From Endomicrobium sp. (lineage in GTDB: Bacteria > Elusimicrobiota > Endomicrobiia > Endomicrobiales > Endomicrobiaceae), in the NCBI GenBank assembly GCA_031261715.1, contig JAISJB010000001.1, positions 1 to 64,000 on the forward strand: a stretch of 64,000 bases of DNA. Reading direction: 5' to 3'. The position numbers and the translations under genes are program-made. Shown here piece after piece: positions 1-64,000 of this stretch. The notes below the pieces were generated by a model. That model worked only from the letters and a program-made list of their open reading frames with translations, had not been told where the DNA came from and made no database searches. Positions within the stretch are counted from its first letter, which is position 1. Every line of letters begins with the position of its first letter.

Positions 1-419
1 TAAACATTTTTGATGAAGAAGATTCAGTTTTTCTATCAAATTTTCCTACAGAAAATAATGATTATAATATTAATAAATATGTATATAATACGTGGAAAAA
101 AATATTTTATATAAGAAAAAAATTTATTAATCTTTATGAGTCTGTTAGGCAATTAAATCAACTAGGCTCAACTCTAGAAACTAAAATAACAATAGTATAT
201 GGAAAAAATTATAATGATGTTTTCAATGACGTTGAATTATTAAATATGGTCCTTGGAAGTTGGGATATTAAATATAAGTTATCTTTAGAGAAAGAAGATG
301 TATTCAATCTGGAAATAAGTAAGTCAAAATATAAAAAGTGTAATAGGTGTTGGCGATATATAAATAATATAAAAAATGGATTGTGTATTAGATGTACGCA
401 AGTGATTCATCAATTTTAG
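1..419 (+). CDS. ileS: Isoleucyl-tRNA synthetase, C-terminal fragment (5' end outside window)
   Basis: Open frame from position 3 to TAG 417-419; C-terminal zinc-finger CNRCW...GLCIRC typical of IleS; followed by lspA. Confidence 0.85.
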   Translation, partial: NIFDEEDSVFLSNFPTENNDYNINKYVYNTWKKIFYIRKKFINLYESVRQLNQLGSTLETKITIVYGKNYNDVFNDVELLNMVLGSWDIKYKLSLEKEDVFNLEISKSKYKKCNRCWRYINNIKNGLCIRCTQVIHQF

Positions 420-431
420 TAAATAAGTTAT

Positions 432-902
432 ATGGCTAGATTAAAATCTGTTCTTTTTACAATATTAATATTTATAGATCAAATTTTAAAATATCTTGTT
501 GTTTGTTATATTCCATATTGTAGTTATGTTAATTGTATCTCTTTTAACAATTTATTCAATATTGTTCATGTTCATAATACTGGTATAGCTTTTGGATTAT
601 TCTATAAATATGAGTCTAACTTATTAATAATAATATTTATATTGTTATTATTAATGATAATATACCTTTATAATTATTGGTATAAATTACATAGAATGAT
701 TAGGATTGCTTTTTGTTTAATTATATCTGGTGGTATAAGTAATTTAATAGATCGACTATTTCATAATTACGTTATTGACTTTGTAGATATTGGAGTTAAC
801 TTAATTCGGTATCCTACATTTAATACAGCTGATATTTATATCTGTATAGGATTTATAATATTGTTTATTAATATAAATAAAATTGGAAATGATTTAATTT
901 AG
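432..902 (+). CDS. lspA: Lipoprotein signal peptidase II
   Basis: Motifs NTGIAFG, GGISNLIDRL, FNTADI; multiple TM segments. Confidence 0.93.
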   Translation: MARLKSVLFTILIFIDQILKYLVVCYIPYCSYVNCISFNNLFNIVHVHNTGIAFGLFYKYESNLLIIIFILLLLMIIYLYNYWYKLHRMIRIAFCLIISGGISNLIDRLFHNYVIDFVDIGVNLIRYPTFNTADIYICIGFIILFININKIGNDLI

Positions 903-905
903 TTT

Positions 906-1658
906 ATGTATCCAATTTTATTTCAGTATGGCAAATTTAAAATTTATTCTTATGGTGTGTTCATAGCCTGTGCGTTTACTATATCGTTTATATATCTTTT
1001 ATACTCTTTAAACAAATCTATAAACAAAATATTTAGTGAAAATGCTTTGTATACATTATATATATATATAATGATTATTTCTATACTAGGAAGTAGGTTA
1101 CTGTATGTTATTATGAATTTAAGATATTTTATATTAAATCCTATTAGTATTTATCAGTTATGGAATGGTGGTTTAATATATTATGGTGGATTGATTAGTT
1201 CAATTATGTTATGTGTAATATATTCATATAAACATAATATATCTATATTACAATTAGGAGATTTTTTAGTTCCAGGTTTATCTTTAGGACATTCTATAGG
1301 TCGTGTTGGCTGTTTATTCAGTGGATGTTGTTACGGCAAACCTAGCAATGTGCCATGGTCTATTATATTTAATAATACAAATTCGTTTGCTATGACCGGT
1401 AAACATTTACATCCAACACAAATTTATGAAGCTGTAATGAATTTATGTATCTTTGTAATTTTACATTTTTATTCAAAACAACATTGCAAAAGTGGAACAG
1501 TGTTTAGTATATATCTAGTATTATATGGAATAGGAAGATTTATAATTGAATTTTTTCGTTGTGATTTTAGAATTAGTTTTGTTAATTTATCAATAGCTCA
1601 AATAATATCTATTTTTATACTTATATTTGGAATTTTGATCATATGCAAAAGACAATAA
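906..1658 (+). CDS. lgt: Prolipoprotein diacylglyceryl transferase
   Basis: GRVGCLFSGCCYG, HPTQIYEA, YGIGRFIIEFFR motifs. Confidence 0.93.
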   Translation: MYPILFQYGKFKIYSYGVFIACAFTISFIYLLYSLNKSINKIFSENALYTLYIYIMIISILGSRLLYVIMNLRYFILNPISIYQLWNGGLIYYGGLISSIMLCVIYSYKHNISILQLGDFLVPGLSLGHSIGRVGCLFSGCCYGKPSNVPWSIIFNNTNSFAMTGKHLHPTQIYEAVMNLCIFVILHFYSKQHCKSGTVFSIYLVLYGIGRFIIEFFRCDFRISFVNLSIAQIISIFILIFGILIICKRQ

Positions 1659-2533
1659 TATATAATGAGTATACAAAAATAAGACTTGATATATATTTAA
1701 CATTACTTTATAACAAATATTCTCGTTCTTATTTTCAAAAACTTATAAAAAAACAAAAAATATTGCTAAATGGGCATTATATAACTTCTAGTTATAAATT
1801 ACATTATGGTGACATACTCACTATTACATTTGACGATCAAATAATTAACACATTATTACCTTGTGCAGTACAACTAGATATTATTTATGAAGATCGCGAT
1901 TTAATTATTATCAATAAAAAACCTGGTATTGTTGTACACCCTTCTTATGGACACAATACAAATACAATGCTTAATGCTTTAGCATTTTATGCTAAAAATA
2001 CTTTTTCTCCTTATTTAGTCCATAGACTTGATAAAGATACTTCAGGAGTCATAATTTTCGCTAAAAATATTAGAACTCAAGAAAATATTATTAATCAATT
2101 TAAAAAGAGATTAATTAGTAAACTATATTATGCTGCTGTAAATGGCATTATTAATGAAAATCAAGGAATCATCAAAGCTCCACTTGGAAGAGATCCACAT
2201 AATAGAAAAATTATATCTGTAGGCCCATTTGCGAAAAAAATGTCTATTACAATATTTCAAGTAATAAAACGATATAATACTTTTACATTAATTAAAGTCA
2301 AGACGTGTACTGGACGTACTCATCAAATACGAAGTCATATGAAATATATTCATCATTCTATTATAGGAGACAAACAATATGGAGGACCTCAAGTAATAGG
2401 TAACACAAAATATTTAAGACAGATGTTGCATGCTTACAAGATAACATTTATACATCCAAGTAAACAGCAGGTAGTACAATTTACTTCTAGCTTACCTAAT
2501 GATATGAAAGAGCTCTTTGCAAGTCAGATCTAA
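1643..2533 (+). CDS. rluD: RluD/RluA-family 23S rRNA pseudouridine synthase
   Basis: S4-like N-terminus, HRLDKDTSGVIIFAKN catalytic motif, GRTHQIRSHM. Confidence 0.88.
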   Translation: MQKTIIYNEYTKIRLDIYLTLLYNKYSRSYFQKLIKKQKILLNGHYITSSYKLHYGDILTITFDDQIINTLLPCAVQLDIIYEDRDLIIINKKPGIVVHPSYGHNTNTMLNALAFYAKNTFSPYLVHRLDKDTSGVIIFAKNIRTQENIINQFKKRLISKLYYAAVNGIINENQGIIKAPLGRDPHNRKIISVGPFAKKMSITIFQVIKRYNTFTLIKVKTCTGRTHQIRSHMKYIHHSIIGDKQYGGPQVIGNTKYLRQMLHAYKITFIHPSKQQVVQFTSSLPNDMKELFASQI

Positions 2534-2566
2534 GTATAAAATGATATTTTGTATAATATTTATTAA

Positions 2567-3961
2567 ATGAGTGTTATAGATAGTTTTAAAGAACGTTATA
2601 AGACTGCTGGTGGCTATGCAGAATTTTTAAAAATATCAATTCCACTTATTGCTTCAACTGGGATAGAAGCAGTTCAACTATTCATTAATAAAATTTTTTT
2701 ATCTAGATATTCTCAGGAATCATTTATTGCTTCTACTCCTGCAGGAATTATTAATTGGTCTATTGTTTGTTTTTTCTTTGGCACTCTTACTTATATAGAT
2801 ATTTTTATAGCTCAATATTATGGACAAAAACGATATAAAGAAATAGGGCCTGCCATTTGGCAAGGCATTTACTTAGCATTTATTGCAACATGTATAATAT
2901 TCTTAAGTTCTATATTCGCCAAATCATTTTTTATGAGTATAGGGCATCCATATGATGTAGCATGTGAAGAAGTAAAATATTTTACAACATTATGCTATGG
3001 ATCATTTCCATGTATTGCTGAAACTGTTTTTGCAGGATTCTATGCAGGTATAGGCAAAACTAAAATAGTTTTAATAGTAAGTTTATGTGGTGTCATTACC
3101 AATATTATACTTGATTTTTGTTTAATTTATGGGCATTATGGCTTACCTAACATGGGAATTACTGGTGCTGCTTTAGCAAACAACATATCACTATTCATAG
3201 TTTGTATAATCTACACTGTTCTAATAGTGTCAAAAAAAAATAGTAATATATATAATACAAGAAATATTAAACCTAATTTTACTTTTATTAAAAGATTATT
3301 ATGTTATGGATTGCCAAATGGTGGAGAATTTTTTTTTGATACAATTGGATTTGGAATCTTTATAATCATTATTGGACATATTGGAATATACGAATTAGCA
3401 GCTAGCAATATAGTTGCAACTATTCATCACATTCTTTCTGTTTTTATTGTTGGATGTGGAATGTCAACATCTCTCATTGTTGGTAAGTATGTAGGCAAAA
3501 ATAACATATGTGTAGCTAAATCAAGTGTTCAATCTGCGATACATATAGTTTCTCTATATATACTAATTGTCTTTTTTTGTTTAATATTATTTCCTAATAA
3601 ATTTATAATGCTATTTGCGAGTAGTGAACAAAGTGTATTACTAGATAAAATAAGACCAATGTTATTCAATTTATTAAGAATGCTAGCTTTTTATCTTATA
3701 TTTAATGCAAGTAATATAATTTTTTCATCTGCTATAAAAGGAGCTGGAGATACTATTTTTATTGTTAAGAAATTTATTTTATTTTCCATCTTGTTTATTA
3801 TAATACCTACATATATCAGTGTAATATTTTTAAAGCTTAGTATTTACATAGCATGGAGTTTTGTATTACTTTATAATATGGCATTATCACTAAGCTTTTA
3901 TTATAGATATAAATCACAAAGATGGACAATTACGCATCTTATCGGCAAAAATAATCAATGA
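2567..3961 (+). CDS. MATE-family multidrug/metabolite efflux transporter
   Basis: About 12 TM helices; MATE-like sequence (GAALANNIS, FAGFYAGIGKT). Confidence 0.85.
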   Translation: MSVIDSFKERYKTAGGYAEFLKISIPLIASTGIEAVQLFINKIFLSRYSQESFIASTPAGIINWSIVCFFFGTLTYIDIFIAQYYGQKRYKEIGPAIWQGIYLAFIATCIIFLSSIFAKSFFMSIGHPYDVACEEVKYFTTLCYGSFPCIAETVFAGFYAGIGKTKIVLIVSLCGVITNIILDFCLIYGHYGLPNMGITGAALANNISLFIVCIIYTVLIVSKKNSNIYNTRNIKPNFTFIKRLLCYGLPNGGEFFFDTIGFGIFIIIIGHIGIYELAASNIVATIHHILSVFIVGCGMSTSLIVGKYVGKNNICVAKSSVQSAIHIVSLYILIVFFCLILFPNKFIMLFASSEQSVLLDKIRPMLFNLLRMLAFYLIFNASNIIFSSAIKGAGDTIFIVKKFILFSILFIIIPTYISVIFLKLSIYIAWSFVLLYNMALSLSFYYRYKSQRWTITHLIGKNNQ

Positions 3962-5733
3962 ACTTTATATTAAAAATAAAAAACACTATACGAAGTAAAA
4001 AGATTGAACAAGTACAACATTTATGGATAAATTACATTGTTTCGCAATGGAAATTACTACTATTATCATCTATTTTTATGTTAATGTTTGGCATTTTAAA
4101 TGCTTGTGCTATAAGTTTATTAAAACCAGTTTTTGACGAAGTATTTATAGATAAAAATAAATCAGTCCTAATCATCATGGCTATAAAATTAGTAATAGTT
4201 TTTGCTACAAAATCCTTAGCACAATATATACAAGCTGTTACCATGATCAAATTAGGAATTAATTGTATTAAGAAATTACAATTAGATTTATATAGAAAAA
4301 TTATTATACAAGATTTAGATTTTTTTCATAAACATAGTTCTGGTAATTTATTAGTACATTTTGAACGAGATCTAACTACTATTAAGGAAGCTATTATTAT
4401 AACTTGTACTACACTTGTTAGAGATACTTGTTCTATTGTATTTTTAATTATATTAATGTTTTTGAAAAGTTTTGATATGGCTATAATTATGTTTATATTC
4501 TTTCCTTTAGGTTTTTATCCAATATTATATTTTGGTAAAAAAATAAAAAAAATATTTCACAAACAACAGGGATTGATTGGTAATTTGTATACAACTTTAA
4601 CTCAATCATTTTGTAATATTAAAATTGTTAAAGCTTATAATATGGAAAATATAGAATTTAGTAAACTGAAATTACATACTGACAAAATATCTAAGACTGC
4701 ATTAAAAATAGCTAAAAATAGTAATATTTTAAGTCCATTGATGGAATTTTTTGGTGGAGTTGTTGCCTCAGCTACATTAACTTATGGAGGCTATAGAATT
4801 ATTCATGGTCTTTTAACTCCAGGAGAATTTATGATTTTTTTAGTTTCTATAATTGCAATATATCAACCTATGAAATCTTTGGCTAATTTGAGTACAAATA
4901 TACAAATTGGTATAGTAGCGCTAGGGCGTATTTTTAATTTAATGGATATTAAACCACAAATAGTAAACAAACTATATGCTAAAAAAATTATATTTATTAA
5001 TGGAGTTATAAAATTTAATAAAGTAAAATTTAGTTATGTTCCAAATAGAACAGTGTTACATAATATAAATTTAGTAGTTAAAGAGGGTGAAAAAGTTGCT
5101 ATAGTGGGGCGTGCAGGGTCTGGTAAATCTACTTGTATGAATTTACTTTTAAGATTCTATGATGTACAAGATGGTAGTATTGAAATTGATGGAGAAGATA
5201 TACGTAATATTCAAATTCAATCCTTAAGAGATAATATATCTTTTGTTTCTCAAGATATAATGCTATTTGATAATACTATACGTGATAACATTTTAATTGG
5301 AAGACCTAATGCAAGTAATAAAGAAATGATAGCGGCTGCTAAAAATGCTGCAGCACATGATTTTATTACTAGTCAAGAAACAGGATATAGCACAATTATT
5401 GGTCAACATGGTGTAGTTTTATCTGGAGGACAAAAGCAAATGATAGCTCTTGCAAGAGCTATATTAAAAAATGCACCAATACTATTACTTGATGAAGCAA
5501 CAAGTTCATTAGATTTTCAATCAGAAAAAAAAATACAACAATGTTTTGATAATTTAATTAAAGATAAAACTGCAATCGTTATAGCACATCGTTTATCTAC
5601 AATAATGAATGCAGATAGAATATATGTATTTAAAAATGGCTATATTGTTGAAGTTGGAACTCATGAAAAATTAATGAATTTAAATGGACACTATGCAAAC
5701 TTATATAAATATAGTAATTTTTTTATTACTTGA
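3958..5733 (+). CDS. msbA: ABC transporter, ATPase/permease (MsbA-like lipid exporter)
   Basis: TM domain plus Walker A GRAGSGKST, LSGGQKQ signature, Walker B ILLLDEATSSLD; lipid exporter assignment by family resemblance. Confidence 0.8.
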   Translation: MNFILKIKNTIRSKKIEQVQHLWINYIVSQWKLLLLSSIFMLMFGILNACAISLLKPVFDEVFIDKNKSVLIIMAIKLVIVFATKSLAQYIQAVTMIKLGINCIKKLQLDLYRKIIIQDLDFFHKHSSGNLLVHFERDLTTIKEAIIITCTTLVRDTCSIVFLIILMFLKSFDMAIIMFIFFPLGFYPILYFGKKIKKIFHKQQGLIGNLYTTLTQSFCNIKIVKAYNMENIEFSKLKLHTDKISKTALKIAKNSNILSPLMEFFGGVVASATLTYGGYRIIHGLLTPGEFMIFLVSIIAIYQPMKSLANLSTNIQIGIVALGRIFNLMDIKPQIVNKLYAKKIIFINGVIKFNKVKFSYVPNRTVLHNINLVVKEGEKVAIVGRAGSGKSTCMNLLLRFYDVQDGSIEIDGEDIRNIQIQSLRDNISFVSQDIMLFDNTIRDNILIGRPNASNKEMIAAAKNAAAHDFITSQETGYSTIIGQHGVVLSGGQKQMIALARAILKNAPILLLDEATSSLDFQSEKKIQQCFDNLIKDKTAIVIAHRLSTIMNADRIYVFKNGYIVEVGTHEKLMNLNGHYANLYKYSNFFIT

Positions 5734-5759
5734 CAAGAATTATTTTGATTTTGTATAAT
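5730..5759 (+). promoter_or_regulatory. Sigma70-type promoter of groESL
   Basis: TTGACA (5730-5735) - 18 bp - TATAAT (5754-5759). Confidence 0.75.
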
Positions 5760-5760
5760 T

Positions 5761-5787
5761 TTAGCAATTAAAGCATGACACTGCTAA
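5761..5787 (+). promoter_or_regulatory. CIRCE-like HrcA operator
   Basis: TTAGCAATT-N9-CACTGCTAA; 7/9 matches per arm to CIRCE TTAGCACTC-N9-GAGTGCTAA with exact N9 spacing, next to -10 box and upstream of groES. Confidence 0.75.
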
Positions 5788-5831
5788 TATAAGCAATAAT
5801 GATAAAATTCATAAAAGGAGGTAGTATTATT

Positions 5832-6116
5832 ATGATTAAACCATTGGGTGAGAAGATTTTAGTTAAACCTATTGATGTGAAGGAGGTAAAAAAAGGAGGC
5901 ATTTTTATTCCTGACACTGCGAAAGAGAAACCACAAGAAGGGGAAGTTATTTCATTAGGTACAGGAAAGAAATTAGAAGATGGCAAAGTACTGCCTTTTG
6001 AAGTACAAAAAGGGGATAAAGTTCTATTTGGTAAATATTCTGGGACTGAAGTAAAAATTGATGATGTTGATTATCTAATCATGTCACAAGATGATATTTT
6101 AGGAATAATTGAGTAA
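5832..6116 (+). CDS. groES: Co-chaperonin GroES
   Basis: [12 protein letters not shown]...[18 protein letters not shown]; start placed after AAAGGAGG SD (track ORF starts earlier at 5799). Confidence 0.97.
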
Positions 6117-6159
6117 ATTTTTTAATAAGTTTTATTTTCAATTTATGAAAGGAGATTAA

Positions 6160-7803
<1,644 letters not shown>

Positions 7804-7816
7804 ACATTGAAACATT

Positions 7817-7861
7817 TTTATCAAAAAGCCCTAAATAAAGGTTTTAGGGCTTTTTGATAAA
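7817..7861. terminator. Bidirectional intrinsic terminator-like hairpin between groEL and convergent ogg
   Basis: 19-bp inverted repeat arms 7817-7835 / 7843-7861 (ttatcaaaaagccctaaa...tttagggctttttgataa) with A/T tracts on both sides. Confidence 0.85.
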
Positions 7862-7866
7862 GTATA

Positions 7867-8556
7867 TTATTTGAAAATACCTCCTGTTGATTTACTCCAT
7901 AAAATCATGTCTAAATGACACATAGGTATATTGAGCTTTTTTGCAAAGTTTTGCATTTTGTTTTCTATCGTTAAATATGTCTTTTTTGTTAGATATTGTG
8001 GTATTACATCGATAATGTTATATAATCGTAGATTACATAGTATATGTCTGTCTAAAATTGCTAGTTCTCGTCCTATACCTATATTTCTTAAAAAATGGCT
8101 AGATTCTTTATACCCTAAGCCTTTAACGTTATTTACTAACCATTCTCTAGTAGAGTAGATATTGTTAACAACTTTAGCTCTAACATCTAAAATATTATTC
8201 ACTATAAATAACTTTTTAGCTTCCATAATATATTTTGCTTTGGCATTATGAAAACGAATATGTTTTATTGCTTTGAGTATATCTTTTTCTTTTATAGTCA
8301 TGTACTTTGAATACAATTGATCAATATTTTTTACTGCTTGCCAACATAGTGTAGCTTTACTTTGAGGAGTTAATATACAAAAAATAAGTTCCAAAAATAT
8401 TTCTGTATTTGTACCATTTTCCCATATTTTACAAAAGTAGTTTTCCCTACTTTTAAGAATATGATAGATATTTAACCAAAATTTTTTTAATCCTATAATA
8501 TCTTGTGAGTGATCTATAGGTATTTTAACAAATTCTATTGACATATAACTGTTCAT
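7867..8556 (-). CDS. ogg: N-glycosylase/DNA lyase, Ogg2-like HhH-GPD protein
   Basis: HhH-GPD with GLGYKESSHFLRNIG and ILDRHI catalytic Lys/Asp context typical of Ogg2. Confidence 0.8.
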   Translation of the reverse strand: MNSYMSIEFVKIPIDHSQDIIGLKKFWLNIYHILKSRENYFCKIWENGTNTEIFLELIFCILTPQSKATLCWQAVKNIDQLYSKYMTIKEKDILKAIKHIRFHNAKAKYIMEAKKLFIVNNILDVRAKVVNNIYSTREWLVNNVKGLGYKESSHFLRNIGIGRELAILDRHILCNLRLYNIIDVIPQYLTKKTYLTIENKMQNFAKKLNIPMCHLDMILWSKSTGGIFK

Positions 8557-8601
8557 AATATATTGAAAATATTATAACTAAATTGATAAAATATTTCACA
8601 A

Positions 8602-9126
8602 ATGGCTAAACTGACTATCATAAAATATGGCGATTCAGTATTAAGAAAAAAAACAAGAAATCTATTATTAGAAGAAATTAATACTAATAATTCTATAATT
8701 CGTACTCTTGCATACAATATGATAGATACCATGCAGTGTGCTGAAGGTGTTGGGATTGCTGCTCCACAAGTTGGGATATCATTAAGTTTATGTATTATCA
8801 AGACGCCACAAGATCTATCTCAGACACTTGTTATGATTAATCCAAAAATAACTTTTAAAAATAATAATAAAACATGTTGTCAAGAAGGGTGTTTGTCATT
8901 ACCAGGAATATATGAAGATGTAAATAGATTTAGTGAAGTAATTTGTGAGTATATTAATCTCGATTGTAAACATTGTATTATTGAAGCAAGAGGTTTATTG
9001 TCTAGAATTATTCAACATGAAGTTGATCATTTAAACGCTAAGCTTTTTATAGATTATTTATCACAATGTAAAAAGTTACAGATTAATAAAATATTTAAAA
9101 CAAGAAAACAAAACGGATTATTGTAA
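8602..9126 (+). CDS. def: Peptide deformylase
   Basis: GVGIAAPQVG, EGCLSLPG, QHEVDHL motifs. Confidence 0.96.
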   Translation: MAKLTIIKYGDSVLRKKTRNLLLEEINTNNSIIRTLAYNMIDTMQCAEGVGIAAPQVGISLSLCIIKTPQDLSQTLVMINPKITFKNNNKTCCQEGCLSLPGIYEDVNRFSEVICEYINLDCKHCIIEARGLLSRIIQHEVDHLNAKLFIDYLSQCKKLQINKIFKTRKQNGLL

Positions 9127-10058
9127 TGAATATATTATTTTTTGGAACTTCATATATTGCACAACAATTTCTTTTTGAGTTATATAAAAATAAACATAAT
9201 ATTTTTGTAGTAACACTTCCAGACAAACCATATTATAAAAATGTTAACTTAGTAAAAAGCTATGCAGAATCTCATAACATTCCTTTGCTACAACCTGAAC
9301 TATTTAAACAAAATATTATTTCACAAATCATTAAATATAACGTAGATATTGGAGTAGTTATAGATTACGGAAAACTCATACCAAAAAAAGTATTTGATCT
9401 TCCACATTATAAAATTTTTAATATACATTTTTCTTTGTTACCACAATATAGAGGTGCAGCTCCTATTCAATATTCTCTATGCAATGGTGATTATGAAACA
9501 GGAGTAACATCTTTTTATATTGATCAAACTATAGATACTGGAGATATTATAATCCAAAAAAAACTTGACATTAAGTATAATGATAATGCATATACATTAC
9601 TGAAAAAACTTATACCATTAGGTATACATGTTATGAATCAAACTATTTTGGAGTTAGTGACTAAAAATGTCATTAATTTACCTCAACATGGTATACCTAG
9701 TTTTACTAAACGTATTAAAAAAAGTGATGGTTTCATTAACTGGCACCAAAGTGCCATAACAATATATAATAAATTTAGAGGGTTATATATATGGCCAGGA
9801 TTATACTCTATAATACTAAAAGGCAAATTAACTGGTAAAAGAATAAAATTTATAGATATGGAGATTTATGATTATGTTTCTATCAATAGTGAGCATGATC
9901 ATGGAACTATTGAGTCAATAAAAGCAAATAAAGGTTTTATTGTACTATGTTCAATTGGTAAACTGTTAATAACTAAAATACAAATTGAAGGAAAACCAAT
10001 TGTATCTGCTTGGAATTTTTTACAAGGGAATCAACTTCAAATTGGAGATAAAGTTTAA
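9126..10058 (+). CDS. fmt: Methionyl-tRNA formyltransferase
   Basis: FNIHFSLLPQYRGAAPIQ, DTGDII motifs; overlaps def. Confidence 0.95.
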   Translation: MNILFFGTSYIAQQFLFELYKNKHNIFVVTLPDKPYYKNVNLVKSYAESHNIPLLQPELFKQNIISQIIKYNVDIGVVIDYGKLIPKKVFDLPHYKIFNIHFSLLPQYRGAAPIQYSLCNGDYETGVTSFYIDQTIDTGDIIIQKKLDIKYNDNAYTLLKKLIPLGIHVMNQTILELVTKNVINLPQHGIPSFTKRIKKSDGFINWHQSAITIYNKFRGLYIWPGLYSIILKGKLTGKRIKFIDMEIYDYVSINSEHDHGTIESIKANKGFIVLCSIGKLLITKIQIEGKPIVSAWNFLQGNQLQIGDKV

Positions 10059-10111
10059 GAATTGTGTATTTGCTTGTAGTTGATAATTATAAAAAAGTAG
10101 AGGATTAAACT

Positions 10112-10435
10112 ATGATATTGGAAGTCAACGAAAACAATTTTGAATTGGAATTGAATAATATTAATGAAAAATCGTTAGTATTAGTAGATTTTTGGGCACC
10201 GTGGTGTGGGCCATGTAAAAAATTTGCTACAATACTTACTGATATTGATTTATTTTTTAAAGACAAACTCAGAATATTAAAAGTTAATACAGATAAAAAT
10301 GTGGGGTTGTCACAAAAATATAACGTTTTATCAATTCCATGCTTAATTTTATTAAAACAAAACAAAATCTTGAAACGAATAGTTGGTTGCTTATCAAAAA
10401 ATGAAATAAGTAAAATAATAGATACATATATCTAA
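10112..10435 (+). CDS. trxA: Thioredoxin
   Basis: FWAPWCGPCK active site; thioredoxin fold length. Confidence 0.94.
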   Translation: MILEVNENNFELELNNINEKSLVLVDFWAPWCGPCKKFATILTDIDLFFKDKLRILKVNTDKNVGLSQKYNVLSIPCLILLKQNKILKRIVGCLSKNEISKIIDTYI

Positions 10436-10448
10436 ATAGGAAAAAGAT

Positions 10449-11372
10449 ATGATTTACGATGTTATTATTGTAGGTGGTGGACCTGCAGGGTTAGCATCAG
10501 CTATTTATTCTTCTAAAAATAAATTAACAACATTACTTATTGAGAAGGCTAGTTGTGGTGGGAAGTTAGCAAATATTACATTACTAAATGATTATCCTGG
10601 TTTTAATGGAGGGATACAAGGTCTTGAACTTGCCACACGTTTTGAACAACATGCAAGATATTTTGGATCAAAAATAATATTTGATGAAGTTGTTTCAATT
10701 AATAATGATGCTGAAAAGATTAAAGTTATTAATACAGTAAATAAGAATTCTTATCAAGGTAGAGTGATTATTATTGCTTCTGGAACTCGTACAAGAACAT
10801 TAAATATAATTGGAGAATCACAATTTAATGGTAAAGGTGTATCGTTTTGTGCAATGTGTGATGCGCAATTTTTTAAAGATAGAGATGTTGTAGTAATAGG
10901 CAACAGCAGTTTTGCTATTAAAGAAGCTATATATTTATCACAATGTGTACATAGTGTTACTATCATAAGTAAATATCATAGATTATCAGCTAATCAAAAA
11001 TTACTAAATAAATTATTTTCATTAACCAATATTAATATTTTATATAATACAATCTTGAAAAAAATTTGTGGAACAGATATTGTGGAAAAGGTAGAAATTT
11101 ACAATATATGTACACAACAAAGTAAATATATAAATACAAATGGTGTATTTATTTCTATAGGGGCACAACCAAATAGTTTTTTCGTACCTGCTATAATACG
11201 AGATGAAAATGATTATATTATTACAAATAGTAATCTGAATACTTCAATTAAAGGAGTTTATGCGTGTGGTGATGTAAGACAAAACAGTATAAAGCAAGTG
11301 ATAACGTCTGTAGCTGAAGGTATTAAAGCTGCTATAAAGGCACATGCATACTACATTTATGCGTTCAAATAG
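10449..11372 (+). CDS. trxB: Thioredoxin reductase-like flavoprotein (NADPH motifs degenerate)
   Basis: GGGPAGLASAIY FAD motif, CAMC redox pair, GVYACGD; adjacent to trxA. Confidence 0.88.
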   Translation: MIYDVIIVGGGPAGLASAIYSSKNKLTTLLIEKASCGGKLANITLLNDYPGFNGGIQGLELATRFEQHARYFGSKIIFDEVVSINNDAEKIKVINTVNKNSYQGRVIIIASGTRTRTLNIIGESQFNGKGVSFCAMCDAQFFKDRDVVVIGNSSFAIKEAIYLSQCVHSVTIISKYHRLSANQKLLNKLFSLTNINILYNTILKKICGTDIVEKVEIYNICTQQSKYINTNGVFISIGAQPNSFFVPAIIRDENDYIITNSNLNTSIKGVYACGDVRQNSIKQVITSVAEGIKAAIKAHAYYIYAFK

Positions 11373-11384
11373 ATATTAATTTAA

Positions 11385-12251
11385 ATGACTGTAACAAATA
11401 GAAAATTATTTATTATTCTTGATGGTAATCTGTATATACATAGAACATATCATGCACTAAAACCTTTACATGTACAAGTTGGACATTATCAAGTTAGTGC
11501 TGTATATGGATTTTTTAAATTAATTTTTAAATTATTAAATATGTTCAAGCCTGATTATTTCTTAATATGTTTTGATTATCCAGCAAAATATTTTCGACAT
11601 GACATATTTCAAGATTATAAAAGTAATAGAAAGCCTTTAGAAAATTCACTTATTGATCAAATGAAAATTATAAGAGATGGAATAACTGCATTAAACATAA
11701 TGCAATTGGAAATAAAAGGTTATGAAGCTGATGATTTAATAGCAACAATAGTTAATCAAAATAGTTTGTACAATATTAAAATTATAGTTATATCAGGAGA
11801 TAAAGATATTTTACAATTAATTAATGATGATAGAGTCAAAGTTTGGGATGATGCTAAGCACATTATGTATTCTACTCAAGAAGTAAAAAGAAAATATGGA
11901 GTTACACCAAGACAATTAGTTGATGTATTATCATTAGCTGGCGATATTGTTGATAATATACCAGGCATTTATGGTATAGGCTTAAAAACTGCTATTAAAC
12001 TAATACAGCAATTTGGTACACTTGAAAATCTTTTTGACAACGTCAATTTTGTTAAAGGAAATTTAAATAAATTACTAATATTAGGTAAATATCAAGCAAT
12101 TCTTAGTAAAAGACTAATTAGATTAAATACAAATGTTCCATTACACTTCAGTCTAGCTAGTTGTGAAAAACAAAATATAGATATGAAAAAAGCGTATCCT
12201 TTTTTTAATAAATATAAACTAAATAGTTTTATTATAAAATATTGTTTATGA
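11385..12251 (+). CDS. 5'-3' exonuclease (PolA N-terminal domain only)
   Basis: DGNLYIHRTYHAL, YEADDLIATI, SGDKDILQL, DNIPGIYGIGLKTA motifs; stops at 288 aa, no polymerase domain. Confidence 0.92.
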   Translation: MTVTNRKLFIILDGNLYIHRTYHALKPLHVQVGHYQVSAVYGFFKLIFKLLNMFKPDYFLICFDYPAKYFRHDIFQDYKSNRKPLENSLIDQMKIIRDGITALNIMQLEIKGYEADDLIATIVNQNSLYNIKIIVISGDKDILQLINDDRVKVWDDAKHIMYSTQEVKRKYGVTPRQLVDVLSLAGDIVDNIPGIYGIGLKTAIKLIQQFGTLENLFDNVNFVKGNLNKLLILGKYQAILSKRLIRLNTNVPLHFSLASCEKQNIDMKKAYPFFNKYKLNSFIIKYCL

Positions 12252-12835
12252 TCATAGGGTTAACTGGCAGTATTGCTGTAGGGAAAACTACGACAGCACA
12301 ATATTTCAAAACACTTGGGTTATATGTTATAGATGCAGATAGAATTGCTCATGAACTAACTAAATTAGGTTCACCAGTTTTACATGAGATAGTACGTATA
12401 TTTGGTAAAGATATATTATATTACAATGGACAGCTTAATAGAAATAAACTTGCTACAATAATATTTTCAGATTATTCAATGAAAGTAAAACTTGAAAAAA
12501 TTATTCATAAATATGTAATGTTACGTATTCAAAATCTTATTACATACAATGTTCACAAATATAAACATATATTACTTGATGTTCCTTTATTATTCGAAAC
12601 AGGATTGCATAGATTGTGTGATTGTAATATTGTTGTATATACTTCTTATAATACTCAAATAGCACGTCTGAAATTAAGGAATAATTTTAACTATGTACAG
12701 ATCAAACAAAGACTTCTGGGCCAATGGTCTATAAAGTTTAAAATAAAACTTTCTGATTTTATAATAAGTAATATTGGCTCAAAAAAAGATTTAAAGACTA
12801 ATGTACAAAAATTGTATAGAATAATTGACGCTTAA
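12242..12835 (+). CDS. coaE: Dephospho-CoA kinase
   Basis: GLTGSIAVGKTT P-loop, DADRIAHEL, DVPLLFETG. Confidence 0.94.
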   Translation: MFMIIGLTGSIAVGKTTTAQYFKTLGLYVIDADRIAHELTKLGSPVLHEIVRIFGKDILYYNGQLNRNKLATIIFSDYSMKVKLEKIIHKYVMLRIQNLITYNVHKYKHILLDVPLLFETGLHRLCDCNIVVYTSYNTQIARLKLRNNFNYVQIKQRLLGQWSIKFKIKLSDFIISNIGSKKDLKTNVQKLYRIIDA

Positions 12836-13012
12836 AAAAAATAATACAAAATTGCGCATTGCTATATAGTTATAAAATTTCTAGGTTAACCTTCAAAAAA
12901 GCAAATCAAGGGGTATTAATTTTTTTCTTACAATATTAATAAAGGATATCATTGTTCTTAATTGTTATAAATCAAAGTCATTTCTTTGTAATTATTTCAT
13001 GGAGGCAAAAGT

Positions 13013-14287
13013 ATGGATGTATCTATGCTATCAAAACGTACAATGTCAGAACTTATAGAAATTGCTAAAAATCTTAAAATGGATGATTCTATTAGAGGTT
13101 TAAGAAAACAAGATTTAATAGCTAAAATTTTTGAAAATCAAGCTAAATTAAACAAATTAGTTTATGATGAAGGAGTGTTAGAAATTTTGCCAGATGGATT
13201 TGGTTTTTTACGCTCAACAGATTATAATTATTTACCAGGACCAGATGATATATATATCTCTCCTTCACAAATTAAAAAATTTATTTTAAGAAAAGGGGAC
13301 ACTGTATCAGGTTTTGTTAGACCACCTCAATCGCAACAAGAACGTTATTTTGCTTTATTACAAGTAAAATCAGTAAACGGACAAGAAGATCTTAATAGTA
13401 TTAGGACGCGTGCATTATTTGATAATTTAACACCATTATATCCTAATAATAAAATTATTCTTGAAACTCAAAAAGATGAAATATCAACACGAATTATAGA
13501 TATGTTTGTTCCAATAGGAAAAGGCCAAAGAGTTTTAATTAATGCTGCTCCTAGAACTGGTAAAACAATTTTATTACAGAAAATAGCTAATGCAATTACT
13601 ACAAATAATCCAGACGTGATTTTGATAGTATTATTAATAGATGAACGTCCTGAAGAAGTAACTGATATGCAACGATCTGTACAAGGAGAAGTTGTTTTTT
13701 CAACATTTGATGAACCATCAGAGAGGCATATACAAGTATCTGAAATGATTATAGAAAAAGCTAAAAGGATGGTTGAAAATAAAAAAGATGTAGTTATATT
13801 ATTAGATTCAATTACTAGATTAGCGAGAGCTTATAATACGGCAATCCCATCAAGTGGTAGAGTTTTATCTGGTGGTTTAGATTCAAACGCATTACAACGA
13901 CCTAAACGTTTTTTTGGAGCTGCAAGAAATATTGAAGAAGGTGGCAGTTTAACAGTGATAGGTACAGCTCTTGTTGAAACTGGAAGTAGAATGGACGATG
14001 TTATATTTGAAGAGTTTAAAGGAACTGGAAATTGTGAAATTTATCTAGATCGCAAACTTGCTGATAGGAGAATATTTCCTGCTATAGATCTTTTACGTTC
14101 AGGAACTAGAAAAGAAGAACTGCTTCTAAGTGAAGATGAAAAAAATAAAATGTGGATATTTAGAAAATGTATGACCTCTATGAATTCAATAGAAATTATG
14201 GAAGAATTATGTAAAAGATTACGCAATTCAAAATCTAACAAAGATTTTTTAAAGCAAATGGAACTATCTAGTATGGAAATATTATAA
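13013..14287 (+). CDS. rho: Transcription termination factor Rho
   Basis: Rho N-domain, APRTGKT P-loop, [21 protein letters not shown]. Confidence 0.97.
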
Positions 14288-14353
14288 GAAGTACATTTGA
14301 CTAATTAATATAGATTTAACATAATGTCACTCATAGAAAGGAGAAAAATAGTA

Positions 14354-14575
14354 ATGAAAAGTAAAAGTCATCCTAATTATATTAGATGTTGTGTATCATG
14401 TGCATGTGGATATAAATTTGAAACGCTATCCACTAAAGATGTTATTAAAATAGAAATATGTTCGCATTGCCATCCATTTTTTTCTGGACAAAATAAACTG
14501 ATAGATACAGCAGGCAGAATAGAAAAATATAAAAATAGACTTAACAAAAAAACAAAATATATGAAAACTAAGTAA
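14354..14575 (+). CDS. rpmE: 50S ribosomal protein L31 (zinc-ligand form)
   Basis: MKSKSHPNYIRCCVSCACGYKF...CSHCHPFFSGQ; start after AAGGAG SD. Confidence 0.92.
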   Translation: MKSKSHPNYIRCCVSCACGYKFETLSTKDVIKIEICSHCHPFFSGQNKLIDTAGRIEKYKNRLNKKTKYMKTK

Positions 14576-14589
14576 AATAAGAAAAATGT

Positions 14590-15651
14590 ATGTCTACACT
14601 GTTAAAAACATTAGAAAATTTTAATATAAAATTTGAACGTATAAAAGAAGATTTAAATAAATGTTTTAGTAATGTTTGTTTAAATCATAACAATATAAAA
14701 TATAAAGAATTGACAAAAGAGTATTTAGAATTACGTCCATTTGCTGAAAAATATATTCAATATTGCAAACTGTTAAAAGACAAAGCTAATACTGAAGAAT
14801 TAAAACTATCAGATGATAATGATATAAAGAAGATAGCTACCATTGAATATGAAGAACTTCTTAATCAACAATTAAAAATAGAACAAGAAATAAAAAAATT
14901 ATTTATTAATACTGATACCAATATCAATAAAAATGTTATAGTTGAAATACGTGCTGGAACTGGAGGTTTAGAAGCCAGTTTATTTGTAGGGGATTTATAT
15001 AGAATGTATATAAAATTTATTGAAAGAAATAAATGGAAATATGAAGTACTGACATCAGTTTCTACTGGCCTAGGCGGATATAAAGAAGTTATTTTTGAAG
15101 TCAAAGGACACAATGTATGGAAATTTTTTAAATTTGAAAAAGGAGTACATAGAGTACAAAGAATCCCATTAACTGAAGCTACTGGTAGAGTGCATACATC
15201 AACAGTTACAGTAGCTGTATTACCAGAAGTTCAAAATATTGACATTGAAATAAAAACAGAAGATATACGTATTGACACATATAGAGCTTCAGGAGCAGGA
15301 GGACAACACGTAAATAAAACTGATTCTGCAATAAGAATTACACATATACCAACAGGCCTTGTAGTGACATGTCAAGATGAACGTAGTCAAATAAAAAACA
15401 AATCTAAAGCTTTAAAAATTTTACTTTCTAAACTTTATGCTAAACAAAATTTGGATACTGAACAAAAACTTTCACATGAAAGAAAACAACAAATAGGTGC
15501 AGGAAATAGAGCTGAAAAAATAAGAACATATAATTTTGCTCAAAATAGAGTTACAGATCATAGATTAAAATATACTATATACGGTATTGAGGATATTATG
15601 GATGGTAATTTATCTAAACTAATAAATAAATTAATTCAAAATGTTCAATAA
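14590..15651 (+). CDS. prfA: Peptide chain release factor 1
   Basis: GGQ in RASGAGGQHVNKTDSA; RVTDHR. Confidence 0.97.
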   Translation: MSTLLKTLENFNIKFERIKEDLNKCFSNVCLNHNNIKYKELTKEYLELRPFAEKYIQYCKLLKDKANTEELKLSDDNDIKKIATIEYEELLNQQLKIEQEIKKLFINTDTNINKNVIVEIRAGTGGLEASLFVGDLYRMYIKFIERNKWKYEVLTSVSTGLGGYKEVIFEVKGHNVWKFFKFEKGVHRVQRIPLTEATGRVHTSTVTVAVLPEVQNIDIEIKTEDIRIDTYRASGAGGQHVNKTDSAIRITHIPTGLVVTCQDERSQIKNKSKALKILLSKLYAKQNLDTEQKLSHERKQQIGAGNRAEKIRTYNFAQNRVTDHRLKYTIYGIEDIMDGNLSKLINKLIQNVQ

Positions 15652-16504
15652 TAACAAGGTTAATTATATATTAGAAACAGCTATTCACATATTACAAGCT
15701 GTTCTTCATTCTTATGATGAAGCAGTATCTGACGCTCACGTGTTATTATGTCATGTAATGAGAATTGAACGTTCTCAATTACTTTTATTACAAGATAAAC
15801 AACTGAGTACTAAGCAAGTAAATAAATATCAAGAATATATACTAAGACGGCTTCAATTGGAACCTGTTGCTTATATAGTAGGCTCTGTACAGTTTATGGG
15901 GTTAGAATTCAAAATTAATAACAACGTATTGATTCCAAGATGTGAAACTGAAATATTAGTTGAGACCGTTTTGCAAATTATAGACAAACAACAACTAATA
16001 TTAGATTTATGTACTGGGTCAGGATGTATAGCTGTCAGTTTAGCTAAATTAAAAAATATACATAATATTGTTGCTTCAGATATTAGCGAAGAGGCACTTG
16101 TATTAGCCAAACAAAATGCATACATTAATAATGTTATGAATAATATTCACTTTATTAAAAGTGATCTTTTTAATGATATAGTTAATACAAAATTTGATAT
16201 AATTATTTCAAATCCTCCATATGTTACAGAAACTGAATATAATGTATTAAAAGATAATTTAAAGTATGAACCTAAACATGCTTTAGTTGCATGTGATAAT
16301 GGTTTATTTTTTTACAAAAAAATAGCTAAATGTGCAATAAAATATTCAAATTCTACTTTTATATTAGTTGAATTAAATTCAAAAAATGTTCATAAAATTA
16401 AGGATATATTTGCATCATACAGTGCCTACACTAATATAGAAATTATTAATGATTATGCAGGATTACCAAGGATACTTAAGGCAAAAATAGAAAATACAAA
16501 TTAA
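15641..16504 (+). CDS. prmC: Release factor glutamine methyltransferase
   Basis: LIPRCETEILVE, LDLCTGSGCIAVSLA, ISNPPYV; follows prfA. Confidence 0.96.
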   Translation: MFNNNKVNYILETAIHILQAVLHSYDEAVSDAHVLLCHVMRIERSQLLLLQDKQLSTKQVNKYQEYILRRLQLEPVAYIVGSVQFMGLEFKINNNVLIPRCETEILVETVLQIIDKQQLILDLCTGSGCIAVSLAKLKNIHNIVASDISEEALVLAKQNAYINNVMNNIHFIKSDLFNDIVNTKFDIIISNPPYVTETEYNVLKDNLKYEPKHALVACDNGLFFYKKIAKCAIKYSNSTFILVELNSKNVHKIKDIFASYSAYTNIEIINDYAGLPRILKAKIENTN

Positions 16505-16511
16505 TAGCAGA

Positions 16512-17776
16512 ATGGATACAATAATAATAAATGGCGGGCAAAAATTAGTTGGTGAAGTTTGTATATCAGGATCAAAAAATTCAACTTTGCCTATTTTATT
16601 TTCTACATTATTAACAGACGATACTGTCATAATAACTAATGTTCCAGCACTCTTAGACATAGATATTGCAATTGCTTTTTTAAAGTATATAGGTAAAATA
16701 GTAGTTAAAGATGGACATACTGTAAGAATTTATTCGTATAATACAATATATAAATGTACACAACCTTATGAATTAGTTAGTAAAATGCGTGCAAGTATTT
16801 TAGTAATGGGCCCTTTATTAGCAAGAATGAAGAGGGTAAATATTTCTTCACCAGGAGGTTGCGCTATTGGAGCTAGGCCTATAGACATACATTTAGAAGC
16901 CTTTAGAATGTTAGGAGTTGACATATCTGTACATAATAACTACGTTAAAATGTTTGTAAAAAAGCAACTCAAAGGAACTACTATTAATTTTAAGTTTCCA
17001 AGTGTTGGTGCAACTGAAAACGTTTTACTTGCAGCTACACTTGCCCATGGGCAAACTACTATTATTAATGCTGCCTGTGAACCAGAAGTAACAGATTTAA
17101 TCAGTGTGTTAAATAAAATGGGGGCTAAAATACAAACCTATGGTAAAAATAAAATAATTATTCAAGGAGTGACTAAACTTCATGGTGTTATACATCACAT
17201 AATTCCTGATAGAGTTGAAGCAGCTACATATATTATTGCTGCTGCTATAACAAAGGGAGAAGTTTTATTAAAAAAAGTAATACCGTCTCATTTAAGAATT
17301 GTTAATAGTAAACTAAAAGCTAGTGGTTTATATATCAAAGAAACTAATACAACAATTTTAGCTAAATGGGTTAAAAACTTACATCCTCAAAATATATCAA
17401 CGAATGTATATCCTGGATTTCCTACTGACATTCAAGCTCAATGGATGACTTTAATGTGTTTACTAGAAGGAACATCATACATAGAAGAAACCGTGTTTGA
17501 AAATAGATTCTTACATGTTCAAGAACTAAAAAAATTTGGTGCTAATATTTTAATAAATGACAGAATAGTAAAAATACAAGGTGTAAAAAAATTTATTGGA
17601 ACAGCAGTACAAATTTCAGATTTAAGAGCTGGAGCTGCTTTAATACTTGCAGGCTTAGTTGCTGAAGGACAAACTATTTTATCAAGTATACATCATTTGG
17701 ATAGAGGATATGATTCAATTGAAAATAAACTTAGAAAATTAAATGCAAATATAATCAGAATACAAGATAAAAAATG

Positions 17777-17795
<19 letters not shown>
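16512..17795 (+). CDS. murA: UDP-N-acetylglucosamine 1-carboxyvinyltransferase
   Basis: SGSKNSTLPI, SSPGGCAIGARPIDIHL catalytic Cys, DLRAGAALILAGL. Confidence 0.97.
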
Positions 17796-17848
<53 letters not shown>

Positions 17849-17859
17849 TTAACCGTAAC

Positions 17860-18498
17860 TCATATTTTATTATAGTATTTGCATATTTGCAAGATAGGAC
17901 ATATTATATGATTACTTTTTCTTGCTGTGCATATATTTTTACCTAAATTTTGTATTAAAAAAGAAAAATTACTCCAGTATTGCCTAGGTATAATTTTTAT
18001 TAAATCTTGTTCTATGTTAAAAGGATTGTGATGAGTTGTTAGTTGTAATAATTGTGCAATTCTTATAACATGAGTATCAACCGCTATCCCATCATATATG
18101 TTAAATCCTATATTTAATATAATGTTAGCAGTTTTTCTACCTACACCAGGTAATGTAAGTAATTTATCAAATGTTTTAGGAATTGTACCATTAAATTTAT
18201 ATATTATTAATTTTGCTGAAGAAATAATGTTTCTGGTTTTAGTTCTATATAATCCTACTGATTTAATATAATGCTCAAATTCATATGCATTAGCATTAGC
18301 ATAATCTGCAATAGTTCTATATTGTAAAAAAAGATGTTTAGTTATTTTATTAACTCTAGTATCTGTACATCTTGCAGATAGTATTGTTGCTACGAGCAAT
18401 TCAAATGTCGATGAAAATACTAATGGATATTTAGCTTTACCAAAACGTTTATGTAAAAGTTTAACCATTTCTATTACATATTCTTGTATTTTTTTCAT
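17860..18498 (-). CDS. nth: Endonuclease III
   Basis: LPGVGRKTANIILN and VDTHVIRI HhH-GPD; C-terminal Fe-S loop present but altered. Confidence 0.93.
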   Translation of the reverse strand: MKKIQEYVIEMVKLLHKRFGKAKYPLVFSSTFELLVATILSARCTDTRVNKITKHLFLQYRTIADYANANAYEFEHYIKSVGLYRTKTRNIISSAKLIIYKFNGTIPKTFDKLLTLPGVGRKTANIILNIGFNIYDGIAVDTHVIRIAQLLQLTTHHNPFNIEQDLIKIIPRQYWSNFSFLIQNLGKNICTARKSNHIICPILQICKYYNKI

Positions 18499-18511
18499 TT
18501 ATCCATACAAT

Positions 18512-18540
18512 TTGACTTAGCAAAATTAAAATTATATACT
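18512..18540 (+). promoter_or_regulatory. Sigma70-type promoter upstream of rsmI-argC-argJ
   Basis: TTGACT (18512-18517) - 17 bp - TATACT (18535-18540). Confidence 0.6.
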
Positions 18541-18593
18541 AACTATGATAATATAAAAAAGTTATATATAGTTGCAAGAGAGATAATTTATAA

Positions 18594-19283
18594 ATGGATG
18601 GGATGTTGTATATAGTTCCTACTCCAATTGGAAATCTTGAAGATATTACCTTACGAGCTTTAAAAATATTAAGACAATGTAATGTAATAGCTTGTGAGAA
18701 TATTAAACATAGTTTAAAATTGTTATCATATTTTAATATATCTAAAACTTTGATACATTATTGTTCTTATAATGAGTACAGTCAATCTAATAAAATAATT
18801 GCTTTGTTGCGTAATGGACAACATGTTGCTCTTATATCTAATGCAGGAACTCCAGCAATATCAGATCCAGGGTATGTTTTAATAAAGAAAGTTATTGAAA
18901 ATAATATGACATTTGAAGTATTACCTGGAGTTAGTGCCTTTGTTACAGCACTAGTAGGCTCCGGTTTACCATTGAAGAGTTTTATTTTTTGTGGATTTTT
19001 AAAAAGACAAAATAGCAAAGTTAAAAAAGAATTGTATAAGTTGAAACTCTTAGATAAAACGATTATAATTTATGAATCATCACATAGAATTGTTAAAACT
19101 ATTTTATTGTGCAAAGAAATTTTTGGAGATGATACTTTGATATGTGTTGCTAGAGAATTGACAAAAAAATTTGAAGAATTTATAAGAGGGACCATAGATC
19201 AAGTTATAGATGTAATTCAAAAAAAAAGAAGTTTGCTTGGTGAATTTGTTATTTTAATATATAACTGTGGAGAAAAAGTATAA
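18594..19283 (+). CDS. rsmI: 16S rRNA (cytidine1402-2'-O)-methyltransferase
   Basis: [37 protein letters not shown]. Confidence 0.96.
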
Positions 19284-20305
19284 TGATTAGAGTTGGTATT
19301 ATTGGAATTACAGGATATACAGGTGAAGAACTACTACGTATACTTAGTAAGCATACAAATGTAAAAATAACTGGACTGTACGCGAGAAAATCTTTTATTG
19401 GTCAAGATATAAAAAAACTATACCCTTGTTGTAACAATCTAAATTTGACAATTGAATCACTTAATCTTGATCAAGTTAGTGCAAAAAGCGATGTTGTATT
19501 TTTAGCTCTTCCACATGCTGTTGCTTTAAATATTGTTCCTACCCTTTTTAATCGTAGAGTTAAAATTATAGATTTATCTGCAGATTTTAGATTACATAAT
19601 CAATATATTTATGAACAATGGTATAAAGTTACTCATACTGCTACACAATATCTTGAGAAAGCAGTATATGGTTTATCTGAATTATACTATGATCAAATCA
19701 AACAAGCTACTCTTATAGCTAATCCAGGCTGTTATCCTACGTCAATTATTTTAGGGTGTGCTCCTGTTATAAAAAATAATTTAATTGATTTAGATGAAAT
19801 CATTATAGATGCCAAAAGTGGAATATCAGGAGCTGGGAGAAAGAATGCACAAACTTATTTAAAAACAGAATCGCAAAATTTTAAATCTTATAATATAGCT
19901 GGACAACATAGACATATACCTGAAATAGAACAAGAGTTATCAATGTTGGCAAAAGGAAGAAATATTACTATTAACTTTACTCCACATATTATTCCAATTG
20001 AACGTGGGATGCTATCAACTATTTATATGAATCTTAAGAATAATGTAAAAAAATACATGATACTTGAAAAATATCAAGAATTCTATTCAAAGAGTTCGTT
20101 TATTAAAATAAACGATACTTCATTGCCAGAAACTAAGGATGTTCTAAATACAAATTTTTGTAAAATAGGCTTCAAGATTGATTATAGAACGAAAAAACTT
20201 ATTATTATTTCTGTTATAGATAATTTAATGAAGGGTGCGTCTGGCCAAGCAGTACAAAATATGAACATTATGTTTGGATTAAAAGAGACAACTGGATTGT
20301 TATAA
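19283..20305 (+). CDS. argC: N-acetyl-gamma-glutamyl-phosphate reductase
   Basis: [32 protein letters not shown]. Confidence 0.96.
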
Positions 20306-20339
20306 GATAAGTACTTGTAGAGATGGAGGAATAAATTCT

Positions 20340-21545
20340 GTGTTACCAAAAGGTTTCAAAGTAGGTGGTATGCATGTTGGCATTTCTAATAAAAAAGCTA
20401 GTAAACTTGATTTGTCTCTTTTTATTTCTGAATGCCCTGCTAGTGTTGCCGGTGTATTTACAAGGAATATAGTTAAAGCAGCTCCAATTATTGTCAGCAT
20501 AAAACGATTACAACATATTAAAAAATGTTATGGTATTGTAGCAAATTCTGGATGTGCTAATGCATGTACAGGTATAAGAGGAATTAAAACCGCTGAATAT
20601 ATTTGTGCTGTTGTGGAGAATTCTTTAAAATTAAAAAGTGAGACTATCTTATGTGCTTCAACTGGTATTATAGGGAAACAAATCACACTTAATAAAAAAA
20701 TATTTGAAAAGAATATTAGTGATATTGTTAATAACGGTCTTGGTAGGTCAGCAAAGAATGAAGAAAATGCTGTTTTTGGGATAATGACGACAGATACTTT
20801 TATAAAAAAAATTAGTAAAAGTATTGTTATTGACAATAGAAAAGTTGTAATATGGGGATGTGTTAAAGGCTCAGGCATGATACATCCTGATTTGATAGGG
20901 TTTCATGCAACAATGCTTTCATTTATACTAACTGATCTGAATATAAATAATACAACTTTACAAACAATATTAAACGAGTCCATAGATAGCTCTTTTAACA
21001 ACATATCAATTGACGGAGACACATCTACAAATGATTCTATTATAGTCTTAGCGAATGGAAAAAGCAATGTAACATTATCATCACAAATAGATATTAAGAA
21101 TTTTATAGATGCTTTTAATGAAGTAACTATAGAGTTAGCTAAGTTAATTGTTAAAGATGGAGAAGGTGCAACTAAATTTGTTGAACTTGAAGTTAAGAAT
21201 ACTAAGACTAAAAATGATGCAAAGAAAATTGCATCAACTGTGGCTACATCTCCACTGTTTAAAACTGCTCTTTTTGGGTCTGATTTAAATTGGGGAAGAA
21301 TTATAGCAGCAATTGGAAGATCTGGTGTTAATTTTAATATAAATAAAATAGATATATATGTTGCTGATCTTCAAATATTAAAAAATGGAAAAGTAGTAAA
21401 ATTTTCTAATAATACTGCTAAAACACTATTACTTAAAAAAGAAATTAAATTTATAATTGATTTCAAAGAAGGCTCAGCAAGCATCAAATATTATACATGT
21501 GATTTCTCATATAATTATGTGAAAATTAATAGTGAATATAACTAG
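20340..21545 (+). CDS. argJ: Bifunctional glutamate N-acetyltransferase/amino-acid acetyltransferase
   Basis: GVFTRN, NSGCANACTG, KDGEGATKFVE autocleavage context; GTG start. Confidence 0.95.
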   Translation: MLPKGFKVGGMHVGISNKKASKLDLSLFISECPASVAGVFTRNIVKAAPIIVSIKRLQHIKKCYGIVANSGCANACTGIRGIKTAEYICAVVENSLKLKSETILCASTGIIGKQITLNKKIFEKNISDIVNNGLGRSAKNEENAVFGIMTTDTFIKKISKSIVIDNRKVVIWGCVKGSGMIHPDLIGFHATMLSFILTDLNINNTTLQTILNESIDSSFNNISIDGDTSTNDSIIVLANGKSNVTLSSQIDIKNFIDAFNEVTIELAKLIVKDGEGATKFVELEVKNTKTKNDAKKIASTVATSPLFKTALFGSDLNWGRIIAAIGRSGVNFNINKIDIYVADLQILKNGKVVKFSNNTAKTLLLKKEIKFIIDFKEGSASIKYYTCDFSYNYVKINSEYN

Positions 21546-21560
21546 GAAGTACATTTTTTT

Positions 21561-22166
21561 ATGATAATTTCTTCTAAAAATATATTTGTATATAAAACAA
21601 CAGCTAACATAATACTTAATGGAGGTATAGCTATAATTCCAACAGATACAGTATATGGTTTTGCTGTTAATGCATTTAATTTAAAATCACAAAAACAAGT
21701 ATATATAATAAAAAAGCGACACTATGGCAAGCCACTGATACTAATGACGTATAATATTCGTATGGCAGAAATCTTTGTTAATATTTCTGCTACAGCACTT
21801 AAACTAGCAACAAAGTTTTGGCCTGGACAACTAACATTGATCTTGCCAACAACCAAATTAGGAAAGATCTTATCTGGTGGTAGAGATAATTTAGGATTAC
21901 GTATTCCAAATAATAGTTTTATATTAACTTTATTAAAAGAAATAAAAGTACCTATTTTTACAACATCTGTAAACATTTCAAATGAACAAAGTGCAAAATG
22001 TATATCTGAAGTATTAAAATTCAGAAAGTACGTTGATGTTATCATTGATGGTGGAAAGTGCAAATTTTCTAATGAATCTACTATTATAGATGCAGTGCAT
22101 TTTCCATACATTATAGTACGCAAAGGTTGTTTACCTGTTACTAATATATTAAATTGTATATCATAG
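21561..22166 (+). CDS. tsaC: L-threonylcarbamoyladenylate synthase (Sua5/YciO/YrdC family)
   Basis: IPTDTVYGFAVNA, KKRHYGKPLIL, TSVNIS. Confidence 0.9.
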   Translation: MIISSKNIFVYKTTANIILNGGIAIIPTDTVYGFAVNAFNLKSQKQVYIIKKRHYGKPLILMTYNIRMAEIFVNISATALKLATKFWPGQLTLILPTTKLGKILSGGRDNLGLRIPNNSFILTLLKEIKVPIFTTSVNISNEQSAKCISEVLKFRKYVDVIIDGGKCKFSNESTIIDAVHFPYIIVRKGCLPVTNILNCIS

Positions 22167-22183
22167 AGGAGATTAAATAAATA

Positions 22184-23434
22184 ATGAACAATTTAAAAAA
22201 AACTGATTATAAAGTTTATAATGCTTTAGTAAATGAACTACAAAGACAGAGAAATACTATAGAGCTTATTGCTTCTGAAAATATAGCATCTCAAGCAATT
22301 ATGGAAGCCCAGGGTTCATGTTTAACAAATAAGTACGCTGAGGGATATCCTGGTCATAGATATTATGGAGGTTGTGAATTTGTTGATGTTATAGAAAATA
22401 TAGCTATTGAAAGAGCTAAAAAACTTTTTAAAGCTGATTATGCTAATGTACAACCTCATTCTGGAGCTCAAGCTAATTTTGCTGTGCAACTAGCTCTTTT
22501 ACATCCAGGAGATATTGTTATGGGTCTTAATTTATCACATGGCGGCCACTTAACACACGGAAGTCCTTACAATGTTTCTGGTAAATGGTTTAAGATTATA
22601 CCTTATGGTGTAGATATGAAAACAGGTTTAATAGATTACGATAATCTTGAAGCGCTTGCTTTAAAACATAAACCAAAAATGATAATTAGTGGAGGTAGCG
22701 CTTATTCAAGAATATGGCAATGGGATAAAATTAATGCAATTGCAAAAAAAGTTGGAGCATATCATATAGCAGATATTGCACATTATGCAGGTTTAATTGC
22801 AACTAATTTATACCCTTCGCCAATAAACTATGCTGATGTTGTAACAACAACAACACATAAAACTTTACGTGGACCTCGTGGTGGACTCATATTAACTAAT
22901 ATTAAAGAACTTGCAAAACGTATTAACTCTGCTGTCTTTCCTGGGGAACAAGGTGGCCCTTTAATGCATGTAATAGCAGCAAAAAGTGTAGCTTTAGGTG
23001 AAGCTATGCAAAATGAATTTAAGATTTATCAGGAACAAGTACTATCAAATTCAAAAACTCTAGCAAAAATAATTGCATCTGAAGGTTTAACAATAGTATC
23101 TGGTGGTACAGATTCACATATGTTTCTAGTCGATTTGAGATCTATTAATGTTAAAGGAAAAGAAGCACAAGATTGTTTAGAACATGCAGGTATCACACTT
23201 AATAAAAACACTATACCTTATGATCCAGAAAAAGCATCCATAACATCAGGTATTAGAATTGGTTCTGCTGCAGTAACAACGCGAGGAATGAAAACATTAG
23301 AAATGATACAAATTTCAAAAGCTATAGTAAATGTATTAAAAAATATTAACAATGTAAATATCATTCAAAAAGTAAGACAAGAAATGTTAACTTTGTGTGT
23401 CAAGTTTCCTTTATATGAGCATTTAATTTATTAA
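22184..23434 (+). CDS. glyA: Serine hydroxymethyltransferase
   Basis: [40 protein letters not shown]. Confidence 0.98.
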
Positions 23435-23444
23435 ATGCTCATAT
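23413..23444. terminator. Hairpin spanning both stop codons of convergent glyA and ebfC
   Basis: Perfect inverted repeat arms 23413-23426 / 23431-23444 (atatgagcatttaa-ttta-ttaaatgctcatat). Confidence 0.65.
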
Positions 23445-23732
23445 TGGTAACTTCATTGATCCAGTTAGTTTTTTTGCTTCTTCTGTCATAATTGTTTGTG
23501 ATTTATTATGAGCTTCGCAAAAAGCTTCTAATATATATTTTTCTATCTTAGTTTTTGTTTGTGTAAGTAGATTTTCTGGTATAACCAAACTTAAAAATTC
23601 GTTTTTTCCATTTACTTGTATTTGTATCCCTTTATGCTCAATAGTTATAATATTTGCTCTTAACTTTTTATCTATTTCATTTATCTTACTTCTCATTGAA
23701 AGAGCTTCTTTAGCCATTTTAAATAATTCCAT
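23439..23732 (-). CDS. YbaB/EbfC-family nucleoid-associated protein
   Basis: Small protein with YbaB-like pattern, conserved C-terminal MTEEAKKLTGSMKLP. Confidence 0.72.
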   Translation of the reverse strand: MELFKMAKEALSMRSKINEIDKKLRANIITIEHKGIQIQVNGKNEFLSLVIPENLLTQTKTKIEKYILEAFCEAHNKSQTIMTEEAKKLTGSMKLPI

Positions 23733-23733
23733 T

Positions 23734-24333
23734 TTATCCTCTTTCTTTATTTATTTTTTGTGTATATAATTCTGTAAAATTTGTAATAAAATTTACAATA
23801 AACTTTCTTACGTTAATTTCTTTTTTTAAAATTGTTTTTAACGCTATTGAGGTTGCTATTAAATCTTCTGGTATATGGTTATTTAAATTGATACCTACAC
23901 CTGCAACTAACCATTTTATTCTATTATGTTTATTAGTAGACATTTCTATCATACTGCCTGCAATTTTCTTGCCATATACAATGACATCATTAGGCCATTT
24001 CAGTTCACAATTTATATAATACTTTTGTTCAATAACATTTTTAATGGAATGACTTAATAAAAGCAATAAGTCTTTGACATCATCAGGCTTGATATTAGGT
24101 TTTAATAACATAGAAAACCATGCACCACCAATATTTGAACTCCATATATTGCCACTACGACCATAACCACCTGTTTGTTTCTCAGCAACAACAACTAAGC
24201 CTTCGTCATAACCTCTTTCAGCTAACTCTTTAAGAACAATTTGAGTTGATATTACTTCTTTATAGTATTGTATAGTTTTAAATATTCCAATATTACATGT
24301 TTTTGTTATAATATTATTGTTATTATTATTCAT
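23734..24333 (-). CDS. birA: Biotin-[acetyl-CoA-carboxylase] ligase
   Basis: QTGGYGRSGNIWSSNIGGAWFSMLL, LKWPNDV, GVGINLN. Confidence 0.93.
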   Translation of the reverse strand: MNNNNNNIITKTCNIGIFKTIQYYKEVISTQIVLKELAERGYDEGLVVVAEKQTGGYGRSGNIWSSNIGGAWFSMLLKPNIKPDDVKDLLLLLSHSIKNVIEQKYYINCELKWPNDVIVYGKKIAGSMIEMSTNKHNRIKWLVAGVGINLNNHIPEDLIATSIALKTILKKEINVRKFIVNFITNFTELYTQKINKERG

Positions 24334-24337
24334 TGTA

Positions 24338-25165
24338 TTAAATTATTTCAAGAGTAAAATCCATTATACAAGATGGTTGAGTAATCATGCCGATAGAAAC
24401 TCTATCCACATCTAGGTGTGCCATTTTTTTTGCTGTTTCTAAGTTTATTCCGCCAGAAATTTCTATTTCTGGCTTATAAGTTGTTGTAGAATTTGTCCTT
24501 ATTATATTAATCATTGTTTTCATTTGCTCTTGAGTCATATTATCAAGCATGATAATATCAGCTCTTGAATATAATGATTGCATGACTTGTTGATAGTTTT
24601 CACATTCAATTTCTATAAGCACATTTTTGTATTTTAATCTAAATTCATTAATTCTAGTTTTTAAATCATCTATAAATTTTAAATGATTATCTTTGATAAG
24701 GATCATATCTGAAAGATTCATTCTATGATTGATCCCTCCTCCACATCTGACTGCATACTTAGCTAAATTTCTGTATCCAGGTATTATTTTTCTAGTATCA
24801 TATATTTTCATTTTCTTGTTATGTACAATGTTAACAAATGTATTTGTTAAGGTTGCAATTCCAGACATATATTGTAGAATGTTTAATGCTATTCGTTCTA
24901 CAGACAAAATCATAGATGAGCCTATTATCTTTAGAATTGTAGTACCTTTGTTTATTTTAGAACATTCATGACTGTATAACTCAAACCTGCAATTTTTATC
25001 TACCATTGTAAATATTTCTATAAAATTATTAATACCACACAGAATTCCAGATGTGTTAGAAATTAAAACTGCTTTAATGGTCAAATCTTGAGATAAAAAT
25101 TCCTTAGTTGTAATATCATTAAAAACTTTATCTTCATCTAAAGCTAATTTAATAAGATCAAACAT
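24338..25165 (-). CDS. nadC: Nicotinate-nucleotide pyrophosphorylase (carboxylating)
   Basis: DTRKIIPGYRNLAKYAVRCGGGINHRMNLSDMILIKDNH, EIECENYQQ. Confidence 0.95.
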   Translation of the reverse strand: MFDLIKLALDEDKVFNDITTKEFLSQDLTIKAVLISNTSGILCGINNFIEIFTMVDKNCRFELYSHECSKINKGTTILKIIGSSMILSVERIALNILQYMSGIATLTNTFVNIVHNKKMKIYDTRKIIPGYRNLAKYAVRCGGGINHRMNLSDMILIKDNHLKFIDDLKTRINEFRLKYKNVLIEIECENYQQVMQSLYSRADIIMLDNMTQEQMKTMINIIRTNSTTTYKPEIEISGGINLETAKKMAHLDVDRVSIGMITQPSCIMDFTLEII

Positions 25166-25288
25166 AATAATTTATATATTATATAATATCAAATAGTTTA
25201 TTTTAATTCAAAAGTAGGTATTATTGTTTACTTAACATAACATTTGATACAATTATGTTTAAGTTTTGAATGTATAGGAAAATATAAA

Positions 25289-25807
25289 ATGAATAATTAT
25301 AAAGTTGTTTTTATCACAGCACCTGAAAGTTTTAGAGACGAAGAATATTATATACCTAAAAAAATTCTTGAAAAAAATACTATATCAGTTACTACTGCAA
25401 GTACGCGACTAGGCACAATTAATGGCAAATTTGGATTTAAAGCATTAAGTACACTCTTAATACAAGATGTTTCAGTAAGTAATTTTGATGCAATAATTTA
25501 CATTGGTGGAACTGGAGCAGATATATTTTTTAATAATATTTACGCATTACAACTAGCTAAAGATTTTGTTAATTGTTCAAAAATTACAGCAGCTATTTGT
25601 ATTGCAAGCGTTACATTAGCAAATTCAGGTGTTCTAAAACACAAAAAAGCTACTGCTTTTATAGATGCTAAAGATATCTTAATAAACCATAATGCTATAT
25701 ATACTGGTAAGGATGTAGAAATTGATTCAAACATTATTACTGCTAATGGCCCTGATGCTGCAAAATTATTTGGTGAAACAATTGTTAAATATCTTACAAA
25801 AAAATAA
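25289..25807 (+). CDS. DJ-1/PfpI-family protein
   Basis: Class I glutamine amidotransferase-like fold, AAICIASVTLANSGVL nucleophile-elbow region; start moved to 25289. Confidence 0.8.
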   Translation: MNNYKVVFITAPESFRDEEYYIPKKILEKNTISVTTASTRLGTINGKFGFKALSTLLIQDVSVSNFDAIIYIGGTGADIFFNNIYALQLAKDFVNCSKITAAICIASVTLANSGVLKHKKATAFIDAKDILINHNAIYTGKDVEIDSNIITANGPDAAKLFGETIVKYLTKK

Positions 25808-25819
25808 AATGATGTATGT

Positions 25820-25894
25820 GCCCTGATAGCTTAATTTGGATAGAGCAAATCCGTCCTAAGGATAAGGTTGGAGGTTCAAGCCCTCTTCAGGGCG
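25820..25894 (+). tRNA. tRNA-Arg (CCT)
   Basis: GCCCTGA...TCAGGGC-G cloverleaf; anticodon loop GTCCTAA. Confidence 0.9.
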
Positions 25895-25904
25895 AGGAAT
25901 AAAT

Positions 25905-26393
25905 TTACGTTAGTTTATGTATGTTTAAGTCTGTAATTTGTAAAAATGAAAATTTTATTCCAGCTTGTACAAATAATTTTTTATACTCGTTATCTTTATA
26001 TACTGTTCCTAAGATTATTTCTTTTATTTGTGTATTTACTATCATTTTTGCACATAAAATACAGGGGGAGTGAGTACAATACATAGTAGCACCTGAAATA
26101 TTAATGCCATGATATCCACCCTGAAGGATTGCATTTTGTTCTGCATGAATAGCTCTACATATTTCATGTTTTTCACCAGAACTAATTTTTAAAGTATTTC
26201 TTAAACATCCCAAACGAATGCAATCACATATACCAATAGCAGCTCCATTGTAGCCAGTTGTTAATATATGTTTATTCTTTACTATAACAGCACCTATATG
26301 GTGGCGTATACATGTTGATCTTTCAGCAACTAGCCAGGCAAGTTTCATAAAATATTCGTCCCAAGATGGACGATGGTAATAAGATATGGTCAT
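25905..26393 (-). CDS. dCMP/CMP deaminase family protein
   Basis: HAEQNAI and CTHSPCILCAKM zinc motifs; RPSWDEYFMKLA N-terminus typical of dCMP deaminase. Confidence 0.9.
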   Translation of the reverse strand: MTISYYHRPSWDEYFMKLAWLVAERSTCIRHHIGAVIVKNKHILTTGYNGAAIGICDCIRLGCLRNTLKISSGEKHEICRAIHAEQNAILQGGYHGINISGATMYCTHSPCILCAKMIVNTQIKEIILGTVYKDNEYKKLFVQAGIKFSFLQITDLNIHKLT

Positions 26394-26432
26394 GAAAACT
26401 TTAAACTCCTTATTTAAATAATATTATACTTA

Positions 26433-26461
26433 TTGAGTTATCATATAGTTTTTGATACAAT
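26433..26461 (+). promoter_or_regulatory. Sigma70-type promoter upstream of bamA-lpx cluster
   Basis: TTGAGT (26433-26438) - 17 bp - TACAAT (26456-26461). Confidence 0.5.
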
Positions 26462-26527
26462 TGACGACATTGGTTTACAAAACAAAATTCATGTTTGGGA
26501 ATAATAAGTTTTATAGGAGTAATAAAT

Positions 26528-28837
26528 ATGAAGCTAAAGGCAATACTATTACTATTCATAATATCATTTTGTTCTCTTTATAGCTATTCTGATGAAACAA
26601 AAAGTATACATACACTAAAAGAAAATAAACAAATCATTTCTAAAATTTATATAAAAGGTTTAAAAAATAAAAATTTGATTCATCATATTGTAGCCGTTCT
26701 TAGGAGTAAAGAAAACGATTGTTACTCTGTAGATACAATTAGGAAAGATATTAATTCTATTATACATTTAGGCCATTTTGATAATGTTAATTTTGATTAT
26801 AATAATAATGGAGAACTTATTTTAACTGTTAGTGAAAAACCATGTATAGAACAAATTACCTTTAATGGAAATACAGCATTTTCTATAAAGAAGCTTAATA
26901 AAGCTATCAATTTAAAACAATACCATTATTATACTAAGGAAATGATTGACAAAGCAAAACAACACTTGCTTAAATTATATATTAATGCAGGATATCATAA
27001 TTGTACAATAGATTATCAAATTATTATCAATGAAGTTACAAATAAAACTACTGTAATATTTAACATAACAGAAAATAATAAAATAATTGTTAAAGATATT
27101 GAAATAACAGGTTTACTATTACTTAATAAGCAAACTATTATGAAACAACTCAAAACAAAACTTGGTTCTCATTTTAATAACAAAATCTATATTAAAGATT
27201 TAGAAAGGATTAATGATTTTTGTAAACAGCATGGATTTATAGATTATAAATTAATTGAATCTAATCTTGTTTACAACAATAAGAAAACAGAAGTCTTAAT
27301 CAGGTTAAATATCAATGAAGGGCCACACTACAAAATAGGCAATGTATCTTTTTATGGAAATATTGCTTTAAATAATAAAACATTATATAAAACAAGTTCA
27401 CTGCATTACAATGATATTATGAATCAAAATAAAGTGGAAGATGTTATTCCTAAAAAAATTTATGAAATATATTGTGATAAAGGATATATCAATGCTACAA
27501 TTCAACCGTTGTTAGATAAGCAAATAAAACAAAAAATAGTTAATATAAATTATTTAATAACAGAAAACGAGATAGTTTATATTGGTAATGTTTATATATG
27601 TCAGAACAATGTCAACAAAGCTAAAATATTACGCAGAGCAATTATATTGAATTCAGGAGACATATTGATTAAGAAAAAACTTCAAAAAAGTATTTCCAAT
27701 CTATATAATTTAGGATTTATTAGTAATGTCAACTATACATTACTAAAAACAGATCTTCCAAATGTTTTTGACATTGTTTTTTCAATAGTTGAACATAAAC
27801 CAAGACAGATAAATGTTGTAGCAGGATATTCATTTATACAACGTATTATGTATGGTATAGATTTTCATCATATGAATATTTTGAATTTAGGGTATCATTT
27901 CTCATTATTAAACCTTTTTAGTCATCGAGGATATAATTATGATACCACTTGTGAAATACCATGGGTGCTAAATAGAAATATCAATTTGAGTATTAATTTA
28001 TTTAGAATAAGAACAAAGAGAAATCATTTAACTTTAGCTGTTCCAAATGGCTACATAGAGAATAAACATGGGTTTATTATTGGTGGAAGTTCACAATTAA
28101 GTGATTATATTAATACCTTCTTAGGATACAAATTTGAAAAGATTAAACCGTCTAGTATTAATGATAAAGATTTAGAAATAATTTCTAGTATTCAACACCA
28201 ATTACTAAACATATATGTGATTCCTATGAAAATAACAAGCATATTGACTCGCTTAGTTTATGACACCAGAGATTTTATTTATGATCCTTCAACTGGAAAA
28301 TTTATGTCATTCACAATACAATTAGCAAATGATCATCTTGGTGGGCATGTAAATTTTGTAAAGGAAATTTTACAATCTACATGGTATTATACTACATTCA
28401 AGAACTGTATAACTAGTCTTAACATAGAATGCGGAGCAATAAATGGATATGGACAGAACAGAGAATTTCCTTTATCTGAAAAGTTTCCTTTAGGAGGACT
28501 TCATAATGTTAAAGGGTATGGCTATGACTCTACTATTACTGGTAAATATAAATATATAATGAACATTGAGCATACATTTCCTATTGTATTACGAAATAAT
28601 ATAAATATTATACAAGGTATATTATTCTTTGATACTGGTGGTATATGGAATAAATTACAAGATATTCGTTTCACTATAGGAAATAACAAATATCAATTAC
28701 ATTCAAGTGTTGGCATTGGGCTTAAATTTACATCTATTTTATTTCCTATAAAAATATATTTAGCATATGGTTTAAATTCTGATAAATTTGCACAAAAACA
28801 ATACATATATTTTGATATTGGAAGGTTTAGATTTTAA
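26528..28837 (+). CDS. bamA: Outer membrane protein assembly factor BamA (POTRA + beta-barrel)
   Basis: Signal peptide, repeated POTRA-like segments, surface-antigen barrel with LGGLHNVKGYGY and terminal IYFDIGRFRF. Confidence 0.92.
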   Translation: MKLKAILLLFIISFCSLYSYSDETKSIHTLKENKQIISKIYIKGLKNKNLIHHIVAVLRSKENDCYSVDTIRKDINSIIHLGHFDNVNFDYNNNGELILTVSEKPCIEQITFNGNTAFSIKKLNKAINLKQYHYYTKEMIDKAKQHLLKLYINAGYHNCTIDYQIIINEVTNKTTVIFNITENNKIIVKDIEITGLLLLNKQTIMKQLKTKLGSHFNNKIYIKDLERINDFCKQHGFIDYKLIESNLVYNNKKTEVLIRLNINEGPHYKIGNVSFYGNIALNNKTLYKTSSLHYNDIMNQNKVEDVIPKKIYEIYCDKGYINATIQPLLDKQIKQKIVNINYLITENEIVYIGNVYICQNNVNKAKILRRAIILNSGDILIKKKLQKSISNLYNLGFISNVNYTLLKTDLPNVFDIVFSIVEHKPRQINVVAGYSFIQRIMYGIDFHHMNILNLGYHFSLLNLFSHRGYNYDTTCEIPWVLNRNINLSINLFRIRTKRNHLTLAVPNGYIENKHGFIIGGSSQLSDYINTFLGYKFEKIKPSSINDKDLEIISSIQHQLLNIYVIPMKITSILTRLVYDTRDFIYDPSTGKFMSFTIQLANDHLGGHVNFVKEILQSTWYYTTFKNCITSLNIECGAINGYGQNREFPLSEKFPLGGLHNVKGYGYDSTITGKYKYIMNIEHTFPIVLRNNINIIQGILFFDTGGIWNKLQDIRFTIGNNKYQLHSSVGIGLKFTSILFPIKIYLAYGLNSDKFAQKQYIYFDIGRFRF

Positions 28838-28858
28838 TTTCATTGGAGGAATAAATAT

Positions 28859-29899
28859 ATAAAATATAATATAAAGTTTACATCACTAGAATTAGCCAGA
28901 TTAGTGTCTGGAAAGCTTATAGGAAATAAATATATTATTTTAACTGGAGTAAATAGCTTACTAGAAGCCAATGAACATGATGTAGCATTTGTCTGTCATT
29001 ATAAATATATTGCTGATGCTGTTAAAAGTAAAGCAGGAGTTATTTTAGTTTCAACAAACATTGATTGCGAAAAACTAATAAATAAAAATATTATAAAAGT
29101 GAAACGAGCTGATTATGCATATAATATAATTCTTAATTTAATTTCAAAACACATGCTTAGTGAAAACATAGGTGTAGATAAATATGCTCATATAGCACCT
29201 AATGTTAAAATTGGACACAATGTATATATAGGTAAAAATGTAGTTATTGAAAATAAAACTGTTATTGGTAATAACGTAAAAATTTTTCCAAATGTTTATA
29301 TTGGCTATGATGTCAAAATAGGTAATAATTGTATTATTTATCCAAATGTAGTAATAAGATATAGTACTACAATAGGTAAGCGAGTGATTATTCAACCAGG
29401 TGCTGTTATAGGTGGGGATGGGTTTGGCTTTTTACGTATTAATAATAAATGGTGTAAAGTGTATCATATAGGAAAGGTTGATATTGGAGATGATGTAGAA
29501 ATAGGAGCAAATACAACTATTGACAGAGCAACTGTTGGAGTAACTAAAATAGGGAGTGGAACCAAGATTGATAATCTTGTTCAAGTAGCACATAATGTTC
29601 AAATAGGTAAAAATTGTGTTATAGTTGCACAAGTTGGTATAGCTGGATCTACAAAAGTAGGGAATAATGTGCAAATTGGAGGACAATCAGGAATTATAGG
29701 ACATATTCAAATAGGTAATAATGTTATGGTAGCAAGTCAATCAGGGATTACAAAAAATATTAAAGACGATAAACAAGTTGGTGGAAATCCAATGACTTCT
29801 ATTAATAGTAGTTTAAAAATAAAAGTTTTAATGAAAAAATTACCAAAAATATATAAAGATTTAAAAACTTTAAAAAAATTTTTGAAGATATCAAATTGA
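28859..29899 (+). CDS. lpxD: UDP-3-O-acylglucosamine N-acyltransferase
   Basis: Left-handed beta-helix hexapeptide repeats; N-terminal [18 protein letters not shown] homology extends upstream of annotated GTG 28904 to ATA 28859. Confidence 0.85.
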
Positions 29900-30789
29900 A
29901 GTTAAAACAGCGTACAATTATTAATGAATTTGCTATTGATGGCATAGGTTTACATACTGGGAAAATAAGTAAAGTTATTTTTAAACCAGCTCCTAGAGCT
30001 GGCTATGGAATACGTTTTATTAGAACAGATATTAATAATTATCCAGAAATTAAAGCAATATTAGATAATGTTTCGACTGACTGCATGACACGTAGAACTG
30101 TAATTAAGCAACATGATATAGAAATCTATACCATTGAGCATATTATGTCAGCTTGTTTTGCTTTAGGACTTGATAATTTGATGATAGAGATTAATACTAA
30201 TGAACCTCCAATTTTAGATGGTAGTGCTAAAATATTTACAGAACATCTTTTAAAAGCTGGTGTCAAAAGTTTTAATCATTATAAAGAATATTACTTTATT
30301 GAAAAACCTGTATATTTCATTACTAGTAATAGCCAAATATATGCTTATCCTTCTGATAATCTAGAAATAAAATGTACTATACAATTCCAGCATCCTTTTT
30401 TAAAATATCAAACTATTTCGCTAACAAATATAAATAAACAATTTTATATAACTAATATTGCTCCTGCAAAAACATTTTGTTTTGATTATGAAGTAAATAT
30501 GTTACGCCAAAATCACTTAGCTTTAGGAGGTTCTCTTAAAAATGCTATAGTTATATCTATGGATGGTATTCATAATAAAAAATGTCTAAGTTATAATGAT
30601 GAATTTGTTAGGCACAAAGTTCTTGATTTAATGGGAGATATGCATTTATTAGGGAAAGAAATAAAAGCTAAAATTGTTGCTGAAAAACCTGGACACAAGA
30701 GTAATGTTAACTTTCTAAGAAAGTTTGTCAAAAATGCTTTAATAGGAACTAAAAGTCCAATTGTGGAGAGTATAAATAATGAATCATGA
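29896..30789 (+). CDS. lpxC: UDP-3-O-acyl-N-acetylglucosamine deacetylase
   Basis: [27 protein letters not shown] zinc motif; TTG start. Confidence 0.95.
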
Positions 30790-31273
30790 TGTTAATAATT
30801 ATAAAATCTTAGAAAATGAAAAGATCTTGTATTTACAAGATATATTAAATTTTATTCCTCATAGATATCCATTTTTAATGATAGATAAAGTAAAAATTAA
30901 TTTAAATAACCCATTAAGTGCAATTGGGTATAAATGTGTTAGTGGTAATGAAAATTTTTTTCAAGGACACTTTCCTGGAATCCCTATTATGCCAGGGGTA
31001 TTAATAATAGAAGCTATGGCTCAAACATCGTGTGTTATGTTTTTGTCAAGACCTACAATGAAAAACTGCCTTGCTTATTTTATATCTATAGACAAAGTTA
31101 AATTTAGACAAACTGTAAAACCAGGAGATTTATTAGAAGTACATGTTACTGTAGTTAAAAATGGTGGAAGACATGGTAAAATGAAGGGAACTGCTTATGT
31201 TGATGGCAAGATAACTACAGAAGGAGAATTTATGTTTGTTATAGTTGATAAAATTAAAGCAACACAATCATAA
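30779..31273 (+). CDS. fabZ: 3-hydroxyacyl-[ACP] dehydratase
   Basis: PHRYPFLMID, GHFPGIPIMPGVLIIEAMAQ. Confidence 0.97.
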   Translation: MNHDVNNYKILENEKILYLQDILNFIPHRYPFLMIDKVKINLNNPLSAIGYKCVSGNENFFQGHFPGIPIMPGVLIIEAMAQTSCVMFLSRPTMKNCLAYFISIDKVKFRQTVKPGDLLEVHVTVVKNGGRHGKMKGTAYVDGKITTEGEFMFVIVDKIKATQS

Positions 31274-31280
31274 TTAAAAT

Positions 31281-32054
31281 ATGTTGATACATAGTACAGC
31301 TGTAATTAATAAAAATGCTGTTATTGGAGATAACGTTAGAATAGGACCATATACAATAATAGGTCCAGAAACTATTATTAAAAGTGGAACAGTTATACAT
31401 GGTCAATCAGTTTTTGAATATGCAGAAATAGGTAACAATTGTGAAATATTTAATTTTACATCTATAGGTAAAAAACCACAAGATTTAAAATATAATGAAG
31501 AAAAAACAAAAGTTATTATTGGAAATGGAACTATTATTAGAGAATTTGTAACTCTTAACAGAGGAACTTTAGCTAAAGGAACAACTGTTATTGGAAAGAA
31601 TTGTTTGATTATGGCATGTGCTCATGTAGCTCATGATTGTTCAATAGGGGATAATGTCATAGTAGGTTATGCAACTGGCATTGCAGGGCACGTTAAAGTT
31701 GAAAATAATGTAGTTTTAAGTTCAAATATAGGAGTACATCAGTTTTGTAAAATTGGTGAGATGTCTATTGTTGGGGCTGGCTCAATGATTAGTATGGATA
31801 TTATTCCATATGTAATGGTCCAAGGAGACAGAGCAACTGTAATTGGTTTGAATACTATAGGTTTAAAGCGAAGCAAGATAAGTAATTTTGAAATTCAAAA
31901 TATTAAAAATGCTTATAAAATACTTTTTATGTCAAAATTAACTTTAAAAGATGCAATCAGTAAACTTGAAAAATCAATGTCATGTTATGTTATTAATATA
32001 ATAAATTTTGTTAAGAATTCTAGCAGAGGAATTACACGACCAAAAAAGAGATAA
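31281..32054 (+). CDS. lpxA: UDP-GlcNAc (or UDP-GlcNAc3N) acyltransferase LpxA
   Basis: Hexapeptide repeats, CAHVAHDCSIGDNVIVG catalytic His context, GLNTIGLKR. Confidence 0.95.
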   Translation: MLIHSTAVINKNAVIGDNVRIGPYTIIGPETIIKSGTVIHGQSVFEYAEIGNNCEIFNFTSIGKKPQDLKYNEEKTKVIIGNGTIIREFVTLNRGTLAKGTTVIGKNCLIMACAHVAHDCSIGDNVIVGYATGIAGHVKVENNVVLSSNIGVHQFCKIGEMSIVGAGSMISMDIIPYVMVQGDRATVIGLNTIGLKRSKISNFEIQNIKNAYKILFMSKLTLKDAISKLEKSMSCYVINIINFVKNSSRGITRPKKR

Positions 32055-32060
32055 TTACGG

Positions 32061-32867
32061 ATGAAGAAGGTAGGTATTATAGCAGGGAATGGTAGGTTTC
32101 CTTTAGTTTTAGTAAAAGCCATCAAACTAACTGGTTCAAGCATTGTTTGTATTGCATTGAAAGAAGAAGCAGATGTGCTCAGGTTACATTCAATTTGTGA
32201 TACAACTTATTGTGTATCAATTGGACAATTTCAAAAAATTATTAATATTTTAAAAAATGAAAATGTTAATGTAGTTTTAATGGCTGGGCAAGTTAGACAT
32301 ATTAGCATTTATTCTTTATTAAATCTTGATTTACGTGCAAGATCAGTGTTTAAGAAATTAGTTAACAAAAAGGCAGATACAATTCTAAATGCCATTACAA
32401 ACGAATTTAATAAAGATGGACTGTCTTTAATATCTCCAGCAAATTTTTTAAGTAATATGTTTATATATACAAGAGGATTACTATGTGGTAAAAGATTATC
32501 TAGGTATAACAATAAAGATATTCAGTTTGGATATTCAATCGCTAAAAGTATAGCTAGGCTTGATATAGGACAAACGGTAGTTGTTAAAGATAGATCAGTT
32601 TTAGCAGTAGAATCAGTAGAGGGAACAGATGAATGCATTAAACGCGCATATCAACTTGGTGGAGATAATATAGTAGTTGTAAAAGTTTCAAAACCTAATC
32701 AAGATATGAGATTTGATGTTCCAGTTATTGGGCTACAAACTATTGATGTATTAAAAGAAAATAAAGTTAGAGTACTAGCCATAGAAGCTGGTAAAACTTT
32801 AATTTTAGATACAAACGATGTTATAAAAAAAGCAAAACAACTGAATATTACTATTATAGCAATTTAA
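32061..32867 (+). CDS. lpxI: UDP-2,3-diacylglucosamine pyrophosphatase, LpxI family
   Basis: GIIAGNGRFPLVLVKA, VAVESVEGTDECIKRA, KPNQDMRFDVPVIG. Confidence 0.9.
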   Translation: MKKVGIIAGNGRFPLVLVKAIKLTGSSIVCIALKEEADVLRLHSICDTTYCVSIGQFQKIINILKNENVNVVLMAGQVRHISIYSLLNLDLRARSVFKKLVNKKADTILNAITNEFNKDGLSLISPANFLSNMFIYTRGLLCGKRLSRYNNKDIQFGYSIAKSIARLDIGQTVVVKDRSVLAVESVEGTDECIKRAYQLGGDNIVVVKVSKPNQDMRFDVPVIGLQTIDVLKENKVRVLAIEAGKTLILDTNDVIKKAKQLNITIIAI

Positions 32868-32872
32868 CAAAT

Positions 32873-33446
32873 ATGATACAAATATCTTGTATAGATATTT
32901 GTGAAAAATATTTAGTCAATAAAGTGTTAGATTCACAAGTATTAGTAAGTGGTAAGTAGGAAATACGTTTTCAAAATTTAGAATAGCAACTGCAAATGGT
33001 ACGACTGCATTGCATGTTGCTTTGTTAGTGTGTGGAGTTAAACCAGGAAATAAAGTCATTACAACTTCATTTTCTTTCGTGGCTACAGTAAACGCAATTC
33101 TTTTTTGTCAAGCCTGTCCAGTCTTTGTTGATATTGCTCCTGATACATTTAATATTAATCCTACAGAACTTGAAAAAACATTAAAAAATATAAAAATCAT
33201 ATTAAAGCTGTTATAATAGTACATCTTTTTGGTTTGCCATGTAAAACCTCAAAAAGCAATATAATTTTAAACTTTGTCAAAGACCATGGAGCGCAAATCA
33301 AAAAGTTGGTTCATTTGGAGATGTAGCTGCTTTTTCATTTTATGCTACAAAAAATATGACTACTGGATAAGGAAGGATGATGACTACAAATAATGAAAGA
33401 TATGCACATTATAAACATGTTTTTAATCAGTATACATTAAGAATTA
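32873..33446 (+). pseudogene. Decayed DegT/DnrJ/EryC1/StrS aminotransferase (gnnB-like candidate)
   Basis: Fragments in several frames: [102 protein letters not shown]; internal stops/frameshifts/deletions. Confidence 0.92.
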
Positions 33447-33684
33447 ATGCAAAATATAGAAAAATAAGAATATTTCAACCAAAGAATTATATTTCTATAG
33501 ATTATATTGGTCAAACTTTGACAGTCTATTAATAATTGCTTAAATATTATATAATCCCTAAACTTACAATGAATGAACCATTAGATGATTTTTTAACAAA
33601 TATACTTTACAAAATACAACCAAGTATTGCAGGGAAACAATTGAATTAGCATTAAATATACTTAATAATATGGTTTTTCTATGA
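33447..33684 (+). pseudogene. Decayed Gfo/Idh oxidoreductase, C-terminal remnant (gnnA-like candidate)
   Basis: RKIRIFQPKNYISIDYIGQTLTVY*, IPKLTMNEPLDDFLTNILYKIQPS, IELALNILNNMVFL* ending in ATGA overlap with lpxB. Confidence 0.75.
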
Positions 33685-34787
33685 ATTGTAAAAACATTTT
33701 TATTTCTGCAGGTGATGTATCTGGAGATATACATGCATGTAATCTTGTTAAAGAGATAAAAAGAATATCACCATCATGCTATATTACTGCTATAGGAGGA
33801 AAAAATTTACAAAAATGTGTTGATCATTTTATTATAGATATTGTTAGTATTAATGCATTTGGATTTTTTCCACTTAAACAAGTGATATATCTACAAAAAG
33901 TATTCAAACAAATAAAAATTTATTTGTATAAAACTCATACAGATAAAATAATACTTATAGATTTTTATGGATTTAACATACATATTGCCAAATTAGCAAA
34001 AAAAATGGATATCCCAGTTTATTATTATATTGGGCCACAAGTATGGGCTTCTCGTAAATATAGAATCAAGAAACTTGCTAGAGTTATAACCAAGATGTTT
34101 GTAATTTTTCCGTTTGAAGAAAAGATATATAAAGAGCATGGCTTAGATACAACATTTGTAGGAAACCCTATATTAGATATAATTCCTAGAAAGCAATATC
34201 AATATAAATGTTGCAAAAATTTAAACCAAATAGTTATTGGATTATTTCCAGGAAGTAGAATGCCCATTATTAAAAGACACATTCCTATTTTATTAGATAT
34301 AATGCATATGTTAAAACAAAACCTTCAAATGCAGTTGAAATTTATATTGTTTAATACTCAAGATAACTTGTATCAAATAAAACTTATGAACATACCTAAA
34401 GATATTGAATTTGCAACTTCAAATAATTTAATTAAGCGACAATCTATAGATTTTGCAATTTGCACATCTGGAACTGTTAGTTTGGAAAATGTCTTAATGC
34501 ACATCCCAATGATAGTTATGTATAAACTATCATATTTAGACTATTTCATTATTAAAAGTATTATAAAAGTTAAATACATTACTATAGCAAACATTATAGC
34601 AAATAAATTAATTGTACCTGAATTTATACAATTTGAAGCTAATGCACATAAAATAGTACCTTATATTATAAAGGCTTTAAAACCAGAAAATTATAAACAA
34701 CAAATTAAAGTATTAAATACACTTAGAATGAACCTTGGAAATACAGGGGCTGCAAAACGTGTCGCAAAAATGATTTTAAATGATTAA
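33681..34787 (+). CDS. lpxB: Lipid-A-disaccharide synthase
   Basis: SAGDVSGDIHACNLV, YIGPQVWASRKYRIKK, GLFPGSRMPIIKRHIP. Confidence 0.95.
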   Translation: MNCKNIFISAGDVSGDIHACNLVKEIKRISPSCYITAIGGKNLQKCVDHFIIDIVSINAFGFFPLKQVIYLQKVFKQIKIYLYKTHTDKIILIDFYGFNIHIAKLAKKMDIPVYYYIGPQVWASRKYRIKKLARVITKMFVIFPFEEKIYKEHGLDTTFVGNPILDIIPRKQYQYKCCKNLNQIVIGLFPGSRMPIIKRHIPILLDIMHMLKQNLQMQLKFILFNTQDNLYQIKLMNIPKDIEFATSNNLIKRQSIDFAICTSGTVSLENVLMHIPMIVMYKLSYLDYFIIKSIIKVKYITIANIIANKLIVPEFIQFEANAHKIVPYIIKALKPENYKQQIKVLNTLRMNLGNTGAAKRVAKMILND

Positions 34788-34790
34788 ATA

Positions 34791-34982
34791 TTAAATAACC
34801 TTTGTAACTCTCTTAGCTTTTATACATGATGTACATACATATCTATGCATTCGTTTACCATTCAAGATAATTTTAATATTTTGTAAATTTGGTTTAAATA
34901 TTTTTCTAGTAGCTTTATTAGAATGACTTCTTATATTACCACGCGTACTTCTTTTATTGCAAATACTACATTTATAAGACAT
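34791..34982 (-). CDS. rpmB: 50S ribosomal protein L28
   Basis: KCSICNKRSTRGNIRSHSNKATRKIFKPNLQ...CTSCIKA. Confidence 0.93.
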   Translation of the reverse strand: MSYKCSICNKRSTRGNIRSHSNKATRKIFKPNLQNIKIILNGKRMHRYVCTSCIKAKRVTKVI

Positions 34983-35006
34983 AATCTTGTAACCTCTTAA
35001 TATACA

Positions 35007-35777
35007 TTATAAAGGTTTTTTTTCAGGAATACCAATTTTACGAGGAAATTTATGTGGAGTAATTCTATCTTTAATAAAAACTACAATACAATATTGTATG
35101 TCTTTTTTTTGTTCAGGCAAATTATAATCTATTATTTTGTAAAGCTTAGCTCCTAGCTGTTTTAAAGCGTTATTTATTGAAGCAATCCCATCTTTTTCAC
35201 TAGCAAGACTATTTCTTGTTTTGTAAACAAGAAAATATCCACCTACTTTGAGTAGAGGAATTGCAAATTCTAGATTAGGAGAAAACTTACTAACAGCTCT
35301 TGATAAAACAAAATCATACTGTTGTCGATAGATTACATTTTTGCCAATTTTTTCTGCTCTTTCATTTAATATCATCATATTTAATTGCAATTTATTATTT
35401 ATAAAATTTAAAAAAGTACATTTTTTAGCTATTGATTCAATTACTGTCAATACATTTTTAGTTAGTACAATTTGTACCGGTATACTAGGCATTCCTACAC
35501 CTGCACCTATATCAATAATGTTGATTTTGTTTAAGTTCACACTAGTTAAACTTCGTATAATTTTGATAGCATATAATGAGTCACAGAAATGTCTATAGAT
35601 TAAATTTGTTTCATTTTTAAATGAAATAAGATTAGTGATTGAATTCCATTTTATAATTTCATCTAAATATATGATAAATTTATTACACATATTTCTAGAG
35701 AATGAAGAGAAAATATTGGAAGTAACATAATATCTAAATTTTTCAAAAATAATTTTGCGTTCTTGTTTTTTAAGCAT
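35007..35777 (-). CDS. rsmG: 16S rRNA (guanine527-N7)-methyltransferase
   Basis: WNSITNLIS, DIGAGVGMPSIPVQI, SRAVSKFSPNLEFAIPLLKVGGYFLVYK. Confidence 0.93.
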   Translation of the reverse strand: MLKKQERKIIFEKFRYYVTSNIFSSFSRNMCNKFIIYLDEIIKWNSITNLISFKNETNLIYRHFCDSLYAIKIIRSLTSVNLNKINIIDIGAGVGMPSIPVQIVLTKNVLTVIESIAKKCTFLNFINNKLQLNMMILNERAEKIGKNVIYRQQYDFVLSRAVSKFSPNLEFAIPLLKVGGYFLVYKTRNSLASEKDGIASINNALKQLGAKLYKIIDYNLPEQKKDIQYCIVVFIKDRITPHKFPRKIGIPEKKPL

Positions 35778-35810
35778 ATACTATAAATATATCAAAAATG
35801 ATCTAAAATA

Positions 35811-37610
35811 TCATTTTTTGCAAATTAATGATTTTTTATATTTTTCAAGATATATATTAAGTATTGCAATATCAGATGGTGTTATAGCTTTTATTCGTGC
35901 AGCCTGTCCTATAGTTGTTGGCTTTATTGTACTCAAACGTTGTTTAGTTTCATATGAAAGCGAACTAACTTTATTATAATCAAAATTTATTGGTATTTTT
36001 CTAGATTCATTTTTCTTAAGTTTTTGTAACATATCATTTTGTATCTTAATATAACCTTCATATTTTTTATATATTTTGAACTCTTCTTTAACTTTATCTA
36101 GAGACCAAGGTAATACAACACACTTCTTAGATAAGTTATTGATATTAAAATTATTGTATAATCGCTTTAATGTATTTTTATATAGTTTAAATTTGTTATA
36201 CATTTTATCTGATATAAGATTAATAGAATGTCCTATATCCATAAGACGTAAGTCGGCATTATCATTTCGTATTGATAATCTACATTCTACTCTTGACGTG
36301 AACATTCTATAAGGTTCATCTATTCCCTTAGTAGTTATATCATCTATGAGCACTCCAATATACGAGTTATCTCTTGTAAGTATCAGACTATCTTTTCCTA
36401 AAATTCGTAAGCCAGCATTAACTCCTGCAATAAAACCTTGAGCAGCAGCTTCTTCATATCCTGTTGTACCATTGATTTGGCCTCCTAAAAATAGACCTTG
36501 TATAGTTTTAGTTTCCAAAGTTCTATTAAGTTGTGTTGGATCAACATAATCATATTCAATAGCATAACCATATCTTATAACAATAGCTTTTTCAAGACCA
36601 ATTATTGAATTTATCATTTTTTGTTGTAAATTAAATGGCAATCCAGTGTAAAGCCCATTTAAATAGATTTCATTAGTATAATATCCTTCTGGTTCTATAA
36701 ATATACGGTGTTGTTCTTTATCTGTATAACGTTCTATTTTTTCTTCTATAGACGGACAGTATCGTGGACTTTTGCTATTGACTTTTCCTATATTTATTGA
36801 TGATAAATGTATATTTTCTTTAACTAATTTATGCGTTTTATAATTAGTATATGTAATCCAACAAGGTAGCTGGTATAGATTTTGTTGCCATCTCTTAATA
36901 TTTGTGAAATGAGAGAATGGACTTGGAAATGTATCACCTAATTGTTTCTGTAATTTTGAATAATTGATTGATAAGGCATTTACTCTTGGGGTCGTAGTTG
37001 TTTTAAACCTATTTAAAAGTAATCCACAATCATTAGCTAGTGATTGTGAGAGATACAGCGATGATTTTTCATTAAATCTACCGCCATTAAAATGATATTT
37101 ACCTGTATATATAACACCTTTTAAAAAAGTGCCTGTTGTTACTATTACACTGTCAGATTCGATTTTTTCACCAGTTAAGAGTTTAACTCCATAAACTTTA
37201 TCATTCTTAACTAATATACGTTTTACTTCAGATTGTAATAAGTTAAGGTTATCTTGCCCTTGTAATAATTTTGACATTAAGAGCGAGTATAATGATTTAT
37301 CACATTGAGCTCGTGGAGACCATACTGCATGGCCTTTTGAATGATTTAACATTTTAAATTGTAATCCTGAGTAATCTGTTACTAACCCCATTACTCCTCC
37401 CATAGCATCAATTTCTCTTACTATTTGCCCTTTAGCAATGCCACCTATAGATGGATTACAAGACATTTTAGCTATAAAATCTATATTTAATGTAATTAAA
37501 AGAGTACTCAATCCCATTTTAGCACAAGCCATTGCAGCTTCACAACCAGCATGCCCTGCGCCAATAACTACTACATTATATTTTTGTTTATTTCTAACAC
37601 TTGTTTTCAT
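35811..37610 (-). CDS. mnmG: tRNA uridine 5-carboxymethylaminomethyl modification enzyme
   Basis: VVIGAGHAGCEAAMACAKMG, CNPSIGGIAKG, GQINGTTGYEEAAAQG. Confidence 0.97.
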   Translation of the reverse strand: MKTSVRNKQKYNVVVIGAGHAGCEAAMACAKMGLSTLLITLNIDFIAKMSCNPSIGGIAKGQIVREIDAMGGVMGLVTDYSGLQFKMLNHSKGHAVWSPRAQCDKSLYSLLMSKLLQGQDNLNLLQSEVKRILVKNDKVYGVKLLTGEKIESDSVIVTTGTFLKGVIYTGKYHFNGGRFNEKSSLYLSQSLANDCGLLLNRFKTTTTPRVNALSINYSKLQKQLGDTFPSPFSHFTNIKRWQQNLYQLPCWITYTNYKTHKLVKENIHLSSINIGKVNSKSPRYCPSIEEKIERYTDKEQHRIFIEPEGYYTNEIYLNGLYTGLPFNLQQKMINSIIGLEKAIVIRYGYAIEYDYVDPTQLNRTLETKTIQGLFLGGQINGTTGYEEAAAQGFIAGVNAGLRILGKDSLILTRDNSYIGVLIDDITTKGIDEPYRMFTSRVECRLSIRNDNADLRLMDIGHSINLISDKMYNKFKLYKNTLKRLYNNFNINNLSKKCVVLPWSLDKVKEEFKIYKKYEGYIKIQNDMLQKLKKNESRKIPINFDYNKVSSLSYETKQRLSTIKPTTIGQAARIKAITPSDIAILNIYLEKYKKSLICKK

Positions 37611-37666
37611 TATTATATATATTATAATTATATATTATAAAATTATTAAAGAGAGGTTCAAATTAA

Positions 37667-38644
37667 ATGGTTGTCTTATCAGGTATGCGCCCAACAGGTA
37701 GGTTACATTTAGGGCATTATTTTGGAGCATTACAGAATTGGCTGAAATTACAAGAATGTAATGAAAACAAATGTTATTTTATGTCTGCAGATTGGCATGC
37801 TTTAACAACAGATTATTCAGATACATCTAAAATTGATGATAATACATTAGATATGGTAGCTGATTGGCTTGCTGTTGGTTTAAATCCAAAAAAAAGTATA
37901 ATCTTTAAACAATCTTGTGTTCCACAACATAATGAATTGTTCTTGATATTATCTATGCTTACACCTCTTGGATGGCTATATCGGTGTCCAACATATAAAG
38001 ATCAAATTAAAGAAATAAAAAATAAAGATCTTAACAATTATGGTTTCTTAGGATATCCTATTTTGATGTCTGCAGATATCTTATTATATATGACAGATAT
38101 AGTTCCTATAGGTGCAGATCAGTTACCACATTTAGAATTTACACGTAATATTGTAAAAAGATTTACTCATTTATATGGCAAGCTTTTTAAAACTCCTAAA
38201 GCTAAGCTGACTAAAGAGGCTAAAGTCTTAGGATTAGATGGTAGGAAAATGTCTAAATCATATGAAAATACAATTTTACTTACTGAAGATATTGATGTGT
38301 TACATAGTAAAATAAATAAAATAATTACAGATCCACTAAAAATAAAACAAAATGATCTTGGACATCCAAAACAATGTGTAGTATTTTCTTTTTATCAAAT
38401 TTTAAATAGTGAAGAATTGCTTACTATACAAAACAGTTGTGAACTTGGTTTAAGAGGTTGTATGACATGTAAACGAAACTTAATGGATAAATTAGTTGAA
38501 TTTATTAAACCATTAAACAATGAACGCAAACATTTAATATCAGATAGAAAATATTTAGAAGGAATAATCAAAATGGGCTGTCATGAAGCAATTAATATTG
38601 CAAATGCAACAATGAAAAAAATACATAAAGTGTTAAAATTTTAA
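37667..38644 (+). CDS. trpS: Tryptophanyl-tRNA synthetase
   Basis: SGMRPTGRLHLGHYFGAL, DGRKMSKSYEN. Confidence 0.97.
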   Translation: MVVLSGMRPTGRLHLGHYFGALQNWLKLQECNENKCYFMSADWHALTTDYSDTSKIDDNTLDMVADWLAVGLNPKKSIIFKQSCVPQHNELFLILSMLTPLGWLYRCPTYKDQIKEIKNKDLNNYGFLGYPILMSADILLYMTDIVPIGADQLPHLEFTRNIVKRFTHLYGKLFKTPKAKLTKEAKVLGLDGRKMSKSYENTILLTEDIDVLHSKINKIITDPLKIKQNDLGHPKQCVVFSFYQILNSEELLTIQNSCELGLRGCMTCKRNLMDKLVEFIKPLNNERKHLISDRKYLEGIIKMGCHEAINIANATMKKIHKVLKF

Positions 38645-38802
38645 TATTACAGTTTGTCAATTAAAAAGAGATGAAGAATTATCATAGTTTACATCATGAA
38701 GTTTATTGTAGTATGTTTATTATTATTATATTTGTAATACATCGTATCATATCATAGTATAGAGTTAATAATTGATAAACAGTTAGTATTAAGTTATTCT
38801 AT

Positions 38803-38963
38803 CTTAATATTCAAGAAATATGTACAGTATTAGAACTTACATATTTACAAGTTATTATAAGACATACATTTAAAAAAATGTTGTTATTTCAGAATTAAAA
38901 CTATGACTGATACTAACCTATATTGTTATTACTGTTTTATAATTTTAAATAAGATATAATAAT
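38803..38963 (+). pseudogene. Possible heavily eroded MerR-type HTH regulator (speculative)
   Basis: Non-coding gap; frame fragments LNIQEICTVLELTYLQVIIRHTFKKMLLFQN and RIKTMTDTNLYCYYCFII resemble MerR HTH/wing layout. Confidence 0.22.
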
Positions 38964-39002
38964 AGGTTTATAAATAAATTATTATGGTAAAAGTGATAAT
39001 AA

Positions 39003-40043
39003 ATGAATATATTGGCAATAGAAACTTCTTGTGATGAAACTTCTGTAGCTGTTTTATTAAATGGATTTGATGTAAAATCTGTTGTTATATCATCTCAAAT
39101 TAATATTCATGCGAAATTTTATGGAGTTGTCCCTGAATTGGCTAGTCGAGCACATATAGATAATATAAATATTGTATTAGCAAGAGCTTTAGACAAAGCT
39201 CATATTACTTTTAGTACATTTAAAAAACAAATAGATGCAATAGCATTTACTGTTGGCCCTGGGCTAAGTGGAGCATTATTAATTGGAGAAATGGTTTCTA
39301 AATCTCTTTCATATGCTTATAATAAACCACTAATACCTGTAAATCATTTAGAAGGACATATTTATTCTGCAATGCTTAATAATAAATTACTTAGACCTCC
39401 ATTTTTAGCTTTAATTATATCTGGAGGACATACAAGTCTAATTATAGTTCGTAAATTTGGAATTTACGAATTACTTGGAGAAACAAGAGATGACGCAGTT
39501 GGTGAAGCTTTTGATAAGGTAGCTAAAATGTTGGGCATGTTGTATCCTGGTGGCCCCATTATAGATAGTAAATCTCAAAATGGAAACCCATATGCGGTAC
39601 ACTTTACAAGACCTTATCTAAATAGTAGTTGGGACTTTTCCTTTTCTGGAATTAAAACAGCTGTGTTAAATTATATTAAAAAAAATCATATTCATAATGA
39701 AAGTCAAGTTGATGATCTATGTGCATCATTTAATCAAGCAATTGTAGATACACTTTGTGTGAAAACATTTAAAGCTGCAGAACATTTTAATATGAAACAG
39801 ATTGTATTAGGCGGTGGAGTGAGTTCCAATTCTATGATAAGAAAAGCATTTATATCCTTAGGAAAAAGCAAACAAATTCAAGTATTTATTCCGTCACATA
39901 ATTATTGTACTGATAATGCTGCTATAATTGGTTGTGCAGCTTATATTAAACAACTAGTTATAGGTGTAGATTATAATATTGATCAAATCAGATCTAATGC
40001 TAATAGTACATTAGAAAATTGGAATAAAAAATATTTTGGTTGA
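39003..40043 (+). CDS. tsaD: tRNA N6-adenosine threonylcarbamoyltransferase
   Basis: LAIETSCDETSVAVL, NHLEGHIYSAML, LIISGGHTSLI. Confidence 0.97.
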   Translation: MNILAIETSCDETSVAVLLNGFDVKSVVISSQINIHAKFYGVVPELASRAHIDNINIVLARALDKAHITFSTFKKQIDAIAFTVGPGLSGALLIGEMVSKSLSYAYNKPLIPVNHLEGHIYSAMLNNKLLRPPFLALIISGGHTSLIIVRKFGIYELLGETRDDAVGEAFDKVAKMLGMLYPGGPIIDSKSQNGNPYAVHFTRPYLNSSWDFSFSGIKTAVLNYIKKNHIHNESQVDDLCASFNQAIVDTLCVKTFKAAEHFNMKQIVLGGGVSSNSMIRKAFISLGKSKQIQVFIPSHNYCTDNAAIIGCAAYIKQLVIGVDYNIDQIRSNANSTLENWNKKYFG

Positions 40044-40086
40044 CATTATGTTGTATTTATGCTAACTTACATTATTATTTAAATGT

Positions 40087-40159
40087 GGGCCCGTAGCTCA
40101 GTTGGTAGAGCACCTCACTTTTAATGAGGGTGTCGTGTGTTCAAATCACATCGGGCTCA
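40087..40159 (+). tRNA. tRNA-Lys (TTT)
   Basis: GGGCCCG...CGGGCTC-A cloverleaf; anticodon loop CTTTTAA. Confidence 0.95.
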
Positions 40160-40177
40160 TTTTGTTAATTTTTAATG

Positions 40178-40251
40178 GCTCCCATCGTCTAGTAGGCTTA
40201 GGACACAGGATTTTCAATCCTGCAACACGAGTTCAAATCTCGTTGGGAGCA
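40178..40251 (+). tRNA. tRNA-Glu (TTC)
   Basis: GCTCCCA...TGGGAGC-A cloverleaf; anticodon loop TTTTCAA. Confidence 0.95.
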
Positions 40252-40291
40252 GGAAAATATAAATATAAAAACATTAATGGAGACAAAATTT

Positions 40292-41581
40292 ATGTCAGTA
40301 TTAGTTGTTCTAGGGACACAATGGGGAGATGAGGGGAAGGGTAAAGTTGTACATTATTTGGCTGAACAAGCAGATTATATTGTACGTTATCAAGGTGGGA
40401 ATAATGCTGGGCATACTTTAATTTATCAAGGGGTTCCTTTTGTTTTACATTTAATTCCATCAGGTATACTTTTCCCAGATAAGCGTTGTTTAATTACTAA
40501 TGGCGTAGTTATTGATCCTAAGGCTTTTAAAAGCGAAATAGATATTTTAAGTAATAAAAATATCTCAACATGTGGAAGGGTTTTTATTAGTGAACAAGCT
40601 CACATTATACTACCATATCATAGAATTATAGACAGTGTTTTTGAAAGTTGTAATATTAAAATAGGCACTACTAAAAAAGGTATAGGGCCTGCTTATGCAG
40701 ATAAAGTAAATAGATTAGGTATACGAGTTGTTGATTATTTAGAAAAATATGTTTTTGAAGAATTACTTGAAAATAATCTTGAGGCCAAGTATCCTATATT
40801 ACATGATCAAAATATAAACATATCTGAGCTTAAGAGAGAAATAATGAATGAATATAATGAATTAGCAGATTTTATTAGACCATTTGTAGTTGATACAAGA
40901 CTTTTACTTGAGAAAGCCATTTCTAGAAATGAAAAGATACTTTTCGAGAGTGCGCAAGGAACACTACTTGACCTTGATTTTGGGACTTATCCATTTGTAA
41001 CATCGTCTAACCCAACAGTAGGTGGTATTTGTTGTGGAGCAGGAGTAGAACCTAGCAAGATACAAAATATCTTAGGAGTTGTTAAAGCGTATACTACAAG
41101 AGTTGGAGAGGGGCCTTTTATTACTGAATTATTTGATAATGTTGGAAACTTTCTAAGAGATAAAGGGCAAGAATACGGTGCAACAACTGGGAGACCACGT
41201 CGTTGTGGATGGTTCGATTCTGTTATTGTACGTCATAGTGTAAAAGTCAATGGAATAAATCATTTGATTCTTACAAAACTTGATTGTATGTCTGGCTTAG
41301 ATACAATGAAAATATGTGTTGCATATAAATATAAAGGAAATGTATATAATGAATTTCCAGCATCTAGAACAATTCAGAAATATGCTACACCAATTTATGA
41401 AGAAGTAAAAGGCTTTGAAGGACAAATAAAAGGTATCACTAATTTTAATAAACTTCCTATCAATGCGCAGAAATATGTCAAACGTTTAGAACAACTGGTT
41501 GGTGTGAAAATAGATTTAATTTCTCTTGGTAGGAAAAGAAGTGAAGTTATAGAAGTTACTGAAAATGTTAAGTGGTTTTAA
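40292..41581 (+). CDS. purA: Adenylosuccinate synthetase
   Basis: LGTQWGDEGKGKVV, NAGHTLI, GVEPSKIQNILGVVKAYTTRVGEGPF; start moved to 40292 after GGAGA. Confidence 0.97.
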   Translation: MSVLVVLGTQWGDEGKGKVVHYLAEQADYIVRYQGGNNAGHTLIYQGVPFVLHLIPSGILFPDKRCLITNGVVIDPKAFKSEIDILSNKNISTCGRVFISEQAHIILPYHRIIDSVFESCNIKIGTTKKGIGPAYADKVNRLGIRVVDYLEKYVFEELLENNLEAKYPILHDQNINISELKREIMNEYNELADFIRPFVVDTRLLLEKAISRNEKILFESAQGTLLDLDFGTYPFVTSSNPTVGGICCGAGVEPSKIQNILGVVKAYTTRVGEGPFITELFDNVGNFLRDKGQEYGATTGRPRRCGWFDSVIVRHSVKVNGINHLILTKLDCMSGLDTMKICVAYKYKGNVYNEFPASRTIQKYATPIYEEVKGFEGQIKGITNFNKLPINAQKYVKRLEQLVGVKIDLISLGRKRSEVIEVTENVKWF

Positions 41582-41602
41582 CCTTTCAATAAAAAACAAA
41601 CA

Positions 41603-42283
41603 ATGAAAATTAAGTTGCTTAATTTCACAAAACGCTCTGAGGAATTATGTGCATCTGCTGCTCATGTATGTTATAGTGACAGTAAAATATCTAAGCTTAA
41701 TGAAAGAAGTAGAATAGTAAAAATTCTTAATACAGTGATTAGGAATAAACATTATTCCGTACTAGAACATGCATCTTTTACGTTTAGCGTTGATGGGGTA
41801 TCAAGAACATTACTTGCTCAACTTACAAGACATAGATTAGCTTCCTTTTCAGTACAAAGTCAAAGATATGTCAAATTCACTAGAAATAAATATAATAAAT
41901 TTATCATCCCTAAAACGATTAAAAAAAATAAATTAATGTTAAATAAATGTTATTCTTTGTTGAATAAAGTAGTAGGTTTATATAATGAATTGTTAGAACA
42001 AAATATTTCTATTGAAGATGCAAGATATATTTTACCTAATGCCTCTGTTACTAATATTGTTTTTACAATGAACGCACGAGAATTAAGACATTTCTTTTCT
42101 TTAAGATGTTGTAATAAAGCACAATGGGAAATAAGAAACATGGCTTGTAAAATACTTAAAATTGTGAAATTAAAAGCTCCATTATTGTTTTTACTGTCAG
42201 GGCCAACGTGTGTAAGAGCCGAAATATGTCAAGAACTTATTCCTTGTAAATCTCCATGGACTAGAGAAAGGATAACAATTTGA
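41603..42283 (+). CDS. thyX: Flavin-dependent thymidylate synthase
   Basis: RHRLASFSVQSQRYV ThyX signature; YILPNASVTNIVFTMNARELRHF. Confidence 0.96.
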   Translation: MKIKLLNFTKRSEELCASAAHVCYSDSKISKLNERSRIVKILNTVIRNKHYSVLEHASFTFSVDGVSRTLLAQLTRHRLASFSVQSQRYVKFTRNKYNKFIIPKTIKKNKLMLNKCYSLLNKVVGLYNELLEQNISIEDARYILPNASVTNIVFTMNARELRHFFSLRCCNKAQWEIRNMACKILKIVKLKAPLLFLLSGPTCVRAEICQELIPCKSPWTRERITI

Positions 42284-43464
42284 TAATTCAAGGGATGAAT
42301 ATTGTTAATTTTTTGCTAGGCTTGTCTATGATTTTATTATGTGCAAAGTTGTTTGGAGAACTTGCTCTGCACATTGGCCAATCTGAAATTATAGGGGAGT
42401 TGTTTGCTGGTATTGTTCTTGGGCCATGTATGTTTAATGTTATCCATGAAACTCCCATTTTATTAATGATGGCTGAAATTGGTTCTATTATACTTTTATT
42501 TGATGTAGGTCTTTCAATAAATATAAAAAACTTTATTAAATCTAGTAAATTAGCCTTTTTAGTAGCAATAAGTGGTATATTGATTCCTTATTTGTTTGTT
42601 TACATTGTATTTACTAGCTTCCATTTTACAAAATTTCAGGCAGCCTTTGCGGCTGCTATTTTAACAGCTACTTCAATAGCAGTGACAGCCAGAATTTTAA
42701 AAGACTCAAATAAATTAGAAACACAAGAAGCAGAAATTGTATTAGGGGCAGCGTTTATTGACGATATATTAGGAATTTTTATACTTACAATTGTTTTAAA
42801 GATAATTTCTGGTAAGAGTATTACAACTTACAGCGTTATACAAATCTTAATTCGTATAATTATTTTTTTTATTTCAGCTATATTATTTAGTGTAATATTA
42901 CCACTTGTTTATAAACTTATTGCAAAAATGAAACAAGAATATTCACTACTTATAGTAACTATTTGTATATGTTTCATGATTGCAACTATAGCAGTAAAGG
43001 CAGAACTTGCTACAATAGTAGGAGCATTTATCTTTGGTATAATGTTAACACGAACACATACTATTAAACAAATCAAACAAGATATAAAACCACTATATTC
43101 TTTTTTTGTACCTATATTTTTTGTTTTAATGGGAAGTAATATTAAACTAAATATTTTTAATCCATTTATTATGGATAATGCAAAATTTATGATTATAACA
43201 CTAGTTATTTTTATAGCTTCTTTTCTTGGAAAACTATTATCTGGATTTATAATCTTAAGAAAAGGGGTAGATAAACTTATAATAGGTCTATCTATGGTCC
43301 CTAGAGGAGAAGTTGGATTAATTTTTGCAAGAATCGGACTACAACATAATATCTTTGAAACTAATTACTATAGCGTTTTAGTTACAGTTATAATGTTATT
43401 AACATTAATCACTCCAATAATACTAAAGTATCTGTTAGGCAAACGCAACTTAACTACTATTTAA
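42280..43464 (+). CDS. CPA2-type cation/proton antiporter
   Basis: About 12 TM, GELFAGIVLGP, LFDVGLSI, FAAAILTATSIAVTARIL; TTG start overlapping thyX. Confidence 0.87.
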   Translation: MIIQGMNIVNFLLGLSMILLCAKLFGELALHIGQSEIIGELFAGIVLGPCMFNVIHETPILLMMAEIGSIILLFDVGLSINIKNFIKSSKLAFLVAISGILIPYLFVYIVFTSFHFTKFQAAFAAAILTATSIAVTARILKDSNKLETQEAEIVLGAAFIDDILGIFILTIVLKIISGKSITTYSVIQILIRIIIFFISAILFSVILPLVYKLIAKMKQEYSLLIVTICICFMIATIAVKAELATIVGAFIFGIMLTRTHTIKQIKQDIKPLYSFFVPIFFVLMGSNIKLNIFNPFIMDNAKFMIITLVIFIASFLGKLLSGFIILRKGVDKLIIGLSMVPRGEVGLIFARIGLQHNIFETNYYSVLVTVIMLLTLITPIILKYLLGKRNLTTI

Positions 43465-43549
43465 CCAATTGGAATGTACAAATTTACAAAAACAAGGAGG
43501 GGATTGTTAAGGAAAAAACCATAATAATAAAAGGTTTTATCAATAATTT

Positions 43550-43975
43550 ATGGTTCACAGTAGATTGATGGCAATAGATTATGGATTAACAAAAATAGGA
43601 CTTGCATTAACAGATCAACTAAGAATCATTGCTCAACCGTTTGGAACTATTCAAAATATATCCTTGAAGAGAAGTTCTTGTGAAGTAGTTGAAATTGCTA
43701 AAGAGTATCATGTTATAACAATTGTGATAGGACTTCCGCTTAGTATGAATGGTAGTGATAATATAATGACAAATATTGTTTATAAGTTTAAAAATACAAT
43801 TTTACTGTTAACAGACATTAAAGTTGTAACTTTTGATGAAAGACTTACTACATATCAAACTAAAAGAATATTAAGAGAACTTGGGATTAGAAACAAAAAA
43901 AAAAAATATAGGTTACTTGAAGATCAAATATCTGCTACATTAATTCTTCAAACATATTTAGAATCTATTACATAA
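43550..43975 (+). CDS. ruvX: Putative pre-16S rRNA nuclease / Holliday junction resolvase-like YqgF
   Basis: MAIDYGLTKIGLALTD, IVIGLPLSMNGSDN, TFDERLTTYQ; start may be 43568. Confidence 0.9.
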   Translation: MVHSRLMAIDYGLTKIGLALTDQLRIIAQPFGTIQNISLKRSSCEVVEIAKEYHVITIVIGLPLSMNGSDNIMTNIVYKFKNTILLLTDIKVVTFDERLTTYQTKRILRELGIRNKKKKYRLLEDQISATLILQTYLESIT

Positions 43976-43978
43976 ACT

Positions 43979-44839
43979 GTGCATAAAAAACTTTGTAATT
44001 TTTTTTTACTATTATTTTTAATTATTATATTAATTTCTTACGTTATGTATAATAAAAGCAGTTTAACAAAATGTAATATTTTCCAAATCCATAAAGGATA
44101 TTATAGTAAATTTACATTTTTAGTGAATAAATTTATAATACAAGCTAAAAATAATAAACATTATACTACAATACGTGTGACTGTGCCTGAAGGACAAAAC
44201 ATATATCAAACAGCAGAATGTATTTATAGAACTTTCCCAATTAATAAAAATAAATTTGTCAGAATTGCTCAATTTAAAAAGATGGAAGGATATTTAATGC
44301 CAGAAACATATTTTTTAACTGTAAATATGAATGAAAGTCAAATTATTGATATGATGTATAAAGAATTTAAAAATAAAATTACAAACAGTATGTACAAAAG
44401 AGCACATGATCTTAATTTAAATTTTAATGATGTTATTATTTTGGCCTCTATTATAGAAAAAGAAGTTTCTAATTCTGATGAAAGAAGAATAGTAGCTTCT
44501 ATTTTTTATAATCGACTTAATAGAAAAATAAAATTACAATCTTGTGCTACTGTACTTTATGCTATTGGGCTACATAAAGTCAAATTATCTCTAAATGATA
44601 CTAAGATTAATTCTCCATATAATACTTATAAATACTTTGGTTTGCCACCAGGTCCAATTTGTAGTCCTAGTTTGGATTCAATAAAAGCAGCATTATATCC
44701 AAAATTATCACGTAAATTATTTTTTGTATCACAAGGTAATGGCAAACATTTATTTGCAAAAAATTTTGAAGAACATAAAAAAAATAAACAAATTATAAAA
44801 AGAGAGCTAAATGAAAAGAAGAAGAATTTATCTAGATAA
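43979..44839 (+). CDS. mltG: Endolytic transglycosylase MltG (YceG-like)
   Basis: TVPEGQNIYQTAE, MEGYLMPETYFL, LASIIEKEVSNSDERRIVASIFYNRL; GTG start. Confidence 0.9.
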   Translation: MHKKLCNFFLLLFLIIILISYVMYNKSSLTKCNIFQIHKGYYSKFTFLVNKFIIQAKNNKHYTTIRVTVPEGQNIYQTAECIYRTFPINKNKFVRIAQFKKMEGYLMPETYFLTVNMNESQIIDMMYKEFKNKITNSMYKRAHDLNLNFNDVIILASIIEKEVSNSDERRIVASIFYNRLNRKIKLQSCATVLYAIGLHKVKLSLNDTKINSPYNTYKYFGLPPGPICSPSLDSIKAALYPKLSRKLFFVSQGNGKHLFAKNFEEHKKNKQIIKRELNEKKKNLSR

Positions 44840-46001
44840 TAGTGCTACAACATCAGTGTATCCCGAAGTTAAAAAAAATATGCAGAAATATTTTTCAAAA
44901 ATTTACGGAAATGCATCTAGTTTACATTATTTTGGAAGACAATCTAAAATAGTTGTTGAAAATTCAAGGATACAAATAGCAAAATTAATTAATGCAAATC
45001 CTAATGAAATATTTTTTACTAGTTGTGGAACAGAAGCTAACAATATTGCTATATTAGGTGTCATACAAGCCTACGGTTCTATTGGTCATGTAATTTCTAG
45101 TTCTATTGAACATCATTCTGTGTTACATACTTGTGAATATCTTAATAAAAGTGGACATATAATAACATATATTAAAGTTGATAAGCATGGAATAATTTCA
45201 GTTAAAGATTTAATAAATTCACTAAGAGATAATACTATACTTGTTACTATTATGCATGCAAATAATGAAATAGGGTCAATGCAACCAATTGAAGATATTG
45301 CACATGAATTAAGTAAAATAAATAAAAATAGGAAGCATAAGATCTATCTTCACACTGATTCTATACAAACCGCTGGTAAGATCAAGATAGATGTAAAACA
45401 ACTTGGTGTAGATTTACTTACCATATCAGCACATAAATTTAATGGACCTAAAGGTATAGGAATATTATATATTAAAAATGGAACTAAGATATTACCAATA
45501 ACTTTTGGTGGACATCATGAATCTGCAATACGACCTGGCACTGAAAATGTTCCATGTATAGTAGGTTGTGCTAAAGCTTATGAAATTGCATCTGAAAATC
45601 TTAATGAACATTATGAACATGTATCTAAATTAAGACAAAAATTAAAAGAAGGAATTTTAAATACAATCCCAGATGTTAAAATCAATGCTGATAATTCTCA
45701 TATACTTTCTCACATTTTGAATGTAAGTTTTAAATATATAGAAGGAGAATCATTATTACTTATGCTTGATATGAAAGGAATAGCTGTTTCTACAGGATCA
45801 GCATGTACATCAGACACATTATCTCCTTCGCATGTTTTAACTGCAATAGGTCTAAGTCCAATTTTAGCACGAGGTGCGATACGTTTTTCATTTACGTATC
45901 AAAATACAATAACTGAAATTGATTATGTTTTATCAGTGCTACCACATCTAGTTAATGATTTACGTTTAATGTCACCTATATGGAGAAGCAATAAATTATG
46001 A
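44811..46001 (+). CDS. Cysteine desulfurase (IscS/NifS family)
   Basis: IYLDNSATTSVYPEV, SAHKFNGPKGIGILY, STGSACTSDTLSPSHVL. Confidence 0.94.
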   Translation: MKRRRIYLDNSATTSVYPEVKKNMQKYFSKIYGNASSLHYFGRQSKIVVENSRIQIAKLINANPNEIFFTSCGTEANNIAILGVIQAYGSIGHVISSSIEHHSVLHTCEYLNKSGHIITYIKVDKHGIISVKDLINSLRDNTILVTIMHANNEIGSMQPIEDIAHELSKINKNRKHKIYLHTDSIQTAGKIKIDVKQLGVDLLTISAHKFNGPKGIGILYIKNGTKILPITFGGHHESAIRPGTENVPCIVGCAKAYEIASENLNEHYEHVSKLRQKLKEGILNTIPDVKINADNSHILSHILNVSFKYIEGESLLLMLDMKGIAVSTGSACTSDTLSPSHVLTAIGLSPILARGAIRFSFTYQNTITEIDYVLSVLPHLVNDLRLMSPIWRSNKL

Positions 46002-46039
46002 ATTTGTGAAAAAAATCTTATTTTTATACAATTAATGTA

Positions 46040-46642
46040 ATGAAAAAAAGGAAATTTAAACTAGTACGACAAACAAAAGAAACTAAGGTAGAAGTTGATC
46101 TTAATCTTGATGTTGAAGTTACTGATTCATGTATTGCAACTACTATAGGTTTTATGGATCATATGTTAACATTGTTTACTATGTATGCAGGCATAGGATT
46201 AACAATTAAAGCTACTGGAGATACATGTGTAGATGATCATCATTTAGTAGAAGATATTGGAATCACTTTAGGGCAAACATTAAAAACTTCATTGGGGACC
46301 AAGGTTGGAATAATGCGATACGGATTTTGTTTGTTACCTATGGATGAAGCTTTAAGTTATGTAGCATTGGATTTGTCTGGTAGGTTTTTTTTAGATTATG
46401 ATGTTTTAACTGTACAAAATGAGTTAAATAGTAGTTTCAATTATAATTTAATTTATGATTTTTTTTATGCTTTAGCAGATAACGCTAAAGTTACTCTTCA
46501 TATAAAAACTCTCAAAGGTCGTGATAACCATCACATTATAGAGTCTATTTTTAAAGCATTTGGTCTTGCTCTAAAGCAAGCTATGGCTGTTTCTAATGTA
46601 GAAAACACATTTATTCTTTCTACTAAAGGGACATTAGCATAA
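46040..46642 (+). CDS. hisB: Imidazoleglycerol-phosphate dehydratase
   Basis: GFMDHMLTLF, DDHHLVEDIGITLGQ, DNHHIIESIFKAFGLAL. Confidence 0.95.
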   Translation: MKKRKFKLVRQTKETKVEVDLNLDVEVTDSCIATTIGFMDHMLTLFTMYAGIGLTIKATGDTCVDDHHLVEDIGITLGQTLKTSLGTKVGIMRYGFCLLPMDEALSYVALDLSGRFFLDYDVLTVQNELNSSFNYNLIYDFFYALADNAKVTLHIKTLKGRDNHHIIESIFKAFGLALKQAMAVSNVENTFILSTKGTLA

Positions 46643-46651
46643 AAATGTATT

Positions 46652-47296
46652 ATGAAAAAAATTGCTATTATAGATTATGGTTTTGGTAACATTAAAAGTG
46701 TATTGAATGCATTACATTACTTAAATGTACAAGCATTTGTCATTAATAATTGTACATCTGAAATCTTAAATTTCGATGGGCTCATATTACCAGGAGTTGG
46801 TGCATTTAAGCCAGCAATAGATTTTTTACATGATCAAGGATTTGATAAAGCAATTTTGGATTATGTTAACTGTGGGAAAATGCTCTATGGTATATGTTTG
46901 GGATTTCAATTGTTGTTTGATATTAGCTATGAGAATGGAAAACATCAAGGTCTGGGGTTAATACATGGCGAAGTTCGACAATTTATCCAAAAAGATAATT
47001 TTTTAAAAGTTCCACATATGGGTTGGAATAATATTAGTATTATAAATCAAAATCTTTATACACGTTCAATGTTTAATAATATACTTAATGAAGAAAGTTT
47101 TTACTTTGTACACTCTTATTATGCAGTTCCATATAATGTATCACAAGTTTCAAGTGTATGTACATTTGGTATACAATTTTGTTCTTCTATTAGTTATAAA
47201 AATATTTGGGGTAGCCAGTTTCATCCTGAAAAAAGTGGAGAAAAAGGATTACAAATTTTAAGAAATTTTATAGATGAGGTAAATATAAATAAATGA
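46652..47296 (+). CDS. hisH: Imidazole glycerol phosphate synthase, glutaminase subunit
   Basis: [38 protein letters not shown]. Confidence 0.96.
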
Positions 47297-48039
47297 TTAT
47301 TATTCCAGCAATTGATATAAGACAAGGCAAGTCAGTTAGGTTGAAACAAGGGAAGCTAGATGCAGAAACAATTTATTCTAATGATCCACTTTTTCTTGCA
47401 AAATTATGGCAAGCAAAAGGAGCTGAACGTATACACATTGTTGATCTAGATGGAGCGTTTAGTTGCATTAATAATAATCGAGAAATAATAAAACAAATAT
47501 GTTCTTCGATTAATATTCCTATTGAAGTAGGCGGTGGTATAAGAGATCTTGAAAAAATTAATGAAATCTTTGATCTAGGAGCAACTTATGTGATCCTAGG
47601 AACAGTTGCTATTTATAATCCTGACATTATTAGGAGAGCAATCGAGAAGTATGGCTCAGATAAAATTCTTGTTTCAATAGATGCTAGATGTGGTAAAATT
47701 GCAATAGATGGTTGGAAAGATGTAACTGCTATAGATGTCTTGGAATTGTTAACTGAATTATATAAGATTGGTATACATGAAATTATATATACTGATATTA
47801 CTAGAGATGGTATGTTTACAGGACCAGATATATCTGGTATTAGTAAATTAAATGAATTTTGTGATAACAAGATTCGAATCATTGCTTCAGGTGGAATAAA
47901 AACAGTTCATGATATTATTAAATTAAAAAAATATAAAAATGTTGTTGCGACTATTGTAGGTAGTGCTTTATATACAAATGATTTTAATCTTGAAGATTCT
48001 ATAAAAAAGCTACATGAAGTGGATAATATTCAATGTTAG
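47293..48039 (+). CDS. hisA: ProFAR isomerase
   Basis: [40 protein letters not shown]. Confidence 0.96.
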
Positions 48040-48788
48040 GATTTAGAGTGATACCATGCTTAGATATAACTAATGGTAGAGTTGTAAAAGGTACCAATTT
48101 TATTGAATTGAAGGATGCTGGCAATCCGATTGAGATAGCACAATATTATAGTAAGTGTGGAGCTGATGAGATTGTTTTTTTAGACATTACAGCAACATTC
48201 GAAGAACGAAATACTACAATAAGTTTAATAAATATGACTTCTGAGAAAGTTTTTATTCCTTTAACAGTTGGTGGAGGAGTAAAAACAATTATGGATATAA
48301 GAAATATTTTAAATGCTGGTGCAGATAAAGTTTCTATTAATTCAGCAGCTGTATATAGTCCAAACATAATATCAAAAGCAAGTAATATGTTTGGGAAACA
48401 ATGTATTGTTGTAGCAATAGATGCAAAAAATATTGGTAAAAATAAATGGAATGTATTTACACATGGTGGTAGAGTAAATACTGGAATAGATGCTATTAGT
48501 TGGGCTAAGCAAGTTACAGAACTTGGAGCAGGGGAAATACTATTAACAAGTATGGATAAAGATGGAACGAAATGTGGATACGATGTAGATCTGATTAAAA
48601 TAATATCAAACTCTATATCTATACCAGTTATTGCTTCAGGAGGAGCTGGTAAATTAGAACATTTTTTATCAGCTTATAATGCTGGAGCATCAGCTATTCT
48701 AATAGCTTCCTTATTTCATTATAAAGAATTAACAATAAAACAAGTCAAGGCCTATTTAAAATGTAATAATATTCCAGTTAGATTATAA
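48033..48788 (+). CDS. hisF: Imidazole glycerol phosphate synthase, cyclase subunit
   Basis: [41 protein letters not shown]. Confidence 0.97.
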
Positions 48789-48806
48789 CATTGAAAGGGG
48801 ATTTGT

Positions 48807-49226
48807 GTGAATAAAATTATTGATATACTAAAGTTTGATAATAAAGGTCTTATTCCTGTAGTTGTACAGGACTACAAAGATAATACTGTTTTAATGGTAG
48901 CTTATATGAATAGTGAAGCTGTTGACAAAACACTTAAAACAGGTATAGCAACGTATTGGAGTCGTTCTAGAAGTAAATTGTGGGTAAAAGGTGAACAATC
49001 TGGCAATATACAAAAACTAAAGGAATTTTATTATGATTGTGATAAGGACTGTTTGCTTATCAAAGTTACACAAGTTGGAGTTGGAGCTGCTTGCCATACT
49101 GGATATAGAAGCTGTTTTTTTTCTAAAATTAATTTAGAATTAATAAATAAAACAGAAAACATACTGTCAGAATGTATAGGCAAGAAACTTTTTGATCCAG
49201 ATCAAGTGTATAAAAAATCTTGTTAA
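48807..49226 (+). CDS. hisI: Phosphoribosyl-AMP cyclohydrolase
   Basis: [47 protein letters not shown] start. Confidence 0.95.
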
Positions 49227-49278
49227 TGATCTCATTTTCAAATGATTAAACATCAATTAGTATATATTATTTAAAATT

Positions 49279-50076
49279 ATGACAAAGAAAAAAGATACTG
49301 TTGCAAAAATTTGGACACGGTGTAAGAAATGTGAGCAGATTTTTTTGTTAAAAGATTTACAAAAAAATCTTATGGTTTGCCCAAAATGCGGATATTATAC
49401 AAGACTTGATGCATATACTAGGATTCATTTTACTTTTGACAAAGATAGTTTCCAAGAATTTGATACACATATACAATCAGTTAATTTTTTAAATTTTCCT
49501 GGTTATACTGAAAAATTACAAAAATGTACTACTGTTGTTAGTGAAGCTGTTGTTACTGGATTAGCTAAACTGTATGAGAATGAAGTTGTTATTGCTGTTA
49601 TGGATTTTTCATTTATGGGTGGAAGTATGGGCTCTGTTGTTGGAGAAAAAATTACCAGGGCGATTGAATATGCTTTACAACATGATTTACATATTATTAT
49701 TTTTTCTGCTTCAGGAGGAGCCAGAATGCAAGAAGGAATTATTTCACTTATGCAAATGGGTAAAATTAGTTCTACACTTGCACAATTAGCCTCTAATAGA
49801 TTAGCATATATTTCTGTGTTAACAGACCCTACAACTGGAGGGGTTGCTGCCAGTTATGCATTTTTAGGAGATATAATTATAGCTGAACCACAAGCTTTGA
49901 TAGGTTTTGCAGGACCCAGGGTAATTGAGCAAACTATGAAGCAACGTTTGCCAAAGGGTTTTCAATCTGCAGAATTTTTGGAAAAACATGGAATGATTGA
50001 TATCGTAGTCGAAAGAAAAGATATGCGAATAATATTAGGTAAAATATTAAAATTTTTTAATAGTAAGAAAGAGTAG
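49279..50076 (+). CDS. accD: Acetyl-CoA carboxylase carboxyltransferase subunit beta
   Basis: CKKCEQIF...CPKCGYY zinc ribbon, FSASGGARMQEGIISLMQM, GFAGPRVIEQT. Confidence 0.96.
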   Translation: MTKKKDTVAKIWTRCKKCEQIFLLKDLQKNLMVCPKCGYYTRLDAYTRIHFTFDKDSFQEFDTHIQSVNFLNFPGYTEKLQKCTTVVSEAVVTGLAKLYENEVVIAVMDFSFMGGSMGSVVGEKITRAIEYALQHDLHIIIFSASGGARMQEGIISLMQMGKISSTLAQLASNRLAYISVLTDPTTGGVAASYAFLGDIIIAEPQALIGFAGPRVIEQTMKQRLPKGFQSAEFLEKHGMIDIVVERKDMRIILGKILKFFNSKKE

Positions 50077-51392
50077 TGACTAACAGTAAATCAGAACAGT
50101 TCAAATACTATGATGAGTACACATCTATGTCATATGGATTAACAAGAATAAGTAATTTTTTAACAAGCATAGGAAATCCTCAAAATCAATTACAAACAAT
50201 ACATGTTGCTGGAACTAATGGAAAAGGGTCTACTGCTGCATTTATACATGAAATTATGCAGGCTGGTGGATATAAAGTTGCTCTTTATACTTCTCCGCAT
50301 TTGATAAGTTTTACTGAGAGAATTAAAATTAATGGTATTAATATTCCAAAAAAAATTTTTACTTTAATTGCAACAACATATTTAACTAAAGCCAAACAAT
50401 ATAAACTTTCATATTTTGAGTATATGACTGCTATAGCATTAATCTACTTTGTACAACAAAAAGTCGATATTGCAATCATTGAAACAGGGCTAGGAGGTAG
50501 ATTTGATGCAACAAATATTATAAAAAATCCTATGGTATGTGTAATAACATCAATTGCAAAAGACCATCAAAAAATTCTTGGAACAACCATTAAAAAGATT
50601 GCTTTTGAAAAAGCTGGAATTATACAGTCAAGTGCTGACTTAATATGTGGGAAAATACCTCAACAAGTTCTGCCTATTTTCTCTCAACGTGCAAAACATA
50701 AAATGTTAGTATACAATTTTGATTTTAAGACAAAAAGCCATGGTTATCAATATAATTCTAAACTAGATCAATATAATCAAAAGTTTGATTTTATTAATAA
50801 TAATATCAATATACAACATCTTGAAACTATTATGCTTGGACAACATCAAATTATAAATGCTTCAAATGCTATTTGTGCTACGTCCTTATTGAATTATAGA
50901 GGTTATTATATAAATGAAACTCATATAAGAAATGGAATAAAAAATACGAAATGGAATGGTAGATTTGATATAATTAACATAAAAATAAATAATAGCAAAG
51001 TAAAACTAATAATTGATGGAGCACATAATCTTCAAGGGTTAAATTCCTTTTTTAATACATTTAAACAACTAAATTTAGCATTAGAAAAAAGGACATTCAT
51101 TTTTACAGTAATGCAAGATAAGGAATATCAAATGATGATTAAACTTACTGTTCCTTTTGTTAAAAACGTCATTTTGCCACATATTAACAATACAAGGGCT
51201 ATTGATCCGAATATTTTAAAAGTAGAATTTACAAAATATATGTCAAAAAAAAATGTTTACATAGTAGACTCTGTACAAACTTCTTTGAATATTAACACTA
51301 ACAATAATGAAATAATAGTAGTTCTAGGTTCACTTTATTTAGTAGGAGAAATATTATCTTATATACACAAGGGAATCCTTGATAACAATTAA
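50076..51392 (+). CDS. folC: Folylpolyglutamate/dihydrofolate synthase
   Basis: HVAGTNGKGSTAAFIHEI, YTSPHLISFTERI, ETGLGGRFDATN; GTG start. Confidence 0.93.
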   Translation: MTNSKSEQFKYYDEYTSMSYGLTRISNFLTSIGNPQNQLQTIHVAGTNGKGSTAAFIHEIMQAGGYKVALYTSPHLISFTERIKINGINIPKKIFTLIATTYLTKAKQYKLSYFEYMTAIALIYFVQQKVDIAIIETGLGGRFDATNIIKNPMVCVITSIAKDHQKILGTTIKKIAFEKAGIIQSSADLICGKIPQQVLPIFSQRAKHKMLVYNFDFKTKSHGYQYNSKLDQYNQKFDFINNNINIQHLETIMLGQHQIINASNAICATSLLNYRGYYINETHIRNGIKNTKWNGRFDIINIKINNSKVKLIIDGAHNLQGLNSFFNTFKQLNLALEKRTFIFTVMQDKEYQMMIKLTVPFVKNVILPHINNTRAIDPNILKVEFTKYMSKKNVYIVDSVQTSLNINTNNNEIIVVLGSLYLVGEILSYIHKGILDNN

Positions 51393-51404
51393 ATAAAAAC
51401 TTGT

Positions 51405-53657
51405 ATGTATTTATACAATATTAAGAAAAAACAAACTTTTAGTGTGAGTTGTTTTATTGTAGTTATAATATTGTTTGCTATTTGTTTAACAAGTTTTGCT
51501 GATGATATTAACATGACTGCTGAAAATATTGAATATGATGTAATAAATAAAAAACTGGAATGTTATAATAATGTAAACATTTCTTTCCATAAAACAAGAC
51601 TATCTGCAAATAATCTTAATTTATTTATAAATAAAAAATATTTTATTGCAAATGGAATGGTTAAAATTGATAATTTAGCTAATACAATATATGCAGATAG
51701 TCTACAATATAATTATGAACATCTTCATGGGCATCTTGTTAATGGCGTTATCAATATAAATAATTTTTTTATACGTGCAGAAAAGATTACACAAATACAA
51801 CAATATATATATTCATTAAGTAACATTACACTGTCAAATTGTGATTTTGATCAACCTCATGTTTATTTTAAATCAAAGAACGGCAAAATTATATCAAATG
51901 ATAAATTAATATTATATTCTACAATATTATATATAGGTAGAATTCCAATTTTTTACCTACCAATCATATTTCACTCTTTACAAAAAGATGCATCATTATT
52001 TTCAAACGTACAAATAAATATTAAGCCTAAAAAAGTGTACATTTATAATAGCAATACATTAAAATCAAATCAGAAGGATAAGTTTAAAATTCAATATAAA
52101 AGTAATATTACATTACCTATAAATAAACATTTGACAATTTTGTTGCTATATAATAATTTAGGTCTTTGTGGAATAAATTATGGTATGAATTTAAAATCCT
52201 GTCAATCTGAAGATCAACAAATTAAATTAGATATGACAATTACAAACTATAAAAAGAATTTTGTTGCTATGCAAATAGGAAAAAAAAAACAATTTTTTTT
52301 ATCGCCAAGCATTTCATGGGCGTTCAATAATAAGTGGTTTTTACGCTCACAATTAAGTGTGTTTAATGGTATACCATTAATTAAATTTGATTATAAAAAT
52401 AGTAAACAAACTAAAACTCACAAAAAAACATTACATTGTAATGTTAATAAAAAGAAAAATAAAATAATAGATATAGTCAATATACTAAGTTCATATTTTG
52501 CTATATCAAAACAGTTTAATAAGATTCATGTAGATATTATAACAGAATATCTTATGTTTCACAAAAAATACTTTCAAAATCATCATTGCAATTATGCAGT
52601 AATACCTAAAATAGATATTTGTTCATTTTATAATAAAGGTATATATGACACATATCATAAATTTGATTTATCATTATCCAATTTATTGTATACAGAAAGC
52701 ATTAATATACTAGATCAATTTGCTATAACAAATATTAATAATTTAAATTACTTGATAAAAAAAAATTTATTAGTTAATAAAATAATGACTTTAACTACTA
52801 CTTTACAAGTTGTAGCTAGATATTCTTTAGCACAATATATATTTCAACACAAAGATATGACAAACTTTATGTTGTTTAATTTAAATTCTTTATATAAATG
52901 TAGGAATTATGCCACTTTTAAAAAAAATAACTTTTTATCAGAATGCATTAGCAGTTTAAATTGTAAGCTTAGACTTTATAATTGGTGGGATTGTAATATA
53001 GAGTACTATTATAAAAATTTTTTTAAAACTCATAATATTAATGTTTCTAATAATGTTTGTGTTTTAGATAACATTCAATGTAAAAGTGTCTTATTATATA
53101 CGTATAATTATAATATAAATAACATATGTCAAAGACAAAATTTCTATAACTATAACATTAACATTAATAACATGACACCATTTCTATCCTATACAGAATT
53201 AGTATTTACACCATATAATATTATTAATTTATATTGCAATATTGTACAAAATTTATATCCTTGGAAATGTAATAATTACAATATGTATTTTACGGTACAT
53301 GATTCTGATGATAATTTTTGTTGCACATTAGGTAAATTTTATCAAAATAATAATCATGAAAATATTTTCAATACAAAACTTTTAAGTAACTTAGTAAACT
53401 TAAAAGTAAATTTGAGCCATAAATGGAAACTTAGTTATAGCTTGAAAACTTTTACTGTCTGTTCGCATAACCAAATTGAAAGACAGTTGAAACTCTTTAG
53501 AAATATACATTGTTATAGATTAGGACTTATATGGAAAAAAAAAAATAAATGTAATACTTTTCAGTTACAATTGATTATGAAGCAATCAAAAACTTCTAAA
53601 TTGGATGAAAATAAGAATAAATTTAATAACTTGCTCAATTATTTAAAATTAAAATAG
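51405..53657 (+). CDS. lptD: LPS-assembly protein LptD (OstA-like)
   Basis: Signal peptide, OstA-type N-domain (MTAENIEYDVINKKLECYNNVNI), YIGRIPIFYLPIIFHSL, long barrel-like C-terminus. Confidence 0.8.
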   Translation: MYLYNIKKKQTFSVSCFIVVIILFAICLTSFADDINMTAENIEYDVINKKLECYNNVNISFHKTRLSANNLNLFINKKYFIANGMVKIDNLANTIYADSLQYNYEHLHGHLVNGVININNFFIRAEKITQIQQYIYSLSNITLSNCDFDQPHVYFKSKNGKIISNDKLILYSTILYIGRIPIFYLPIIFHSLQKDASLFSNVQINIKPKKVYIYNSNTLKSNQKDKFKIQYKSNITLPINKHLTILLLYNNLGLCGINYGMNLKSCQSEDQQIKLDMTITNYKKNFVAMQIGKKKQFFLSPSISWAFNNKWFLRSQLSVFNGIPLIKFDYKNSKQTKTHKKTLHCNVNKKKNKIIDIVNILSSYFAISKQFNKIHVDIITEYLMFHKKYFQNHHCNYAVIPKIDICSFYNKGIYDTYHKFDLSLSNLLYTESINILDQFAITNINNLNYLIKKNLLVNKIMTLTTTLQVVARYSLAQYIFQHKDMTNFMLFNLNSLYKCRNYATFKKNNFLSECISSLNCKLRLYNWWDCNIEYYYKNFFKTHNINVSNNVCVLDNIQCKSVLLYTYNYNINNICQRQNFYNYNININNMTPFLSYTELVFTPYNIINLYCNIVQNLYPWKCNNYNMYFTVHDSDDNFCCTLGKFYQNNNHENIFNTKLLSNLVNLKVNLSHKWKLSYSLKTFTVCSHNQIERQLKLFRNIHCYRLGLIWKKKNKCNTFQLQLIMKQSKTSKLDENKNKFNNLLNYLKLK

Positions 53658-53668
53658 TTTTTAATTTT

Positions 53669-53759
53669 GGAGAGATGGCCGAGTTTGGATTAAGGCGTCA
53701 GTTTCGAAAACTGATATATAGAGCGATCTATATCGAGGGTTCGAATCCCTCTCTCTCCG
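53669..53759 (+). tRNA. tRNA-Ser (CGA)
   Basis: GGAGAGA...TCTCTCC-G with long variable arm; anticodon loop TTCGAAA. Confidence 0.93.
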
Positions 53760-53811
53760 AATTGAATTGTCTTATGAACTTGATATAAAAATAAAAGGAA
53801 GGCCTCATATA

Positions 53812-54309
53812 ATGAAAAGAAAAATCTTGGCAGTTTATCCGGGAAGTTTTGATCCACCTACTAATGGGCACTTAAATATAGTTAAGAGAACTCTACAATT
53901 ATTTCCAAAATTAGTTATTGCAATTACACAAAATGTTCATAAAACCCCTTTATTTTCTTTGAAAGAAAGACTACAGTTATTAAAAAAAATAACATCAAAT
54001 CTAGATAATGTAGAAGTAATATCATTTTCTGGTCTTTTAGTAGATTATTTAAAAGTAGTTGATGCATTTGTTGTAATACGAGGGCTAAGAGTTTTTTCTG
54101 ATTTTGAACGTGAACTACAAATGGCATTGATAAATAGAAAATTGAATAAAAATATTGAAACTGTGTTTTTAATACCAGATCATTCTTACACTTTTCTTTC
54201 TTCAAGTGCAGTTAAAGAACTTGCAATGTTTGGAACTAATGTTTCTGAATTTGTTCCTAAATATGTCGAAATAGCATTAAAAAAACGTATATATTGTAAT
54301 TTAAAATAA
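53812..54309 (+). CDS. coaD: Phosphopantetheine adenylyltransferase
   Basis: AVYPGSFDPPTNGHLNIVKR, YTFLSSSAVKELA; start at 53812 (after GGAAGG) rather than 53767. Confidence 0.95.
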   Translation: MKRKILAVYPGSFDPPTNGHLNIVKRTLQLFPKLVIAITQNVHKTPLFSLKERLQLLKKITSNLDNVEVISFSGLLVDYLKVVDAFVVIRGLRVFSDFERELQMALINRKLNKNIETVFLIPDHSYTFLSSSAVKELAMFGTNVSEFVPKYVEIALKKRIYCNLK

Positions 54310-54384
54310 GTACTAAGTTTACTTGATTTTTGATATAATTTAAGTAAACTAAATTTTTGTAAGTGTTTCTTTATTAGGAGTAAT

Positions 54385-55590
54385 ATGAATATATTAGTTA
54401 TTAATTGTGGGTCTTCTTCGCTAAAGTATAGTTTATTTACATTTAAAAATACAGAAGAAACAAGAATTGCATTTGGAGTGGTGGAGCGTATTGGACTATC
54501 ACAGTCTATTTATAAGAGAACAATATTAAAAATTTGTAAACAAGAAAAAAAAAGTTTTATCAAAATTAAAGATCATACAGCTGCAATTAAACTTGTAATA
54601 GAAGATCTGTTAAACAAAAATAATCGACTAGTTAAACATAAAAATGATATTTCAATTGTTGGGCATAGAGTAGTACATGGTGGAAATATCTTTACAAAAC
54701 CTGTTTTAGTAACAAAATCCATAAAAACTAAATTAAAAAAATGTTTTGAATTGGCACCTTTACATAATCCTGCTCATTATGCAGGCATTATAGCTGTAGA
54801 AAAAATGCTACCAAGTGTACCTTCAGTATTAGTTTTTGATACTGCTTTTCATTATACTATTCCTGATTTTGCTTATATGTATGCTATTCCTTACAAATAC
54901 TATAAAAATGATCACATTAGGAAATATGGCTTTCATGGAACATCACATTGTTATGTAGCACAAGAAGCAGCTTTAATGCTTAATAAACAAATATCCACAA
55001 TTAAATTAATAACAGTACATTTAGGAAACGGTAGTAGTGTAACTGCAATTAAAAATGGCAGAGTTATAGATACATCTATGGGTTTTACTCCTCTTCATGG
55101 TGTTGTTATGGGCACAAGATGTGGAACTATAGATACTTCTATTATTCCTTACTTAATAAAGAAATATAAAATTAGTAATGATTATTTAAATACTTTACTA
55201 AACAAGAAAAGTGGGTTATATGGTATATCTGGATACTCTGATATTAGAAACATTCTTTCAATGGATAAATGTGGTAATAAAAGAGCTAAATTAGCTATTA
55301 ACATGCTTTGTTATAGTGTAAAAAAATATATATGTGCTTATTATGGAATATTAAATGGAATTGATGGTTTAGTATTCACAGCTGGTATAGGTGAACATTC
55401 ATCATATGTAAGAGAAAATATCTGTTCTGACTTAGATTGCTTAGGAATTAAAGTAAATGTAAAGAAAAATAAACAAATTAATAAAATAAACAGATTTATT
55501 TCTAATAAAAATGCAAAAGTTAAAATTATGGTAATTCCAACTAATGAAGAATTAATGATTGCAAAAGAAGCTAAAAAATTTGTAGATTAA
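54385..55590 (+). CDS. ackA: Acetate kinase
   Basis: [51 protein letters not shown]. Confidence 0.97.
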
Positions 55591-55617
55591 AAAATAATGG
55601 AGGATTTTCAATAAAAT

Positions 55618-55794
55618 ATGCCAAATCCAAAAAGGAAACATACTCCTCATCGTAGAGATTGCAGAAGGGCAGCAAATTCAAAACTTACTATTCCTAACTT
55701 AGGCTATTGTCCAAATTGTAATATAGCCAAATTACCACATAGAATGTGTTTAAATTGTGGTTTTTATAATGGGAAAATTGTTTTAAAGAGTTAA
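55618..55794 (+). CDS. rpmF: 50S ribosomal protein L32 (missing from ORF track, 58 aa)
   Basis: MPNPKRKHTPHRRDCRRAANSKLTIPNLGYCPNCNIAKLPHRMCLNCGFYNGKIVLKS*; between ackA and plsX. Confidence 0.95.
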   Translation: MPNPKRKHTPHRRDCRRAANSKLTIPNLGYCPNCNIAKLPHRMCLNCGFYNGKIVLKS

Positions 55795-55797
55795 AAT

Positions 55798-56823
55798 ATG
55801 ATAATTGCACTTGATGCAATGGGTGGAGATTTCGCTCCAGCGTCTACTGTAGAAGGAGCTGTTTTAGCTGCTAAAGCAGCACAACATAAGATTATACTTG
55901 TAGGTGATAATGATCTTATATTAAAGGAGCTATCAAAACAAAATAATAAAAATTCTCTTCCATTATCTATAAATATTGAAATAGTGCATGCTCCTGAAAT
56001 TATTTCAATGACAGAACAGCACCCTGTGAAAGCGGTACGATCCAAAAAAAATTCTTCATTAGCAGTTTGTGCACAGTTAGTATCAGAAGGTAAAGCTGAT
56101 GCTTTTGTCTCTATGGGAAATTCTGGGGCAGTTATGGCTTCAGCATTTTTTTATCTTAGAAGAATACGTGGAATTATCAGACCTGCCATTACAACTATGT
56201 TTCCAACTATTAAAGGGAATTGTATAGTTGCAGATATGGGTGCAAATGTAGACTGTAAACCTGAACATTTATTTCAATTTGGTATTATGGCAAGTGTATT
56301 TTGTAGCAAAGTTATAGGAATAAAACGACCAAAAATTGCATTATTATCAATTGGAGAAGAACCTAATAAAGGAAATGAATTGACTTTAGCAACATTTAAT
56401 TTATTTAAGAAATCTATAGGTATAGACTTAGACTTTATAGGAAACATTGAAGGAAAAGATATTCCTACAGGAAAGGCTGACGTAGTTATTTGTGATGGTT
56501 TTATAGGTAATGTAATATTAAAATTTGGTGAAGGTTTGGCTGGAACTATACTTTATTTAATAAAACAAAAATTAGGATATTCTCCAGTTAAATGGATTTT
56601 ATTTCCATTTGTACGTCTTGTTAAAAAAACATTAGAAACTAAATTTGATTATAGTAAAATTGGAGGGGCTCCTCTTCTTGGTGTAAATGGAGTATGTATA
56701 ATAGGCCATGGTCGTTCTAATAGTCATGCTGTGAAAAATGCAATTTTAACTGGAGCCAAAACAGCACAGTATGATGTTATTCATGATATTGAAATTGCTG
56801 TTAATAAGTTTAACTATAAGTAA
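55798..56823 (+). CDS. plsX: Phosphate acyltransferase PlsX
   Basis: IIALDAMGGDFAPASTVEGA, SMGNSGAVMASA. Confidence 0.96.
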   Translation: MIIALDAMGGDFAPASTVEGAVLAAKAAQHKIILVGDNDLILKELSKQNNKNSLPLSINIEIVHAPEIISMTEQHPVKAVRSKKNSSLAVCAQLVSEGKADAFVSMGNSGAVMASAFFYLRRIRGIIRPAITTMFPTIKGNCIVADMGANVDCKPEHLFQFGIMASVFCSKVIGIKRPKIALLSIGEEPNKGNELTLATFNLFKKSIGIDLDFIGNIEGKDIPTGKADVVICDGFIGNVILKFGEGLAGTILYLIKQKLGYSPVKWILFPFVRLVKKTLETKFDYSKIGGAPLLGVNGVCIIGHGRSNSHAVKNAILTGAKTAQYDVIHDIEIAVNKFNYK

Positions 56824-56826
56824 AAT

Positions 56827-57822
56827 ATGAACAAAAATAATATTGGTGTTAAGATTTTGGGTACAGGGTCATGTTTTCCATCAAAAATTCTTACAAATAA
56901 TGATTTGGAACAAATTGTTAATACTTCAGATGAGTGGATTAAGTCAAGAACTGGCATTAAAACAAGAAGAATATCAGGTTCTAACGAACCTACATCTGAA
57001 CTTGCTTATAAAGCTTCAGTTGAAGCTTTAAAAAATTCACACATCTGTCCTGAACAATTGGATTTGATTATTGTAACTACAATTACTCCTGATATGTTAT
57101 TTCCATCAACTGCATGTTTATTGCAAAAAAAATTAGGAATTCATGCTATTCCTGCATTTGATTTGTCTGCTGCATGTAGTGGCTTTATATACGGTATAGC
57201 TGTAGCAAAATCATTTATTGAATCTGGTTTGTACAAAACTATCTTGTTAGTTGGTTCTGAAGAGCTATCAAAAATAACTGATTGGACAGATAGAACTACA
57301 TGTGTGCTGTTTGGCGATGGTGCAGGAGCAATGATTCTTACAGCTGCCCCTTGTGAAAATACTAATATTCTTTCAGTTTTTTTAGGAGCTGATGGGAGTT
57401 ATTCAAATCTACTTTACATTCCTGCTGGAGGTACGTTACATCCTACAACACAAGAAACAGTTATTAAAAAAATGCATACAATTAAAATGCAAGGGAAAAG
57501 AGTATTTAAAATAGCCGTTATGAAAATGTCATATGCAGCAAAAAAAGCACTTGAATTATCTGGAAAAAAAATAAAAGATCTACAATTGTTTATACCTCAC
57601 CAAGCTAATATGAGAATAATTGAAGCAGTTGCAAAAAAAATTGGTGTTTCGATGAATAAAGTATTTATTAATATTTATAAAACAGGCAATATTTCATCTG
57701 CAACTACTATTACTGCGTTAGATGAAGCTATCAGAACTGGAATGTTAAAACAAGGTGACATTGTAGAATTAATTGCGTTTGGTAGTGGATTCACATGGGG
57801 GGCCACAGTTCTGAAAATATAA
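56827..57822 (+). CDS. fabH: 3-oxoacyl-[ACP] synthase III
   Basis: ILGTGSCFPSKILTN, FDLSAACSGFIYGI, IPHQANMRII. Confidence 0.97.
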   Translation: MNKNNIGVKILGTGSCFPSKILTNNDLEQIVNTSDEWIKSRTGIKTRRISGSNEPTSELAYKASVEALKNSHICPEQLDLIIVTTITPDMLFPSTACLLQKKLGIHAIPAFDLSAACSGFIYGIAVAKSFIESGLYKTILLVGSEELSKITDWTDRTTCVLFGDGAGAMILTAAPCENTNILSVFLGADGSYSNLLYIPAGGTLHPTTQETVIKKMHTIKMQGKRVFKIAVMKMSYAAKKALELSGKKIKDLQLFIPHQANMRIIEAVAKKIGVSMNKVFINIYKTGNISSATTITALDEAIRTGMLKQGDIVELIAFGSGFTWGATVLKI

Positions 57823-57846
57823 ATAAATTTTGGAAAGGTAAAGCGT

Positions 57847-58797
57847 ATGTCTAAAATAGTTTTGATGTTTCCAGGACAAGGGTCTCAAAAGGTTGGTATG
57901 GGTAAAGATTTTTATAATAAATATTCTTTAGCTAAAGTAATAATAGATTTGTTAGATAGTAAAGTAAAAGAGATCATGTTTGACGGCCCAGCAACAATGT
58001 TACGTATGACTAAATATACTCAGCCTTCAATTTTTATTGTAAGTTTAGCAATATTAGAAGTGCTGAAAACTTATTATAATTTTACATATGATAATGTTAT
58101 TACAATGGGTCATTCATTAGGAGAATATTCTGCTTTATGTGCTGCAGGTTTTTTTGATATTCAAAGTGGACTCAACATGGTAAACACTAGAGCAGAACTT
58201 TTGCAACAAGCTACAATAACTAATCCTGGGACAATGGTAGCAATTATAGGTCTTAATAAAACAATTGTTAATAATATATGTTATCAAGTTGTCAGTGATG
58301 GAAGTTATGGAATATGTGAAGCAGTCAATTTTAATGCACCTAAACAAGTAGTTATATCAGGAAATATTAATGCTGTCAAGGAAGCTGTGAGACGTTTTAA
58401 TCTTAATTATAATAAAGTTAAAACAGTTTATTTAAATGTGGAGGGAGCATTTCACTCATCTCTAATGACAGTAGTAGCTACTCGTATGAAATTGGAACTT
58501 AATAAATATACATTTAAAATGCCATACTTAAATGTATATACAAATTATGATGCCTTATTAACAACAGAGCCTAGTTTAATTAAAGAAAAACTTAAAAATC
58601 AAATCAATAATCCTGTAAGATGGGATGATTGTGTACAAAATGCGATATCTAGAGGCTATAATATATTTATAGAAATAGGGCCTGGACAAGTCCTATCATC
58701 ACTTGTCAAAAAAATAGATATAAAAAAATGTACAAAAGTATTACATATAGAAGATCTACATACTTTAGAACTTACTTTGGAGGCTTTACAAAAATGA
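57847..58797 (+). CDS. fabD: Malonyl-CoA:ACP transacylase
   Basis: FPGQGSQKVGMG, MGHSLGEYSALCAAG. Confidence 0.97.
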   Translation: MSKIVLMFPGQGSQKVGMGKDFYNKYSLAKVIIDLLDSKVKEIMFDGPATMLRMTKYTQPSIFIVSLAILEVLKTYYNFTYDNVITMGHSLGEYSALCAAGFFDIQSGLNMVNTRAELLQQATITNPGTMVAIIGLNKTIVNNICYQVVSDGSYGICEAVNFNAPKQVVISGNINAVKEAVRRFNLNYNKVKTVYLNVEGAFHSSLMTVVATRMKLELNKYTFKMPYLNVYTNYDALLTTEPSLIKEKLKNQINNPVRWDDCVQNAISRGYNIFIEIGPGQVLSSLVKKIDIKKCTKVLHIEDLHTLELTLEALQK

Positions 58798-59537
58798 AAC
58801 TTTATAATAAGGTGGCAATGATTACTGGGGCGGCACAAGGAATTGGAAAGGAGATAGCTACCACATTCGCGCGTGAAGGGGCTAGTATTGTACTTTTTGA
58901 TGTAAATAACGAATTAGTTAAACAAACAGCTCACGCCATAGTAAGTACATATGGAGTTAAAGTACTCACAATTGTTGGTGACGTTGTTAAATATAGCGAT
59001 TGTAAAAGTGCAGTTCAAACTGTTCTTGACAAATTATTTAAAATAGATATACTTGTCAATAATGCTGGGATCATAAGAGATAATTTAATTATTAGAATGT
59101 CGGAAAAAGATTGGGATGATGTTGTAGCAATTAACTTGAAGGGCGTTTTTAACTTAATAAAAGCAGTAAGTAAATCAATGATACAAAATAGATATGGCAG
59201 AATCATTAATATTTCTTCTGTAGTAGGTCAAATAGGAAATGTTGGTCAGATTAACTATTCTGCAACAAAAGGTGGTATAATTGCAATGACAAAAACATGT
59301 GCAAAAGAGTTGGCCCCTAGAAATATTTTAGTAAATGCTATTGCTCCTGGTTTTATTAAAACTAATATGACTAATAAATTAAATGAAGTACAGAGGAAAC
59401 GTATGTGTTCCTTAGTTCCACTTGCAAGATTTGGTGATGTATCTGATATAGCTAAAGCAGCTGTTTTTTTTGCAAGTGATGATTCATCTTATATAACTGG
59501 ACACATATTATCTGTTAATGGTGGAATGTATATGTAA
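58794..59537 (+). CDS. fabG: 3-oxoacyl-[ACP] reductase
   Basis: MITGAAQGIGKEIA, NNAGIIRDNL, NYSATKGGIIAMTK; start moved to 58794 (ATGA overlap with fabD). Confidence 0.97.
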   Translation: MKLYNKVAMITGAAQGIGKEIATTFAREGASIVLFDVNNELVKQTAHAIVSTYGVKVLTIVGDVVKYSDCKSAVQTVLDKLFKIDILVNNAGIIRDNLIIRMSEKDWDDVVAINLKGVFNLIKAVSKSMIQNRYGRIINISSVVGQIGNVGQINYSATKGGIIAMTKTCAKELAPRNILVNAIAPGFIKTNMTNKLNEVQRKRMCSLVPLARFGDVSDIAKAAVFFASDDSSYITGHILSVNGGMYM

Positions 59538-59606
59538 TTGTAATGTTTTATTATAATTAGTAAAAAAAAATACAAATAAATTTAGAAGGAGACATACTAG
59601 AAAAAA

Positions 59607-59861
59607 ATGACAGAAAACAATTTAGAGACTAGAATAAAAGAAATTATAGTTGAACAGTTAGGTATTGATTCATCTGAAGTAGTAAATAATGCATCTTTTG
59701 TTAATGATTTAGGCGCAGATTCGTTAGATACAGTTGAGTTAGTTATGGCTTTTGAAGAAGAATTTGGTATTGAAATTTCAGATGAAGAAGCAGAAAAAAT
59801 TCAAACAGTTGGTAGTGCTATAGAATATATTAAAAAGCATACTGTCACAAGTAAAGAATAA
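59607..59861 (+). CDS. acpP: Acyl carrier protein
   Basis: [32 protein letters not shown]. Confidence 0.98.
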
Positions 59862-59874
59862 AATAAAATATAAA

Positions 59875-61116
59875 ATGAAAAAAAGAATAGTTATAACTGG
59901 TATTGGAGCAGTAAGTCCAATAGGCATTGGCAATGAAGAGTTTACTAAATCACTTATGGCTGGTAAATCTGGAGTGACTTTAATAGATACGTTTGATACA
60001 AGGCTGTATACTACAAAATTTGCAGCTAGCATTAGGGACTTTGTCCCAGAAAAATTTATTGAAAGAAAAAAAATTAAAAGGATGGCTAGGTTTACTCAAT
60101 TAGGATTTGCTGCAGCTAAATTAGCTATTGATGATTCCAAAATTGTGCTGGATAGAGTTAATATGTCAAGAGTTGGTGTTATTGCAGGTATTGGTATTGG
60201 TGGTTTAGATATTATTGAAGAAGAAGAACAAATATTATTATTAAAGAACCCTAATCGTGTTAGTCCATTTCTTATACCTATGATAATTACTAACATACTT
60301 CCAGGTGAAATAGCCATTGAATACGGTTTTACTGGTCCTAATTATACTATTACTAGTGCATGTGCATCTTCTAATAATGCTATAGGTGATGCATTGAGAA
60401 TACTACGTAATGGAGATGCAGATGTTATAATTTCAGGTGGATCTGAAAGTGCTATATGTCCATTAGGGCTTGCTGGATTTTGTTCAATTAGAGCTTTATC
60501 TAAACAAAATAATACTCCATCAACTGCTTCTAGGCCTTTTGATAAAACACGTGATGGATTTGTTATGGGAGAAGGTAGTGGTATGATTGTTCTAGAAACA
60601 TTAGAACACGCTTTGTCTAGAGGAGCGCAAATTTATGCAGAACTTATAGGCTATGGAGCTTCTAATGATGCATATCATATTACAGCTCCAGATCCTAGTG
60701 GAGCATCAGTAGTTCTAGCTATGGAAAGAGCACTCAATGACGCTAATATATCATGTAACGATATTGATTATATTAATGCACATGGTACATCAACAAAACT
60801 AAATGATCATATTGAAACATTAGCTATAAAAAAAGTCTTTGGTAAAAGATCATATAAAATACCTATTTCATCTACAAAATCTATGGTTGGACATTTATTG
60901 GGAGGGGCTGCTGCTATTGAACTTGTAGCAACAGTTATTGCAATGAGAGACGGTTTTATTCCTCCTACAATAAATTATAAAGTATTTGACCCAGAATGTG
61001 ATTTAGATTATGTTCCTAACATAATGAGAACACAATATATTAACTGTGCTCTTTCTAATTCGTTAGGTTTTGGTGGTCATAATGCAACTATAATTATAAA
61101 AAAATATAATATATGA
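59875..61116 (+). CDS. fabF: 3-oxoacyl-[ACP] synthase II
   Basis: ITGIGAVSPIG, TSACASSNNAIGDA, NAHGTSTKLND, STKSMVGHLLGGAAA. Confidence 0.97.
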   Translation: MKKRIVITGIGAVSPIGIGNEEFTKSLMAGKSGVTLIDTFDTRLYTTKFAASIRDFVPEKFIERKKIKRMARFTQLGFAAAKLAIDDSKIVLDRVNMSRVGVIAGIGIGGLDIIEEEEQILLLKNPNRVSPFLIPMIITNILPGEIAIEYGFTGPNYTITSACASSNNAIGDALRILRNGDADVIISGGSESAICPLGLAGFCSIRALSKQNNTPSTASRPFDKTRDGFVMGEGSGMIVLETLEHALSRGAQIYAELIGYGASNDAYHITAPDPSGASVVLAMERALNDANISCNDIDYINAHGTSTKLNDHIETLAIKKVFGKRSYKIPISSTKSMVGHLLGGAAAIELVATVIAMRDGFIPPTINYKVFDPECDLDYVPNIMRTQYINCALSNSLGFGGHNATIIIKKYNI

Positions 61117-61153
61117 TATGAACAAATAATCAAATAAGCAAAGGATTACTATA

Positions 61154-62320
61154 ATGGTGATGAATTATATGCTATCAGAAGAAGAACAGTTGCTAATTGA
61201 AACAGCTAAAATTGTTGCAAATGAAAAGATAAAACCTGTTAGACAGTACTATGATAAAAACGAAGAATTTCCTTGGAGTATAATAAATGAACTTGCAAAA
61301 GCAGATTTGTGTGGTGTTTATATTCCAGAGGCATATGGTGGTTTAGGAAAAGGAATAATGGGGCTGATACTTGTAGTTGAAGAATTATGTAAGATTGATG
61401 CAGGTATTGCTTTAACTCTTGCGGCCACTGCACTTGGAATATTACCTATTCTTCTTTTTGGAACATCAACACAGAAAAAAAAGTATTTACCAGACATAGC
61501 TGCAGGAAAAAGTATTGCTGCTTTTTGTTTAACAGAAGCTAACGCAGGCTCAGATGTTACTGCAATCAACACAACAGCTATTCAAGATGGAGATCACTAT
61601 ATAATAAATGGCAATAAATGTTTTATTACTAATGGAGGCGAAGCTCAAGTATATACTGTTTTTGTCAAAACAAATACTGATAAAGGCTTACGAGGAATAT
61701 CGTGTTTTATTATAGATAAAGAAACACAGGGATTTGCTTTTGGTAAAAAAGAACATAAAATGGGCATAAGAGCATCTTCTACGAGAGAATTGATATTTAA
61801 TAATTGTAAAATACATAAAGATCAAATGATTGGTCATATAGGTGCAGGTCTAATAATAGCACAAAAAACACTCAATTATTCTAGACCAGGTGTGGCTGCA
61901 CAAGCACTTGGCATTGCAACAGGAGCATTATATGAAGCTATTCATTATGCAAAAAAAAGAGTTCAATTTGGTAAGTCTATTATTACATTTCAAGCTATAC
62001 AACATATGTTAGCAGATATGGCTACTGAAGTTGAAGCTGCCAGGGCGTTCCTTTATTCATGTGTGAGAATGATTGACGCTAAAATATCAAAGCGTATAAG
62101 TAAAGAATCTGCAATGGTAAAACTTTTTTGTTCTGAAGTAGCTATGAAGGTGACTCTTAATGCAGTACAAATATTAGGTGGATATGGTTATTTGCAAGAC
62201 TATAATGTGGAAAAAATGATGAGAGATGCTAAAATTACAACTTTATATGAAGGAACTAGTCAAATTCAAAGAAATGAAATTGCCCTAGGCTTAATTAAAG
62301 AAACAGTTATTAATGAATAA
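61154..62320 (+). CDS. Acyl-CoA dehydrogenase (butyryl-CoA dehydrogenase-like)
   Basis: CLTEANAGSD, ITNGGEAQVYTVF, GGYGYLQDYNVEKMMRDAKI, LYEGTSQIQRN catalytic Glu context. Confidence 0.93.
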   Translation: MVMNYMLSEEEQLLIETAKIVANEKIKPVRQYYDKNEEFPWSIINELAKADLCGVYIPEAYGGLGKGIMGLILVVEELCKIDAGIALTLAATALGILPILLFGTSTQKKKYLPDIAAGKSIAAFCLTEANAGSDVTAINTTAIQDGDHYIINGNKCFITNGGEAQVYTVFVKTNTDKGLRGISCFIIDKETQGFAFGKKEHKMGIRASSTRELIFNNCKIHKDQMIGHIGAGLIIAQKTLNYSRPGVAAQALGIATGALYEAIHYAKKRVQFGKSIITFQAIQHMLADMATEVEAARAFLYSCVRMIDAKISKRISKESAMVKLFCSEVAMKVTLNAVQILGGYGYLQDYNVEKMMRDAKITTLYEGTSQIQRNEIALGLIKETVINE

Positions 62321-63047
62321 AATTGTGATTTGTATTAAACATATACATAACATTGGAATTAACTATTTTGATTTATATGCCTTAGAAGAAGGGGTTCAGC
62401 TTAAGGAACAAAATCAAGATAATAGTAAAGTAATAGTTTTTACTATGGGCCCTAGAGGCTCTGAAAGCACATTACGTACAGCAATCTCAAAAGGAGCTGA
62501 TGAAGCCTATTTATTAACTGATGATAAGTTTTTTAAAGGATCAGATACTATAGCTACATCTTACATACTAGCTACAGCCATCAAATTGTTGGTCGGGCAA
62601 TATAAAATTATAATATGTGGAAAAAAAACTTATGACAGTGGAACTGAACAAGTTGGTCCTGCAATAGCAACAATGCTAAATATTCCTCATGTATCTTATG
62701 TTAGAGAAATAAAATCTATTAACCAAAGAAGGTTAACAGTAGAAAGAGTAGTTGATGATGGCTATGAAACAATAAGAAGTTCTTTACCAGTTCTTTTAAC
62801 AGTTACAAATGGAGTACATAAGCCTAGAATTGCTTCTATAAAATCTAAATTATTAGCACGCAAGGCTAACATAAAAATTTTTAATGCATATGATTTAGAC
62901 ATTAATACTTCTAAAATAGGATTATATGGGTCTCCTACACAAGTTGTCTCATTGTATACAAAGAAGAAAAAACTTAAAAAGAAATTTTCAGGTAGTGCTA
63001 GATACATTGTATCTAGTTTTATAAAACAATTTAATAATTCAATATGA
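62313..63047 (+). CDS. etfB: Electron transfer flavoprotein beta subunit
   Basis: KIVICIKHIHN, DLYALEEGVQLKEQ, SGTEQVGPAIATML, RKANIK. Confidence 0.93.
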   Translation: MNKIVICIKHIHNIGINYFDLYALEEGVQLKEQNQDNSKVIVFTMGPRGSESTLRTAISKGADEAYLLTDDKFFKGSDTIATSYILATAIKLLVGQYKIIICGKKTYDSGTEQVGPAIATMLNIPHVSYVREIKSINQRRLTVERVVDDGYETIRSSLPVLLTVTNGVHKPRIASIKSKLLARKANIKIFNAYDLDINTSKIGLYGSPTQVVSLYTKKKKLKKKFSGSARYIVSSFIKQFNNSI

Positions 63048-64000
63048 ATAATATGTCTATATCTTTATCTTATACTTATAAAGGAGTTTGTATTTATGCA
63101 GAATATAACCGTGGTTGTATATCTACTACAACGTATGATCTGATACATATAGGAAGAAGTCTAGCTACAAAATTAAACGTGACATTAAGTGTAATCATTA
63201 TTGGTTCTAATATTAATAAAACCATAACTCAAGATTACATTAATATAGGAGTAGATAACTTATATATTTGTGACAATACATTATTATATGAATTTCAAGA
63301 TAATATTTATAGCGATATATTGCTTAGAATGATACAAATAATATGTCCAGAAATATTGATATTTAGTGCTACTAGTCGTAGTATACCGTTAGCTTCTATA
63401 ATTGCAGCAAAGTTGTATACAGGAATGACATCAAATTGTATTTCTTTAGATATAGATATTAAAACAAGAAATTTACAACAATTTACAGAAGATATGAAAA
63501 CTATTTTAACACCATATCATAGACCACAGATTGTAACATTAAGAGCTAAAATATTTAATAAAATTAGAGTTAAATGTAAAGCTAACAGGATTGGTAAAAT
63601 TGTAAAATTGCCAATAGATGTCAATAACAATATATTTAATAAAATCAAAGCTATAAATTTTACAAAATATAAAGTTGATAATATATTTAAAGATTTGTCT
63701 ACTGCAGAGGTTATAGTATCTGTTGGACGAGGAGTACGCACTTACAAAATATTTCAGCTAATTAAAGAATTTGTCATGATCATTAATGGGAAACTAGGAG
63801 CTTCTAAAGGTATAGTTGATTTAGGATGGGTTCCATATTCTTGTCAAATAGGAGAAACTGGAATAAGCGTAAATCCTAGACTTTATATTGCTTGTGGTAT
63901 TTCTGGGCATAAACAACATACTATCGGAATAAATTCTTCTAGTACAATAGTTGCAATAAATATAGATCCAAACTGTTATATGATGCAAATAGCTAATTTT
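63044..64000 (+). CDS. etfA: Electron transfer flavoprotein alpha subunit (3' end outside window)
   Basis: ATGA overlap with etfB; KLGASKGIVDLGWVPYSCQIGETGISVNPRLYIACGISGHKQHTIGI, IVAINIDPN FAD-domain motif. Confidence 0.93.
   Translation, partial: MNNMSISLSYTYKGVCIYAEYNRGCISTTTYDLIHIGRSLATKLNVTLSVIIIGSNINKTITQDYINIGVDNLYICDNTLLYEFQDNIYSDILLRMIQIICPEILIFSATSRSIPLASIIAAKLYTGMTSNCISLDIDIKTRNLQQFTEDMKTILTPYHRPQIVTLRAKIFNKIRVKCKANRIGKIVKLPIDVNNNIFNKIKAINFTKYKVDNIFKDLSTAEVIVSVGRGVRTYKIFQLIKEFVMIINGKLGASKGIVDLGWVPYSCQIGETGISVNPRLYIACGISGHKQHTIGINSSSTIVAINIDPNCYMMQIANF

Follow-up and report, generated by a model that had tools for sequence, protein, structure and literature searches.

A thioredoxin reductase homologue in Endomicrobium that lacks both NADPH-binding motifs

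The trxB locus and its altered motifs

The window, a 64,000-nucleotide stretch of Endomicrobium sp. DNA (assembly GCA_031261715.1, contig JAISJB010000001.1, positions 1 to 64,000), carried trxB within the gene order def-fmt-trxA-trxB-exonuclease-coaE-rho (Table 1). The def-to-rho order was seen again in the congeneric genomes G034, G031, G021, and G028, and trxA of G008 likewise lay within the def-to-rho stretch (G000 denotes the genome of the window and the other G numbers denote congeneric genomes). The PolA-like protein downstream of trxB consisted of a 5'-exonuclease domain alone (288 aa), with the polymerase part outside this frame. G000 comprises 483,639 bases in five contigs with 27% GC, among named relatives it is closest to Endomicrobium MAGs, and the organism is a termite-gut member of the Endomicrobiaceae. 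Small-genome, low-GC Endomicrobiaceae are flagellate endosymbionts, now reclassified as Endomicrobiellum (PMC11257099). Outside the window, G000 also contained two similar, non-identical ORFs of ~900 aa that resemble valyl-tRNA synthetase (C1:3877-6531 and C4:26025-28796), pointing to either a duplicated gene or admixture of another strain in the assembly.

Table 1. Genes of the trxB locus and motifs of the encoded TrxB, with positions in the window.
Feature	Position	Strand	Basis
def, upstream syntenic neighbor	8602..9126	+	ORF, shared gene order
fmt, upstream syntenic neighbor	9126..10058	+	ORF, shared gene order
trxA, thioredoxin (WCGPC), presumed TrxB substrate	10112..10435	+	ORF; adjoins trxB also in G034, G031, G021, G028
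trxB, thioredoxin reductase homologue, both NADPH motifs lost	10449..11372	+	ORF, ATG start, 307 aa
FAD-binding GGGPAG, residues 9-14, kept	10473..10490	+	sequence and alignment
Trx-binding GKG, residues 128-130, kept	10830..10838	+	alignment; motif defined in PMC9025218, PMC5627308
Redox pair CAMC, residues 134-137, kept	10848..10859	+	sequence and alignment
Trx-binding FF, residues 141-142, kept	10869..10874	+	alignment
Pyrophosphate motif, formerly GGGDSA, now GNSSFA, residues 151-156	10899..10916	+	sequence and alignment
2'-phosphate motif, formerly HRRxxxR, now SKYHRLS, residues 174-180	10968..10988	+	sequence and alignment
Second FAD motif ACGD, residues 272-275, kept	11262..11273	+	alignment
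5'-exonuclease domain protein (short PolA-like), downstream syntenic neighbor	11385..12251	+	ORF, shared gene order

The encoded TrxB scored 143 bits against Pfam PF07992 and was the sole strong TrxB match in G000, a 79% complete genome. A prior sequence-only reading had noted that the FAD motif, the CAMC pair, and the C-terminal GD motif are kept and that both NADPH-binding motifs are replaced; all of these features were confirmed, with GNSSFAIKE and SKYHRLS standing where NADPH-dependent thioredoxin reductases (NTRs) have GGGxxAxE and HRRxxxR. Because the columns flanking both motifs aligned in about 50 relatives, and the GGG/D/S and HR columns were at least 94% conserved among 33 congeneric TrxBs, the motif loss is not an alignment slip, and since G034, G031, and G021 carry related changes, an assembly error confined to one genome is excluded. 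NADH enzymes typically carry an acidic residue where HRR sits, and no acidic residue replaced HRR in the motif alignment. Against NCBIfam TIGR01292, TrxB scored 319.2 bits, below the thioredoxin reductase equivalog cut-off of 343.45 bits; the fully altered proteins of G034 (314.9 bits) and G021 (309.0 bits) also failed, whereas the partially altered protein of G028 (355.9 bits) passed. AF2 predicted the TrxB fold with high confidence (mean pLDDT 95) in a conformation resembling the FR state (TM 0.84 to L. lactis 5mh4, 0.63 to the FO structure 5mjk).

Distribution and origin of the altered enzymes

Among congeneric genomes, 41 carried trxB, and 34 of these retained both NADPH motifs, some in slightly varied form (for example, NRRSKL in G002 and HRNAKLR in G018). 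Four genomes, which are among the smallest, had lost both motifs: G000 (GNSSFA, SKYHRLS), G034 (GNSKVA, NKNNKLN), G031 (GNNETA, NKKNKFM), and G021 (GNNDNT, YSKNKFN). Loss was partial in the remaining three, where the HRR site was altered and a GGGDSA-like motif was present: G008 (GGSDSA, YRGSKLR), G027 (HRR site YRGNDLR), and G028 (HRR site CKNDKLK). The FAD motifs, CxxC, and the Trx-binding F were kept in all four full-loss species, and GKG was kept in three, with GNG in G021. Genomes with an altered TrxB were smaller, with an estimated median of 635 versus 1235 kb (Mann-Whitney p = 1e-4, relatedness ignored). Beside the TrxB without NADPH motifs in G034, TrxA (L161:14951-15280) had the active site WCTPC instead of WCGPC.

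In the TrxB gene tree, the altered proteins nested within Endomicrobium TrxB, and window TrxB, with its conserved synteny, grouped inside the NADPH-TrxR lineage. A clade with FFTR-like reference proteins (clostridial L090-L093, 5nii being the best solved relative of L091) was rejected (AU p = 1.4e-5 and 0.003), and any resemblance to FFTRs is therefore convergent. Membership in the FFTR type, which the sequence-only reading had named as an example of NADPH-independent reductases with altered motifs, was thus not borne out; of the outcomes which that reading had set against its own proposal, placement among classical TrxRs and close relatives sharing the altered motifs were both found. Window TrxB thus represents a known enzyme in a convergent variant specific to this lineage. 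It is a vertically inherited low-molecular-weight NADPH-TrxR whose NADPH site was probably lost as the genome shrank.

A single ancestral loss of both motifs was favored by the TrxB gene tree and rejected by 51 other genes. First, in a 51-gene tree built without trxB (17,446 sites), G021 was sister to the motif-intact G029 (100/100), and the same alignment rejected the single-loss topology (AU p = 6e-5). Second, the neighbor genes likewise rejected this topology (p = 0.0096). Third, we discounted support from the TrxB tree because it includes the columns of the trait itself; when residues 147-228 were dropped, the branch for a single loss was not resolved. As a species marker, rpoB failed, being found in 21 of 42 genomes. 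Full loss therefore arose at least twice independently, barring regain in G029. The parsimony count was two when full loss alone was scored and four when partial loss was added; the HRR change occurred separately in G028/G008 and in G027.

Constraint on TrxB and electron supply

Conserved sites in the four full-loss species were lost from residues 147-228 (13 of 22) more often than elsewhere (19 of 81; Fisher p = 0.002), and only two of 20 conserved glycines were lost, both in GGG. This concentration shows that motif loss was not chance scatter. The trxB frame was open in all four species, the other 18 conserved glycines were kept, as were the four conserved cysteines, CxxC among them, trxA still adjoined trxB, and dN/dS outside the NADPH domain was 0.34-0.48 (all dN/dS values are crude pairwise NG86 estimates). 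These features make it improbable that TrxB is simply decaying, weak or nearly useless in shrinking genomes and with its NADPH domain lost first, even though erosion would fit the association of altered TrxB with small genomes, the AT-driven Arg-to-Lys changes elsewhere in TrxB, and a relaxed dN/dS, which was 0.38-0.47 within G000/G034/G031 versus 0.16-0.31 for pairs keeping GGGDSA and, for G021/G029, ~0.98 within the NADPH domain but 0.34 outside it. TrxB was also among the faster-evolving proteins (3rd-17th percentile in comparisons with G034, G031, and G021; 29th for the G029/G028 pair). Erosion would fit the trxB gene of G031 as well (L163, C1 near 209,880), in which no ATG, GTG, or TTG codon occurs from the preceding stop to residue ~180 and ATT or ATA would have to serve as the start; this anomaly may stem from use of a rare start codon, from misassembly, or from decay. 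Our reading is that the enzyme is being maintained while its NADPH domain has been freed from constraint, although early decay fits part of the data.

A shortage of NADPH as the cause of site loss was rejected for G000, G034, and G031, all of which have NAD kinase (NADK). NfnAB was present in G000, G031, G028, and G029. With both NAD kinase and NfnAB retained, G000 probably still makes NADPH, and the NADPH motif of its NfnB (GGGNTA...YRR) is intact, which marks the change as TrxB-specific. G000 also carried a four-subunit pyruvate:ferredoxin oxidoreductase (PFOR) and a 62-aa 2[4Fe4S] ferredoxin (C2:141254-141442), and its place in the Endomicrobium clade agrees with the anaerobic symbiont that the sequence-only reading had envisaged. 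PFOR alpha was found in all four full-loss species and a small ferredoxin in G000, G031, and G021; no free ferredoxin was found in the 63% complete G034. No [FeFe] hydrogenase was found in the four full-loss genomes, although G029 has one. As the MAGs of G000, G034, and G031 are 79, 63, and 76% complete, three chance misses of hydrogenase are unlikely (~0.02 by simple arithmetic). Hydrogenase was also absent from 6 of 37 other genomes, its absence occurs elsewhere alongside intact TrxB, and its link to full loss was not significant with independent pairs. We dropped G021, where NADK, NfnAB, and hydrogenase seemed to be missing, as a natural experiment, because this MAG is incomplete (it lacks part of the tRNA set and holds only 168 of 345 genes common to G000, G029, and G031) and its missing genes prove little. 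Endomicrobiaceae lineages that lost NADH- and ferredoxin-reoxidizing enzymes have been reported (PMC11257099); the main text of that comparative paper mentions neither thioredoxin nor NADPH. A search by short motifs alone matched none of the Trx clients peroxiredoxin, Msr, and NrdD.

Known reductases and the candidate electron donor

Window TrxB shares its fold, FAD motifs, CxxC, Trx-binding residues, and gene lineage with low-Mr NTRs (TIGR01292), but differs in lacking both NADPH motifs and in falling below the family cut-off. FFTRs are defined by lack of the NADPH motif and presence of FAD, CxxC, GR/KG, and F motifs (PMC9025218), and pass electrons from ferredoxin via FAD and CxxC to Trx (PMC12796991); the FAD of Gloeobacter FFTR has a midpoint potential of -448 mV (PMC12796991). 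Like the FFTRs of Gloeobacter and Clostridium, window TrxB lacks GxGxxA and HRR and has FAD, CxxC, and GR/KG...F motifs, and its GNSSFA resembles the GHKDFA of the FFTR-like L090/L091; by contrast, it belongs to a separate lineage, its use of ferredoxin is putative, and its tail (AHAYYIYAFK) lacks the Trp of the flavin-stacking C-terminal tail of cyanobacterial FFTRs. DvTRi, which does not use NAD(P)H, has a similarly degraded site in which one Lys occupies the Arg176 position (PMC5627308). Window TrxB resembles this type of anaerobes in its degenerate pyrophosphate motif, retained Trx-binding residues, anaerobic host, and one basic residue (K175) at the Arg176 position. However, TQ/NGK replaces HRRD in TRi, compared with SKYH here, NKNN in G034, and NKKN in G031, and TR1 accompanies TRi in most of its hosts (PMC5627308), whereas window TrxB is the only TrxB of G000. 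GKG and FF exclude DDOR, which lacks GR/KG and FF, and GKG/FF and CxxC exclude a TrxR-type FNR. A TrxB-like frame of Epulopiscium sp. Nuni2H_MBin001 (L094, match 255-1127) has GNNCRT aligned at the NADPH motif and seemingly lacks the second active-site Cys (CVSAE).

Homologues with comparable changes, DvTRi (PMC5627308) and FFTR (PMC12796991, PMC9025218), are NADPH-independent, and NADPH is probably not the donor of window TrxB, a conclusion for which the sequence gives good support; on this point, the sequence-only reading was probably right in kind. Continued use of NADPH or NADH with weaker binding, under a low symbiont thiol load, seems unlikely. Two of the three motif glycines and both HRR arginine columns are lost, no acidic NADH signature has taken their place, similar changes arose twice, and DvTRi, with GEG and one Lys, lacks NAD(P)H activity (PMC5627308); these points weigh against the retention of K175, A156, and E159 in G000 and G034, the confidently predicted fold, the presence of NADK and NfnAB, and the intermediate appearance of the partial states in G028 and G027, all of which would fit residual use.

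By analogy to FFTR (PMC12796991) and DvTRi (PMC5627308), the likeliest path would run from ferredoxin via FAD and CAMC to TrxA. TrxB would still work as a TrxA reductase after loss of its NADPH site: PFOR would charge the 2[4Fe4S] ferredoxin, reduced ferredoxin would hand electrons singly to the FAD of TrxB, FADH2 would reduce the CAMC disulfide following the usual domain rotation, and the CAMC dithiol would reduce TrxA held via GKG/FF. We give ferredoxin about an even chance of being the donor, and a ferredoxin-fed, NADPH-independent TrxB, the best overall reading, is itself about as likely as not. No ferredoxin-docking feature was identified in window TrxB, and neither pI nor the C-terminal tails showed a ferredoxin signature. 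Also counting against the ferredoxin model are the seeming availability of NADPH in G000 and G031 and the fast evolution of TrxB, as expected of erosion. Other donors to CAMC or FAD, whether a dithiol or a different flavoprotein (candidates being lipoamide, host thiols, NfnAB, and PyrK-type FAD proteins), are very unlikely, as no candidate has a gene pairing or sequence signature and Lpd was not found in the incomplete G021, although Lpd occurs in G000, G031, and G029, NfnAB is present in several genomes, and glutathione has been proposed as the donor of the related DDOR (PMC9025218).

The ferredoxin model can be extended, more doubtfully, to a scheme in which flagellate endosymbionts undergoing genome reduction repeatedly converted their sole NADPH-TrxR in place to a ferredoxin-driven enzyme, a recent convergent re-invention of FFTR that would also help to unload ferredoxin after hydrogenase loss. 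A change of donor is hard to trace in FFTR and TRi because these are separate, long-established lineages. Here, intact, half-altered, and fully altered orthologues occur together in a single genus with a shared gene order, and the fully altered state was reached independently at least twice; these intermediates and repeats make the switch, or decay, testable step by step. The automated annotation 'NADPH thioredoxin reductase' is unsafe in reduced genomes.
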